IMG/VR virus record: IMGVR_UViG_3300020215_000066
Location: 1-47,179 of that record
Origin: a virus
DNA: 47,179 bases
Strand: one strand, 5' to 3'
The translations under genes and the position numbers were made by a program. Within the stretch, counting starts at the first letter, position 1, and the number at the start of each line of letters is the position of its first letter. The notes under the pieces are model-generated. The model worked only from the letters and a program-made list of their open reading frames with translations. It ran no database searches and had not been told where the DNA came from. Shown here one piece after another: positions 1 to 47,179 of the stretch.

Positions 1-2
1 TC

Positions 3-575
3 ACGCGGGATGAGTCATCCCTGCAAGCCAGCCAGCCGTTCCGCTGCCTTGACGGGCGAGTGGCGAGCAACGGCAAGTACGCCGTGTTCACCCGCGATGA
101 CGGACCAGCCGTGGACAGTACGTACCGGCAAAATCTGGAGGAGGTAATGTCCGTCAAGAAGTCAGGCGTCACGCTGCCATTCGCCGAGTTCCGCGCCATG
201 GTGGGCGAGTGCCAGCATCCCGCCATGGGGGTTTGCCCGAAGTGCGGCGGGGATAAGTGGGTCGAGCACGAGTGCGACTGCGAGTTGTGCGATGTGGAGA
301 AGGAGCGATGCGGCTACTGCGAGCAGACCGGCAAGGCTTTGTCGGAGCCGGAGAAGCGTGCGGTGACATTCTGGGGCACGGCCTTCGACGCGAACCAAGT
401 GGCTTATGTGCTGGAGCATGTGCCAGCGGCGGACCAGGTGACGGTGTACGTCGTGCCTGGGGACGCGAACATCCTGCACATCGTCGCGGAGAGCTGGCAT
501 GCGGTGGTGTGCGGGTTGGATGTGAATGTGACGACGCCAGTGTTGCCGGAGTTGATGGGCTCTGGGGTTCGGTGA
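3..575 (+). CDS. Zinc-ribbon phage protein, 5' end cut by window edge
   Basis: The frame is open from the left edge to a stop at 575. Codons before the first good internal start keep the GC-rich third positions of the neighbours, so the gene probably begins outside the window. Joined to the right edge it continues the ORF that starts at 47092. An internal ATG at 147 has a strong GGAGGAGG upstream and would give a 142-aa protein. A cysteine cluster (CPKC, CDCELC, CGYC, residues about 59-87 counted from a GTG at 60) suggests a DnaJ-like or rubredoxin-like zinc module. The rest is an alpha/beta-looking domain that I do not recognise. Function unknown. Confidence 0.7.
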   Translation, partial: TRDESSLQASQPFRCLDGRVASNGKYAVFTRDDGPAVDSTYRQNLEEVMSVKKSGVTLPFAEFRAMVGECQHPAMGVCPKCGGDKWVEHECDCELCDVEKERCGYCEQTGKALSEPEKRAVTFWGTAFDANQVAYVLEHVPAADQVTVYVVPGDANILHIVAESWHAVVCGLDVNVTTPVLPELMGSGVR

Positions 576-608
576 AGGGAGTGGGGGGCTGACGCCCCCG
601 GAGGAGAG

Positions 609-1067
609 ATGGAAGTGGGTTGGGTGCGACTGGTGCCGATTCCGACGACGATCCGTGCAGCTCGCCGGTTCGTGCGCAAGCACCACCGCCACCTGAAGGA
701 TATTCAGGGCGGCTTGTTTGCTGTCGCCGTGGCCGTCGAGGGGCAAGACGATCCGTGCGGCGTGGCGATCGTCGGCAGGCCATCCCGCACGGCCCAGGAC
801 GGGTGGACATGCTGTGTGACGCGGGTTGCTACGGACGGCACGCCGAACGCTTGCAGCAAGCTCTACGCGATGTGCAGAAACATCGTGCGGATCATGGGCT
901 ACAAGCGGTGCAAGACGTTCACTTTGCTCGACGAGCCTGGAACGTCGCTGTTCGCTCTGGGAATCGAGGAGCCGGAGGCCGTCACAAAGGGCGGCGAATG
1001 GGGCCGCGACAACAGGCCGCGCGAGACGGTCAACGATGAGCCCAAGAATCGCTGGGAGTTGCTGTGA
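609..1067 (+). CDS. XF1762-like phage protein (GNAT-like)
   Basis: This 152-aa protein has the hallmarks of the XF1762 phage family: an N-terminal basic 'KHHRHLK' segment, 'GVAIVGRPSRT', 'VTRVATDGTPNACSKLY' and a C-terminal 'EPGTSL' followed by a basic, charged tail. The family is widespread in phage accessory regions and looks related to GNAT acyltransferases, but no substrate is known. GGAGGAG lies just before the ATG. The stop overlaps the start of the next gene (TGATG), so the two are probably translationally coupled. Confidence 0.85.
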   Translation: MEVGWVRLVPIPTTIRAARRFVRKHHRHLKDIQGGLFAVAVAVEGQDDPCGVAIVGRPSRTAQDGWTCCVTRVATDGTPNACSKLYAMCRNIVRIMGYKRCKTFTLLDEPGTSLFALGIEEPEAVTKGGEWGRDNRPRETVNDEPKNRWELL

Positions 1068-1444
1068 TGCGAGTAACCCAGGTGAACCTATCCGCCCTTG
1101 GCCGCCCGCGAGGGCGCGCCGTGAGGCGGGGGGAGATGGTGCCGGACGCCTTTCAGTTGATGTGCCAGGCCCATGGCTTGCCGAAGCCGGAGCCGGAGTT
1201 GCGGTTCTGCCCTCCGAGGCGATGGCGGTTCGACTACGCCTTCCCCGATGCGAAGTTGGCTCTCGAAGTGGAAGGCGGCGCGTGGACGGGTGGGCGGCAC
1301 ACCAGGGGCAAGGGATTCGTGGCCGACATGGAGAAATACAACCGGGCTGTCATTCTCGGCTGGCGGGTGCTGCGCTGCACGCCGGCTGACGTGAAGAGCG
1401 GCAAGGTGTTCGCGATGCTGAAAGAGGCTCTCGCGGCTGTGTGA
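1067..1444 (+). CDS. DUF559/Vsr-like PD-(D/E)XK endonuclease
   Basis: 125 aa. The core 'RWRFDYAFPDAKLALEVEGG' supplies the acidic D and E-x-E of a PD-(D/E)XK nuclease fold. 'GRHTRGKGFVADMEKYN' and 'GWRVLRCTP' follow, in the order seen in small phage-encoded Vsr/DUF559-type endonucleases. These are thought to nick or cut DNA, but their phage role (host DNA degradation, recombination or homing) is not settled. GGGAG 8 nt upstream supports the ATG at 1067; a GTG at 1064 is also possible. It follows the XF1762-like gene with a 1-nt overlap. Confidence 0.85.
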   Translation: MRVTQVNLSALGRPRGRAVRRGEMVPDAFQLMCQAHGLPKPEPELRFCPPRRWRFDYAFPDAKLALEVEGGAWTGGRHTRGKGFVADMEKYNRAVILGWRVLRCTPADVKSGKVFAMLKEALAAV

Positions 1445-1498
1445 GCCGGGAGAACCCCAGGGCTGAGGTGGAGGTAACGACGCAAAAAGGAGGGACGA

Positions 1499-1732
1499 AT
1501 GAGTGACCCTGACAGCGACAGGTATTCGGCACCCAAGAATGTGCGAACGGCAAAGCCGGTGAAGCCGAAGAAGGTGTTTCGTCTGGTGCATCGTGCGACC
1601 GGTCAGCCAGTGATGAACGTGACTGTTGCAGCCTACACGAAGGGCGAAGCACGCTCTCTATTCAAAGAGACTGGCCAGTTCGGAGGAAGAGTGCCGGCGT
1701 CCATGCTGGTGCTGGAGGTAACGACGGGATGA
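1499..1732 (+). CDS. Small hypothetical protein
   Basis: 77 aa after a very strong AAAAAGGAGGG ribosome site. The N-terminus is polar (SDPDSDRYSAPK) with a lysine/proline-rich stretch (KPVKPKK), followed by a short region with beta character. I do not recognise it. It overlaps the next gene by 4 nt (ATGA). Confidence 0.65.
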   Translation: MSDPDSDRYSAPKNVRTAKPVKPKKVFRLVHRATGQPVMNVTVAAYTKGEARSLFKETGQFGGRVPASMLVLEVTTG

Positions 1733-1941
1733 ACACAATCGAGGTCATCGCCCACGGCGCAGAAGGCTCGTTCGTGCGGCGTGTGCAGCACGACCCGACG
1801 ATAGCCGTGGACCTCTTGCGTGCTCTGAAGGCGGCGTATCCGCTGCTGGTGGAGGCACGCGAGCCGGCAGACTTCCGAGTGGCGGTGGTGCTGGACGACA
1901 TGGCGGACGCGATCAGGAGAGCGGAAGAATGCCAACCATGA
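1729..1941 (+). CDS. Small hypothetical protein
   Basis: 70 aa, starting within the stop of the previous gene (ATGA). The sequence predicts mixed beta/alpha with an amphipathic helix around 'AVDLLRALKAAYPLLVEA'. No recognisable family. Start choice rests on the coupling overlap and an upstream GGAGG. Confidence 0.6.
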   Translation: MNTIEVIAHGAEGSFVRRVQHDPTIAVDLLRALKAAYPLLVEAREPADFRVAVVLDDMADAIRRAEECQP

Positions 1942-2135
1942 CCCTCATCCTGGACGACGCCGACTACGCGACGATCCAGGAGGAAATCACGCTGCGGCAG
2001 ATGCGGGCGAGGAAGCTGGGCACGGACACCTACGGCCTGTTGCCGGGATGGCGAGTCGAAGGGGCGATCCTGGCGGAGTGCGTGCGGGATCTGCGCGACT
2101 ACAGGGACTTGATGCACAAGCGGAGGGAAGGATGA
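1929..2135 (+). CDS. Small hypothetical protein
   Basis: 68 aa, overlapping the previous gene by 13 nt, with GGAAG before the ATG. The start 'MPTMTLILDDADY' and the helical C-terminus ending in 'RDYRDLMHKRREG' resemble small phage proteins of unknown role. A second ATG at 1938 is possible. It is coupled to the next gene by an ATGA overlap. Confidence 0.6.
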   Translation: MPTMTLILDDADYATIQEEITLRQMRARKLGTDTYGLLPGWRVEGAILAECVRDLRDYRDLMHKRREG

Positions 2136-2317
2136 ACCTGCGACAAGCAAAGAAGATCGCCACAAACCCACTCAACTACAGGGGCAAGAAGAGGGGTCTG
2201 TTAGCGCGGGCCACAAATCGCATCAGGAGGGCATCTTTCGAGGCCCAGGCATTGGTGTGCCTCAAACTCATAGCACTTTTTCGTGGGCGGCTGGCAAACT
2301 TCAAGGAGAAGCCATGA
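2132..2317 (+). CDS. Small basic protein
   Basis: 61 aa, very basic (Arg and Lys throughout: RQAKKIA, RGKKRGLLARATNRIRR), so it may bind nucleic acid; that is inference from charge only. GGAGGGAAGG precedes the ATG, and both ends overlap neighbours by 4 nt. The start 'NLRQAKKIATNPLNYRGKKR' resembles short phage proteins I have seen, but I cannot name a family. Confidence 0.6.
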   Translation: MNLRQAKKIATNPLNYRGKKRGLLARATNRIRRASFEAQALVCLKLIALFRGRLANFKEKP

Positions 2318-2757
2318 CCCCAGAGCAGAAAGAAGTGCTTCGCCAGCGCAAGAAGTTGTGCCTTGAGATTGCCGAGGCCATCGAGGAAGAATTTGGCTTC
2401 TCGGCAATGCATTGGGATCAGGACAAGGCGGCGCAACTGATCGAGTTGCGTTTGCCGCACACCTACGCCGAGGCCGAAGCTGAAATGTCGAAGTTCGACA
2501 ACGATGACACGCCACGGACGCCGGGGCCAATCGCCAATCTCGGAGATCGTCTGCGGAAGGCGCTCGGGGAAGTGTTCAAGGACGTGAACCTAGTGCAGTG
2601 CATCAATGCAGCCGTCGAACGACTGGAAGTGTGGAAGTGGGCGGACGCGGAAGCCGCAGGCCAGTGCTGGCAGTGCTACTGCGCCAGCCGAGGAATGCAG
2701 CACACCAACGGACCTTGCCGGTGCACGAAGGCTTTCAAAAAGAGGATGCACCCATGA
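2314..2757 (+). CDS. Hypothetical protein with Cys-rich C-terminus
   Basis: 147 aa. The start at 2314 is set by AAGGAG and the ATGA overlap; a longer reading from 2257 lacks a ribosome site and overlaps the preceding gene. The N-terminus is helical (MTPEQKEVLRQRKKL). The C-terminus carries CWQCYC ... CRC, probably a small zinc site. The first 15 bases of the coding sequence are identical to those of the next gene. Confidence 0.65.
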   Translation: MTPEQKEVLRQRKKLCLEIAEAIEEEFGFSAMHWDQDKAAQLIELRLPHTYAEAEAEMSKFDNDDTPRTPGPIANLGDRLRKALGEVFKDVNLVQCINAAVERLEVWKWADAEAAGQCWQCYCASRGMQHTNGPCRCTKAFKKRMHP

Positions 2758-3080
2758 CCCCAGAGCAGCTTGCCAGAGTGTCGCCGGCACCGTGGCGAAA
2801 AAACGAGTACGACGGCGAATGGTGCCATTGGTGCGTGCTGGATGCCGACAGCGGGGTAGTTGTCAAAGGCGACGAAGATGACATGGAGTTCATCGCCCTG
2901 GCTCGCAACGCCTTCGACGTGCTGCTCCGGCGAGGCGATACTCTGCTGATCGAGCGAACGCCGGACGGTCAATGGATGATAGACAGCACTGAGCACGGCT
3001 GGATACCGGGAAAATACGCAGACCCGTTCACCGCGTTGGTCGAAGCCGACGCCTGGCTCAAGAGCAGGGAGGGAACATGA
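2754..3080 (+). CDS. Hypothetical phage protein
   Basis: 108 aa. The segment with 'APWRKNEYD', 'VLDADSGVVV' and 'EFIALARNAFDVLL' follows a pattern common in small phage proteins: P-A-P-W, then a beta hairpin, then I-A-x-x-R-N-A. Their function is unknown. It is coupled to both neighbours by ATGA overlaps. Confidence 0.7.
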   Translation: MTPEQLARVSPAPWRKNEYDGEWCHWCVLDADSGVVVKGDEDDMEFIALARNAFDVLLRRGDTLLIERTPDGQWMIDSTEHGWIPGKYADPFTALVEADAWLKSREGT

Positions 3081-3298
3081 AAACCGTTCGTGTGCGAATC
3101 GCGGTGGCGGTGAACAGCCAAGGAGCGTGGAACTCCAACGGCTGGGGCTGGGCTGACAAGCAAAGGCCCGACGCCGACCTGGTGGCCGGTGCGTTCGACG
3201 GCTTGCCGGAGGACGAGGCCCGCGAGCATGTGGTGTTCGTGGAGGCCGACGTTCCGGTGCCAGAGCCCAAGACCATCGAAGGGACGGTGACAAAGTGA
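3077..3298 (+). CDS. Small hypothetical protein
   Basis: 73 aa with GGGAGGG before the ATG. It begins with a beta strand (KTVRVRIAVAV) and continues with an acidic segment (DGLPEDEAREHVVFVEADVPVPEP). This resembles small phage proteins of unknown role that start 'VRIAVAV...G.W'. ATGA overlap before it, GTGA overlap after it. Confidence 0.65.
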   Translation: MKTVRVRIAVAVNSQGAWNSNGWGWADKQRPDADLVAGAFDGLPEDEAREHVVFVEADVPVPEPKTIEGTVTK

Positions 3299-3435
3299 GC
3301 GAGCCAACAAGCGACGAAGTGCGTGACAGACTGGTAAAGCGTCTCGTGCAAGATGACGCCTTGGAAATCATCGCGACGCGACTGGCTGACGATGATGTCG
3401 TGTCGATGGGAGAGGTAGGCGAGGAGAAGCCATGA
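3295..3435 (+). CDS. Very small acidic protein
   Basis: 46 aa from a GTG that overlaps the previous stop (GTGA). It is acidic and probably helical (SEPTSDEVRDRLVKRL ... ADDDVVSMGEV). It is supported only by the coupling pattern and by filling the gap between two coupled genes. Function unknown. Confidence 0.5.
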   Translation: MSEPTSDEVRDRLVKRLVQDDALEIIATRLADDDVVSMGEVGEEKP

Positions 3436-3545
3436 CCGCCCTGCTGACGACCGTGGTTGACCAGGACGGAGCCGCCCTGCTAGTGGCCGTGGCCTTTTTC
3501 GTGGCGCTGATGCTTTCTGTGGCCATTTTGAGGGGAGAACCGTGA
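3432..3545 (+). CDS. Tiny single-pass membrane protein
   Basis: 37 aa. Residues about 14-32 form one hydrophobic segment (ALLVAVAFFVALMLSVAIL) followed by 'RGEP', as in a single transmembrane helix. GGCGAGGAGAAGCC precedes the ATG, and ATGA/GTGA overlaps link it to both neighbours. Role unknown. A small holin-like or host-membrane peptide is possible, but its place among early-type genes argues against lysis. Confidence 0.55.
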   Translation: MTALLTTVVDQDGAALLVAVAFFVALMLSVAILRGEP

Positions 3546-3787
3546 CGACACGAGCCGAACGCGACGAACTTCGGCGTCTGCTGCCAGTCACGACGACCAA
3601 GGACGGCTTCACCGTGACAGCCGAGAGCACCGACTGGAAGCGAAAAGCGCTAGCCGCCCTGCCCGCCCTGCTGGACGAGCTAGATGAATGTAAGGCGGTG
3701 ATTTACTGGCTGATGAACGCCAAGACGCTGGACGGGTGCGAAGAATGGCTGGACCGTGCCGCGAAACTCCTAGAAGGCGAAGGATGA
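3542..3787 (+). CDS. Small helical protein
   Basis: 81 aa from GTG, with AGGGGAGA upstream. Mostly alpha-helical and acidic toward the C-terminus (LPALLDELDECKAVIYWL, EWLDRAAKLLEGEG). No family recognised. Coupled by GTGA and ATGA overlaps. Confidence 0.6.
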   Translation: MTTRAERDELRRLLPVTTTKDGFTVTAESTDWKRKALAALPALLDELDECKAVIYWLMNAKTLDGCEEWLDRAAKLLEGEG

Positions 3788-3984
3788 AGATGAAGTGCAG
3801 CGACCTGGCGCAGAAGTTCGTGGACCAAGGCGGCGACTTCACCACCCTTGAGGCGATTCGATGCCGGGCGTGCGGCGAGACGGTGCTTCTCGCTGCTGAT
3901 GAAACGTGGCGTCCCGGCGAGGTGTGCGAAGAATGCACCGAGAAGGCGTATTTGTCGCTCCTGGAGGATGAAGATGGAAGATAA
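3784..3984 (+). CDS. Zinc-ribbon protein
   Basis: 66 aa. Two CxxC knuckles, 'CRACGE' and 'CEEC', are about 20 residues apart, the spacing of a small zinc ribbon. It starts within the stop of the previous gene and overlaps the next gene by 11 nt. DNA or protein binding is possible, but nothing specific can be said. Confidence 0.65.
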   Translation: MKMKCSDLAQKFVDQGGDFTTLEAIRCRACGETVLLAADETWRPGEVCEECTEKAYLSLLEDEDGR

Positions 3985-4387
3985 TCAACCGTTGTCCGTT
4001 AGAGAACTAATCAAGTTGTTGCCTGAACTTTATAAATCTGCGTGTCCAGAAGGATTTGGCTGGTTTGTTACCGGCATGACTCTGCTTGGTGATGATGGCA
4101 AAGAATACACGGACGAATCTATCGTTGATGCGGATGACCGATGGATTGCCCACATGTCGCAGCATGATGACCAATCGTTCGCAGAATCCGAACTTATTGC
4201 GGCCATGCAAAGATGTGTGCCTTCAATGCTGGACCGCATCGCCGCCCTCGAAGCGTGCCTGGAGCAATTCGCCAAGGTGGCGGACGCGGCGGACAAGAAC
4301 CCATTCGGCCCAGACCCGGACGAACTGAAGGTCGGCGTGACGCTGTCCGACTGCCGCGAAGCGAGGCGGATACTGAGGGGAGAGTGA
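3974..4387 (+). CDS. Hypothetical protein, AT-rich 5' half
   Basis: 137 aa. GGAGG 6 nt before 3974 supports this ATG over the one at 3968. The first ~230 bases use A/T-ending codons (gat aat caa, tta tta) far more than the surrounding genes, whereas the last ~180 bases are GC-rich with a coiled-coil pattern (RIAALEACLEQFAKVADAAD). The gene may be a fusion of an imported 5' part and a resident coiled-coil end. Function unknown. Confidence 0.65.
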   Translation: MEDNQPLSVRELIKLLPELYKSACPEGFGWFVTGMTLLGDDGKEYTDESIVDADDRWIAHMSQHDDQSFAESELIAAMQRCVPSMLDRIAALEACLEQFAKVADAADKNPFGPDPDELKVGVTLSDCREARRILRGE

Positions 4388-4392
4388 GCCCA

Positions 4393-4677
4393 ATGCTTAC
4401 CAAATCCGAGCGTGACGAGTGGCGGCGTCTGGAAGCCATCGGCGGCGGCTCGCGCGAGTCGATGATGCGTGGGCTGATACGGGCGCTCGATTCCCTGGAT
4501 GAGGCGGAGGCGAAGATGGTCGTTCTCATCGCCAAAGCGTGCGAGCTGGAGCATCAGCGCGACACGGCGCTGGCGAGGATTGCCGAACTGGAAGGCAAGC
4601 TCGCTGCCGCAGAAAGCAAAACGTTCTCGCCGCCACACAAGAAGCGATGTTCGTGTCCAAAGTGCCAGGGAGATTGA
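4393..4677 (+). CDS. Coiled-coil protein with C-terminal Cys pair
   Basis: 94 aa. A long heptad region (ELEHQRDTALARIAELEGKL) is followed by 'CSCPKC' near the end, probably a small metal site. ATG 4393 has AGGGGAG about 10 nt upstream; a GTG at 4384 overlapping the previous stop is the alternative. A 20-base stretch encoding ARIAELE recurs exactly in the next gene. Confidence 0.6.
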   Translation: MLTKSERDEWRRLEAIGGGSRESMMRGLIRALDSLDEAEAKMVVLIAKACELEHQRDTALARIAELEGKLAAAESKTFSPPHKKRCSCPKCQGD

Positions 4678-4949
4678 TGATGACGAGCGAAGGTGTGCAT
4701 GCCTGTTTGCAAGCGGAGTTGGCGCTGGCGCAAGCCGTCAAGGAGAGAGACGCGGCACTGGCAGAAGCTGCCAAGTGGAAAGCCAACCACGACAACCTGC
4801 TGAAGCGGCAGCGCGACGAGGCTGAAGCGAGGATTGCCGAACTGGATGGCACAGGGCTGGTTGACATTATCACCAAGCAGCAGTTCCGTGCCGCCATCGC
4901 CCAGGTGAAGGAAGCGAAAGGAGACAATACCTCGCCGAGATACAGATAA
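4677..4949 (+). CDS. Coiled-coil protein
   Basis: 90 aa, heptad-rich (KERDAALAEAAKWKANHDNL ... EAEARIAELDG). It starts in the TGATG overlap. It shares the ARIAEL(E/D)G coil and the underlying 20 bases with the gene before it, suggesting local duplication. Function unknown. Confidence 0.6.
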   Translation: MMTSEGVHACLQAELALAQAVKERDAALAEAAKWKANHDNLLKRQRDEAEARIAELDGTGLVDIITKQQFRAAIAQVKEAKGDNTSPRYR

Positions 4950-4957
4950 CGTGCGTC

Positions 4958-5074
4958 ATGTGCGGCAAGCCGTTCAGGTTCGTCGGTCCATTCACGACGG
5001 AGCAGGACGGATTTGAGCTGCACGCGGTCTTGGAGCCGGAGAGGAACAAGCTGAAATTGAGGGACCAACCATGA
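4958..5074 (+). CDS. Small zinc-knuckle-like ORF, start uncertain
   Basis: From the ATG at 4958 this is 38 aa (MCGKPFRFVGPF...). The same frame upstream reads 'EIQITCVMCGKPFRF', a typical CxxC knuckle, so the true start may lie near 4928-4940, where AAAGGAG (4917-4923) would serve it. No standard start codon is present there. It overlaps the next ORF by 4 nt (ATGA). Confidence 0.4.
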   Translation: MCGKPFRFVGPFTTEQDGFELHAVLEPERNKLKLRDQP

Positions 5075-5145
5075 GCCCGCAACAGGTTGACGTGTGCGGC
5101 TACGCGCGACTGCTGGAGATCGTGACCAAAGGAGAACCCCAATGA
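5071..5145 (+). CDS. Micro-ORF coupled to the MazG-like gene
   Basis: 24 codons (MSPQQVDVCGYARLLEIV...), with ATGA overlaps at both ends. It contains the ribosome site of the MazG-like gene (AAAGGAG). It may act mainly as a translational coupler. Supported only by position. Confidence 0.35.
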   Translation: MSPQQVDVCGYARLLEIVTKGEPQ

Positions 5146-5468
5146 CCTTCAACGAGTACCAAGACGCCTGCCACGAAACCGCCATCTACCCACGCGAAGT
5201 CGCACTGGCCTACCTGTCGCTAGGTCTGGCCGGCGAAGCGGGAGAACTGGCCAACAAAGTGAAGAAAATCTACCGCGACCACGGCGGGCAAATCAGCGCC
5301 GGAGTCGCAGCGGGGCTGGTCGATGAGCTCGGGGACTTGGCGTGGTATCTGGCCGAGCTGGCCCGCCATCTTGGCTACACGCTGGAAGAGGTCGCCGCGT
5401 GGAACATCGCGAAGCTGCGCCAGCGTGCCCAGGCCGGTACGCTGCACGGCAGCGGGGACCAGAGGTGA
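5142..5468 (+). CDS. MazG-like nucleotide pyrophosphohydrolase
   Basis: 108 aa, the usual length for single-domain MazG-like proteins. 'LGLAGEAGELANKVKK' supplies the first metal-binding ExxE and 'LVDELGDLAWYLAELA' supplies the ExxD, followed by the helix 'LEEVAAWNIAKLRQR'. The family hydrolyses nucleoside triphosphates to monophosphate and pyrophosphate. Phage versions may alter host nucleotide or (p)ppGpp pools. AAAGGAGAACCCC precedes the ATG at 5142. Confidence 0.93.
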   Translation: MTFNEYQDACHETAIYPREVALAYLSLGLAGEAGELANKVKKIYRDHGGQISAGVAAGLVDELGDLAWYLAELARHLGYTLEEVAAWNIAKLRQRAQAGTLHGSGDQR

Positions 5469-5478
5469 AGGAGATCAC

Positions 5479-5898
5479 ATGGGAACGAACTACTATCTGC
5501 ACACCAATGTCTGTCAGCACTGCGGGCGCGGCGAGGAGAGCAAGCACATTGGCAAGTCGTCCGCTGGTTGGTGCTTCAGCCTGCACGTCATTCCGTGGGA
5601 TGGCATCAACGATCTGGCGGACTGGCTGCCTCTGTTGAACAATCCCGAGAACGTCATCAGGGACGAATACGGCGAGACAATTGCGCCGGCAGAGATGGTC
5701 AAGAGGATCGCAGAGCGGAGTGGGAAACCGCGTTCTGGGCAGTGGTGGAGACCGTACTACCAGTCTGAGGACGAGTTCTACGAGCGCAATCATGCCGAGC
5801 CAGGTCCAAGCAATCTGCTCCGTCATCAGATTGACGGTCGGCATTGCGTGAAGCATGGCGAAGGAACATGGGACTGCTGCGTGGGCGAGTTCTCGTAA
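5479..5898 (+). CDS. Conserved phage protein of the MGTNYY type
   Basis: 139 aa. The start 'MGTNYYLHTNVCQHCGRG', then 'HIGKSSAGWCFSLHV' and a Trp-rich middle, matches a conserved protein seen in many phages and some bacteria whose function is unknown. Cys pairs near the N-terminus (CQHC) and the C-terminus (DCC) could bind zinc. AAGGAGATCAC lies before the ATG. Confidence 0.8.
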   Translation: MGTNYYLHTNVCQHCGRGEESKHIGKSSAGWCFSLHVIPWDGINDLADWLPLLNNPENVIRDEYGETIAPAEMVKRIAERSGKPRSGQWWRPYYQSEDEFYERNHAEPGPSNLLRHQIDGRHCVKHGEGTWDCCVGEFS

Positions 5899-6007
5899 GC
5901 CTCCACGCCTCGTCCACGGTCGCCGTGCCGTCCAGGAGAAACGCGATCAGGCGTAAGTCGTTCATGCAAGCAGGGAGAGGCAAACCGGGTGCCAGGGAGT
6001 TGCATAT

Positions 6008-6232
6008 ATGGTGCTCGCCTACCGTAGCGGCAAGAAGTACATCCATCGCTCGAAGCACATGGAGCGCGGCCCAGGGAGCGAATATCTCTATCGCATCCTG
6101 CGCACGCACGGCTGGTACGCGGTCTATCGCCAGAAGTACGACAGGCACGGGGACATCGAGCAATCCGTCCTTTGTGGGGCATGGAGGACCGAGCAGGAAG
6201 CCGAGGCAGCCGTGGAGGCCATGCGATGCTGA
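6008..6232 (+). CDS. Small basic hypothetical protein
   Basis: 74 aa with many Tyr, Arg and Lys residues (AYRSGKKYIHRSKHMERG ... WYAVYRQKYDRHGD). Not recognised. The preceding 109 bases (5899-6007) hold no convincing gene. The ATG has GGGAG about 11 nt upstream. The 3' end overlaps the LexA-type gene by 7 nt. Confidence 0.6.
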   Translation: MVLAYRSGKKYIHRSKHMERGPGSEYLYRILRTHGWYAVYRQKYDRHGDIEQSVLCGAWRTEQEAEAAVEAMRC

Positions 6233-6642
6233 CCGACACTCAGGAGAAGGTTCTGCGCTTTATCGCCGAGTTCTCCGCAGAACACGGCTACGCGCCGTCT
6301 TACCGCGAGATCATGGTGCACATGGGCTACACCTCGACCAACGGGGTGGCCTGTCACATCAAGTCGCTGCGCAAGAAAGGTTACTTGCAAGAGAAGCCAA
6401 AGCACACGGCCAGGAGCATGATCCCCACGAACCCAGGTCTTTCCAGGGCCGAGCGGGTGCTACTGGAGGTGCTGAAGCTCTGCGAGGACGGCAGACATGG
6501 TGAAGTGGGGGCTACTGTGAGGGGGTATTTCTCTGCCGGTCGCGTCTCTGCTGTTCCAGGTACAGACGCGCCAGGGCCTTCTCCCGAGGGGACATGTTCT
6601 GGATCTCTTCGGGGCGGAACGTCAGCAAGGGGAGCGTCCTGA
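6226..6642 (+). CDS. LexA N-terminal-type winged-helix regulator
   Basis: 138 aa. Residues 2-60 (LTDTQEKVLRFIAEF ... YAPSYREIMVHMGYTS ... VACHIKSLRKKGYL) closely follow the LexA DNA-binding domain. The peptidase half of LexA is absent, so this is a regulator of the phage short-LexA type and not a self-cleaving repressor. From about codon 96 the frame runs antisense into the end of the 957-aa gene, so its tail is low-complexity (SPEGTCSGSLRGG) and possibly non-functional. It sits at the end of the rightward operon, facing the late operon. Confidence 0.75.
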   Translation: MLTDTQEKVLRFIAEFSAEHGYAPSYREIMVHMGYTSTNGVACHIKSLRKKGYLQEKPKHTARSMIPTNPGLSRAERVLLEVLKLCEDGRHGEVGATVRGYFSAGRVSAVPGTDAPGPSPEGTCSGSLRGGTSARGAS

Positions 6643-9385
6643 CTCCCGGTGCTCCGCGCAGTTCGTCCATCATCCCTTCCCGGAGGGCGGCACGCTTGGA
6701 CTTGGCAATGTCCACGTCGCTGATCCGGGCTCCCGTGGTCAGGTTCAGGGCCGAGTCGAGCCAGCTCTTGCGCGGATCGGTCAGCGTTCCCGCCGTCGTC
6801 ACGACGCGCGAGAGGGGCGAGTTCATCAGGACGTTCTCGACCCCCGGAGACACCGGCACTCCCACCAGGTCCTCCAAACGCGAGTGCAGGTCGCGCAAGT
6901 CTCGACCGGAATAAAGCTGGCGGTTGGTCAGGCCCTCGACGACCATCTTCAGCATCGGGTTGGCGTTGCCGGCGAGCTTGGTCGGTGAGAACACATCGCC
7001 GATCTGCTCGAAGGGCAGACCGAGGCTGGTGAGATAACGTCTCTGGCCGTTTTGCTCCCCACCCAGGGGGATGGCGACACCGGGACTCAACCAGGGGGGC
7101 TCGAAGCCGCCATCTTCGCGTCCCTTTGCGGTCACTTTCACCGCTGTTCCGACCGCTCCTCCCGGGTTCTGCATGATCTGCTTGATGTTGTACGGCACGT
7201 TCGATCGTGCAAACCCGTAGAAGGGCACCAGGCGGCGCATCACTTCCTTCTCGAAGGAAGTCAGATTGTGGTAGTCCGCGTGCGCCGCCTTGACCATGGG
7301 AGCGACCATGTCCGGGTCAACGCCTTGCTTGAGAAGCGCCAGCGCCCCTCCGCCTCGCGCGGTCTGCTCGATGACGGTTGCGAGGTCTTCGCCGGCCTTG
7401 AACGGAGCGACGGTGCTCTTGGTGGCCCCGGCGACTCCGCGAATGTCCGTCTGCTTGAGCATGTCCTTGGAAGTTGGCAGGTAGTTCCTGCCGTACTCCC
7501 CGATGGCGGACAGACCGACCTTGCGGTCCTTCATGAGCCCGGGGATGCCTTCGAGGATGTCGGGGGCCACGTTCTTGCCGAGAACGTCCGAGACATGCCC
7601 CGAGCTGGTGAGCCCCTTGGAGAACAGCCAGTCTCCGATGGCGCGCGAGGCCGCTTCGTCGGTGAGTCCTGGGCCGACGATCTTCTGGACCGAGGGCCAT
7701 TGCGAGATCCCCTTGACCGACTCCCCGCGCAGGAGGTTGGTCATCATCTGGTTGCCTTCGAGCGCCGCCTTGGGAGAGCCCGTGAGGATCGACTGAATCC
7801 ACCCCAGGGAACTCGTGGCATTGCGGGCATGGAAGGCGGGGAAGGGGGTCGTCAGGAATCCCTTGGTCAGATTGGTGGGCACGTCGATAAGGCTTTTCAT
7901 GAGCCGGGTGAAGTCCGACTCGACCTTGTGCCCAGGATTCAGGATCGCCCCCAGCGCATTGGAGACAGCCTGGGGGACGTGCATCGTGTCGAAGAACGCA
8001 CGCTGCACGCCGGGGTTGTCGCCAGCGAGCTTGCCGGCCTTCTGTAGTGCCTCGAAGGCGCGTTCCGAGGCGTTCTTGGTCGCTTCGGTCGCCCCCTGTA
8101 CCACGTTGCCGAACTCGTCGATCTTGGGGCCGGACAGACCGAGTTTGCCCAGAAGTTCCTGCACCTTCATGGAGCCAGGGGACGCCGGGCCGGCGTGCTC
8201 CGCGATCAGGTCGTATGCCTTGCGGACCATGTTGTTCTTGGAGACGTTTGACTGCATGTACCCCATGAAGTCTGTCAGGGGGTCGTTGGAGAACAAGCCG
8301 TGCTTCAGTCGCTCGGGGTGCAAACCGTACAGGAACGACGCCAGGGCGTCCGCGTCTTGAGGGGAGACGTGGTAGTTCTGAACGAGGTGCTGAGCCGCCG
8401 CGAAGTTGTCAGGTGCCGTCCGCTTGGACGTTCCGACAAAGGCGTCCTTCACCATGTTGTTCAGGCGATCGGTGGATGCATAGCGCAGGATCTGCTCTCG
8501 GCTTGAGGACGGCGTGGAGAAGAAGTCCGCCGCCACGTCCAGGGTCGGCTCCGTCACCTGCCGTGGGAAGAAGTTTTCCAAAGGCTCCTTGGGCCTTCCC
8601 AGGAACTGTGCCTCCTCGAGCACGTCCTTGAGGGACTTCTGGGCGAACTCCGATCCCTGCCGCGCCCCCTGTCCGACGCCTGTTGCCGCTTCTCCCAGTT
8701 CGGTGAAGTTGCGCAGCCCCTGCCTCTGAGCGGCATCCAGGGCATCATCCCCCATGGTGCGAACCAGCTGGGCGGCAGTCAGCGCCCCCGCCTCCTGCCC
8801 GGCGATCTTCTCCGGGTAGAGCGTTCGCGCGATCGTTTGCCCCATGGTGTCGTACTGGCCCATGACTTCGGGCTTGAACGCTCCCGCCAGCAGGCGTCCA
8901 CCTGCGTCCATCGCCTTGCCGCCCAGTTCGCGTGTGGCAGCGATGGGCGGGCCGATGACGGGTATGTGGCTCGCCACGTCGGCGACCTTCCCCACTCCCT
9001 TCCCCGTGGCCTTCAGTCCCGCCCCCACCCCTCTCGCGATGGCCCCACCAAACCATGTCGTCGGGTCCGTGAGCAATTCCACCCCCAGCCCCGTCAGCCC
9101 CTCTCCCGAGAACAAGGAGGCATCCCGGCTCCCCCCGATCAGCTCCGAGCCGGTGACGCGCTGGGAGGGGTCCAGGATGCCCCCGAATGCCCGTCCGGGA
9201 TCACCGTGGAACAAGCCCCGGACGATGCTGCCGGGAGTGTCCAGGACGTTGCCCAGGAAGGAAAGCCCGGACAGTCCGGCGTTGAGCACGGAGCCGGCGA
9301 GGGAGCGTTCTTCTTCGGGAGGGAGTTGGGGGAGGAGGTCGGAAGCGGTTGGGAGAAGGTTCCCGTTGATGTCATAGCGTGGCAT
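6512..9385 (-). CDS. Large polyvalent/ejection-type virion protein
   Basis: 957 aa. Residues about 708-731 (LTSFEKEVMRRLVPFYGFAR followed by SNVP) match a signature of large phage polyvalent and ejected proteins. Alternating Gly/Ala-rich amphipathic segments fit a protein carried in the capsid. Residues 46-84 (DTPGSIVRGLFHGDPGRAFG, then GILDPSQRVTGSELIG) recur near the N-terminus of the 540-aa protein at 25958-27580. The position at the end of the late operon, after two Gln/Ala-rich proteins, resembles internal core proteins of podoviruses. Enzymatic function is not evident. Its last 131 bases are antisense to the LexA-type gene. Confidence 0.75.
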   Translation of the reverse strand: MPRYDINGNLLPTASDLLPQLPPEEERSLAGSVLNAGLSGLSFLGNVLDTPGSIVRGLFHGDPGRAFGGILDPSQRVTGSELIGGSRDASLFSGEGLTGLGVELLTDPTTWFGGAIARGVGAGLKATGKGVGKVADVASHIPVIGPPIAATRELGGKAMDAGGRLLAGAFKPEVMGQYDTMGQTIARTLYPEKIAGQEAGALTAAQLVRTMGDDALDAAQRQGLRNFTELGEAATGVGQGARQGSEFAQKSLKDVLEEAQFLGRPKEPLENFFPRQVTEPTLDVAADFFSTPSSSREQILRYASTDRLNNMVKDAFVGTSKRTAPDNFAAAQHLVQNYHVSPQDADALASFLYGLHPERLKHGLFSNDPLTDFMGYMQSNVSKNNMVRKAYDLIAEHAGPASPGSMKVQELLGKLGLSGPKIDEFGNVVQGATEATKNASERAFEALQKAGKLAGDNPGVQRAFFDTMHVPQAVSNALGAILNPGHKVESDFTRLMKSLIDVPTNLTKGFLTTPFPAFHARNATSSLGWIQSILTGSPKAALEGNQMMTNLLRGESVKGISQWPSVQKIVGPGLTDEAASRAIGDWLFSKGLTSSGHVSDVLGKNVAPDILEGIPGLMKDRKVGLSAIGEYGRNYLPTSKDMLKQTDIRGVAGATKSTVAPFKAGEDLATVIEQTARGGGALALLKQGVDPDMVAPMVKAAHADYHNLTSFEKEVMRRLVPFYGFARSNVPYNIKQIMQNPGGAVGTAVKVTAKGREDGGFEPPWLSPGVAIPLGGEQNGQRRYLTSLGLPFEQIGDVFSPTKLAGNANPMLKMVVEGLTNRQLYSGRDLRDLHSRLEDLVGVPVSPGVENVLMNSPLSRVVTTAGTLTDPRKSWLDSALNLTTGARISDVDIAKSKRAALREGMMDELRGAPGVRTLPLLTFRPEEIQNMSPREKALARLYLEQQRRDRQRNTPSQ

Positions 9386-9638
9386 GGGATGGCTTCCGCA
9401 ACAGAGTGATGGCAGATGTCACGAACACGACTGCCAGCCATTGCACGATCAGGCGGGGGAGGTTGATCGCACCGTCAGACCAGAGGTAGTCGTGACGGAT
9501 GCTCACCTTCTCGATCCTGTCCAGCGTCGGCGTCCCGTTGATGTCGTACCGTGCGGAGATTTCGCGTGTCTCGATGGGCGGGTAGACGCTCATCCCCAAC
9601 GCGACGATACATGCAGCGGCCCACAAGAGTTTCACCAT
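9372..9638 (-). CDS. Small two-segment membrane protein
   Basis: 88 aa. Start 9638 is set by CGGAGG 6 nt upstream. An N-terminal hydrophobic segment (LLWAAACIVALGMSV) could be a signal anchor. A second one near the C-terminus (IVQWLAVVFVTSAITLL) looks like a transmembrane helix. The soluble middle contains 'ARYDINGTPTLDRIE', echoing 'PRYDINGNLLPT' at the start of the next gene. It overlaps that gene by 14 nt. A holin-like or ejection-related role is possible but unproven. Confidence 0.6.
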   Translation of the reverse strand: MVKLLWAAACIVALGMSVYPPIETREISARYDINGTPTLDRIEKVSIRHDYLWSDGAINLPRLIVQWLAVVFVTSAITLLRKPSHATL

Positions 9639-9689
9639 GGCGCACCTCCGGGAAACAACGATAACGCTGCTCCCGAAGGAACGCAAGCA

Positions 9690-10973
9690 TCAGTACGACC
9701 CCAGCGGCACGAAGTCGTTCACGGGACGAGGCGGAACCGGGATGTTCCTGTGGGTCCGGCTGAACGGCCCTATCGGTGCCCCGGTCGCCTGAATCCGTCG
9801 GAGCCGGTCTGCCGGCAACATCTGGTCAAGCTGCCGCAGGGTCATCAGAGCAGGAGGCGGCTGCCCGAAAAGCTGCCCGGCGTAGATGGCCTGATTGACG
9901 GCCTCCGGCGTGTAGGCGCGCTCCATGGCATCCCGCAGCGTGGCCCAATTCTGGCCGTGGCGAAGGAACTCCGGTTGACGCTGGTTGAGGATGCGGAGCC
10001 GGTCGATGTAGTTGCGAACGGCCTGGGAGCGTGCGCCAGCGCTCGCCGATGGCTCAAGGGTGGGCGGCTCGAAGTCCGCCTGAGTGACCCCAGGCGGCAT
10101 CCACATCCCCCCGAGGACATTCGGCCTGCCCGTTGGCCTGCCGTGAGCGTCGATGGCGTTGGCCGGCGTCTGCATCCAGTTTGGAGGCGGAGAGCCGATC
10201 GGCGTGATGGGTTGTTGCGGTTGCCCGTTGAACGCACCACGGACCTGCCCGATCAGGTCCGTCAACCCTTGCGAGGCTTGCTGAGGAGATTGCCCGCCCA
10301 GCATCCTGTTCTTGAGCATATCCTCGACGATCCGCGCCGACATGGCATCCGGCCCATAGTGCATCCGTGCCACGTCGCGCTGGGTCATGGCGGAGAGGAT
10401 CGCGTTGTAGGCCGGATTGGGGGTTTCGTAGGGCGAGCCTCCCACCGATCCACCCGTGGTGTACGAGAACTGCGGCGTCCCCATGGGCCTGCCGAACCTG
10501 TCGTAGCTGCTGTAGCCTGTCAGCGTGGCCGTGGGCGCAATCACCGTGTCCGGCATGTAGTGGGTCAACGTCTGCGGAGTGCTCGCCAGCAGCTGCCGCA
10601 ACATCTCCCCTTCGCTTGGCTGTTGCTGTCTGGGTGCTTCGGCTGGCAGGCTCTGCCTCTCCCCCCCAGGGCGAATATCGACCGGCGTTGCCATCCGCCG
10701 CACCTGAACGTTGGGGTTCATGCTGCGCAAGAGTCCCACCATCTCGTCATTGCCGCTGGTTGGCAAGGCGTTCCAATTCCCTCCCGGGGACTGGTAGAAG
10801 GCGGCGCGTGTGAACCGTTGCGGTGGTCCCACGTCCGCCTCGCGCATGGCGGCGAGGTTGGCCTGAAGTTCTTCGCGCGAGACGGGCAGTTGCGGTGCCT
10901 GCGCCATGGCTTGTTCCGCCAGGGCTTGCCGTGCTCGCCGGATCTGTTCTTCGTCATCCCATCCCGGAAGCAT
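9690..10973 (-). CDS. Probable internal virion protein
   Basis: 427 aa, rich in Gln, Pro, Ala and Met, with long low-complexity linkers (EAPRQQQPSEGEM, NGQPQQPITPIG) and helical ends (EEQIRRARQALAEQAMAQAP). No catalytic motif is visible. It lies between two other late genes of internal-protein character, and I infer an internal or tail-associated structural role. Confidence 0.6.
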   Translation of the reverse strand: MLPGWDDEEQIRRARQALAEQAMAQAPQLPVSREELQANLAAMREADVGPPQRFTRAAFYQSPGGNWNALPTSGNDEMVGLLRSMNPNVQVRRMATPVDIRPGGERQSLPAEAPRQQQPSEGEMLRQLLASTPQTLTHYMPDTVIAPTATLTGYSSYDRFGRPMGTPQFSYTTGGSVGGSPYETPNPAYNAILSAMTQRDVARMHYGPDAMSARIVEDMLKNRMLGGQSPQQASQGLTDLIGQVRGAFNGQPQQPITPIGSPPPNWMQTPANAIDAHGRPTGRPNVLGGMWMPPGVTQADFEPPTLEPSASAGARSQAVRNYIDRLRILNQRQPEFLRHGQNWATLRDAMERAYTPEAVNQAIYAGQLFGQPPPALMTLRQLDQMLPADRLRRIQATGAPIGPFSRTHRNIPVPPRPVNDFVPLGSY

Positions 10974-10981
10974 ACGTCACC

Positions 10982-11962
10982 TCACGAAAGATACGACCCC
11001 AGGAATCCACCCCCGAGGAACCCCGAGGCCAGTTTCGATTGTGCGTCCAGTTGCGCCGCCGCCAGCCTCGCCGCCGCGTCCATGGCCGCGATCTGCTGCT
11101 GGTTCTGGAAGTTCGCATACCCCAGCGCCTCTTGCTGCCTGGCCCCGTACTGCGCCTCCTGCGCCCTCTGCGCGTCCAGGACATGCCCGGCGTTCATCTG
11201 GGCGGCTCCCAACCGGGTCTGGCGCTCGTTCTCCGCCCCCTGTCCCAGCGCCGCCATCTGGTTGGCCGAGGCGATCCCCATCATGGCCGGGGACTGCGAG
11301 GAGAACCCTCTTGAGGAAATCGAGTTGCGGGCCTGCTGGGTTGCGGCCTGCGCTTTCTGTTCGGCCCCCGCATACCCCGCGTTCACCTGCTGCTGCACCA
11401 TTCCCGGCGTCATGGGCGGGGCGGCGCTGATCTTCGGGGGAGTGCCTTGGGTCGCCTGCTGGGTTGGAGGGGGAGCGGTGGGGAACTGGAAGTTGTTGCC
11501 GAACCCCCCGCCCTGTTGCCAGTTTTGCAGGAACTCGTCGTAGCGACCGAGGGCCTGATTGTAGAGGGGGAGCACCTGCTGGAAGCGGGCCTGCCTGGCG
11601 GCTTCGGCTGCGGCGAGGCGCTTGAGGTCCCATTCGCCTCCGAGGTTGAGTTGCAATGAGGCAAGGTCCCGGGCGTTTTGGCCCTGTGCGCCGATTTGTT
11701 TGAGAGATTCCGCGCCCTGAGCACCAATTCTCTTGAGATCCCATCGTCCTGATCGGGCAATGGATTCGAGGTCAGTTGTCGATTTTAAGCGAGCCAACAT
11801 CTCGGCTGAGGCAAGCTGGGCGCGAAGCCTATCCATGGCCGCTCCACGCTCCGCGGATGCGTTCGCCATTGTGTGTATCATCGCAAATGGATCAGCACCG
11901 CCTCCGCCTGACGGCTCAAATACGGCAGTCGTCGATCCGCCCGGTTCAACCCAAAATGCCAT
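10982..11962 (-). CDS. Probable internal/DNA-ejection protein
   Basis: 326 aa, strongly Ala/Gln-rich and mostly helical (AAAEAARQARFQQVLPLYNQ, AQKAQAATQQARNS, QQIAAMDAAARLAAAQLDAQ). It ends in a Gly-rich tail 'ASGFLGGGFLGSYLS', which resembles ejection or internal-core proteins of short-tailed phages. A paired repeat in the first third, 'RWDLKRIGAQGAESLKQIGA' then 'EWDLKRLAAAEAA', suggests a repeated helix. No enzyme motif. Confidence 0.65.
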   Translation of the reverse strand: MAFWVEPGGSTTAVFEPSGGGGADPFAMIHTMANASAERGAAMDRLRAQLASAEMLARLKSTTDLESIARSGRWDLKRIGAQGAESLKQIGAQGQNARDLASLQLNLGGEWDLKRLAAAEAARQARFQQVLPLYNQALGRYDEFLQNWQQGGGFGNNFQFPTAPPPTQQATQGTPPKISAAPPMTPGMVQQQVNAGYAGAEQKAQAATQQARNSISSRGFSSQSPAMMGIASANQMAALGQGAENERQTRLGAAQMNAGHVLDAQRAQEAQYGARQQEALGYANFQNQQQIAAMDAAARLAAAQLDAQSKLASGFLGGGFLGSYLS

Positions 11963-11998
11963 GATCGTTTCCTCCCTTTGGCTCCATCATACCCGGCA

Positions 11999-13195
11999 TT
12001 ACACTTCTACCACAAAGCGTTCTTCGACAGTCTGCAATTCCGGCTGGTACGGCGTGTCGATGTAGACCAGCAGGTTGCGAAGGATGCGCGGCGTCAGGAT
12101 CGTCGCCGGCTCTTCCAGGGTAGGTCCGTAGTAGTCGTAGAGCTTGCCCTTGGTCTTGTCGATGAGTGTCTGGTAGTAATGGGAGCGCATCTTCTCCGTG
12201 AAAATGTTCGGTACGCCGTTATGGTCTGGCTCATGGGGGTAAACGATGAGGTTGTCAATGATGACGCGCGTCTCGTCCAGTGCGAGCCTATCGCCGACTT
12301 CTGATTGCGTCAGCTGCCCTCCTTCGCCGTCGTAATTGTCGTTGCTGAAAAAGGCGCGGAAGGCAGTTGTCATCAAGACCCTTCGCGCGGATGTGCGCCA
12401 TTGAATGGTCGTGTTGGCCTCGATCATCGTTTCCAGGCCAGTCTCCTGCAACGAGGCGGAAGTGGAATTGGGAATGTCTGGATTCAATCGTGAATGGTCA
12501 TTGCCGTCGAAGATCCATGACAGAACTTCTTGCTCGTCGAAGGTTCCGACAGGGTTGGCAAGCAGCGTCTGACCGTCATCGAAATTCGTGACAAATGCGA
12601 AAAAGGTAGACGGTCCTCCGATTCCGCCTTCGTTGATGTGCACGATCTCCCGGACCAAGAGTTCCGTGTACGGTCCTGACCCGAAGTAAGTGTCGAACCG
12701 GAGCGTTTCCGCTTCGCCGGTGCTTTCTACAACCGTGATGTCGCTATCGGAGATCCCGGCTGCTGTTGGGTTAGCGGAATCAAGTGTGTACTGATCCGTG
12801 ATGAGAAACCCGCTGAACCTTATCGTTGGCACAACCGCATTGCCGCTTGGCTCGTGATAAAAGACCTGTCTCGACACCGTGAACGTCTCCCCCGATCCAT
12901 GCACGAACGTATCCGTGACCGTGCCCATCTGGTAGTAGTACCGATAGGTGTAGACCCGATCGCCCGACACGGAGAACGATGTCCAGCCGTAGGATGCCGA
13001 GAAGTACATGACGAGGTATCGCCAGTCGTCGGGAATGTCCTTGAACTGGAAGAATTGCTCGATGATGTCGCCAATGACAAACTCGCCGCTTTCCAGGAAG
13101 CAGAGATCAAGCGTGGGGAAACGGAAATGCCCCATGCCGCCCCACGAGGCAATCATCGCCTCTCCACGACTTGCGGCCTTGGCTTCACCGATCAT
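11999..13195 (-). CDS. Phage structural protein, unknown
   Basis: 398 aa. The start at 13195 overlaps the previous stop (ATGA) and has AGGGG 7 nt upstream. It is rich in beta strands and aromatics (FFQFKDIPDDWRYLVMYFSA, YTYRYYYQMG), with no low-complexity sequence. Position after the large tail protein suggests a tail or tip component. Base composition is slightly more AT-rich than the neighbouring tail genes. No family recognised. Confidence 0.6.
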   Translation of the reverse strand: MIGEAKAASRGEAMIASWGGMGHFRFPTLDLCFLESGEFVIGDIIEQFFQFKDIPDDWRYLVMYFSASYGWTSFSVSGDRVYTYRYYYQMGTVTDTFVHGSGETFTVSRQVFYHEPSGNAVVPTIRFSGFLITDQYTLDSANPTAAGISDSDITVVESTGEAETLRFDTYFGSGPYTELLVREIVHINEGGIGGPSTFFAFVTNFDDGQTLLANPVGTFDEQEVLSWIFDGNDHSRLNPDIPNSTSASLQETGLETMIEANTTIQWRTSARRVLMTTAFRAFFSNDNYDGEGGQLTQSEVGDRLALDETRVIIDNLIVYPHEPDHNGVPNIFTEKMRSHYYQTLIDKTKGKLYDYYGPTLEEPATILTPRILRNLLVYIDTPYQPELQTVEERFVVEV

Positions 13196-14142
13196 GCTTC
13201 GTCCCCTGGTATCTTGGTACACCACGAACGAGCATCCACGTTTAGGTCGATATATTCTCCTTCTGGGGCCTTCTCCGCGCGCGACCTCGCCTCATCAGCG
13301 GGCTGTTTCAAAGAGTCCCTCAGCCTTTCGGCAGTTTCCGCGATCTCTCGCAACGAAGAGATCGTATCCGCATCAGCATTAGTCAAGATCGCAGTTTCCA
13401 GCGCACCGGCTGCCTGCGCTGCCGCTGTCTCTGCTGACTTGTATGTGCTTTCGGCCTTGTTTGCTGCATTCGTCAAGTCTTCTTTCGTGACCGCACTGTC
13501 GAGCTTTCCTATGTAGATCAGGTCGCCGACTCGATACCTGGGAATGATAATTTGATGTTCTGTGTGACTGCCGACCGTTATTGTTCTTTCCGTAGCGTGA
13601 CCGCGAAGTTTGGCTGGCTTCTTCACTGTAACGGTCGCGCCGCTCCCATTGCCACATATCAGTGTATCGGCCCCGATTCCCACTATGATGGCTTCTCCTA
13701 TTTGCGAAATCGCTGGCTCCCTCTTGTCCTCCAACCTCTGATTGTTTGGATTGGTTTCCTTGTCTTTTGGCAGCGGACCTGCTCCTTCATTGTTAATCTG
13801 GATGTTCAAGCCGCCAAGTGTTATGCTGGTAGATACGCTATTGGTGTTGTCTCCTAGATTGATGTCCCCAAACTGATTGGGCGGCAGAACCGTCCCGTCC
13901 TGCAAGTTGAACACGTTGTTGCCGTTGTTGATCTGGAACGACACCGGCGAGGCCGTGTAGTTGTTCAGCGTGAGCGGTGCATACGATCTGTTCCCCCCCA
14001 CGGTGATCTCCACCGGGGAGGTGATCTTGATGGGGGCATCCGAGGTCCACAGGGTATACATGAGTTCCGCCAGGCGCTTGGTGCCCCCGCCGCCCCAGTC
14101 CTCTTGCAGAAACGCATTGGCCTGATCCGCCATCCAGCCCAT
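13192..14142 (-). CDS. Tail-associated protein with C-terminal coiled coil
   Basis: 316 aa, starting in the TGATG overlap with the upstream gene. The N-terminal third looks like a baseplate or fibre adaptor (WTSDAPIKITSPVEITVGG, then NRSYAPLTLNNYT). The middle is beta-rich. The C-terminal ~110 residues form a long Ala/Glu/Lys coiled coil (NAANKAESTYKSAETAAAQA), typical of trimeric fibre shafts. A longer reading from 14277 overlaps the previous gene and lacks a ribosome site. Confidence 0.6.
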   Translation of the reverse strand: MGWMADQANAFLQEDWGGGGTKRLAELMYTLWTSDAPIKITSPVEITVGGNRSYAPLTLNNYTASPVSFQINNGNNVFNLQDGTVLPPNQFGDINLGDNTNSVSTSITLGGLNIQINNEGAGPLPKDKETNPNNQRLEDKREPAISQIGEAIIVGIGADTLICGNGSGATVTVKKPAKLRGHATERTITVGSHTEHQIIIPRYRVGDLIYIGKLDSAVTKEDLTNAANKAESTYKSAETAAAQAAGALETAILTNADADTISSLREIAETAERLRDSLKQPADEARSRAEKAPEGEYIDLNVDARSWCTKIPGDEA

Positions 14143-16355
14143 CACCCGACTCCCTCGATGGTGATCTGATGCACCTTGGGCGTCTCGTCCGTCGAGCACC
14201 CCCTGAGCTGAACCGAGAGCATTCGGGGGCCATCGGAATCCGCTTCCTTGTGCCCCGGAAAGTTCACCCACACGCACCCGTTGGACTTCGACAGATCCAC
14301 CACAAGGTCCGGCGAGTTCTTGGTCGCCTTGAGCCCGCCTCCCGCCTGCGAAGAAACCGTGCGGTACATGTCGGCAGGTTCGGTGTCCCGGTCGAAGTAG
14401 AGCCGCAGGTCCATCGTCCCCGCGTCCTGGGGCTCGAATTGCAGCTCCACCCTCCGCTCATCGTTCACTTCCGACCGCGCGAACCTGTACCACCCTGTCT
14501 GGTAGTCGAACTGGATGCCCCCCACCTGATACGTCGAGGTCGTGTCCGGCAACACCCCCCACGGCCTGTCCAGGTCCAGCCTGGTAGCAGACCGCGCCAT
14601 CACAAGCCGTCTCTGACCCTTGCCCCTGCCCCCGGTGATGACGACCGGCGCTCCCACAACATCCGTGGCAAAGGCTGCCGTCGAGTCCGTCAAGGACAGC
14701 CACGATGCCCCTGTCACCGTCCCATCCAGAGTCCCGGCAGTCGGGTCCGGCCCGTCCAGAGATCCCATCCAGTAGGCGAGAACGTCCTGTGTCCCAAGAA
14801 ACACCCTGGCCCGGCTCTGCATGTACCCCTTGCACGAGGCCCCCACAGGCTGAGCGAACTCCTCGATCCACCACCGTTTCGACCGCAAGTGCAAGCAGAT
14901 CGCATGACGGGGAAGCCTGGCCCCGCTCAAACACACGAACCAGCGGATCACTTCCTGTCCGGGGAAATGCACGGCATGGAAGTATTTCGATCGCTTCCAG
15001 TTGATGCGCAGATCCGAGTCCTCTTCCCAGAGGTCCGCGATGTTGGACGAGAGGGCTTCCGATCCCGAGGCGAAAGCGTGGATGCCGGCCTCGTCGAGCA
15101 TGTACGCCACGTCCTCGACGTTGACCCAGCACCTGTTGTTGATGCACCCCCTGTCCGCGTTCAGGAACACCGCCCCATCCACGATGGGGTCGGACTGGCA
15201 GACCAGCCGGTAGATGTGCCGGCGCTTCAGGAGAAACAGATACGACGCCTTGGGCATGAGTCCGGTGAGCGTATCCCCATCCTCCTGAAGTGTAAGTATG
15301 TCAGTCGCTCGGAAAGCGTGGGGCTCTCCTGCCCCCGAGAAATACACCGAGTTGGCATCTGCTGTCCCGGAGCGGATGGAGTACGCCGCGAACAGGTCTG
15401 TCGATCCGGTGTAGGCCGACGTGAGAGTAAGCGTCTGATTGGCCACGTCAACAGAATCAATTTCATAGGCGTCCTGCGAGGTAAAGAGGAACCTTCCTTC
15501 CATCTCTTCGGTCCACTCGGTCCCGATCCCCGTGACCGTCGTGGACCCCGCCGATACCTGCACGTTTCCCTCCGCATACGGCTCATCCACCGCCGCGTAC
15601 ATGCGATCGAGGTGAGACGCCAGCACCGACTTGTGGTTGGGTGGCAGTCCGAACCTGTTGGCGAGGATTCTTCCATCCGGGTCCAGAAGGGCATATCCCG
15701 TCTGCGCTACCAGGGTCGCATCGTCCTTGGTGGAGGAGGCCGTGGTCGCCGTCATGTTCGACAGCTCCACGTCGATGTAGAACACGTTGGTCTGCCCTGC
15801 TGTGTTGCGCAGGATCTGCCTTCCCACCAGAGTAGGGTCTTGCGAGGTCGGGACCGACGTGTAGGAGATCGTCTGTCTGCCAGCCGACCACGATCCCCCT
15901 CCGATGTAGGACCCATTCCCGTCCGAGTCATCCAGGGAGAACGTATCCAGGGACAGGACCGTGATCGTCCACGACCCGTTCGCCGCCGTGTTTCCGCCCA
16001 CGTTCTCGATCAGCACGCGCGAGCCGTTGAGTAGCCCATGCGCCGCCGAAGTGATCACGATGGGCCGGGCATCCGTGGCGTCCGTGATCGTGCCCGTGCC
16101 TGCGCCCACCGTGAGCTTGGTGGACACCGGCGAGAGGTTGCCCACATTGCCGTCCTGGTCCACGAAGCGAACGTAGGCGTAGTAGTCCCCGACGATGTTC
16201 CCCAAGCCCGAAGAGGACATGGAGACAGCCGTGGTAGGCGCAACGACCCCTGCGGGGATGGCCTGATCGGAAGTGCCGTCCCACTTCAGAACGGGGTTGA
16301 TGCCGTTCGAGAGGAACAGATCACCCTGCGGCGTCTCCACCATGCACATGGGCAC
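14142..16355 (-). CDS. Large tail (nozzle/knob-like) protein with FCCH-like insert
   Basis: 737 aa, all-beta. Repeated blade-like strands and motifs such as 'ASHLDRMYAAVDEP', 'SYLFLLKRRHIYRLV', 'VNVEDVAYMLDEAGIHAF' and 'ICLHLRSKRWWIEE' fit the beta-propeller tail nozzle/stabilisation proteins of short-tailed phages. Residues about 90-160 (RPIVITSAAHGLLNGSRVLI ... GGNTAANGSW ... GNGSYIGGGSW) form an FCCH-like module of the type often labelled 'ubiquitin-activating enzyme E1 FCCH domain' in phages. That is a fold name only; it says nothing about ubiquitin. The N-terminus begins abruptly inside what looks like the propeller (see the 59-aa ORF at 23741-23920). Confidence 0.7.
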   Translation of the reverse strand: MPMCMVETPQGDLFLSNGINPVLKWDGTSDQAIPAGVVAPTTAVSMSSSGLGNIVGDYYAYVRFVDQDGNVGNLSPVSTKLTVGAGTGTITDATDARPIVITSAAHGLLNGSRVLIENVGGNTAANGSWTITVLSLDTFSLDDSDGNGSYIGGGSWSAGRQTISYTSVPTSQDPTLVGRQILRNTAGQTNVFYIDVELSNMTATTASSTKDDATLVAQTGYALLDPDGRILANRFGLPPNHKSVLASHLDRMYAAVDEPYAEGNVQVSAGSTTVTGIGTEWTEEMEGRFLFTSQDAYEIDSVDVANQTLTLTSAYTGSTDLFAAYSIRSGTADANSVYFSGAGEPHAFRATDILTLQEDGDTLTGLMPKASYLFLLKRRHIYRLVCQSDPIVDGAVFLNADRGCINNRCWVNVEDVAYMLDEAGIHAFASGSEALSSNIADLWEEDSDLRINWKRSKYFHAVHFPGQEVIRWFVCLSGARLPRHAICLHLRSKRWWIEEFAQPVGASCKGYMQSRARVFLGTQDVLAYWMGSLDGPDPTAGTLDGTVTGASWLSLTDSTAAFATDVVGAPVVITGGRGKGQRRLVMARSATRLDLDRPWGVLPDTTSTYQVGGIQFDYQTGWYRFARSEVNDERRVELQFEPQDAGTMDLRLYFDRDTEPADMYRTVSSQAGGGLKATKNSPDLVVDLSKSNGCVWVNFPGHKEADSDGPRMLSVQLRGCSTDETPKVHQITIEGVG

Positions 16356-16359
16356 GGCA

Positions 16360-17355
16360 TCATCTCCTGTAAAGTCCGGTGCTCAGGTAGGGCGTCCGCA
16401 AGCGCATCTTGGACCGCATGTTGAACGAAGGAGTCACTTCGGCGTACCAGTCGGATTCCCGCAAGTTCTGGGCGATCGCGATCCCCTGATTGATGGTGGG
16501 GTCCTCTCCCTGGAATGCGAGTCCGTGGGACAGGGAGAAGCCCAGGCCCTTCTGGGAGTTGCCTCCCATGGTGATGCCCCCTGAAGGGGTCAGAACATAA
16601 GCCGCCGTGTACGCACTCACTCCCCCCATGGTGATGCCGCCTGAAGGCGAGATAACGTAGGTGGCGGTATCGACCACAGTCATGTCCAGATCATCTTCCC
16701 CGTAGATGATGCGAGGATGCGCGGCGGCCGTGGTGCCGGTGCTCGTGAGCCCGGTGGAACGAGTCACCTCGTTGATGTTTCGGATGAGTGGGCGATAGTC
16801 TAGCAAACTTTGCGGGCGAATGAGCGACGGCGCAACACGCTTGCCCAGCGCCAGCATCTCGCCAGCACTTAGCGCGACTCCGCTCCACACAGCGCATTCA
16901 GCGATCGTGCCGTCATCGAAGTTGTTTGTCCCACCGAACGACAGTGCGCTGATTTTCACGTCATGCGAGTTGGTCGGGGCGGTCGCCGTGACCGAGCCGA
17001 ACAGAGCACCATCAAGGTACGCACGGAAGGTGTTGTCGGACGCGGACCAGGTTGCGCCGATCACATAGTCCGTGTTGGCAAGGAATCCGCCATTCTGAAC
17101 CGTCTTGACAGTGGAATCGGCCTGCTTGTGAATCCAGGCGTTCTTGTAGATCGAGTTCGTGTGGTCCCAGATGAAGTCCAGTTCAAACGCGCCCGCACCG
17201 CCGATGATGGAGTACACCACATCAACTGTTGCAGAGGCCGGCACAGCCGCATTGCGATAGATGAAACTCCACGAGTAAGCGGTGCACAAGTCGCCCGGCG
17301 AGAAGGCGGTCGTGGTCGTGATGTGCGTCGTCGTGCCGTTACCTGTGATCGCCAC
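16360..17355 (-). CDS. Tail protein with LamG/concanavalin-like domain
   Basis: 331 aa. Residues about 20-190 show the LamG-like jelly-roll pattern found in phage tail proteins: 'AFELDFIWDHTNSIYKNA', 'DYVIGATWSASDNTFRAYLD', 'DGTIAECAVWSGVALSAGEM'. Carbohydrate or cell-surface binding is likely. A 20-residue unit containing 'PSGGITMGG' is repeated twice in tandem (bases about 16567-16686). The C-terminus is unrelated and ends in a basic tail. Confidence 0.75.
   Translation of the reverse strand: MAITGNGTTTHITTTTAFSPGDLCTAYSWSFIYRNAAVPASATVDVVYSIIGGAGAFELDFIWDHTNSIYKNAWIHKQADSTVKTVQNGGFLANTDYVIGATWSASDNTFRAYLDGALFGSVTATAPTNSHDVKISALSFGGTNNFDDGTIAECAVWSGVALSAGEMLALGKRVAPSLIRPQSLLDYRPLIRNINEVTRSTGLTSTGTTAAAHPRIIYGEDDLDMTVVDTATYVISPSGGITMGGVSAYTAAYVLTPSGGITMGGNSQKGLGFSLSHGLAFQGEDPTINQGIAIAQNLRESDWYAEVTPSFNMRSKMRLRTPYLSTGLYRR
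16567..16686 (-). repeat. Two tandem copies of a 60-base coding unit
   Basis: The string CATGGTGATGCC recurs exactly 60 bases apart (16567 and 16627). The flanking bases diverge, and the units encode 'YV(I/L)(S/T)PSGGITMGG(V/N)S'. In-frame duplication in a tail gene fits variation of a receptor-binding linker. Confidence 0.75.
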
Positions 17356-17364
17356 ATGCCACCC

Positions 17365-17847
17365 TTACTGCTCGTAAAGCGCGACTGCCTTAAGCTGTGC
17401 GTCTCCAGCCATGTTGGAGCCTACCGTTGGATCTCGCTCTACCCGCAGGCGAAAGAAGTCACCCGCCGTCACGCTGTCCATCTCAGCCCCCGACGCATGG
17501 TTTATCGACGTTTGCGTCTCGATGCCCGACGTGCCGTTGGCCGTGCCCGTGTTCGAGTTAGCCGTGGCGAAGGAATCCGAGTCAATGTCCGTGGTGCCTC
17601 GTTCAAACGCCGTTTCCCACTCGACCGTTCCACTTGTGGCGGTGTCGGCCATCCAAAAAATCTTGACGGTGACGCCTCCACCCGAGTAATTCGCTGGAAG
17701 TATTCCGGTAAAATAATGCGTCTCGCGCGTGGAGGCATCGAACTCCAAGCAAATCAGATTGTTGCGGGAATCTATGGTCGCGTAGTTGGACGATGGTCCA
17801 AACCCGCTGCGGGCGGTCCAGGAGCAGAGAAGATTGCCGGATGCCAT
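17365..17847 (-). CDS. Phage fibre/surface beta-sandwich protein
   Basis: 160 aa. The pattern 'FDASTRETHYFTGILPANYS', then 'GGGVTVKIFWMADTATSGTV' and 'EWETAFER', recurs in many phage structural proteins next to tail fibres and predicts a beta-sandwich. Probably an adhesin or capsid-surface component; the ligand is unknown. Confidence 0.7.
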   Translation of the reverse strand: MASGNLLCSWTARSGFGPSSNYATIDSRNNLICLEFDASTRETHYFTGILPANYSGGGVTVKIFWMADTATSGTVEWETAFERGTTDIDSDSFATANSNTGTANGTSGIETQTSINHASGAEMDSVTAGDFFRLRVERDPTVGSNMAGDAQLKAVALYEQ

Positions 17848-17850
17848 ATG

Positions 17851-18162
17851 CTATTTCCCCTTCTTGCGCATCATCCGCATGATCCATTCCGGGCTGGCTG
17901 TTTCGAGTCTCTTCGCCGGGATCTCGTCCGCGTATTGCACAGCCTCAAGCTCATCAACCTCGTCGGGCTTGAACATCATCTTTTCCATGTGCCCGTTCTT
18001 GCTCACGAGAAGGTCGTTGCCGTCCTTGTCAACGACGAAGATGCCCTCTGGGTGGAAGATGCCCACGACCTTGCCGAGCACGGTGTGCGCGCCTGGTATG
18101 TCCCCGGCGAACTTCACCCACTGGCCCTTGCGAAATCCAGGATGATAGAGGCGTCGTCCCAT
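17851..18162 (-). CDS. Small hypothetical protein in the tail cluster
   Basis: 103 aa from the ATG at 18162 (GTG 18174 is the alternative). 'YHPGFRKGQWVKFAG' and 'GKVVGIFHPEGIFVVDKDGN' suggest a small SH3-like beta-barrel. The C-terminus is basic (WIMRMMRKKGK). Role unknown; a chaperone or clamp for fibres is possible. Confidence 0.6.
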   Translation of the reverse strand: MGRRLYHPGFRKGQWVKFAGDIPGAHTVLGKVVGIFHPEGIFVVDKDGNDLLVSKNGHMEKMMFKPDEVDELEAVQYADEIPAKRLETASPEWIMRMMRKKGK

Positions 18163-18174
18163 AATTAGACCCAC

Positions 18175-18588
18175 TCAGTCGAGGGCGATTCGCGGAGTTA
18201 TCGTCAAACTTGACCCTGACACCAGCGCCAGACCAGAAGAAAAGGCTTCCGCGAACAACAAGATCGAACTGGAAGCGCCGATGATGTACTGCCCGTAAAC
18301 CGTCTGCGTCGATCCCGATGTCCAGCTCGCGTTCGTGCCATAGGTGCTGCTCGTCACCCCGCCTGACGTTGTGGGCACCGCCCACGTCGAGCCGGACTGG
18401 CTACTTGTGAGAGTGACGTTGGCGTAATTCGTGAAATCGGCCACCGTGTATGCGGATGCTGTGTCGCTTTCAGCCGGCGTAACGCTGGTCTTGTACAGTT
18501 TCAGCGTGAAGTTCTCCGCGTCAGCGTCGGAGTACAGCACACGCTTGAGCAGTTCGACCTCTCCCACATCGGGAACGAGCCATGCCAT
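18175..18588 (-). CDS. Conserved phage tail/surface protein
   Basis: 137 aa. 'VPDVGEVELLKRVLYSDADA', 'FTLKLYKTSVTP', 'ADFTNYANVTL' and 'TVYGQYIIGASSSILLFAEA' match a recurring phage structural family of about this length. Its role is undefined, but it is usually near fibre genes. Mostly beta. Confidence 0.75.
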   Translation of the reverse strand: MAWLVPDVGEVELLKRVLYSDADAENFTLKLYKTSVTPAESDTASAYTVADFTNYANVTLTSSQSGSTWAVPTTSGGVTSSTYGTNASWTSGSTQTVYGQYIIGASSSILLFAEAFSSGLALVSGSSLTITPRIALD

Positions 18589-18597
18589 TGCTTTCTC

Positions 18598-19131
18598 CTA
18601 CGTCGCGGTCGCCGTGAGCGTGTAAGTGAGCCGCACCGTCAGCCCAGCCGGGATCGTCTGGGGTGCGTTCGCCAGGGCGGAGGTAGCCCACAAGGTCCCC
18701 GTGGTTCCGCCCTTGGTGCTGCTGCTCGTCACAAAAGCCCCCTGGACGCCCATGGATGAGGTCGCGGTGAACGTGGCGACAGTCCCGTTGGTGATGATGC
18801 CGCCCGAGGCCGCGCCCACGCTCCAGGTCTGCCGCGCCGCCTCGTCGTAGCCCGTCTGCTCCGACCAGCCCGTGTGCGACCCCATGGTGTCGGCGGCGCT
18901 GAACGCGCTGAAACCGGAACTCGAAACCAACCCAAAGTACCAGGTAGCGACCTGGGTGGTTCCGCCAAACTCCACGTTCAGGATGTGGTTGAGGCCAGCA
19001 GTGGTCACGCCGTTCTTGAGCGGGGCCACCCACAGCACCTTGTCCTGTTTGGGGTCGTAGCATTCGAGGCGAAACACCCCGCCGATGCCGATCGTCTCGG
19101 GGACCAGTCCTGGAGCGTATGTCATGTCCAT
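18598..19131 (-). CDS. Conserved phage tail/surface protein
   Basis: 177 aa. 'GGVFRLECYDPKQDKVLWVA', 'NGVTTAGLNHILNVEF', 'TTQVATWYFGLVSSS' and 'GWSEQTGYDEAARQTW' follow a widespread phage structural family: a strand-rich head and a Ser/Thr-rich beta end. Probably part of a fibre or of capsid decoration. Confidence 0.75.
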   Translation of the reverse strand: MDMTYAPGLVPETIGIGGVFRLECYDPKQDKVLWVAPLKNGVTTAGLNHILNVEFGGTTQVATWYFGLVSSSGFSAFSAADTMGSHTGWSEQTGYDEAARQTWSVGAASGGIITNGTVATFTATSSMGVQGAFVTSSSTKGGTTGTLWATSALANAPQTIPAGLTVRLTYTLTATAT

Positions 19132-19132
19132 A

Positions 19133-19531
19133 TCAGACCTGTGGGTTCTTGCCTTTGATCAGTGCCCCGCTTGTCGTCGCCCGCACGATGTAGTCGGCAT
19201 GGGGTCTGCGGTAGAAGCACATCGCCGTGTTGTAGCCGTCCACGTTGCCGTCCATGACCTCGAAGGTGTCCTCTTGCGAGCCCTCGTAGGAACCGGAGGT
19301 CCACCGCGTCCTTGCGGTGAACGTCCCGGTGCCGAAGTTCAGAAACACCCCATACTGGAAGTAGCTGTTGGCCCGGTCATGGATCGGGATCTTCTTGTCG
19401 AACAGGTGCGCCGACCCCGAGTAGACTTCCAGGACCGGGGCGTCGTCGGGCAGGGTGGGAGCGCCGTCGCCGTCCGTGGTCTGCACGGACAGGATCATCT
19501 CCGACCCTTCAGGTAGCCGCCCGCGATACAT
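19133..19531 (-). CDS. Conserved phage tail protein
   Basis: 132 aa. Start 19531 overlaps the previous stop (TGATG). The immunoglobulin-like strand pattern 'APVLEVYSGS', 'YFQYGVFLNFGTGTFTARTR', 'WTSGSYEGSQEDTFEVMDGN' is shared with phage proteins found in similar fibre clusters. Likely a structural bridge or adhesin. Confidence 0.7.
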   Translation of the reverse strand: MYRGRLPEGSEMILSVQTTDGDGAPTLPDDAPVLEVYSGSAHLFDKKIPIHDRANSYFQYGVFLNFGTGTFTARTRWTSGSYEGSQEDTFEVMDGNVDGYNTAMCFYRRPHADYIVRATTSGALIKGKNPQV

Positions 19532-19839
19532 CAGTAGTCCTCGAAGTCCTTCATGCTCTGCTTCCACGTCTTGTTCGGCTTGCGCTCGTGCGTCTTGTAC
19601 CAGACGTTCTCCCCAAACCGGAACTTGCCAATGAGCAGGTACTTGTCACCGACGCACTTCTCGCAGAACCGCAGGTAGCGTCCGTCCTTCTGGGGGCATC
19701 CCTCGATCACGTCGGCCACATGCGGCTTCTTGCAGTCGGGGCACTTGCACTCCTGCTGGGGGAGGATAGGTTCGTCTCGGCACCTCGGTTCGCGTGCCTC
19801 CGTGAAACACATCAGGCCCCGGAACGTCTCTACCAGCAT
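19531..19839 (-). CDS. Zinc-binding small protein
   Basis: 102 aa. Cysteines in 'CKCPDCKKPH', 'GCPQK' and 'FCEKC' suggest a zinc ribbon with two sites (residues about 31-62). The C-terminus is basic (THERKPNKTWKQSMKDFE). It is coupled (TGATG) to both neighbours within the tail cluster, so it could be a fibre-assembly factor. Not recognised. Confidence 0.65.
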   Translation of the reverse strand: MLVETFRGLMCFTEAREPRCRDEPILPQQECKCPDCKKPHVADVIEGCPQKDGRYLRFCEKCVGDKYLLIGKFRFGENVWYKTHERKPNKTWKQSMKDFEDY

Positions 19840-20342
19840 CACACCACGCCAAAGGTGTAAATTTGCCCCCACGCCGCGCTGTTCACGGTGGCGCTCAGTA
19901 ATATCGTGTACGTCTCGCCTGACTCGAAGGTGTTCCCTGCCGTCACCGCCTGCGACAGCTTGTAAAGCCCGCTGACGTTCCAGGTGCCGCCCGACGTGTA
20001 CGAGCCGTTGCCCGCCGTCGCGGTCAACTCGAAGGTGCTGGCGGTCACGTTGGAGATCGCTACGGTCGTGTTCGCCGCCGTGTTGCCTCCGACCCCGGTG
20101 ATCGTGACGCGCGTGCCGTTGGTGAGGCCGTGGGAGGTGCTGGTGATGACGATCGGGTTGGCGTTGGTCGCCCCGGTGATGGAGCCGGAGTTCTTGAACG
20201 AGCACGTCCCGGAGGTGATGAGGCCGTCCGGCCCGTAGATCCTGAACGTGGGCAGACTGGCCGCGTTGAGCGGGGTATCCCCCGACCGCGTGAGGAACGT
20301 CGGCACGAAGGTTTCGCCCAGAGTGACAAAGCCAAGGAACAT
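19839..20342 (-). CDS. Tail protein with FCCH-like module
   Basis: 167 aa. The N-terminus (LGFVTLGETFVPTFLTRSGD) looks like an Ig-like adaptor. Residues about 57-122 (NPIVITSTSHGLTNGTRVTI ... VGGNTAAN ... GNGSYTSGGTW) carry a second copy of the FCCH-like module present in the 737-aa tail protein. It is probably a fibre component. Confidence 0.7.
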   Translation of the reverse strand: MFLGFVTLGETFVPTFLTRSGDTPLNAASLPTFRIYGPDGLITSGTCSFKNSGSITGATNANPIVITSTSHGLTNGTRVTITGVGGNTAANTTVAISNVTASTFELTATAGNGSYTSGGTWNVSGLYKLSQAVTAGNTFESGETYTILLSATVNSAAWGQIYTFGVV

Positions 20343-20350
20343 CTACGTCC

Positions 20351-21310
20351 TCACGATTCGTACACCAGGAAGTTGTCGATCGTGGCAACTCCCGTGTAGG
20401 ACGAGTTATCGTAATAGGCACAGAACCCCACGTTTACATCCGTGTTGTGCGTCGAACTCGTGAAGCTCACATCCTGCACGCCGTCGATGTAGCTCGTGAT
20501 GTTGTTGCCAGAGAACACGATTTTGAGCGTGAACGTCTGGCCGGGAGTGAACGAATACGACGAGGCGTTGGAGACGGTCGCCCCATTGGCCGCAAAGCCC
20601 TTGCGGCTCAGGGTGGTGTCCACCGGCCCATCTTCGCTGATGACATAGTTCCAGCCGTTGAGTCCGCTTTCCGCCTGATTGCGCCCCTGGATCGCCATGA
20701 AGAACGTAGGGAAGTTGCCGCCGCTGTTGGGGAGCGTGATGTCCACCTCGATGGTGTGATCCGCTGTCCCCACTCCCCCATCGACGAACGCATACACCTG
20801 ATCTGGAGCGTAAGCCGCCGTCTGCTTGCAAGCGTTGGACTGAATCGTCATCTTGGCCGTCTGGCTAACGGCCCAGGTTCCAGTGTTGGGGGTGTGGCTT
20901 TCCAGGTTCGTGCCGTTCGTGTCGGTGAACGTGTCCTGGAACAAGTAACTCACGTCCGTCTCGAAGGTCAGGTTGTACGATCCCGCCGCGCTGAGGCCCC
21001 CATCGTAAAGCCGGATGTAGTAGGTGGTGGACCCGCTGATCTCCCCGCCGCTGGTGCCCCCTCCCGAGGAGGAGTTGTCGCTGATGTCAACGATCGCATT
21101 GCCCTGGCAGGAGGTGTAGACCCCGGCCCCGATGATGCCGTTGGAGAGCGATTCGATGGTCACGCGATAATTCGTGCCCGCGTCCAGTCCGGTGATGCGA
21201 TACCAGACCCTCCCGGCCTGCGCAATGCTGCCGCTGGCCGCTTCCCCCAGCGTGAGGGTGAGCGCCGTCGCACAGGAGGCCCCAGGAGGTGTCACCGACA
21301 GCAACATCAT
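20351..21310 (-). CDS. Fibre protein with PPC-like and LamG-like domains
   Basis: 319 aa. Residues about 20-115 (GRVWYRITGLDAGTNYRVTI ... TTYYIRLYDGG ... GSYNLTFE) resemble a bacterial pre-peptidase C-terminal (PPC) beta domain. Residues about 120-319 look like a concanavalin/LamG jelly roll (FTDTNGTNLESHTPNTGTWA ... FTLKIVFSGNNITSYIDGVQ). Likely binds a cell-surface glycan. Confidence 0.7.
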   Translation of the reverse strand: MMLLSVTPPGASCATALTLTLGEAASGSIAQAGRVWYRITGLDAGTNYRVTIESLSNGIIGAGVYTSCQGNAIVDISDNSSSGGGTSGGEISGSTTYYIRLYDGGLSAAGSYNLTFETDVSYLFQDTFTDTNGTNLESHTPNTGTWAVSQTAKMTIQSNACKQTAAYAPDQVYAFVDGGVGTADHTIEVDITLPNSGGNFPTFFMAIQGRNQAESGLNGWNYVISEDGPVDTTLSRKGFAANGATVSNASSYSFTPGQTFTLKIVFSGNNITSYIDGVQDVSFTSSTHNTDVNVGFCAYYDNSSYTGVATIDNFLVYES

Positions 21311-21311
21311 G

Positions 21312-22427
21312 TCAGATGATCTCCACGTTCAGCATTTCCAGCCGCGCCGAGGTGTTCGCCGTGTTGCTCGACCACTTGGCCCGCACGTCAACCGCCAGGG
21401 TTCCGTTGGTCGCGAAGTTCGTCGCCGCCAGAAGGGACGAGGCCGTGGCCATCGTGCCGCCCGTGTTCGTGCCCCACACCCCATACCCCACGCACGACGA
21501 GGAGGCGCTGGGGGCGGCGCGAGAGAGGAAATCGAACTCCAGGATGTGATGGTCCGTCGTCGCGCCCGGGTTGACCGCCGTGGTCGCGATCAGACTGGTT
21601 CCGCCGATCCGCAGCTCGCACGTCAGGGTGTCCGAACCAGAGGCGTCATTGACGCTCACGAGGGCGCGGATGCGGACGATGGTGCCGGCCTTGAGCGTGT
21701 TGGCCGGGATCGTGTAGGTGCTGGCAAAGGCCACGAAGCTGTTGTTGGAGGTCGCCGCCGTCACCGTGTCCGAGGACGACACCCCCGAATACGCCATGCC
21801 ACCCACGATCTTGGCCGTGCCCGAGGACACGCCATCGGTCGTGGTGAGTCGCTTGCCGACCGCGACGGATTCGGCGTTGTCCGTGGTGACGAAGGTGAGG
21901 TAGAAGCTGGAGGATTCCTTGTAACTCAGCGCGTCAGCCAGGTTGTCCGTCAGCGCCACGATGTTCGTGGCCGTGGCCCCCGAAAGCGTGTTGGTTCCCG
22001 CCGCCATCATGAACGAGGCCGATCCCCCAGCATCGGGGATCGTGTAAGTACGCGCCCCGCTCTGAGAGGCGTTGACGATCGTCGTGGTCGTGTTGCCAGC
22101 CGAGTCCGCCGCCGTGAGCGACACCTTGCCCTTGCTCGCCGTCGAGGGGAAGATGTCCACCGTGCCTGCCGTCCCCGAGGCCCCGGCGTCGAAGTTCACC
22201 GCGTCCAGGTTGCGGAAGTCGCCAGCATCCTTGTTGGAGTCCACCACCACAGCCTTGGACGCCGTGACCGTCCCTGCCGTCACCCCATCCAGAAACCCAA
22301 GCTCCGGCGCGGCAATGCCGTCCACCAGGGAAATCAACGTGTTCACGTTGTTCACGATGTCCTTGGCCGCGTCCTGGTCCCCCAGCGCGTTCGCCAGTTT
22401 GAACTCGGTGCCCGTGTTGATCGCCAT
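21312..22427 (-). CDS. Tail fibre/surface protein
   Basis: 371 aa. The N-terminus (FKLANALGDQDAAKDIVNNV) is helical. It is followed by 'LGFLDGVTAGTVTASKAVVV' and 'FDAGASGTAGTVDIFPSTAS', which recur in many phage structural proteins. The C-terminal ~200 residues form a Thr/Ser/Ala-rich jelly-roll-like domain. Receptor binding or decoration is inferred. Confidence 0.7.
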   Translation of the reverse strand: MAINTGTEFKLANALGDQDAAKDIVNNVNTLISLVDGIAAPELGFLDGVTAGTVTASKAVVVDSNKDAGDFRNLDAVNFDAGASGTAGTVDIFPSTASKGKVSLTAADSAGNTTTTIVNASQSGARTYTIPDAGGSASFMMAAGTNTLSGATATNIVALTDNLADALSYKESSSFYLTFVTTDNAESVAVGKRLTTTDGVSSGTAKIVGGMAYSGVSSSDTVTAATSNNSFVAFASTYTIPANTLKAGTIVRIRALVSVNDASGSDTLTCELRIGGTSLIATTAVNPGATTDHHILEFDFLSRAAPSASSSCVGYGVWGTNTGGTMATASSLLAATNFATNGTLAVDVRAKWSSNTANTSARLEMLNVEII

Positions 22428-22439
22428 AGGTAAATCTGC

Positions 22440-22805
22440 CTAATTATAGAACACGTTGACCAAAATCGCGGTGCCTGGGTTGGTGTTGCCGCCAACGGTG
22501 GTTGTGGCGGCGATGGTGATGCCCACGTCGAAGCCGATGCCGAACTGACCGATGGGGTAGTCCACTCCGCCCGAGGCTGGGACGACGAGGGTAACATCCG
22601 GGGTGGTGGTGCCCACGGTGACGTTGCCGACGAGCTTGTTGTAAAAGTGGACGTAGGTTTTCGAGGCGTTGGCGGTGTTGTCGATGTGGAAGCCGTACAC
22701 CTGCCCACCGGACGCCTTGATGGCTGCCGCCGTCGCGTTGAGCGAGGCGTTGCGGTACGGCGTCAAGCCAGCGTCGTTCAGTTTGCAGTGTTGCAGATTC
22801 GCCAT
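22440..22805 (-). CDS. Conserved small phage surface protein
   Basis: 121 aa. 'AAIKASGGQVYGFHIDNTAN', 'YVHFYNKLVGNVTVGTTTPD' and 'IGQFGIGFDVGITIAATTTV' match a recurring all-beta phage structural family of this size. It may be a decoration or fibre-cap protein. No enzymatic motif. Confidence 0.75.
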   Translation of the reverse strand: MANLQHCKLNDAGLTPYRNASLNATAAAIKASGGQVYGFHIDNTANASKTYVHFYNKLVGNVTVGTTTPDVTLVVPASGGVDYPIGQFGIGFDVGITIAATTTVGGNTNPGTAILVNVFYN

Positions 22806-22815
22806 GAATCACCCT

Positions 22816-23736
22816 TTAGGAAAGCGCCACTTCGCCAGCGACCACGGTGCCGTTGGCCGTCTTGCCCTTGATCTTGAGCTTGGCTGCCCCGTTGGTGTTG
22901 TCGTAGTAGAGGAACACCTGCGAGTTCACGATGTCCGCATCAGCGGGGGCGGTGTTGGACCCCAGGAATCCGATGGCGATGGCAGCGCCGCCGATCACGC
23001 ACTGGTTGTCGTTCTTGACGATCGCGCCGCTGCCGATGGCGATGCCGTTGGCCAAAGACGCCTTGGAGGTGTCCGTGTTGTAACCAAGGAATACGTTGTT
23101 GCTGCCGACCTCTTGAGAGATGCTGCCGGCGTTTGCGCCAATGAGCACGTTCTGGCTGCCCGTCTCCACGAATTGACCGGCAGCGTGGCCGATGACGACG
23201 TTCGTGCTGCCGGTCATGCTGTTGCACGCGCTACCCGAGCCGATGACGATGTTCTCGTTGCCGGTGGTCAGGACGCTGGCAACGTCATCGCCTATGCAGA
23301 TGTTGTTGGCTCCCTCCGTCACGTCACCACCCGCGCCCACGCCAACGAAGATGTTGGTTGCGCCAGTCGTGACCTCGTCGCCCGCATAGCCACCAATGGC
23401 AACGTTTCTGTTGCCGGTGCAGAGGCGAAGCGCGACCTCGCCGATGGCGATGTTGCTGCCTCCTGATTCCACGGTGAAGAGAGCCGCATCCCCGATCGCG
23501 ATGTTCTCCGCGCCTGTCGTCAGGTTGGCCAGTGACGACCCACCGATGGCGATGTTGCCAGCTCCTTCCGTCAGCGCTTCCAGCGCCAGCTCCGTCGTCC
23601 CGTTGTAATCCGAGGCCGCGCCCAGGGAGATATTCGAGTTGCCCGTGGTCAGCGCCGACCCACCCCCCCCAATGAAGGCGTTCTCGGCAGAATCAAAGTC
23701 CACCCCGCCCCCGCTCGCGCCGCCGAAGAATCCCAT
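22816..23736 (-). CDS. Beta-solenoid adhesin of YadA-head type
   Basis: 306 aa. Residues about 15-240 consist of about a dozen turns of a GxxNIxIGxxA-type repeat (GNSNISLGAAS, GAGNIAIGGSS, GAENIAIGDAA, GSTNVVIGHAA). This is the left-handed parallel beta-roll repeat of trimeric autotransporter heads and several phage fibres. The C-terminal ~65 residues leave the repeat and may trimerise or attach it. Likely the main adhesion fibre. Confidence 0.8.
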   Translation of the reverse strand: MGFFGGASGGGVDFDSAENAFIGGGGSALTTGNSNISLGAASDYNGTTELALEALTEGAGNIAIGGSSLANLTTGAENIAIGDAALFTVESGGSNIAIGEVALRLCTGNRNVAIGGYAGDEVTTGATNIFVGVGAGGDVTEGANNICIGDDVASVLTTGNENIVIGSGSACNSMTGSTNVVIGHAAGQFVETGSQNVLIGANAGSISQEVGSNNVFLGYNTDTSKASLANGIAIGSGAIVKNDNQCVIGGAAIAIGFLGSNTAPADADIVNSQVFLYYDNTNGAAKLKIKGKTANGTVVAGEVALS

Positions 23737-23740
23737 GGTC

Positions 23741-23920
23741 TTACTCCGTCTCGAAAGTGACCTTCCTGTATCCCTGCCGGACCTGCATCTCCCCCATGCG
23801 CACCACGCACACGTTGGTCTGCGTCTGGCCCGCGCCCTGGCGCAGGTCGTCCGCGTCCGTCTGGGTAATGAGCCCGGCGAAGTCGTTGATCACCGCCACA
23901 CTCTTTGCCGGTCGCGCCAT
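23741..23920 (-). CDS. Tiny tail protein, resembles nozzle N-terminus
   Basis: 59 aa, coupled to the adaptor gene by TAATG. 'FAGLITQTDADDLRQGAGQT', 'NVCVVRMGEMQVRQGYRKVT' and 'FETE' read like the first 60 residues of tail nozzle/stabilisation proteins (a G-A-x-Q-x-x-x-N segment, then an x-R-x-G-E/L repeat). In such phages the large nozzle gene usually follows the adaptor here. In this genome the large beta-propeller-like protein lies 7 kb downstream and lacks this segment, so this ORF may be its detached N-terminus. Confidence 0.65.
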   Translation of the reverse strand: MARPAKSVAVINDFAGLITQTDADDLRQGAGQTQTNVCVVRMGEMQVRQGYRKVTFETE

Positions 23921-25089
23921 TACGGTTGGTTGGACCCCAGAGGAACATCCGCCAGCCTGTACGGTGCGTACACGCCGTCGCCCTGGAACATGCGTTCCCT
24001 GGCCCGGTTGTCAGCAGCCCACGCCACGACCTTGGCGTTGGTGTGCTCGATCTCTTCTGTGGGGGTTGGTTGGAGGCGCTTGATAAGACGCATCTGCTTT
24101 TCGCATTCGCGTAAAAGGTATGTTAGCATAGCCCCCGCTTCTATGTCCACAGGATCGGAGATCGAATACGTCACGTCCGAGAGCGTCTGATCCGGGTCCG
24201 CGTCCACCGTGAGCGAAGTCGTCGAGGCAACATCCGTGATCACCCGCTCGATCACATATGGGTTCTCTCCCTCCACCCCCGTCACCGGGTCCGTCGTCGA
24301 GGAAGAAATGCGGATGACCGCCCCCACCATCGCCGAGGTCCAGTACGACCCATCCCCCGAGATCGTCGTGCTGCCGTCCGTCGTCGAGACGGTCCCCAGG
24401 TCGTACAGGCTCACGTTCAGGTTGCGCGGCCTTTTCTGGTACATGAAGTCGAAGCGGTAGATCGCATCCGGGGGAGGGAAGAACTTCGCCGCGAGAATGC
24501 CCTGGTACTTGTGCGACGGCTGCACGGTCCACACTCTCGGTAGTCCCGTGGCCCTCAAGACTCGGTGCATCTCCAACCACTGCGCCGGGTCCACATAGCG
24601 GACGTGCGCCAGGTTGGAGAAGTTGATCATCTCGTCGCAGTGGCGAAAGTTCCCAGGCAGGGAATAGGTGTCCTGGTAGAGCGTGTACGTCGTCCCCGAG
24701 GCCACATCAGCGCCGGGGTTGTTGGCTGCCGTCAGAGTGATGATCGAGCCCGAGACGCGCGTCGAGACTTCGTAGGGGATGTTGGAAATGAGGATCGTCC
24801 CGGAAGCCGCCCAGTCAGGCCAGGTGCCCGTGGTCAACGTGACCTGACGTTCGTTCGCCCCTCCCGTGTGGTCGTACGCGATCGTGCCCGTGGAGTAGGA
24901 CGCAACGGTGGTGATGTAGCCGATCTGGTTGTAGTAGGCCCATTCGCGGGACGAGACGACTTCGCGGAAGGCGCTCTGAACGGCGCGGCGGGCGTTGCGG
25001 ACGTTCCTCTCGTCCACGGAGGCCCCGACGTAATCGAGGCAGTGGGAAACCAGGTCATCCATCGTGACGAGCCGGACTGATTGTGTCAT
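23920..25089 (-). CDS. Head-to-tail adaptor-like protein
   Basis: 389 aa. The N-terminal helical part (DERNVRNARRAVQSAFREVV ... REWAYY) and the pattern 'TLYQDTYSLPGNFRHCDEM' match the phage head-tail adaptor (gp4/tail tubular A-like) families. An inserted beta module (TTDGSTTISGDGSYWTSAMV) resembles a segment of the 737-aa tail protein. The helical C-terminus (TYLLRECEKQMRLIKRL) would pack on the portal. Confidence 0.75.
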   Translation of the reverse strand: MTQSVRLVTMDDLVSHCLDYVGASVDERNVRNARRAVQSAFREVVSSREWAYYNQIGYITTVASYSTGTIAYDHTGGANERQVTLTTGTWPDWAASGTILISNIPYEVSTRVSGSIITLTAANNPGADVASGTTYTLYQDTYSLPGNFRHCDEMINFSNLAHVRYVDPAQWLEMHRVLRATGLPRVWTVQPSHKYQGILAAKFFPPPDAIYRFDFMYQKRPRNLNVSLYDLGTVSTTDGSTTISGDGSYWTSAMVGAVIRISSSTTDPVTGVEGENPYVIERVITDVASTTSLTVDADPDQTLSDVTYSISDPVDIEAGAMLTYLLRECEKQMRLIKRLQPTPTEEIEHTNAKVVAWAADNRARERMFQGDGVYAPYRLADVPLGSNQP

Positions 25090-25190
25090 CGCTTCCCCTT
25101 GATCTTCGCCGCCATCTTCCGCGCCGCCTCACTCTTCGGGTCGCGAGCGAGTTTCCGTCGTCTCTTCGGTCTTTGCGGGCGGCGTGGCAT
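25086..25190 (-). CDS. Basic micro-ORF
   Basis: 34 aa, strongly basic (RRPQRPKRRRKLARDPK ... MAAKIKGKR). GGAAGAG precedes the ATG and the ATGA overlap joins it to the adaptor gene. It may bind DNA or simply couple translation. It overlaps another micro-ORF in a different frame. Confidence 0.4.
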   Translation of the reverse strand: MPRRPQRPKRRRKLARDPKSEAARKMAAKIKGKR

Positions 25191-25227
25191 CGCTCTCTTC
25201 CGGTCTGGTTCTCACGTCATCCGGCAT
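25129..25227 (-). CDS. Acidic micro-ORF
   Basis: 32 aa, acidic and Thr/Pro-rich (DVRTRPEESDATPPAKTEET). GAAGGAG precedes the ATG. It overlaps the basic micro-ORF by 62 nt in another frame. At most one of the two may be real; codon use does not separate them. Confidence 0.35.
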   Translation of the reverse strand: MPDDVRTRPEESDATPPAKTEETTETRSRPEE

Positions 25228-25230
25228 CCC

Positions 25231-25806
25231 TCACTCCTTCACGATCACGTCGCCGGCCTTGCCGAACCGTGGCCTGATCTTGTCCCGGATCATCTCCTTG
25301 ACCTCGTTGCGGTCCTTCACCGGCTCGGGGCAGTTTGCGATGTACTGCTTGGTTCTCTGTTCCAGCACCTTGGGGCACACATCACCTGCAAGGGACTTGG
25401 GTTCCTCCAAGGGCTCGCGCACCATCACATTCACGGCCCCTTCGGAACCCCAGCCCCGTTCCTCCAGAACGCGCTGGATGTCGCCGCGTCCCGATACCCA
25501 CGCCTGCGGATCGCCGGGGAACTTCGCCAGCTGCGACAGGTAGACCTTGCCGGTGGTGTCCCCGCCGTGCTTCTCCGTGATCCGCTTGTAGGCGTCCCCG
25601 AGTTTCTGGTTCCGCTCGAATTGCCGGTGCTTGCCGGCAAGGTACGTCGAGTCCGTGACGATGCTCGATGCCGCTTGCCCGGAGTCGAACATCTCCTTGA
25701 GACGCCGGCCCGCCTCCTTGTCCGCCGCGAGGTAGGTGCTCTCGTCCACTTCGACGTTGTTGAGCCAGAATCGCGGCGAAGCGCCGTATGTTCTCTTGAA
25801 CCTCAT
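25231..25806 (-). CDS. Late structural protein, unknown
   Basis: 191 aa. It begins 'RFKRTYGASPRFWLNNVEVD' and is mostly helical and charged, with 'WVSGRGDIQRVLEERGWG' near the centre. No family recognised. Position between the portal and adaptor genes suggests a neck or virion-internal protein. Coupled (ATGA) to the gene upstream. Confidence 0.6.
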   Translation of the reverse strand: MRFKRTYGASPRFWLNNVEVDESTYLAADKEAGRRLKEMFDSGQAASSIVTDSTYLAGKHRQFERNQKLGDAYKRITEKHGGDTTGKVYLSQLAKFPGDPQAWVSGRGDIQRVLEERGWGSEGAVNVMVREPLEEPKSLAGDVCPKVLEQRTKQYIANCPEPVKDRNEVKEMIRDKIRPRFGKAGDVIVKE

Positions 25807-25961
25807 TCCGTCTCCTTGATCTCCTTGGCCTCCTGCACCTGGGGCAGTGGCCCCAGCACCATGCTTTGCCAGGGCGTTCTCTGATCTTGCGGCACATCTT
25901 CGCGCGGCACCGTCCTATCGAGGCTTGCGCCACAGCGCGGGCAGATGCGCGGATCGCTCAT
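25803..25961 (-). CDS. Small zinc-knuckle protein
   Basis: 52 aa with a single CPRCGAS knuckle at the N-terminus and a helical acidic end (AKEIKETE). ATGA overlaps at both ends. Its size and coupling resemble other micro-genes of this operon. Function unknown. Confidence 0.55.
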   Translation of the reverse strand: MSDPRICPRCGASLDRTVPREDVPQDQRTPWQSMVLGPLPQVQEAKEIKETE

Positions 25962-27580
25962 GCCTGCTCTCCCGCGAGGATGGCGAGAAGCGGGGGCAGG
26001 GCCATGAGCGGCTGACCCTTGTGCAGCACGGCTTGCTTCAAGGCGTCGTTGAGGACGATGCCGGGGCGCATCTTGGGTTGGATGCCCATCGCTTCGGCTA
26101 TGTCGGAAACCTTGCTGATGGGGATGTTCTCGACCTGAGCGCCCCACTGCTTCGCGTACTTGTTGAGCCAGTTGGGGAGCACCACGTCGTAAAACTGCTG
26201 CTGGCCCGCCAGTTCTCCACCCACTTGCTTCTGGATGGCCTTGCCGGTGTTCCAGGTCATCGCATCGTAGCCGCCCTCGGCTGCTTCGCGGAGAGCACGC
26301 TTCATGGCGAGTTCGTGCCAGTTTTCCTTGAAGGGGGCGTTGGGAACTGGCGTCGTATTCATGACGCCTTCGAGATTCTTCATCTCTTCCATGATCGTTC
26401 GGCTTTTCTCCCAGATGGGAAGATCGGCAGCGTCTTCAGGCCCGTACCGCATCAGCCGGGCTAGTTTCTCTGCGCCACCCGGCTCGGACGTTTGCAGGTT
26501 GAAGAGGGCGTCTTCCAATTCGGAGTATCGCTTCGCTGCGTCGGCACGCGCGGCGTCAGCCTGGGGCGTCCTGTACCCGCTCTTTTTGCCCGTCTGATGC
26601 CAGTCCGATTGCACTTCCTCGATGTGGAGGATCTTCCTGCCGCCCGGACCAACGCGGTCCTGCATTCGGACGTGAGCGAGGATGTTTGGTTCGTCGAAGT
26701 GTGGAGAACGGTAATAGCCTTCCGGCGCGTTGATTTGCTTGCCCTTGAGGTCAAGGTATCGAAGCTGTTCGTCCGGTGTTAGTTTGCCTCCGTTGGCGTT
26801 GGCTTTTGTGACCAGTTTTTCCAACTCGCCAGCGGAATCGCTCTTGGTCAGCAGAAGTTCGCGGTAGTTGTCTCCACCCTTGGTCTGGTAGCTGCTATAC
26901 TTCGCGCCTGTAGCCTGTCGAAAAGGCTCGTCCCAAGTAGGAACTTCTCCAGGTGTCTTCCATATCTCTCCCACGCCGATCTTGTTCTCTTCCAGGTGCT
27001 TCAGCAGTTCCGGCTTTGTGACTCTACGCCCCGGCTGCGCCAGTTCGGCAAGATTGCGAAACTCCGCTTCCTCCTGAGAGAAGCCGCCCTGTTTCTTCAG
27101 GACGTTCATCAAGGACTCGCCCTTGACCGATTCCGGCATCTTGGCCGCAGCTTGTTCCAGCCGTGAGTAGAACGTCGGAGCCAACTCCGGGGCCTCGATC
27201 GCCTTGACCAGTGCCGGCGCTTCGACCGCCGCTTTCACTTCGGGGGCCGCTTGCAAGGTCCGCAAGAGCGCAGGGGCCTCTTCCGCCGCGCGCACTGCTG
27301 GCGCAGCTTCAGCCACAGCTCGCCCACCCCTGAGCAGCTTCAACCCTCCCAGGCCCGACAAGAGCATGAGAGGGTCCGTCGCCAGAGACGCGCCGATCCC
27401 CAGGATCTCGTTGCCGACCCCCTCTTCCAGCCCAAGCATCTCCCGTCCCGAGACACGCTGCGAAGGGTCCAGGATGCCTCCGAAGGCTCGGCCCGGGTCG
27501 CCTGCGATCAGCCCCCGGACCACCGAGCCCGGCGTGTCCACAACGTCGCCAACCCCTTGAAGAATGTCGAGTAGGTTCAT
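25958..27580 (-). CDS. Polyvalent-type virion protein
   Basis: 540 aa from the ATG at 27580, which has GAGGG upstream and lies just after the previous stop. Residues 11-50 repeat the N-terminal module of the 957-aa protein (DTPGSVVRGLIAGDPGRAFG, GILDPSQRVSG). A Gly/Ala-rich hydrophobic stretch follows. The C-terminal ~300 residues carry a domain I recognise from phage and plasmid polyvalent proteins: 'HVRMQDRVGPGGRKILHIEE', 'VQSDWHQTGKKSGYR', 'APFKENWHELAMKRALREAA', 'LPNWLNKYAKQWGAQVENI'. Its activity is unknown; ejection into the host with the DNA is inferred. Confidence 0.75.
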   Translation of the reverse strand: MNLLDILQGVGDVVDTPGSVVRGLIAGDPGRAFGGILDPSQRVSGREMLGLEEGVGNEILGIGASLATDPLMLLSGLGGLKLLRGGRAVAEAAPAVRAAEEAPALLRTLQAAPEVKAAVEAPALVKAIEAPELAPTFYSRLEQAAAKMPESVKGESLMNVLKKQGGFSQEEAEFRNLAELAQPGRRVTKPELLKHLEENKIGVGEIWKTPGEVPTWDEPFRQATGAKYSSYQTKGGDNYRELLLTKSDSAGELEKLVTKANANGGKLTPDEQLRYLDLKGKQINAPEGYYRSPHFDEPNILAHVRMQDRVGPGGRKILHIEEVQSDWHQTGKKSGYRTPQADAARADAAKRYSELEDALFNLQTSEPGGAEKLARLMRYGPEDAADLPIWEKSRTIMEEMKNLEGVMNTTPVPNAPFKENWHELAMKRALREAAEGGYDAMTWNTGKAIQKQVGGELAGQQQFYDVVLPNWLNKYAKQWGAQVENIPISKVSDIAEAMGIQPKMRPGIVLNDALKQAVLHKGQPLMALPPLLAILAGEQA

Positions 27581-27587
27581 GCTGCCC

Positions 27588-28142
27588 TCATTCCACAGGA
27601 AGATGTAGTCTGGCGCGAAAATCGTTGATGACGCTCTCATTCTCCTTCAGGGCAACAGGCTCTACCATCGCCCATTCCTTTGATCCGAGCGTGTTCAAAA
27701 CTTCGATCACTTGAAAGCCGTGTGTCAGACAGAATACAGCACCACCTTCAATGAACGGACCATCCAGGCTTTCTCTGTCGAGTTTCTTAAGCACTACCGT
27801 TGCCAGTGTGTGCCGCTTCGCCTTCACTTCACATCCCGGAAAGCTGCATTTGACTTCTTCCAGAAGTGGCTTGTAATACTCTGTGGCTGTCAGCAGTATC
27901 TTCGTCTCCCTGCCAGTAAGTGACTTGTCCACCGCCACACCAAACCCAGCCACACAGAGAGTCGCAGAGGGCACTGGCGGTTTGCTGAACAATGACGGAT
28001 TGACCAATTTCAGAGCTTCGAGCGAGTCCATTAGCTCTTGGCTTACTCCGATAACCACCGCTTCTCCGGGGTGCTTTGCCAAAGGCTCTGGTTTTGTCGC
28101 GTTGTTCGCCTGATGAAGCACTGCTATTGGGTTGGTGATCAT
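27588..28142 (-). CDS. Hypothetical protein with possible zinc site
   Basis: 184 aa, coupled to the portal gene by ATGA. 'CSFPGCEVKAKRHT' and 'FCLTHGFQ' could form a C2-CH zinc site. It uses more A/T-ending codons than the flanking late genes, so it may be a recent insertion. Not recognised. Confidence 0.6.
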   Translation of the reverse strand: MITNPIAVLHQANNATKPEPLAKHPGEAVVIGVSQELMDSLEALKLVNPSLFSKPPVPSATLCVAGFGVAVDKSLTGRETKILLTATEYYKPLLEEVKCSFPGCEVKAKRHTLATVVLKKLDRESLDGPFIEGGAVFCLTHGFQVIEVLNTLGSKEWAMVEPVALKENESVINDFRARLHLPVE

Positions 28143-30091
28143 GCTGCCTTCTCCTTCTTCGGTTCCTCTTGCATGGGAGGCATGGGGGGAGGTTGGATCA
28201 TGAACTGCTGCGGCTCGATCTGCTTCGCCTCACACACCATGGCAATGAGCGCGTTCATGGGGCCGACGATGCCCAGCATGGCGTACTGCTGGTAGAGGGG
28301 AAACAGCGGCGAGTTGAGCATCGCGTCCGCGTCCGCCGCCAGTTTCGTGAAGTTCTTCTTCCTGATCGACCCCGCTTGCACGGAGAAGTTCAGGTGGAGG
28401 ATTTGGTCCGGTGGTTGGGCCGTGATCTGCTGTTCCCAGAACATCGCCGCCGCTTCCCCGAGGATCGGCGCGATGTCTCGCATCGGTTCCAGGTGCCACT
28501 TGGCCGCGAACGCCTCCATCCAACCCAGGTCCGACATGGCCGATTCGACCTGCTCCGCCATGTCGTCGGGGCGGATCTTCAGGTTCTCGCCCTTCACCTG
28601 CGCGTCCACCGCCGACCGGCTCTGCGTCGAGGACTCGCCATAGGCCAGTTCGGACAGGCCCGTGCCCTTCTCGATGCCGTCGATCACCAGCTCGATGATC
28701 TTCCAGATGTCCATGTGGAAGGGCGGATGCTGGAGGAACTGCACCTGCTCGTTGATGTTCCCCAGCACCTTCTTGATCGTGATGATCTCGTAATCGGTTC
28801 CCGAGATCAGCGCGCGTTTCAGGGACTCCTCCGCCCCTTCCCCGATGGCGATGAGGTCCTTGATGCCCTTGGTGATCTTGGACGCCAGGAACGAGTAGAT
28901 CCAGTTGAGGAACTGGATGAGGCCCATCACCGGCTTCAGGTGGGACATGGGCCACACCTTCCCCGGAATCCAGTGGAAGGCGATGAGTTTGACCGGCCAG
29001 GCATCCCCCATCCACAAAGGCGTCGGCCATTGCACCCGCGTTTTCACCTCCTCGTCATTGCCCCACAAAGGCACATCCACCGACGAGGCCACTCCCGTCA
29101 CCGGGTCCACGGTCTGCTGGGGGAGAGTTTCGGGAAGGTTCAGAGGGTACTCACAGCAATCGCTCACGACGAGGTAGCAGAACTGGCCGAACTTCTCCAC
29201 CTCGTCGTACTCGGCCCCGCATCCTGACAGGAGCGAGCCCATGCCCATCTTCGACCACACCTTCCAGTAGACGACCAGATCGTTCGTCTCCCCCTTGGCA
29301 CGCTTGTACTCCTGGTTGGGTTCCTCCGAGTTGCGCATCTGCTGGGAGTTGGATTCGGCGGACCCCTTCAGGGTGTCCTTGGGCAGTCCGTACTCCGCCT
29401 CCACCTCCCACCGTGGCGCGACACAGCGCTTGGCGATCCACTTGGCGTCCTCGAAGGAGTGCATGTCCGGGTCGATCGCCAGGTTGTCCACCGTGTCGTA
29501 GAACGACCCCACCATCACCCTGTCCGTCCCAGGAGATTGGTAGGTATCGACCCACAGGCACCCCGCTCCCTTGATCAGCGCCTCCTCGATGGCCCGCCGT
29601 GAGTGGGATTTGAGGTCCAGGGCACCCGGAGTGTAGGAAAGGTAATCCTCCACCAGAGACGCGCGGTAGGCGTCCACGGCCACTTGCTGCTGGAGCTGCT
29701 GGGCGATGGTCATGGCCACGAGCTGCGTGGCTTCCTGGGTCGGGTCGCCGTAAGCGAACGGCGGGGGCGGTTTCATCTTCCGGGGCGTGACCTTGCGGGC
29801 GGGGTTCCTCTGGTAGAGGGCCGGGCCGAAGATTTGCACCAGCTCGGAGGTCTTGTTGACCGACATGCCGAAGGACGGAGTGGGGAAACGGGCGGCATCC
29901 CCCTTGTACGCGAACGCCCCCTTCTTGTACTTCTCCTGGTCGTACAGATCGTGATACGGGCCATTGAAGAAGTACATGGCCTGATCGGCGTCGTCCTGGA
30001 ACTCCTTGCGCTTGATCTCCATCGCCTTGTGGATCTTGTTCATCCAGTGCGTCTTGATCGCGCGCAACGGGTTGTCTTGGTAGTCGGCCAT
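28139..30091 (-). CDS. Portal protein
   Basis: 650 aa, in the range of podovirus-like portals. It has a helical N-terminus, the 'PSFGMSVNKTSELVQIFGPA' segment followed by 'LYQRNPARKVTP', a central 'DNLAIDPDMHSFEDAKWIAK' and the long helical stem near 'EKGTGLSELAYGESST'. It is followed by a helical, Pro-rich end (IQPPPMPPMQEEP). It forms the dodecameric DNA gate at the capsid vertex. Terminase upstream and adaptor downstream support the call. Confidence 0.85.
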   Translation of the reverse strand: MADYQDNPLRAIKTHWMNKIHKAMEIKRKEFQDDADQAMYFFNGPYHDLYDQEKYKKGAFAYKGDAARFPTPSFGMSVNKTSELVQIFGPALYQRNPARKVTPRKMKPPPPFAYGDPTQEATQLVAMTIAQQLQQQVAVDAYRASLVEDYLSYTPGALDLKSHSRRAIEEALIKGAGCLWVDTYQSPGTDRVMVGSFYDTVDNLAIDPDMHSFEDAKWIAKRCVAPRWEVEAEYGLPKDTLKGSAESNSQQMRNSEEPNQEYKRAKGETNDLVVYWKVWSKMGMGSLLSGCGAEYDEVEKFGQFCYLVVSDCCEYPLNLPETLPQQTVDPVTGVASSVDVPLWGNDEEVKTRVQWPTPLWMGDAWPVKLIAFHWIPGKVWPMSHLKPVMGLIQFLNWIYSFLASKITKGIKDLIAIGEGAEESLKRALISGTDYEIITIKKVLGNINEQVQFLQHPPFHMDIWKIIELVIDGIEKGTGLSELAYGESSTQSRSAVDAQVKGENLKIRPDDMAEQVESAMSDLGWMEAFAAKWHLEPMRDIAPILGEAAAMFWEQQITAQPPDQILHLNFSVQAGSIRKKNFTKLAADADAMLNSPLFPLYQQYAMLGIVGPMNALIAMVCEAKQIEPQQFMIQPPPMPPMQEEPKKEKAA

Positions 30092-30095
30092 TGGA

Positions 30096-30512
30096 TCACT
30101 CGGTTTCCAGGACCGTCAGCCGCCGCTTGATGTCGTCCAGTTCGCGCCGGTACGCATCGCACATCTCGGCGTACATCTTGGTTTCCTCGACCATCCCCGA
30201 GAGGGAGTTGCGGACCTCCGCCGCCCCACCGGGAATGTGCCGCCAGCCGCCCGCCGTCAGCTTCTCGGGGTTGCCCTTGGAATCGGGATCATCCACATGG
30301 CGCACGCCCTCGTAGTGCCGCGTCCCACCGTGGCGGAAGTACGCCATGACGTTCAGCGTCCTCCCCCGCGCATAGCCCAGGCTGAGCACCAGCGCCGGGA
30401 TGTGGATGTCGCCGACGTTGCCGCCGTGATACCAGTACACCCAATCGCCGGGGCGCACCTCGGGCACTTCCCACTGAGGTTTCGTCGGGGCTTCCGCTAC
30501 TGCTGTGGACAT
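30096..30512 (-). CDS. Conserved protein between TerL and portal
   Basis: 138 aa. 'RPGDWVYWYHGGNVGDIHIP' and 'ARGRTLNVMAYFRHGG', followed by a helical coiled C-terminus (YRRELDDIKRRLTVLETE), recur in phages between the terminase and portal genes. Strong AGGAGAAGG before the ATG. Role unknown; perhaps a portal-assembly or virion factor. Confidence 0.65.
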   Translation of the reverse strand: MSTAVAEAPTKPQWEVPEVRPGDWVYWYHGGNVGDIHIPALVLSLGYARGRTLNVMAYFRHGGTRHYEGVRHVDDPDSKGNPEKLTAGGWRHIPGGAAEVRNSLSGMVEETKMYAEMCDAYRRELDDIKRRLTVLETE

Positions 30513-30524
30513 ACCTTCTCCTGC

Positions 30525-32249
30525 TTAACCGCCCACCGGACCCAGCATCACCAGGGGTTGCTGGGGTCGGTTGGCCATTCGTTTACGCAACAGTTCTTCC
30601 GCGTAGCTGGGGCGGCGTGCCCCTGCCGTGGGAGAGACGTATTTGGGATCGTGCTGGACGAGGTAGCGCAGGCAGGCGCAGGCATGGACCCTGCCGCGAT
30701 CTTCGGGCGTGTTCGTGATGTAGCCCTTGGGGTCCTTCTTGTAGCGCCAGCGCGTCAGTTCCTCGTCGAACATCGGGCAAGCGGACTTGATGATCTTGAG
30801 CTTGGGAGGCAGTCCTTCCCGTCCCCTGAGCCACAGGCGGATCGCCTCCACGTCCGCCACCCGATCCGTCGAGCCGGCGATGAACCCATGCCCCGTCTCG
30901 ATCGACGATACCTTGTGCTTTTTCAGGGCCTCGGAGTAAATCTGCGCGATGGTGTCGCCGGTGCTCTCCACCTTGCGTCCGTGCTGCATGTCGAAGATGA
31001 ACGCCTGAAAGGTCTGCGTCCTGGCCTTGTCCGCCATCCTGCGGGCGAACATCTCCGCATCGCAGTTGGCGATGTAAAGCTCGTCGTACAGGTACGCGAA
31101 GTGCCCGTGCTTCAAGTCCCCCGGAGGGGGGATCGCCATGAACAGCGCGGCACAGATTTGATGCCCGGGGTCGATGCCCACATAGCGCGTCCACTCCTGC
31201 GGGATGTCGAACCAGTCCACGCAATGAACCGATTCCCGATACTCGGGATAGATGAGCGCCCCTTGAATCGCGAACTCGCCGTCAACGCGGACGCGGCGTT
31301 CCTCTTCGGACAGCTTCGATATGAACTCCAGCTTGTTCTCGGCGGAAATGTACTTGTTCTCCAGCAGAAGCAGTTTGAACTCCGCGATGGATGGGTTGTC
31401 TCTCGTCTCGGGATTCAGCAGCTCCTTCTCGGCCCGGACATGCAACTCGAATAGTTGGTCGGTGCCGTGCTGGGGAGTCGCGCCCCAGATGAATCGCCCG
31501 TTGCGGTCCACGAGGCGAGCGGAGATTTCCGAGTACCACGAGCCGTCCGGGATTTCCTCGTCAAACAGCGCCAGGTCCACGATGCTGCCCTGGGGGGGCT
31601 TGGCGTTGCCCGAGAAGAAGTGAATCTTCCACCCTGTCGTCAAGGTGACGATCTTGGGCAGGTCCATCTTCTTGTCTTCCCAGGCGATGTCCTTGATCCA
31701 GCGCTTGGGAAGAAGGGGAGGGGCGGGCTTGGATTCCGCCTTGCGGGCAAGGTCGGTCGGATCGTAGGGCCGGTAGGTGCGCCAGTTCTTCGTCTGAAGG
31801 TCGCGGATCATGCGGAACGGCTCAGGACGCGCCATCTTCCGCCACAAGACCTCCGCGATTTGTTTCTGGTCCTTGCCCACGACATAGCAGACGCCGTTGG
31901 TCTTGGGGTACTTGTTGTAAGGGTCCTGGCCCGTCACTGCCCGGACCACCTCCAAAACGGTCGCGAGCGTCTTGCCGCCGCGATTTGATCCATAAACAAT
32001 GCGTTCTTTGGCTTTGCTGGCGTGGAAGGCTTCCTGGGGCAGCATGGGTTCGTAGAGGCGCAACGCCTCGAAGCTGCGCCGGGTCACTTCCAGTGCCAGT
32101 TTGCGGACGCGCTGCTTCTCGTACTCGTTGAGGCCGGGCTGCTCGGGAGGGAGTTTGCCCTTGTCCACGATTTCTTGCAGGCGGTTCAGGACCAGGTGAG
32201 CGATGTTATTGGTCGCTTCCTGGGGTGTTTCCTTCTTCTTTCGCGGCAT
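30525..32249 (-). CDS. terL: Terminase large subunit
   Basis: 574 aa. Walker A GSNRGGKT (residues 87-94), Walker B 'VDLALFDEE' (224-232) and coupling motif 'GATPQ' (256-260) make the ATPase. The RNase H-like nuclease half has 'VGIDPG' (about 357-362), 'YDELY' (388-392) and a downstream acidic segment. It drives DNA packaging into the capsid and cuts the concatemer. It starts 44 nt inside the preceding TerS-like gene. Confidence 0.93.
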   Translation of the reverse strand: MPRKKKETPQEATNNIAHLVLNRLQEIVDKGKLPPEQPGLNEYEKQRVRKLALEVTRRSFEALRLYEPMLPQEAFHASKAKERIVYGSNRGGKTLATVLEVVRAVTGQDPYNKYPKTNGVCYVVGKDQKQIAEVLWRKMARPEPFRMIRDLQTKNWRTYRPYDPTDLARKAESKPAPPLLPKRWIKDIAWEDKKMDLPKIVTLTTGWKIHFFSGNAKPPQGSIVDLALFDEEIPDGSWYSEISARLVDRNGRFIWGATPQHGTDQLFELHVRAEKELLNPETRDNPSIAEFKLLLLENKYISAENKLEFISKLSEEERRVRVDGEFAIQGALIYPEYRESVHCVDWFDIPQEWTRYVGIDPGHQICAALFMAIPPPGDLKHGHFAYLYDELYIANCDAEMFARRMADKARTQTFQAFIFDMQHGRKVESTGDTIAQIYSEALKKHKVSSIETGHGFIAGSTDRVADVEAIRLWLRGREGLPPKLKIIKSACPMFDEELTRWRYKKDPKGYITNTPEDRGRVHACACLRYLVQHDPKYVSPTAGARRPSYAEELLRKRMANRPQQPLVMLGPVGG

Positions 32250-32538
32250 CTTTCTTCAGGAACTTCGCCAGTTCGCGTTCCACGTCCTCGACGGTCATGT
32301 TGCTCAGGTCGTCATCCCCAACGTCCTTGGGCTGGCTGCGGATCATCAGTTCGATTACCTTCTCCAGAAGGCGCGTCTCCATCATGGAACCGGGCGGGGC
32401 CGATTCGAGCTTCTGGACGATCTTCCTCCCGAATTGCTTGGCCCCGCCGTAGGCGTGAAGGATCTCCTGCGTGATGACCTGGATGTCCCTCTGGGGAACT
32501 TGGGTCAGGCTTTCCAGGGCTTTTGCAAGATCGTCCAT
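32206..32538 (-). CDS. Putative terminase small subunit
   Basis: 110 aa, helical and charged, immediately before TerL and overlapping it by 44 nt. The position suggests the small packaging subunit. No clear HTH is visible, so the call is contextual; it could equally be an unrelated small virion protein. Its ribosome-site-like GGGGAG lies in the right arm of the hairpin at 32548-32620. Confidence 0.45.
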   Translation of the reverse strand: MDDLAKALESLTQVPQRDIQVITQEILHAYGGAKQFGRKIVQKLESAPPGSMMETRLLEKVIELMIRSQPKDVGDDDLSNMTVEDVERELAKFLKKDAAKEEGNTPGSDQ

Positions 32539-32547
32539 GTGTAAAAA

Positions 32548-32620
32548 CGCTCCCCAGGATCGACGGCAACCTTGCTTCCAACCCCCGCCGAAAGAACAAG
32601 GAACCTCCCCTGGGGGAGCG
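32548..32620 (-). terminator. Long stem-loop with T-run before the TerS-like gene
   Basis: Read leftward, CGCTCCCCCAGG (32620-32609) pairs with CCTGGGGAGCG (32558-32548), with one bulged base, and is followed at once by TTTTT. An inner CCTTG/CAAGG pair (32597-32601 with 32570-32574) extends the structure. A short competing hairpin CTCCCC/GGGGAG lies at 32606-32618. This fits an intrinsic terminator or attenuator. The stem also contains the GGGGAG that would serve the TerS-like start. Confidence 0.55.
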
Positions 32621-32622
32621 CG

Positions 32623-32973
32623 TCACCTCTCGACTTCGCGCTTTTCCAACCGGATCTGGTCCGGGTGACGGATCTCGTCCGGTCCCCACCAGTGGCCTTC
32701 GAGCCGGCGCGGTCCGGCCCAGCGGTAGATGCCGACGTAGCGGAATGCCCCGCCATCGGCGGCACGCCAGTACAGGTGCAGCTCGCCGTCGTGCCAGGCC
32801 CCGGAGGCGTGCCAGCCCCAGTCCCCGCCCAGTTCCACTTGCCCGGCGACCTCGTTGAAGAGGCCGTACTGACACAGCTCCTTGTGCAGACTGCGGTGGG
32901 GGGCGGGAGGCGGCTCGACGTTGTTCTGCGGGATGAAGCACAGAAGCAGTTTGAGCATGAGCAGGCTACGCAT
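32623..32973 (-). CDS. Small secreted or membrane-anchored Trp-rich protein
   Basis: 116 aa. The start (MRSLLMLKLLLCFI) looks like a signal peptide or anchor. The rest is a Trp/Gly-rich beta domain (GGDWGWHASGAWHDGELHLY ... AADGGAFRYVGIYRWAGP ... EGHWWGPD). Start 32973 has GGAG 8 nt upstream. It lies among tiny membrane genes and next to a metalloprotease, so a lysis or envelope role is possible but unproven. Confidence 0.6.
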   Translation of the reverse strand: MRSLLMLKLLLCFIPQNNVEPPPAPHRSLHKELCQYGLFNEVAGQVELGGDWGWHASGAWHDGELHLYWRAADGGAFRYVGIYRWAGPRRLEGHWWGPDEIRHPDQIRLEKREVER

Positions 32974-33073
32974 AGACCACGCTCCGTGGCTGCCAGGAGC
33001 CGATGTACGCGCACCAGTAGGGGCGGGCGCTGAAGTGGAAGCTGAACGCCGGGCCATTCCAGGTCACGATCAT
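32966..33073 (-). CDS. Tiny aromatic-rich peptide
   Basis: 35 aa, aromatic (VTWNGPAFSFHFSARPYWCA). AAGGAAAG precedes the ATG, and both ends overlap neighbours (ATGA at the start, 8 nt at the end). Similar short 'WNGPAFSFHF'-like peptides occur in phage late regions, but I cannot name a family. Confidence 0.55.
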   Translation of the reverse strand: MIVTWNGPAFSFHFSARPYWCAYIGSWQPRSVVYA

Positions 33074-33168
33074 GTCTTTCCTTTCCAGTCCCAGAACAAG
33101 TCCCAGATCACCAGGGGAACCCAGATCGGGGACAGCAGCAGCAAAAGGAGCAGCTTCAGGTACATCAT
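33070..33168 (-). CDS. Tiny single-pass membrane peptide
   Basis: 32 aa. One Leu-rich transmembrane segment (LKLLLLLLLSPIWVPLVIW) is followed by a charged end (DWKGKT). It is coupled by short overlaps on both sides. The composition fits a small holin or antiholin, but a leader or toxin-like peptide is possible. Confidence 0.55.
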   Translation of the reverse strand: MMYLKLLLLLLLSPIWVPLVIWDLFWDWKGKT

Positions 33169-33293
33169 GTGTTCTTCCACCAGTCCGCAGGATCGGGCTC
33201 CTCGACCGGAGGTTGTCTGCACAGATCGCACAAGGCCCATGTCACCAGCATGGCCGCAGCGCCGAACACGAAGCCGCCGATGAACTCGATCAC
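33165..33293 (-). CDS. Small membrane protein
   Basis: 42 aa from GTG, overlapping the previous stop (GTGA). One transmembrane segment (FIGGFVFGAAAMLVTWAL) is followed by CDLC and an acidic tail (VEEPDPADW). A CxxC beside the membrane could bind metal or form a disulphide. Possible lysis-cassette member. Confidence 0.55.
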   Translation of the reverse strand: MIEFIGGFVFGAAAMLVTWALCDLCRQPPVEEPDPADWWKNT

Positions 33294-33499
33294 GCGATGC
33301 CCAGCCTGTCCGCCAGCCGGTCCACGATGGCGTTGATGTTGTCCTCGGTCAGCACGAACCGCGATGCCGCCGCCCAGATCAGATCGTCGAACCGCGTCGG
33401 CGTGGCTGCCACGATGCCGTCGATCACCGGCTTGGAACTCGTGATGAACTCGTTGACCAGGTATTTCAGTTGCTCGCGCGTCAGAAGAGACAGTTCCAT
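33290..33499 (-). CDS. Small helical protein
   Basis: 69 aa. Start 33499 has GAGG 6 nt upstream. Helical (LLTREQLKYLVNEFITSSK ... DNINAIVDRLADRLGIA) with no membrane segment. It directly follows the metalloprotease gene. Function unknown. Confidence 0.6.
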   Translation of the reverse strand: MELSLLTREQLKYLVNEFITSSKPVIDGIVAATPTRFDDLIWAAASRFVLTEDNINAIVDRLADRLGIA

Positions 33500-33506
33500 G
33501 TGAACC

Positions 33507-34388
33507 TCACTTGGGAATGCAGTTGAAGCCATCGGCCATGATCTTCGTGATCTTGCCGTCAATCTCGAACATGATCACCTTGCGCCCCGATGGAGGGGGT
33601 GGGGCCGTCGGCGGAACCGGAGGCGGTTGTGCTCCGGCTGCGCCATAGAGCGATTGAATCCTTGGGATGTCGTCGGCTTGCTGGGGGGCCGAAACCATCT
33701 CGTTGTAGAAGGGGGCCATGAGCGCCGAGTTGACCCTGGAGTGGTCAAGACCCAAGAGATGACCAAACTCGTGCGTGGCCACGTTCAGAAGGCGGATGCC
33801 GCTGCCGGTCTTCACCCACGTCTCATCCAGGTCGAACCGCATGAGGAGTTGCGAATCGCTCCCGGTCGGCAGGTAGGCCCACGCCAGGGTGCCGGAGGGT
33901 CCGTCGAATCCCTGAGCGCGTCCGCGACCCACGGAGATGATGATGTCGGGCGTCCCTGCGGCGATGCGTTCGATCGTGAAGTTGGCGACGTTCTCCCACT
34001 GCTGCCAGGCGAACTCGATGATGTCGTCCTGCTCCGATTGCGGCAGGCCCGACACATACCCCTGGACAGCGTAGGTCAGCTTGTTCTTGCGCCACTTGGC
34101 TTCCAGGACGTTCAAGGGTGCGCAGTGAACCACGTCCAGGCAGCCGCAGCGCTTGCGTGCGATCAGTTCGCGAGTCGGCTCATCCAGAAACCCGGTCGGA
34201 GGCAATCCACCAGCGGATTGCAACTCCGACAGGGCCTGGGCAAACAGGGCCACGGTCTGACTCTCCGAGAGAGAGCCAGCCAGGATATTTCCCGCCAGGT
34301 AGCCGTAGTGCTCCAGGTAGGCTTTCACCTCCTGGGTCGTGGACTCACCTGCGCCCGTGGACTCGATGACTGCGTGCCAGTTGGACAT
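33507..34388 (-). CDS. Matrixin-type zinc metalloprotease
   Basis: 293 aa. HEFGHLLGLDH (206-216) is the metzincin HExxHxxGxxH zinc site, and 'SALMAPFY' around Met224 is the Met-turn. The N-terminal ~75 residues (EVKAYLEHYGYLAG ... TGFLDEPTRELI) resemble a peptidoglycan-binding-like domain. 'RKRCGCLDV' (79-86) sits where matrixins have the PRCGxPD cysteine switch, so the enzyme may be made as an inactive zymogen. No signal peptide is obvious. A Pro-rich linker (PPPVPPTAPPPPSG) leads to a short C-terminal domain. It may act on host envelope protein during lysis or entry. Confidence 0.85.
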   Translation of the reverse strand: MSNWHAVIESTGAGESTTQEVKAYLEHYGYLAGNILAGSLSESQTVALFAQALSELQSAGGLPPTGFLDEPTRELIARKRCGCLDVVHCAPLNVLEAKWRKNKLTYAVQGYVSGLPQSEQDDIIEFAWQQWENVANFTIERIAAGTPDIIISVGRGRAQGFDGPSGTLAWAYLPTGSDSQLLMRFDLDETWVKTGSGIRLLNVATHEFGHLLGLDHSRVNSALMAPFYNEMVSAPQQADDIPRIQSLYGAAGAQPPPVPPTAPPPPSGRKVIMFEIDGKITKIMADGFNCIPK

Positions 34389-34390
34389 CG

Positions 34391-34699
34391 TTACCTCGCG
34401 CGGACACGGACCTTCACGTTCGCACGCACAGCGCGCTGCACCTTCACGCGCTGCTGCTTGACCACCACCCGCTGACGCACAGCCTTCACACGCTGCACGC
34501 GAACGGCAGCGACATGCTGCACGGCGATCTGCTGCACGGCGCACGAGTGGCAATCCACCACAGGAGCCACGACAACCGGGACGGCTGTCACGGGCACGAA
34601 CGGGGTCACGATGCGAGCACGCACCGAGACGATGTGAGTGGCATGGCTGACGCCGGTGAGCGTCAGTGCCGCCAGAGCTGCGAGAATGAACCTCTTCAT
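34391..34699 (-). CDS. Secreted V/R/Q-rich cationic protein
   Basis: 102 aa. Signal peptide (MKRFILAALAALTLTGVSHA) followed by a Val/Arg/Gln-rich basic chain (VQRVKAVRQRVVVKQQRVKV) with one CxxC (DCHSC). It has AAGGAGG before the ATG and resembles low-complexity secreted proteins I associate with Gemmata-like planctomycetes. It could be a periplasmic cationic protein or a host-derived accessory gene. Confidence 0.7.
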   Translation of the reverse strand: MKRFILAALAALTLTGVSHATHIVSVRARIVTPFVPVTAVPVVVAPVVDCHSCAVQQIAVQHVAAVRVQRVKAVRQRVVVKQQRVKVQRAVRANVKVRVRAR

Positions 34700-34721
34700 G
34701 TATCCTCCTTCGGGTTAAACA

Positions 34722-35216
34722 TCACTTGAGCGAATCGAGCCAGGACTGTATCGCTCCCACTTCCTCATCCGTCAGCGGACCACCCTTGGGCATCGAGCCC
34801 AGGAATGTCTTGGTCCCGACGTACAGCGCCTGCTTGTAGTTGAGCGGGGCGATCTTACCCCCATCCAGGAGGACAAAGCCTCCACCCTTCGCCGCCACCG
34901 CCTTCTCATGGCACAACGCGCACTTGGCCTGGAACAGCTTGAGCACGTCGATACCATTGGCCTTTGCTTTTGGCTCCGGCGCTTCCGACTTCTGAGTCAG
35001 CGCCTCGATCAGCATGTCCACCTTCTTTTCCAGCTTCTCCAGCCGGTCATCACCGTGCGCCAGCGTCACCGAATAAGTCGGGATTTGCACAGGCACGGCG
35101 ACCAGGGCGGCAACATGGTGGTTGACCACGGCAACACGCTGCCGACGCACAACGCGGCAATCCGCGCTGGCGAGTCCGGTGGCCAGGAGCAGCACGCTAA
35201 TTCCGATGATCTTCAT
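34722..35216 (-). CDS. Secreted c-type cytochrome-like protein
   Basis: 164 aa. Signal peptide (ISVLLLATGLASADC), then a V/R-rich linker with the feel of the neighbouring 102-aa protein, a short coiled segment (DRLEKLEKKVDMLIEALTQK) and a cytochrome c domain. CALCH (99-103) binds haem covalently and Met142 in 'GSMPKGG' is the expected distal ligand. The end 'PLTDEEVGAIQSWLDSL' is typical of class I cytochromes c. It would be exported and matured by the host Ccm/Ccs system and act as an electron carrier. This is very unusual in a phage. Confidence 0.85.
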   Translation of the reverse strand: MKIIGISVLLLATGLASADCRVVRRQRVAVVNHHVAALVAVPVQIPTYSVTLAHGDDRLEKLEKKVDMLIEALTQKSEAPEPKAKANGIDVLKLFQAKCALCHEKAVAAKGGGFVLLDGGKIAPLNYKQALYVGTKTFLGSMPKGGPLTDEEVGAIQSWLDSLK

Positions 35217-35310
35217 GGCACTCTCCCATGTACTTCAGCAGTTCGGCGATCGAGAAGATGAGGACCACGGCAAACCCACCCCACAGCACATGCGTCAGGA
35301 TGCCGCTCAC
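35197..35310 (-). CDS. Tiny membrane peptide between the two cytochromes
   Basis: 37 aa from GTG overlapping the stop of the 454-aa gene (GTGA), and running 20 nt into the cytochrome gene. One transmembrane segment (VLWGGFAVVLIFSIAELL). It could anchor or insert near the secreted haem proteins, or be a holin-like peptide. Confidence 0.5.
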   Translation of the reverse strand: MSGILTHVLWGGFAVVLIFSIAELLKYMGECHEDHRN

Positions 35311-36671
35311 TTCACGATCTCTCGCGCCAGAACATGCGCCTCTTCCCACTGACGAATCCCGATCGTTCGCGCCCTGCGTCCTTCCAGGAGGAACGCGGAC
35401 AGCACCGAGTCCAGCTGGTTCGTCGCCTGGAGGTAGGTGCCCAGCTTTCGCTGGAACACCTTCACGTCGATCCCCAGATCCAGGGCGGCGTACTCCGCGT
35501 CCACTCGTGCGTCCTCGTAGCGCTCCCAATACTCCGCGTACTTGGTCGCGTAGACCTCCGCCTTCCATCCCGTCGCTTCCAGGACCGCCACGGCATGACC
35601 CAGCTTGTCCTTCTCGATGAACGGCTCCAGTTTGCGCAGGTACTGCTGTCTCAGTTCGCGCAAGACCTTGTAGTCGGGGGACTGTAGCGCCAAGGGGGGT
35701 GAGATGAGGTTCCTGATCCAGCCGTCGATCGGCTGAATCCCTGCATCGGCATGGCACCGTATACAGGACACGTTGATGTGGACCCGGTGATCGTTGGACT
35801 TCGACCTGTTATCCGAGGCCGCGAAGTCGGGGGCCGTGACCTGCCTTTCCCCCTTGTTGTTGCCCAGATACCACGCCCACATACCGTTGGGCAGATGGCC
35901 GAACTGCTCCGTCGCCACGTCGTTCACGTCGGCCTTGCGAAACTCCCGGTCCAGATCCCTCCCCAGGACGCGAAGAGGGTTCAGCTTGTCCACCGCCTTG
36001 CGGAAGTCGTAGGTGAGCCACAGCGCCCCATCCTCCGCCGTCTCACGCACGATGCCCCTCGCCCTCCCAGGAGAGACGCCGGATTCCGCCACGGCTTCCC
36101 GCAGTTCCACCTTGCGGCGTTTGCGCTTGGAGTCGTAACCCACCAGGGCATGGAAGGTCTTCTCGTCCTTGATCCCCAGGAAGTCGTAGTAGTTGGGGTC
36201 GCGGCCCTCGCCGGCTGTCGTCTGGTTGAAGAACCAGTCCATCCGCAAGATCGGGGCCTGGCTCTGGGTCAGGTACACCAGTTCGTAGATGCCCTTGCCC
36301 ATCCATGGGGCCTGAGCGGTGCGCTTGAACTTCTTGCCCCGCAGTTGCAGTTCGACCCGGACGTGATACCAGGGGTCCGCATTCGCCAGCCGCTCGTAAA
36401 CCTCCCTGTCCCAGCCGTAGTCGTCCAGGTTCACCCGGAACAGCCCCGGCGCAACCCGCGCCGGCAGGGTGATGTCGGTTTCCTTCGAGAGTCCCGTCAC
36501 ATGCCCGGAGAGAACCTTGGGGTCGTCCTCCTTCGCGTGGGGGCCGGCGACTAAGTAGCGCACGAGCACCTGCTGCTCGGGGGCCAGCTTGCGCACGTCC
36601 ACGAGCGCGGCGTCCACGAGGTCGGACTGGCCGAGCAAGAGGAAACAAAGAGCCGACACGCGCTCGATCAT
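35307..36671 (-). CDS. Planctomycete-like c-type cytochrome domain protein
   Basis: 454 aa. The N-terminus (MIERVSALCFLLLGQSDLVDA) looks like a signal peptide. The long middle has charged and aromatic strands. 'LPNGMWAWYLGNNKGER' (260-276) followed by 'HINVSCIRCHADAGIQPIDG', with haem motif CIRCH (303-307), reproduces a domain arrangement I know from planctomycete cytochromes (LPNGLxGYxLxxxxGxR ... SCxxCH). A helical C-terminal segment follows. Substrate and partner are unknown. GGAGG lies 9 nt upstream, with an ATGA overlap to the previous gene. Confidence 0.8.
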   Translation of the reverse strand: MIERVSALCFLLLGQSDLVDAALVDVRKLAPEQQVLVRYLVAGPHAKEDDPKVLSGHVTGLSKETDITLPARVAPGLFRVNLDDYGWDREVYERLANADPWYHVRVELQLRGKKFKRTAQAPWMGKGIYELVYLTQSQAPILRMDWFFNQTTAGEGRDPNYYDFLGIKDEKTFHALVGYDSKRKRRKVELREAVAESGVSPGRARGIVRETAEDGALWLTYDFRKAVDKLNPLRVLGRDLDREFRKADVNDVATEQFGHLPNGMWAWYLGNNKGERQVTAPDFAASDNRSKSNDHRVHINVSCIRCHADAGIQPIDGWIRNLISPPLALQSPDYKVLRELRQQYLRKLEPFIEKDKLGHAVAVLEATGWKAEVYATKYAEYWERYEDARVDAEYAALDLGIDVKVFQRKLGTYLQATNQLDSVLSAFLLEGRRARTIGIRQWEEAHVLAREIVK

Positions 36672-37066
36672 TCCGTGTCCACCTCCGGCCTCTTGTTCTT
36701 GGCGATCATGTCGATCTCGCGAAACGTCAGCAGCTTTTCGATCTTGAGGTTCATCGTCTGCATCGAGTTCAAGGTCTGATGGTGCGACTGGTGGACGTAG
36801 TCATCGAGCTTGCCGACGCGGTTCACGATGTCGGTGCGCAGGTCGTGGATGTCGCGATCCATCTTGTTCTCCAGGGCGGTGATGTCGCTTTTGAGTTCGC
36901 CGACCGACCTCTCCAGTTCCTCGCGCGTGACAAACTCCTTGTTGGGGTCCGTCTGTTTGAAGAACAGCTTCTGGATCGCCACAGCGATGCCGCAGATGCT
37001 ACCGACCATGGAGATGAAAAACGCCATGCCGATCGCGAACATGCCGACAACGCCGATGTTTTCCAT
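36668..37066 (-). CDS. Membrane-anchored coiled-coil protein
   Basis: 132 aa. A transmembrane segment (GMFAIGMAFFISMVGSICGI) near the N-terminus is followed by a long heptad region (ELERSVGELKSDITALENKM ... LRTDIVNRVGKLDDYV). This is the layout of i-spanins and of several other phage membrane proteins, so it could span the envelope. The start lies in the TGATG overlap; a GTG at 37069 is possible. Confidence 0.65.
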   Translation of the reverse strand: MENIGVVGMFAIGMAFFISMVGSICGIAVAIQKLFFKQTDPNKEFVTREELERSVGELKSDITALENKMDRDIHDLRTDIVNRVGKLDDYVHQSHHQTLNSMQTMNLKIEKLLTFREIDMIAKNKRPEVDTE

Positions 37067-37263
37067 CACCTTCCCCTCAGCGGTAAACCGAGTTCATCAA
37101 GCCACGCGACCGGGGGTTGCAGGTTCGCCTTTCTGTATCGAGCAACCGCATCCATCAGGTCTTGGTGCCTCTGGAGCAACATCCACAAGGGGAACTCCGC
37201 TTCCTTCCAATCGCGGAGCCACCAGCGGTAACGGATCACACCTTTGGGCATTTGCCATCTCAT
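37066..37263 (-). CDS. Small hypothetical protein
   Basis: 65 aa, basic and Trp-rich at the start (GVIRYRWWLRDWKEAEFPLW), helical at the end. Coupled by ATGA/TGATG overlaps to the glycosyltransferase and the membrane coiled-coil gene. Not recognised. Confidence 0.6.
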   Translation of the reverse strand: MRWQMPKGVIRYRWWLRDWKEAEFPLWMLLQRHQDLMDAVARYRKANLQPPVAWLDELGLPLRGR

Positions 37264-38192
37264 GCCACGAGGTTGTTGCCGTCCGGGTTCACGAACAGGA
37301 TGCGCGACTGCGACTCGATGCCTCGATCCTCCGCAGCCTTGTACCGTTCGTTGATCGCGTCGGTGTAGATCGGGCGCGGGCGTCCCACGAGCTTCGGCTT
37401 GTAGTGCCCGGCCCAGCAGTTCCAGGCGCAGTGCAACGGGTTGTAGCCGCGCAGTTTCTGCACCACCATGCCCATGTCGCGCGTGGCCACCACGTCTTCG
37501 GTCGAATGCTTCTCCGCCTCGTAGATGTTGCCGTACTCGTAGGAGAACCACGAACTCGTCAGCGCCTTGGCTTCCCGATCGCTCTTGCCCTGGTCCTTGA
37601 GCCGCTTGAACGTGTGGACCGGATCGGTGATGTCGAAGACTTCCATGTCGAACATGATGAGGCCGGTGGGCAGGGCGGCGCACTCCCCGATCCCGGCCAT
37701 GCGCGATGCCTCCTCGCGCTCGTACATCTTCAGTTCCATGTCCTGATCGCCCGGATGGTCGGACTCCTTGTTGCACCACTGGAAGACGTAGCAGCACTCG
37801 ATCGGCGGCGGGCCACAGTAGGGCGCGCCGATCACCGAAGGCCGGCCTGCCATCCGGCGCTTGTAGATGAAGTCGAAGGCCGTCTCGAAGAAGGGGGTCG
37901 CGTCCTTGTCCACCCCGAGATACAGGTCCGGGTGCATGTCCGAATCGACCATCACCAGAACGTCCGCCCCATGCTTGCGGGCGTCCAGGACCGCCTTGTT
38001 GCGCGTCATGGTGATAGGGGTATCTACGTAGTCTTGTGACAGGACGCCGCTGATCCGCTCGTCGCTCACCGCCGCCTGGATCGCCTTGGCGTACCAGTGG
38101 CGGATGGCAGGGACTTCGGACGAAGTGCCTCCGTTGCCACCATAGGGGAACGAAGTGAACATCACCTTGAGTTTTGCTGGGATCATCGACAC
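37260..38192 (-). CDS. GT-A glycosyltransferase
   Basis: 310 aa. The N-terminus 'LKVMFTSFPYGG' and 'VLSQDYVDTPITMTRNKAV' lead to 'ADVLVMVDSDMHPDLYLG', whose DSD motif is the metal/nucleotide-sugar site of GT-A enzymes. 'GRPSVIGAPY' and 'ALPTGLIMFDMEVF' follow as usual in this type. The acceptor is unknown: it could be a capsid or tail protein, DNA, or a host glycan. Paired with the FkbM-type methyltransferase upstream, which suggests sugar methylation. Confidence 0.8.
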   Translation of the reverse strand: MSMIPAKLKVMFTSFPYGGNGGTSSEVPAIRHWYAKAIQAAVSDERISGVLSQDYVDTPITMTRNKAVLDARKHGADVLVMVDSDMHPDLYLGVDKDATPFFETAFDFIYKRRMAGRPSVIGAPYCGPPPIECCYVFQWCNKESDHPGDQDMELKMYEREEASRMAGIGECAALPTGLIMFDMEVFDITDPVHTFKRLKDQGKSDREAKALTSSWFSYEYGNIYEAEKHSTEDVVATRDMGMVVQKLRGYNPLHCAWNCWAGHYKPKLVGRPRPIYTDAINERYKAAEDRGIESQSRILFVNPDGNNLVA

Positions 38193-38201
38193 CTCGGGGG
38201 T

Positions 38202-38915
38202 TTAGCGTTTCGCCCAGAACAGGATGTTTCGGGCGTCACTCATGGGCAGACTGAACACGTCCTTGAAGCCCTCGTCGTACAGGAAGTCTCCAAGCTCCTG
38301 CATGTCGCAGCGTTGGAAGCGCGGCACGCGGACCAGATTCGCCATCTGTTCGATCGTGTGCATCTCGCCGCAGATTTCCTCGACCCGGTCGAGCATCGTG
38401 CAGGTTCCCAGGGCGGGGAACTCCGCGCCCTCCGCGTCGATCTTCAGCAGGCGGATTCTGCCGTTGGTCTGGCAGGCTTTCTCGATCACCTCGTCCAGAC
38501 CGATCGTGTCCACCGGAATCCGCTTGTTCATCCCTCCCACCACCACCCCAGGCACACACGACCCACACGCCGTCGCGTGGTCGGGATACCCCGTGAACGT
38601 GACGGGCTCCTTGCAGTCCGACCGCCACACCGCCTTGCGCGACAGGTGGACCCCAAGGGAGTAGGTGGACAGGTTCTTTTGCAGGTAAGAGAAGTTTTCC
38701 TCGTCCGGCTCGTAACACCAGACCTCCCCACAACCACGCGCCAGACACGCCAGGGCGAAAGAGCCGATGTGTGCCCCGACATCCACGATCACGTCGGACT
38801 TCGAGAAGCGCGGCGGCAGATCGTAGGCGTTCTGGGAGAGCGTTTCGCGCACCGCCACTTCATCGAGGGTGCCGAAGCGCATCAGAAAGGACAGAGTTGG
38901 TTTGGCCGCGATCAT
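38202..38915 (-). CDS. FkbM-family methyltransferase
   Basis: 237 aa from the ATG at 38915. 'VIVDVGAHIGSFALACLARG' is the SAM-binding motif I, 'CYEPDEENFSYLQKN' is the acidic-loop region and 'RIRLLKIDAEGAEFPAL' is the FkbM hallmark. These enzymes O-methylate sugars or other small substrates. Its neighbour is a GT-A glycosyltransferase, so a glycan-modification role is likely. Weak ribosome site after a terminator-like hairpin. Confidence 0.8.
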   Translation of the reverse strand: MIAAKPTLSFLMRFGTLDEVAVRETLSQNAYDLPPRFSKSDVIVDVGAHIGSFALACLARGCGEVWCYEPDEENFSYLQKNLSTYSLGVHLSRKAVWRSDCKEPVTFTGYPDHATACGSCVPGVVVGGMNKRIPVDTIGLDEVIEKACQTNGRIRLLKIDAEGAEFPALGTCTMLDRVEEICGEMHTIEQMANLVRVPRFQRCDMQELGDFLYDEGFKDVFSLPMSDARNILFWAKR

Positions 38916-38940
38916 GTAACACCAGGGGGTTAGAAATGCC

Positions 38941-38958
38941 CCCACCCCGAAGGGTGGG
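38941..38958 (-). terminator. UUCG-tetraloop hairpin after the capsid genes
   Basis: Read leftward, CCCACCC-TTCG-GGGTGGG is a perfect 7-bp stem with a UUCG tetraloop, followed by GGCATTTCT. It lies in the 64-base gap between the capsid accessory gene and the methyltransferase. It probably lowers expression downstream of the abundant capsid mRNA. Confidence 0.6.
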
Positions 38959-38979
38959 AGCTGGCGTAACGCTGTCGCG

Positions 38980-39606
38980 TCATTCCTTGCAAATGTTGAC
39001 CAGGACCGCTACGCCGGTGTTGGCCGTCGTCTTGGCCGACAGAGCCCGGGCCAGACGGCCCTGGACCTGGTTGGCCAGAACGGCGGTCGCGCCGGTGAGG
39101 TCCTGTGCGCCCAAGCGGCCTGCGGTGGTCGCGCCCGTGGTCGCTGCGGTCAGCGCCACGAGGATGTCGCCCACGTTGATGACGTTGGTGGCGTCCGCCG
39201 CCAGGCCCGTGTAGCACTCCGAGGGACCGGAGACGACGACGTAGCACAGGTCGTTGTTGGGGACGCCGGACGAGGGAAGGAACTCGTCGATGGGGTAGCA
39301 GGGCGTGTCCGTCACCAGACGGGCGTAGCCGTCCGTCCGGTTGAACATGTTGACCGTGTCGGTCTTGATCAGGCGAGCGAGGTACTTCGCCGCCAGGGTC
39401 GCGCCCGACACGTTTCTGACGATGCGGACCTTGACCTTGTGCCGCGTGCGCAGAGGCTTGGTCAGCGCCGTGGACGACCAGTTGAAGTCGTCGAACTCGT
39501 ATTCCTGACCCTCCAGGGACGTGCCCTGAAGGTTGTTGCTGTCGATGGTCCGACCATCGTAGAACGTCTTTCCACGAGGCCAGAACCCAGGAGGAAGATA
39601 TGCCAT
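38980..39606 (-). CDS. Capsid accessory (decoration-like) protein
   Basis: 208 aa, next to the major capsid gene. 'VKVRIVRNVSGATLAAKYLA', 'LVTDTPCYPIDEFLPSSGVP' and a C-terminal Ala/Thr-rich helix-strand region match a phage family found beside the capsid gene. Likely stabilises or decorates the shell; no enzyme motif. Confidence 0.7.
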   Translation of the reverse strand: MAYLPPGFWPRGKTFYDGRTIDSNNLQGTSLEGQEYEFDDFNWSSTALTKPLRTRHKVKVRIVRNVSGATLAAKYLARLIKTDTVNMFNRTDGYARLVTDTPCYPIDEFLPSSGVPNNDLCYVVVSGPSECYTGLAADATNVINVGDILVALTAATTGATTAGRLGAQDLTGATAVLANQVQGRLARALSAKTTANTGVAVLVNICKE

Positions 39607-39641
39607 GGAAGAAACCCTTTCTTGGAAGTCCTCGTGGAAAA

Positions 39642-40748
39642 TCAGGTGACCTTGGCCAGTTTCAGCAGGTTGCGGATGCCACCCCGTTCGTTGCCGAACT
39701 TGAGGTTGCCGAAGAAGTCCACCGTGACGCGGTAGGTCTGCTCATCGACCTTCGTGTCCTGCGCCGTCACGAACATGCGGTCCTGCATGCACAGCAGCTC
39801 CACGATGTCGAACGACCAGCCGAAGCCCTGACCGTTGCCGTTGGAGTCCACGGGAACCCCGTACTCCCAGCCGACCTCGGTGCCGTCGAAGAAGATCACG
39901 TCCTTGAAGCCCAGACGGTAGGGAGCCGAGTCGCCGGCCCCGCGCGTCACGTTGATCTGCTCCTCGGCCTGCACCTTGTCCTTGAACTGCCGGAACATTT
40001 GCAGGTCGAGCGTGATGAGGTCGAGCATCGCGCCGTTCTTCTGGACGGCCATGATGCCGGCTCGCATCGCTTCCAGACAGGTGTTGGGCCACGTCTTCGT
40101 CGAGGCGGTCCAGGCCGTGTCCGAGTAGTCGATGACCACCGGAGTCCAGAAGTCGTAGGTCGTGTCGCCCGTCCCCGCCAAAGGCCAGCTGTCCGCCGAC
40201 CACGAGCCACCGTAGTTGCCCAGCGTCGTCGAGAGGCCGGCGTAGGTGTCGTTGTTGATGCCGACGAAGCCAGCCGTCGCGCCACCGGAAACCGAGGTGA
40301 ACGAGTTGAACCCGTGCAGGGTCGATTCGTTGCCCGAGGCGTTGCCATCGACGTAGAGCTGTTCGGCGAAACTCGTCTCCATGTCGTAAGCCAGGCTCTG
40401 CGCCATCTGCTTCACGACGCGAACGATGGCCTGTGGGCCGTCGTTCTTGAGCTGTTCCATCTTGCCGATGGCGTCCGACGTGCCGAATGCACGCCAGTCC
40501 AGAGTTGCGGTCTTCCAGCGGTCCTGCTGGGAGATCGAGCCGAAGCCCATCCCGTCCGACAGGCCCACGGTCGGAGCCTGACGGTACTTGACGCGCCAGA
40601 CCAGATCCGTGCCGTGCTGGTTGTAGAGGATCTTGCCCTTGTCCATCAGCATGGCAAGGACGATCCGACGCCGAAGAGTCGCGTCTTCGACGGTCTTGAA
40701 ATAGTTGCTGATGGTCGTGTTGGCTTCACGACTCCAGGAACTTGCCAT
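39642..40748 (-). CDS. Major capsid protein
   Basis: 368 aa, the usual size. HK97-type features in order: an N-terminal helix (SREANTTISNYFKTVEDATL), a beta/E-loop-like region (VGLSDGMGFGSISQQDRWKT), a spine helix (AIVRVVKQMAQSLAYDMETS) and P/A-domain strands (AEEQINVTRGAGDSAPYRLG). The C-terminal 'CMQDRMFVTAQDTKVDEQTY' and 'GNLKFGNERGGIRNLLKLAK' match phage capsid families. The scaffold gene upstream and accessory gene downstream support the call. Confidence 0.85.
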   Translation of the reverse strand: MASSWSREANTTISNYFKTVEDATLRRRIVLAMLMDKGKILYNQHGTDLVWRVKYRQAPTVGLSDGMGFGSISQQDRWKTATLDWRAFGTSDAIGKMEQLKNDGPQAIVRVVKQMAQSLAYDMETSFAEQLYVDGNASGNESTLHGFNSFTSVSGGATAGFVGINNDTYAGLSTTLGNYGGSWSADSWPLAGTGDTTYDFWTPVVIDYSDTAWTASTKTWPNTCLEAMRAGIMAVQKNGAMLDLITLDLQMFRQFKDKVQAEEQINVTRGAGDSAPYRLGFKDVIFFDGTEVGWEYGVPVDSNGNGQGFGWSFDIVELLCMQDRMFVTAQDTKVDEQTYRVTVDFFGNLKFGNERGGIRNLLKLAKVT

Positions 40749-40761
40749 TACTCACCCCTTC

Positions 40762-41925
40762 TCAGTTCGCGGCCCCGTTGGTCCGCATGAGGTTGATCAT
40801 GAACGAATCGAAATTCGCGTCAGTCACAGGGGTTGGCGCTTGGACGTGGTTGCTGCCAGGCCGCTTTCCGGGCGCTGGAGCGGAGAGAGCACGCGCGTTG
40901 GCCTGCTCCCGTGTAGTCATCTGCGGTTGTGCTTGTGCTTGTGCTTGTGCTTGTGGCTGGCCGAGTTGGGCCTTGAGCGCCGCGAGTTCTTGCTGGAGCT
41001 GGGCGTTCTGGTTCGCCAGCGCGTCTCGCTGGGTGAACGCCACCGCGACCTGCTGCATCCTGAACGGATCGTTGATCCTCTGCTTCTGCTGCCACTCGTG
41101 CTCCTGCGCCGCGTAGGTCTGGAGCTGCTGGCCGAAGGGGGTCAAGACCGGCTGCTGGATCGTCCGCCCCGTCAGGGGATCGAGGACCGGCTGCGTCAGC
41201 GGCTGGCCGTTCTGGTCCGTGGCATAAATCCACGGCGAGTTCTGCTGGACGAAGGATTGGGCCTGCTGGGTTTCCTGCATCTTGGCCAGACGCTGCTCGA
41301 TCAGAGCGTTGGCCTTCTCTTCGATCAGGTTCGAGATCGGCTGTTCCAGGGTCTGCCAGGGGTTGCGGGCGAAGTTCGACAGAAACTCCGTCGTGTGCTG
41401 GCGGGCCGCGAGATACTTGGGCACCACGTCCGGGGGAGCCCCCGGAGCCGGGACCAGGTTGCCCTGCGCGTCCCGGGTGATCAGCGCCTCCCACTCCGGC
41501 TTGTACTCGGGCGCGTTCCAGTCCCCGTACCAGGGGCGCGGCTTGGACTCCTCAGTGGCCGGCTTGTTCTTGTTGGCCAGGTATTGCGAAAACTCCCCCC
41601 AGTGCTGAAGAAAAGAGTTGTAGTAGGGAAGGGTGGGCTGCATCTGCCGGTGAGACTGGTAGATGCTCTGGAGGTGCTGGAGGGCGGCATTCTCGTCTTG
41701 GGGAAGGTCGATCCCCTGGGATCGGAACTTCTCCAGCCAGGAGGGAGTGGATTGGGGCGCGGGCGGCGCTGTTGCAGTCGATGCGGCGGGCGCTGCATCG
41801 ACTGCCGGCGCGACTGGCGCGCTCTCGGCGGCGGCGGCGATGGAACTGCCGTCAAACTGCGGTGTTTCTTGAGCCGGCTGAGCCGGCGCTTCGGGAGTTG
41901 TTGCGGGGAGGAGTTCGTCAGCCAC
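40762..41925 (-). CDS. Capsid scaffold-like protein
   Basis: 387 aa from GTG, with GAGG upstream. The N-terminal ~55 residues are Ala/Pro-rich and disordered. The middle is helical and charged (IEEKANALIEQRLAKMQETQ) and is followed by a Gln-rich coiled region (AQLQQELAALKAQLGQPQ). The C-terminal ~30 residues (NFDSFMINLMRT) could bind the capsid protein. The position directly before the major capsid gene is that of a scaffold. First gene of the leftward operon. Confidence 0.7.
   Translation of the reverse strand: MADELLPATTPEAPAQPAQETPQFDGSSIAAAAESAPVAPAVDAAPAASTATAPPAPQSTPSWLEKFRSQGIDLPQDENAALQHLQSIYQSHRQMQPTLPYYNSFLQHWGEFSQYLANKNKPATEESKPRPWYGDWNAPEYKPEWEALITRDAQGNLVPAPGAPPDVVPKYLAARQHTTEFLSNFARNPWQTLEQPISNLIEEKANALIEQRLAKMQETQQAQSFVQQNSPWIYATDQNGQPLTQPVLDPLTGRTIQQPVLTPFGQQLQTYAAQEHEWQQKQRINDPFRMQQVAVAFTQRDALANQNAQLQQELAALKAQLGQPQAQAQAQAQPQMTTREQANARALSAPAPGKRPGSNHVQAPTPVTDANFDSFMINLMRTNGAAN
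40927..40955 (-). repeat. Hexanucleotide run encoding Gln-Ala repeats
   Basis: Four exact TTGTGC units plus a partial fifth, read from the opposite strand as alternating Gln-Ala codons in the scaffold gene. In-frame length changes here would only shorten or lengthen a linker. Confidence 0.85.
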
Positions 41926-41950
41926 TTCTTAGCCTCGGTGGGGCGGCGGT

Positions 41951-41964
41951 GTGGTTGTCACCAC
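41951..41964. promoter_or_regulatory. Operator-like inverted repeat, copy 1
   Basis: GTGGT-TGTC-ACCAC, followed by GCC. The same core with the same 4-base spacer length and the same GCC extension occurs 94 bases away, close to the HTH gene. Probably a binding site for that protein or for the LexA-type regulator. Confidence 0.6.
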
Positions 41965-42043
41965 GCCACCTCCCAAAAAGGCTGCGAAGTTTTGGGCTTC
42001 TTCCAGGGGTGCACGGTCCCTGTCAAGCCAACCAGAAGAACGA

Positions 42044-42059
42044 CGTGGTGACGACCACG
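42044..42059. promoter_or_regulatory. Operator-like inverted repeat, copy 2
   Basis: CGTGGT-GACG-ACCACG, followed by CC. It shares GTGGT-N4-ACCACGCC with copy 1. Two copies only in this intergenic region, not inside genes as far as I noticed. Confidence 0.6.
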
Positions 42060-42228
42060 CCGCCCATTGTGAGAAATCATGCCAGAACGCTAAGCGCCAT
42101 GGCAGGTTACTCGGAGTCTACTGACATAGTACCTTGCGTGTCAACCAGTTTGAGCAGTTTTCCTAAAAGTGCCGTTTTGAACGCCTGTGCCGCTGTACTT
42201 GAAATCTTAGACGACTAGACTCGTGGAT

Positions 42229-42444
42229 ATGACAGACGACCCGTGTATGAAGCGTGCCCGCGAGGTGTTCCGAAAGTCCAAGCTGACGTTCGCGGAGCTG
42301 GGCGCGAAGATGGGCTATCGCACGAGCCAGTCCCAAGCGGCCTGGAACTTCCTGCGCATGGTGCATGATCCGCGCCTGTCGGTGCTGCGCCGCTTCGCCC
42401 GGGCCGTGGGGTGCAAGGTGACGGATCTTCTGGAGGAACCATGA
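42229..42444 (+). CDS. Small Cro/C1-type HTH regulator
   Basis: 71 aa. 'REVFRKSKLTFAELGAKMGY' and 'SQAAWNFLRMVHDPRLSVLR', followed by 'RFARAVGCKVTDLLEE', fit an XRE-family HTH: helix 1, LTFAELGAKMGY as helix 2, and the closing VTDLLEE. It is the first gene to the right of the control region, the expected place of a repressor or Cro-like switch protein. No ribosome site is seen upstream, so it may be leaderless or start at the GTG at 42223. Overlaps the next gene by 4 nt. Confidence 0.8.
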   Translation: MTDDPCMKRAREVFRKSKLTFAELGAKMGYRTSQSQAAWNFLRMVHDPRLSVLRRFARAVGCKVTDLLEEP

Positions 42445-42692
42445 CAACCTGCCCTTTCTGTGGCGCGTCGAAGTTCGACGGCCAACCGGCCTGTGGCGAG
42501 TGCCGTGATCTGCGCGACAAGTTTGCCATGAGCACCTTGCCTGGGAGTATGGAGTTAGGCTGGGATGCCAAGCAGATCGCGAACAACGCCTACGCTGTCG
42601 CCGACGCCATGCTCCGGGAGCGCATCAAGCCGAACTACCGGGCCATCGGTGCGGCGAGGGTCGAGACGGTGGATTGTGAGGCGGATGAATGA
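42441..42692 (+). CDS. Zinc-ribbon protein
   Basis: 83 aa. 'CPFCGASKFDGQPACGEC' (two CxxC pairs, residues about 4-21) is a small zinc ribbon; the rest is helical. GGAGGAACC before the ATG. Might work with the HTH protein it is coupled to; that is inference. Confidence 0.65.
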   Translation: MTTCPFCGASKFDGQPACGECRDLRDKFAMSTLPGSMELGWDAKQIANNAYAVADAMLRERIKPNYRAIGAARVETVDCEADE

Positions 42693-42719
42693 GGTGGATC
42701 TGACTAAAGAGGGCAGCAA

Positions 42720-44582
42720 ATGCGATCGCCAAGCGAGATGGACATACTTCAGGTGGACATCGGGAACAAGTGCTTCCTGCGGTGCAGTAATTGCACTCGC
42801 GCGATCTCTCACCAGTCGAAGTATTGGGAAATGGACATTCCCACCTTCGAGCGTGCCATCAAGTCGCTTGAAGGATGGAACAGACCGGGCCGCATCGTCG
42901 GTATCATCTCAGGCGAGCCAACGCTCAACAGTAACTTTGAGGAGTTGTCGTGGAAGTTCGCTGAACTATGGGGCGGACCACTGACGAAGAATGCCATCCA
43001 TCCAATCCGTGACTTCAATGCATGGGCCATGGAACGTCTCTTCGATCGGTCGAACGGCCGCGGCCTGTGGACCAGTTTCGGCGCAGGGTTTTACAAACAC
43101 TTTCAGACCATCGCGTCCGTCTACAGTCACCTCAACCCGAATGACCACTCTCAATGCGGTCGGCATCAGGCCATGTTCATCACTCGCAAGGAATACTGCG
43201 AGGCGACGGGCATGTCCGATGAACAGTGGGAAGAGAACACTCGAAACTGCTTTGTCCAAAATTTGTGGAGCGGGACGACAAACGACAAGGGGAGCTACCC
43301 GTGCGAGGTCATGGCCGTCATTGACCGGTTGTACTTCGATGGCTCCCATGCGTGGCCTACCGAGCCAGGATGGTGGCAGCGAAAACCGGAAGATTTCGGG
43401 TCCATGCTGGACCTGTGCAACTACTGCTCGCTGGCTCAGCCTGGCCCGTCGCAGGTCGATAGCGCGGATCGTGATCAGCTCAGCCAGCTCAGCGTCGATC
43501 GGCTACGGGAAGCAGGATCACCGGCAGTGAAGTACGAGAAGTATGATCTCGTCACTCCCGAGATGATCAAAGAATCTCGTCTCGTGACCACGCGCGACTC
43601 CTACGTCTCCGAATCCGGCATCCGCGTCTCCCCCCTCAACACTTCCATCAGACCCCAGAAGGTGACGCTGGTGGTGGTGTGTGTGGGGAGAAGCGCTCAC
43701 CTTACCAAGACGCTGCTTCACAATCTGCTCTTGGTTGACGAAGGCATCGTCGTGACTGATAACGCTGATCGGTTGCAACGAGACATCTCCGACGACTACA
43801 GCCATCTGGGGTTTCGGATCATCACCGCCGACCCCCACGCCAACGGCCACGCCTTCAACAAGGGAGCCATGTTGAACGCCGGCCTGGCCCAGATCAAGAA
43901 CCCCGACTGGATCATCCTCTCCGACGCCGACGTGTTCCTGTCCCACGACCTGCGCCGGTTCACCAAGAGCCACACCCTGAACCCTGGAGTCCTCTACGGG
44001 GTCAAGCGCTTCGACATCCCCATGAGGCAGCAGGACGAGATGATCGAGGCGTTTTTGGAGCAAGGGACGTGGTTCTCGGGACTCACCCAGTCCGACCCTG
44101 CGGTGGACAACGACATCAACGGCTTCTTCATGATGTTCAACCGCCGTGCCGCCGCGATCCGCGACAAGTGGCCCAAGGTGCTGAGCGAGGAGTTCTGTTC
44201 GGCGGGAGGGGTGGACACGCATTTCGTCAACCAGTTCCCCCCGGAAAAGCGTCTGATCCTGGGAGGTCTGGCCGTGGCCCACATCGCCCATGGACCCTTC
44301 GGGGATGGGTGGAACGGGTCAGGTGGTCAGGGGGGTGACCACCTGACCTGGAAGCAGTACGGGATGATGACCACCGAAGGGAAAATGGTCAAGATCACCG
44401 ACCTGCCCTTGCCCTGCAAACTCCGCTTCGTCTCCACCGAAAACGAGAAAGTGGCCGAGGTGGAGGTGCGTTCGGCTGCCGACGCCATCCCAGAAGAGAT
44501 TGTTTCCGTCAGGGGAGGGCGGCTGTACTTCCTGGGGGAAGAGGCGGGATCGCACCTGCATGTGAGCTACAAGGAGATGTGA
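42720..44582 (+). CDS. Radical SAM - glycosyltransferase fusion protein
   Basis: 620 aa. The N-terminal half has the radical SAM cluster motif with Cys18, Cys22 and Cys25 (CFLRCSNC) and 'SGEPTLN' (64-70), the motif that contacts SAM. Further cysteines around 195-236 (YPCEVMAV, CNYC) may hold a second cluster. From about 314 a GT2-type GT-A domain begins (VTLVVVCVGRSAHLTKTLL ... 'DWIILSDADVF' with DAD 402-404, 'DNDINGFFMMF', 'GGVDTHF'). It is preceded by a short linker and ends in a beta tail. A fused enzyme could modify and glycosylate the same substrate. GAGGG before the ATG. Confidence 0.8.
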   Translation: MRSPSEMDILQVDIGNKCFLRCSNCTRAISHQSKYWEMDIPTFERAIKSLEGWNRPGRIVGIISGEPTLNSNFEELSWKFAELWGGPLTKNAIHPIRDFNAWAMERLFDRSNGRGLWTSFGAGFYKHFQTIASVYSHLNPNDHSQCGRHQAMFITRKEYCEATGMSDEQWEENTRNCFVQNLWSGTTNDKGSYPCEVMAVIDRLYFDGSHAWPTEPGWWQRKPEDFGSMLDLCNYCSLAQPGPSQVDSADRDQLSQLSVDRLREAGSPAVKYEKYDLVTPEMIKESRLVTTRDSYVSESGIRVSPLNTSIRPQKVTLVVVCVGRSAHLTKTLLHNLLLVDEGIVVTDNADRLQRDISDDYSHLGFRIITADPHANGHAFNKGAMLNAGLAQIKNPDWIILSDADVFLSHDLRRFTKSHTLNPGVLYGVKRFDIPMRQQDEMIEAFLEQGTWFSGLTQSDPAVDNDINGFFMMFNRRAAAIRDKWPKVLSEEFCSAGGVDTHFVNQFPPEKRLILGGLAVAHIAHGPFGDGWNGSGGQGGDHLTWKQYGMMTTEGKMVKITDLPLPCKLRFVSTENEKVAEVEVRSAADAIPEEIVSVRGGRLYFLGEEAGSHLHVSYKEM

Positions 44583-44824
44583 TGGCTGCGAACTACGTCG
44601 TGAATAATGCGTGCAAAGGCTGCGGCGCATTCTCAGCTGTTCCCTTGCAAATGGGCTGGTGCTCCGCTTGCGTCAAGCGCTGGGATGAACTGGTCCAGGC
44701 GTGCATTGCGGCGATCATCGGAAGAAACGAATCGGAATGCTTTTCGGATGCGGCTCGTATGGCGTGCCTTTGCGCCGACAGCGCCATGGATGAGCGCAGC
44801 AAGCGCCTCAAGGAGTCCACATGA
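44582..44824 (+). CDS. Cys-rich small protein
   Basis: 80 aa. 'CKGCGAF', 'CSACVKRW', 'ACLCADS' suggest one or two zinc sites. AAGGAG 4-5 nt before the ATG. It follows the radical SAM fusion with a 1-nt overlap. Not recognised. Confidence 0.6.
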   Translation: MAANYVVNNACKGCGAFSAVPLQMGWCSACVKRWDELVQACIAAIIGRNESECFSDAARMACLCADSAMDERSKRLKEST

Positions 44825-45120
44825 TGACGCCTGATCCATTCACCGAGCGCGAACTGGACGACATTCTGGCCCATCCAGACCTCGTGCCACCGGAAGAGGT
44901 CACGCGACTGACCAATGAAGTGCGACGGCTGATGGCGAAATTTCACCCGGCGAAATATTTTCTCTGCACCGGAACTCTTCCCAATCCCGACGAAGTTCAA
45001 GCACTCATCAAACTATGCCGAGAAGAATTAGCTGAACTGAAGAAGCTCAAGAAGATCGTCACGACGCTGTATAACGCCGCTGTTGCCCGCTCAAAACGTG
45101 AAGAGGACAACGTACCGTGA
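44821..45120 (+). CDS. Helical hypothetical protein
   Basis: 99 aa, acidic N-terminus (DPFTERELDDILAHPDLVPP) and helical, heptad-like C-terminus (REELAELKKLKKIVTTLYN). ATGA overlap before, GTGA overlap after. No family recognised. Confidence 0.6.
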   Translation: MMTPDPFTERELDDILAHPDLVPPEEVTRLTNEVRRLMAKFHPAKYFLCTGTLPNPDEVQALIKLCREELAELKKLKKIVTTLYNAAVARSKREEDNVP

Positions 45121-45332
45121 CCATCCTGACCGACTGGCAACAGGCCGTGGGCAAGACCGTGGCCATGGTGAGCCAGGACCGCAAAGAGGACCCCCGGCAC
45201 ATCTGCATCGCCTTCACGGATGCGAGCGTGCTGCTGATTGGGTTGTGTCGTGGCTGGGAAAGAGGCGACGAGAGCATCGACCTAGAGACGCTGGACGACG
45301 TGGCGGAGTGCCGGAAGGAACTGGGGATATGA
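45117..45332 (+). CDS. Small hypothetical protein
   Basis: 71 aa from GTG (TILTDWQQAVGKTVAMVSQD). Alpha/beta, acidic C-terminus (DLETLDDVAECRKELGI). Coupled by overlaps on both sides. Not recognised. Confidence 0.6.
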   Translation: MTILTDWQQAVGKTVAMVSQDRKEDPRHICIAFTDASVLLIGLCRGWERGDESIDLETLDDVAECRKELGI

Positions 45333-45496
45333 CGCCTAGAAGCAACCCAAAAGGCAAACCGCCCGACACCGAGGGCCTTCCTGGATGCCCTGAACATGGG
45401 CGCACGCAGGTACGATGGGTGTGGGAGAAGGGCTGGTCCGGGAGCGACTGCTGGTACTGGAAATGCGACTGCGGGCACTACCCGGTTTTCCGTTGA
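45329..45496 (+). CDS. Small zinc-site-like protein
   Basis: 55 aa. 'CPEHGRT' and 'CWYWKCDCGHY' give a plausible C-H-C-C zinc site. The basic N-terminus (PRSNPKGKPP) is disordered. ATGA overlap with the previous gene. Confidence 0.55.
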   Translation: MTPRSNPKGKPPDTEGLPGCPEHGRTQVRWVWEKGWSGSDCWYWKCDCGHYPVFR

Positions 45497-45505
45497 GGGA
45501 GAAGA

Positions 45506-45901
45506 ATGACCCGTCTCACCGAAGCCGCGCGCCTGTGCGAGCACGTCCGCGAGAGATACGGCGACCTGGCCGCACCGGCGAAGTTCGTGGCCGAGGCGTT
45601 GCTGCTGGTGATTGAGGAGATGCAAGTGCAAGACGACGACGCCCGCCTCTCCGTCTGGTGCTGCCGCGATGCTCCGCAGATGTTCCAGGACGTTGCCGCT
45701 CGCATTGCACGCGAACAGGGATTCAAGCAGGCGGAGTGGGTGGCGTTCGTGCCGCACCCGACGAAGCCGCCAAGCTACATCCTGGCATTGCTGTCGAAGG
45801 CGTTCATCGACATGGACGGTCACAAGGTCTATCTTGAGCCGTTCGGCAAGGGGGAGCTTCGCGTGGCGTTCCATCCGTTGCAAAAGGAGGATGGCAGATG
45901 A
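45506..45901 (+). CDS. Hypothetical protein
   Basis: 131 aa with GAGGGAGAAGA before the ATG. N-terminal helices (ARLCEHVRERYGDLAAPAKF), then an alpha/beta segment (KAFIDMDGHKVYLEPFGKGE). No catalytic motif recognised. Confidence 0.6.
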   Translation: MTRLTEAARLCEHVRERYGDLAAPAKFVAEALLLVIEEMQVQDDDARLSVWCCRDAPQMFQDVAARIAREQGFKQAEWVAFVPHPTKPPSYILALLSKAFIDMDGHKVYLEPFGKGELRVAFHPLQKEDGR

Positions 45902-46113
45902 CACCATCGCTGGCCTACGCGCGGTGGCAACTCATAAAGGGGCTCGTATCCGCTCTGGTGTCGCTCGTCATGGTGGCGGCGGCTCTGAGGACCGGCGATC
46001 GGGTGGCGGTCATCTTTTTGACCGTCGCGGCCGTGTTCTGGGGACTCACCGCCGTGGTTAACGTGCAGCACTGGCGGTTCCTGATGCGATGGCGAAGGGA
46101 GGAAGGGTTGTGA
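45898..46113 (+). CDS. Two-pass membrane protein
   Basis: 71 aa. Two transmembrane segments (GLVSALVSLVMVAAAL and AVIFLTVAAVFWGLTAVV) joined by a short loop (RTGDRV), followed by an Arg-rich end (RFLMRWRREEGL). Both ends are coupled to neighbours. A holin-like topology, but it sits among early-type genes. Confidence 0.6.
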   Translation: MTPSLAYARWQLIKGLVSALVSLVMVAAALRTGDRVAVIFLTVAAVFWGLTAVVNVQHWRFLMRWRREEGL

Positions 46114-46349
46114 CACCACCACGGCAGATGACAGCGGAGGAGCGGCGACAAGGCATTTTCGAGATGTGGGACGAGCGACCGCAGACACTCGTCCCGCTGA
46201 TTGACGCCGCCATCCTCGCCGCCGAGGCCGACGCACGCCGACCACTGGAGGAGCGAATAGCGGAACTGGAAGCCAACCAGTCTGAACGGGCTCGCGAGCA
46301 AAGTATCGGGGCCAACCTTCCCGCGAACTGGTTAGAGAAACAGCAATGA
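46110..46349 (+). CDS. Coiled-coil protein
   Basis: 79 aa from GTG, with AGGAAGG upstream. 'RRPLEERIAELEANQSERAR' is a heptad segment and shares the RIAELE motif with the genes at 4393 and 4677. Function unknown. Confidence 0.55.
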   Translation: MTPPRQMTAEERRQGIFEMWDERPQTLVPLIDAAILAAEADARRPLEERIAELEANQSERAREQSIGANLPANWLEKQQ

Positions 46350-46513
46350 GTCAGTGCGACCACAACTTCGTCATCGTCTACCGCCGCCGCTGGCAGAATT
46401 TCTTCTGCAAGACGTACTGGCTGCGGTGCTGCCGATGCAACTTCGAGGATGGGCCGTACCCCACCATAACATCAGCTTGGTACGCACAGGGCAAAGGAGC
46501 GAGCGGTGAATAA
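46346..46513 (+). CDS. Small Cys/aromatic-rich protein
   Basis: 55 aa. 'CDHNFVIVYRRRWQNFFC' and 'RCCRCNFED' give a probable zinc site; the sequence is basic and aromatic. ATGA overlap before, 8-nt overlap after. Not recognised. Confidence 0.5.
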   Translation: MSQCDHNFVIVYRRRWQNFFCKTYWLRCCRCNFEDGPYPTITSAWYAQGKGASGE

Positions 46514-46802
46514 CCACCCCATCAAACCGGAAGACGTTGCGAAGTACGAGTTGAAAAACACCAAAACGCTGCTTTGGGCCGCTCAGAAAGAAGTTGACGA
46601 ACTGAAACAGAAACTTGCCGACGCACGCCGGGCGGGGCAGGAGGAGATGCGGGAGAGGGCCGCACAGGTCATCAGGGACTTTTGCTACGTCATCACGACC
46701 GTGAAAGACCCAAAGATTCGCAGCGTCGTCAACCAGGAGGCAACCACCGAGGGTATGGTAGCCGCTATCCTTGCACTACCTCTTAAGGAGCATCCCAGAT
46801 GA
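46506..46802 (+). CDS. Coiled-coil protein, duplicated module
   Basis: 98 aa from GTG. 'EVDELKQKLADARRAGQEEM' (plus RERAAQV) is a heptad segment also present in the next gene, with nearly identical bases. The C-terminus (VAAILALPL) recalls phage proteins of the type coil + Cys + 'I.ALP'. Role unknown. Confidence 0.6.
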   Translation: MNNHPIKPEDVAKYELKNTKTLLWAAQKEVDELKQKLADARRAGQEEMRERAAQVIRDFCYVITTVKDPKIRSVVNQEATTEGMVAAILALPLKEHPR

Positions 46803-47095
46803 CACTCAGCGTTGATGAACTTGTTGCGAGGATGATGGCCGGTCAAATATCAATGGCTACCGCAGTAAGCGGACTACGCCAACTGGTCGCCGACGCGCGC
46901 CGGGCGGGGCAGGAGGAGATGCGGACGAGAGCAGCAGAAGTAGCCCGTACGCACGGCCTCGAACACCCCGGCGACTGCAATGGCGGTCCTGCGTGCTGGT
47001 ATTCGATAGCCTACGACATCACCGCCCTGCCGCTATCCCAGCCCGCTGGCCTTGAGCCGGAGCGTGCCGCACAAGACGGCGCGAACACACCATGA
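46799..47095 (+). CDS. Coiled-coil protein, duplicated module
   Basis: 98 aa. It repeats 'VADARRAGQEEMRTRAAEV' from the preceding gene and then carries 'CNGGPACWYSIAYDITALPL', a Cys-containing end with the same 'ALPL' ending. Likely tandem duplicates that diverged. The last bases overlap the start of the next gene. Confidence 0.6.
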   Translation: MTLSVDELVARMMAGQISMATAVSGLRQLVADARRAGQEEMRTRAAEVARTHGLEHPGDCNGGPACWYSIAYDITALPLSQPAGLEPERAAQDGANTP

Positions 47096-47179
47096 AAAAG
47101 AACAAACCAAATCAGGGGAAAGCATTTCGTACCCCCGGAATGGGAAAACGAGGCAGTGAAGCGGAGAAGTATGCCCAGG
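47092..47179 (+). CDS. Start of a gene cut by the right edge
   Basis: 29 codons (KKNKPNQGKAFRTPGMGKRG...) from an ATG in an ATGA overlap, open to the edge. The incomplete last codon (G) plus the first two bases of the window (TC) makes Val, and the frame then continues into 3-575 without a stop. Confidence 0.6.
   Translation, partial: MKKNKPNQGKAFRTPGMGKRGSEAEKYAQ

What the first reader, a model, noticed from the sequence alone, without database searches (positions are those of the whole stretch)
34391..36671. Two secreted c-type cytochrome-like proteins inside a phage late operon
The 164-aa protein has a signal peptide, CALCH and a distal-Met region. The 454-aa protein has a signal-like start, 'LPNGMWAWYLGNNKGER' and CIRCH. 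They are separated by one tiny membrane ORF and followed by a secreted V/R-rich protein. All lie between capsid and terminase genes on the same strand. Phage-encoded c-type cytochromes are very rare. Possible roles: keeping electron flow in the periplasm during infection, an envelope-associated virion component, or a superinfection-related function.
Basis: partly seen in the sequence, partly recalled or inferred. Interest (0 to 1): 0.9.

Follow-up and report, generated by a model that had tools for sequence, protein, structure and literature searches.

The report
Phage cassette: protease plus two cytochromes
Viruses of planctomycete bacteria repeatedly carry a small set of genes for two haem proteins and a protein-cutting enzyme, probably used to break out through the host's protein-rich cell wall, and no such phage module appears in the databases and papers searched here.

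Summary
The 164-aa protein is a class I cytochrome c (CALCH, distal Met, PF13442). The 454-aa protein is an unclassified haem-c protein whose CIRCH is conserved in all 64 relatives examined. Both sit in an overlapping late operon together with a secreted V/R-rich protein, a membrane/coiled-coil protein and a full pro-matrix-metalloprotease (M10 with cysteine switch).

The large/small cytochrome pair recurs in ten other viral contigs, including prophages of Gemmataceae, and in phage-like elements of other Planctomycetia. A protease lies beside it in most loci, but of different families: M10, astacin, subtilase, kumamolisin or papain. Nearly all these proteases lack a signal peptide. Cellular relatives fuse both haem domains in one chain; phage versions are split, and the tree separates the two groups with 100/100 support.

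Best explanation: an egress (lysis) cassette for planctomycete envelopes. A signal-less protease would replace the usual endolysin, and an exported split di-haem unit would do redox chemistry on the disulfide-rich protein wall or on the protease. The cassette, its conservation and the protease swapping are shown. The egress role is inferred (about 0.45), and the exact redox step is a guess. Misassembly is excluded by the independent loci.

The parts
36668..37066 (-). 132-aa protein: N-terminal TM segment plus long coiled coil (holin/spanin-like), ATGA overlap with the large cytochrome
   Evidence: similar TM/coiled-coil genes precede the cassette in L004, L116 and the other Planctomycetia elements. 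Weak PHROG hits only.
35307..36671 (-). Large c-type cytochrome, 454 aa, one haem site CIRCH
   Evidence: No Pfam/PHROG/NCBIfam/PDB sequence match. Relatives in phages with invariant CxxCH. AF2 pLDDT 84.8, pTM 0.85. Best structural matches are cytochromes c'-beta 7ead Z 5.6 and 7s5o Z 5.0, next 3.7.
35751..35765 (-). CIRCH haem-c attachment motif of the large cytochrome
   Evidence: Sequence; conserved 64/64.
35197..35310 (-). 37-aa one-TM ORF overlapping both cytochrome genes
   Evidence: small one-TM ORFs also occur beside the cytochromes in L109 and L050.
34722..35216 (-). Small class I cytochrome c, 164 aa, signal peptide, CALCH, distal Met
   Evidence: PF13442 27.3 bits, cut-off 27. In 10 of 10 related virus records exactly one PF13442 match, at the small-cytochrome gene.
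34908..34922 (-). CALCH haem-c attachment motif of the small cytochrome
   Evidence: Sequence; CxxCH 23/23, distal MP in 22 of 23.
34391..34699 (-). Secreted V/R/Q-rich protein, 102 aa
   Evidence: Signal-like N-terminus; V/Q-rich counterparts follow the small cytochrome in L004, L109, L050, L110, L112, L113, L094.
33507..34388 (-). Matrixin (M10) zymogen, 293 aa: propeptide, cysteine switch KRCGCLD, HEFGHLLGLDH, no signal peptide
   Evidence: PF00413 2.3e-35; aligns over propeptide and catalytic domain with human pro-stromelysin-2, 7.1e-39; no N-terminal hydrophobic segment.
33070..33180 (-). 36-aa one-TM ORF downstream of the protease, possible further membrane component
   Evidence: membership in the cassette not established.

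Best explanation
This is a late-expressed egress (lysis) cassette suited to planctomycete hosts. A protease without a signal peptide (here an MMP-like zymogen) would accumulate in the cytoplasm like a classical endolysin and be released by a small membrane protein, then cut the protein-rich wall. The two cytochromes and the V/R-rich protein are exported. The small one (His/Met class I haem) would exchange electrons with the large one (a beta-sheet, c'-beta-like haem that probably binds a ligand or substrate), so together they form a split di-haem oxidoreductase acting on the disulfide-rich envelope or on the protease. Shown: operon, haem motifs, conservation, recurrence, protease swapping, split-versus-fused relation. 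Inferred: late timing, interaction of the two cytochromes, export, egress role. Guess: the exact redox reaction.
For: The operon overlaps and lies between capsid and TerL. The large+small pair recurs in eleven virus records including the window. Proteases of at least five unrelated families sit beside it: M10 (window, L004, L048, L050, L109, L110, L115), M12A astacin (L111, L112; L116 matches myroilysin 4.2e-18), S8 (L092 by Pfam; others by motif), S53 (L113, kumamolisin 1.4e-42), C1 (L097). Of 22 proteases examined, 18 have no N-terminal hydrophobic segment, 3 have a TM anchor and 1 a signal peptide, while all 16 large cytochromes checked have a hydrophobic N-terminus. Two large related contigs show no peptidoglycan-hydrolase family among the families listed. 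All complete cellular homologues carry an N-terminal CxxCH domain fused to the large domain, a Rosetta-stone link. The tree separates split (29) from fused (35) with 100/100 support. A planctomycete envelope has been described as proline- and cysteine-rich protein stabilised by disulfides (PMC3035269), with Cys-rich YTV wall proteins including in Gemmataceae (PMC8567305).
Against: No activity has been measured, and no adjacent gene is a confirmed holin. Planctomycetes also have peptidoglycan (PMC4432640, listed). One window virion-like protein (25958-27640) has a PHROG 'endolysin' segment at 1.5e-12. In L117 no protease was recognised, and the neighbours in L100, L101 and L002 could not be confirmed as proteases (L101 and L002 tested). 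The cassette occurs without visible phage genes in L048, L097 and L102. Class I cytochrome potentials are usually too high to reduce disulfides (general knowledge), so oxidation or peroxidase chemistry would be more natural.
Confidence: 0.45

Rival explanations
1. Auxiliary redox or stress module: the di-haem pair keeps periplasmic electron flow going or removes NO or peroxide during infection, and the protease is a separate neighbour.
For: Fused homologues are common cellular proteins (62 of 95 Gemmataceae genomes). The nearest folds, cytochromes c'-beta, bind NO and one has peroxidase-like activity. Phage genes for redox metabolism are a known kind (PMC8190135, listed).
Against: The protease neighbour persists while its family changes. 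No oxidase, reductase or dehydrogenase gene is seen beside it. Late-operon position. Phage versions form a separate clade, not recent copies of host genes.
Confidence: 0.25
2. Envelope-associated virion components: cytochromes, V/R-rich protein and protease are packaged or surface-bound and act at entry.
For: Genes lie among structural genes.
Against: Cytochromes and V/R-rich protein have export-type N-termini while capsid proteins assemble in the cytoplasm. The same cassette is found in phages with different head and tail genes.
Confidence: 0.1
3. Superinfection exclusion or lysogenic conversion that alters the host surface.
For: Present in prophages and in phage-like elements at what looks like a fixed chromosomal site; found without visible phage genes in L048, L097, L102.
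Against: In the window it is inside the structural operon; the proteases lack signal peptides, so most would stay inside the cell until release.
Confidence: 0.15
4. Artefact: host DNA joined by misassembly, or chance CxxCH motifs.
For: None found.
Against: Same module in independent contigs and isolate prophages; uniform GC 0.60-0.65; gene overlaps; CxxCH 64/64 and 23/23.
Confidence: 0.01

Closest known systems
Class I cytochrome c / Cytochrome_CBB3 (PF13442)
   Same: CxxCH, distal Met, size of domain, export signal; over the Pfam cut-off
   Different: Long V-rich N-terminal extension; neighbour of the large protein in a phage operon; haem binding not measured
Cytochrome c'-beta / cytochrome P460 superfamily (7ead, 7s5o)
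   Same: Only solved folds standing out for the large protein (Z 5.6 and 5.0, next 3.7), aligned over residues 166-318 and 167-350, which include the CxxCH
   Different: Low Z; no Pfam or sequence match; not reproduced with the isolated domain; roughly 150 extra N-terminal and 130 extra C-terminal residues
Cellular di-haem proteins (WD40-like C-terminal regions in those read) of Gemmataceae, other Planctomycetota, Verrucomicrobiota and Myxococcota
   Same: Same large CxxCH domain, plus a small cytochrome domain
   Different: Both haem domains in one chain; phage forms are split into two genes and form a separate clade
Matrix metalloprotease zymogens (human pro-stromelysin-1/-2)
   Same: Propeptide, cysteine switch and catalytic zinc motif align end to end
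   Different: No signal peptide, no hemopexin domain, phage-encoded; replaced by unrelated proteases in sister loci
Holin-endolysin-spanin lysis cassettes of tailed phages
   Same: Small TM/coiled-coil genes, an exchangeable signal-less hydrolase, late position
   Different: Proteases instead of peptidoglycan hydrolases, and two exported cytochromes; activity untested
Phage auxiliary metabolic genes for redox (for example sox/dsr phages, PMC8190135)
   Same: Phage-borne redox proteins
   Different: Not single host-like metabolic genes but a conserved multi-gene late cassette with a protease

Membership tests
Class I c-type cytochrome (164 aa) | CxxCH haem attachment motif | tested here: met
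   CALCH; 23/23 relatives
Class I c-type cytochrome (164 aa) | Distal Met ligand | tested here: met
   GSMPKG; MP in 22 of 23 relatives, KMGK in L116
Class I c-type cytochrome (164 aa) | Profile match over curated cut-off | tested here: met
   PF13442 27.3 bits, cut-off 27
Class I c-type cytochrome (164 aa) | Covalently bound haem and redox activity | not testable with these tools
   Needs protein
Cytochrome c'-beta / P460 superfamily (454 aa) | Beta-sheet fold ending in CxxCH | tested here: inconclusive
   Top two VIA-align hits in the full model, not found with the weaker isolated-domain model
Cytochrome c'-beta / P460 superfamily (454 aa) | Sequence profile match (Pfam) | tested here: inconclusive
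   No cytochrome P460 family listed for 15 members; the superfamily itself has very low sequence similarity
Cytochrome c'-beta / P460 superfamily (454 aa) | Five-coordinate haem with distal cap residue | not testable with these tools
   AF2 model has no haem
M10 matrixin with cysteine switch (MMP-type) | HExxHxxGxxH zinc motif | tested here: met
   HEFGHLLGLDH, PF00413 2.3e-35
M10 matrixin with cysteine switch (MMP-type) | Propeptide with PRCGxxD-type switch | tested here: met
   KRCGCLDV aligned with pro-stromelysin propeptide; switch-like Cys in 5 of 7 cassette M10s
Phage lysis cassette | Holin | tested here: inconclusive
   Small TM proteins adjacent, no holin family match
Phage lysis cassette | Peptidoglycan hydrolase | tested here: not met
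   None in the cassette; no such Pfam family among those listed for two large related contigs. It may therefore work like, but is not filed as, a classical lysis cassette
Phage lysis cassette | Causes host lysis | not testable with these tools
   Needs experiment
Auxiliary metabolic gene | Recently acquired copy of a host metabolic gene | tested here: not met
   Phage split forms lie on the opposite side of the tree from cellular fused forms, 100/100

The most novel reading that the evidence does not exclude
A phage lysis system that does not rely on peptidoglycan hydrolases: an interchangeable protease works with a phage-encoded split di-haem oxidoreductase that attacks or conditions the disulfide-cross-linked protein wall of planctomycetes (or redox-activates the protease zymogen).
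Probability: 0.3. Interest if true: 0.95.

Novelty: categorically new. Interest (0 to 1): 0.85.

Why it matters
How phages escape planctomycete cells, whose envelope has been described as a disulfide-stabilised protein layer, is not answered in anything found here. A conserved cassette with swapped proteases and an invariant pair of c-type cytochromes offers a concrete, testable candidate. It would be a phage module using haem redox chemistry late in infection, outside metabolic gene borrowing. It would also give a function to a large unannotated haem-c family (fused forms in 62 of 95 Gemmataceae genomes) and supply a marker for planctomycete phages and phage-like elements.

Tried and rejected
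Single-protein scans of viral contigs and the plasmid collection found nothing; alignments were needed. PDB sequence search with the large protein or its domain profile gave nothing or only CxxCH-driven matches. Foldseek gave no significant fold match for the large protein in PDB or viral models. The isolated domain (pLDDT 68) gave no haem protein, so the c'-beta similarity is kept as a lead only. Misassembly and chance motifs were rejected. A universal cysteine-switch activation role for the cytochromes was rejected: two M10s lack the switch, and S8, S53 and C1 proteases are not controlled by one (general knowledge), although oxidative activation of an MMP propeptide cysteine is documented (PMC3754950). 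The split form was not seen in a Verrucomicrobiota sample: 3 of 289 genomes matched at E <= 1e-40, all with open frames of about 800 aa or more. No phage cytochrome-protease cassette was found in the papers searched. One broad genome search of six genomes was uninformative.

Full report
What is in the window. The minus-strand late operon runs capsid (39642-40748), FkbM methyltransferase, a further ORF, then a compact block: membrane/coiled-coil protein (37066-36668), 454-aa CIRCH protein (36671-35307), 37-aa one-TM ORF (35310-35197), 164-aa CALCH protein (35216-34722), secreted V/R-rich protein (34699-34391) and a matrixin protease (34388-33507), followed by TerL (32249-30525) and a portal-like gene. 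Neighbours overlap by ATGA/GTGA or are a few bases apart. Only two CxxCH occur in the 57 called proteins (0.033 expected) and they are in these two genes. GC is uniform at 0.60-0.65. The window is a 47,179-base virus record classed as linear.

Nature of the two proteins. The 164-aa protein is a class I cytochrome c: signal-like N-terminus, CALCH, distal GSMPKG, PF13442 at 27.3 bits against a cut-off of 27. The 454-aa protein has no match in Pfam, PHROGs, NCBIfam or PDB sequences. Its CxxCH is conserved in all 64 family members extracted, itself included. AlphaFold2 with 15 sequences gave pLDDT 84.8, pTM 0.85. Foldseek finds nothing significant, but among 992 realigned chains the two best are beta-sheet cytochromes c' from Thermus (Z 5.6, rmsd 3.6, 99 aligned) and Nitrosomonas (Z 5.0, rmsd 4.0, 105 aligned); the next is 3.7. 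Both are haem-c proteins and the aligned ranges in our model include its CxxCH. The match was not reproduced with the isolated, poorer domain model, so it is a lead, not a classification. That superfamily binds NO or oxidises small substrates, and the Nitrosomonas member has peroxidase-like activity (PMC11928373).

The protease. The M10 gene downstream encodes a full zymogen: propeptide, cysteine switch KRCGCLD, HEFGHLLGLDH. It aligns over about 250 residues with human pro-stromelysin-2 (7.1e-39). It has no signal peptide.

Recurrence. Using alignments as queries: the 28.7-kb Limnoglobus roseus prophage record carries a TM/coiled-coil gene, M10, large (CVRCH), small (CASCH) and VQR-rich protein in overlapping order. 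A Gemmataceae provirus (L049/L109) has M10, a tiny TM ORF, large, small and VQ-rich protein; L050 in another Gemmataceae genome has the same. Eight more IMG/VR contigs (L110-L117) have large immediately or closely followed by small. In each of these ten virus records a PF13442 search hits exactly once, at the small gene. The huge phage LR756511 (595 kb) has two large-type genes with CxxCH. In other Planctomycetia, 14 loci carry stand-alone large genes; ten of them also show a TerL-type motif, and several show portal, prohead-protease-like and capsid-like genes by eye. The window's portal finds a 41% identical relative in one of 95 Gemmataceae genomes, which supports a planctomycete host for the window.

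Protease swapping. The gene beside the cytochromes is M10 in seven loci, an astacin-type M12A in three (L111, L112 by Pfam; L116 by myroilysin, 4.2e-18), a kumamolisin-type S53 in L113 (1.4e-42; L114 is similar by eye), a subtilase in L092 (Pfam) and in others by active-site motif, and a papain in L097. The neighbours in L100, L101 and L002 look like cysteine proteases to the eye but could not be confirmed (L101 and L002 tested); none was recognised at L117. Of 22 such proteins, 18 lack an N-terminal hydrophobic segment, 3 have a TM anchor and 1 a signal peptide, whereas all 16 large cytochromes checked start with a hydrophobic segment. Keeping a signal-less hydrolase while exchanging its fold is how endolysins behave in phage lysis cassettes (established knowledge).

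Split versus fused. In Gemmataceae genomes (62 of 95 have a match), and in Verrucomicrobiota and a myxobacterium, the large domain is preceded in the same chain by a second CxxCH domain; only one contig-edge fragment lacks it. Those read in full end in WD40-like repeats. All phage and element forms have a single CxxCH per chain. The tree (64 rows) puts 29 split forms on one side and 35 fused ones on the other with 100/100 support. Fusion in relatives is Rosetta-stone evidence that the two haem domains work together; it does not prove contact.

Why egress. [quoted passage not shown] cysteine-rich YTV proteins are found in wall preparations, Gemmataceae included (PMC8567305). In two large related contigs (53.6 and 72.7 kb) no peptidoglycan-hydrolase family appeared among the Pfam and PHROG families listed (the lists are truncated except for Pfam on the 72.7-kb contig). 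A protease plus exported redox proteins beside small membrane proteins fits breaching such a wall. Against it: planctomycetes also have peptidoglycan (PMC4432640, listed), a window virion-like protein has a PHROG endolysin segment, some loci show the cassette without visible phage genes (L048, L097, L102), and no lysis has been measured.

Limits. Genes were called with simple ORF and GC-codon rules, so some starts and small ORFs are approximate. Several viral contigs are fragments. The AF2 model contains no haem.

Verdict. The module is well supported as a conserved phage cassette; its egress role is the most likely reading (about 0.45) and the redox step is open.

Noticed in passing
L089, L091, L092, L094, L096, L099, L100 (non-Gemmataceae Planctomycetia): Phage-like elements (TerL, portal, capsid-like genes plus the cytochrome cassette) sit next to the same host genes (endonuclease/exonuclease/phosphatase protein and/or MogA) in several genomes, which suggests a fixed, vertically kept element: a domesticated prophage or gene-transfer-agent candidate.
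   Followed up: partly
L048:8485-11736; L097:7187-11485; L102:7553-11636: The cassette without visible phage structural genes; in L102 between a valyl-tRNA synthetase-like gene and folate/pantothenate genes.
   Followed up: no
window 6512-9385 and 25958-27640 (-): Two large predicted proteins share the N-terminal motif DTPGSVVRGL..GDPGRAFGGILDPSQRV; the second has a PHROG 'endolysin' segment (1.5e-12).
   Followed up: partly
window 37260-38192, 38202-38945 (-), 43527-44582 (+): An FkbM-type methyltransferase (38202-38945) and an ORF without family match (37260-38192) sit between capsid and cassette; a family-2-like glycosyltransferase lies on the plus strand.
   Followed up: no
L101:10713-11612 (-): A GH16 glycoside hydrolase gene inserted between the protease-position gene and the large cytochrome.
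   Followed up: no
L002 and L136 (LR756511.1, 595-kb phage): Two copies of the large haem gene in one huge phage; the small cytochrome was not found by the window query.
   Followed up: partly
Gemmataceae genomes, e.g. L051-L054: Unannotated di-haem proteins, many with WD40-like C-terminal regions, in 62 of 95 genomes of the family.
   Followed up: partly
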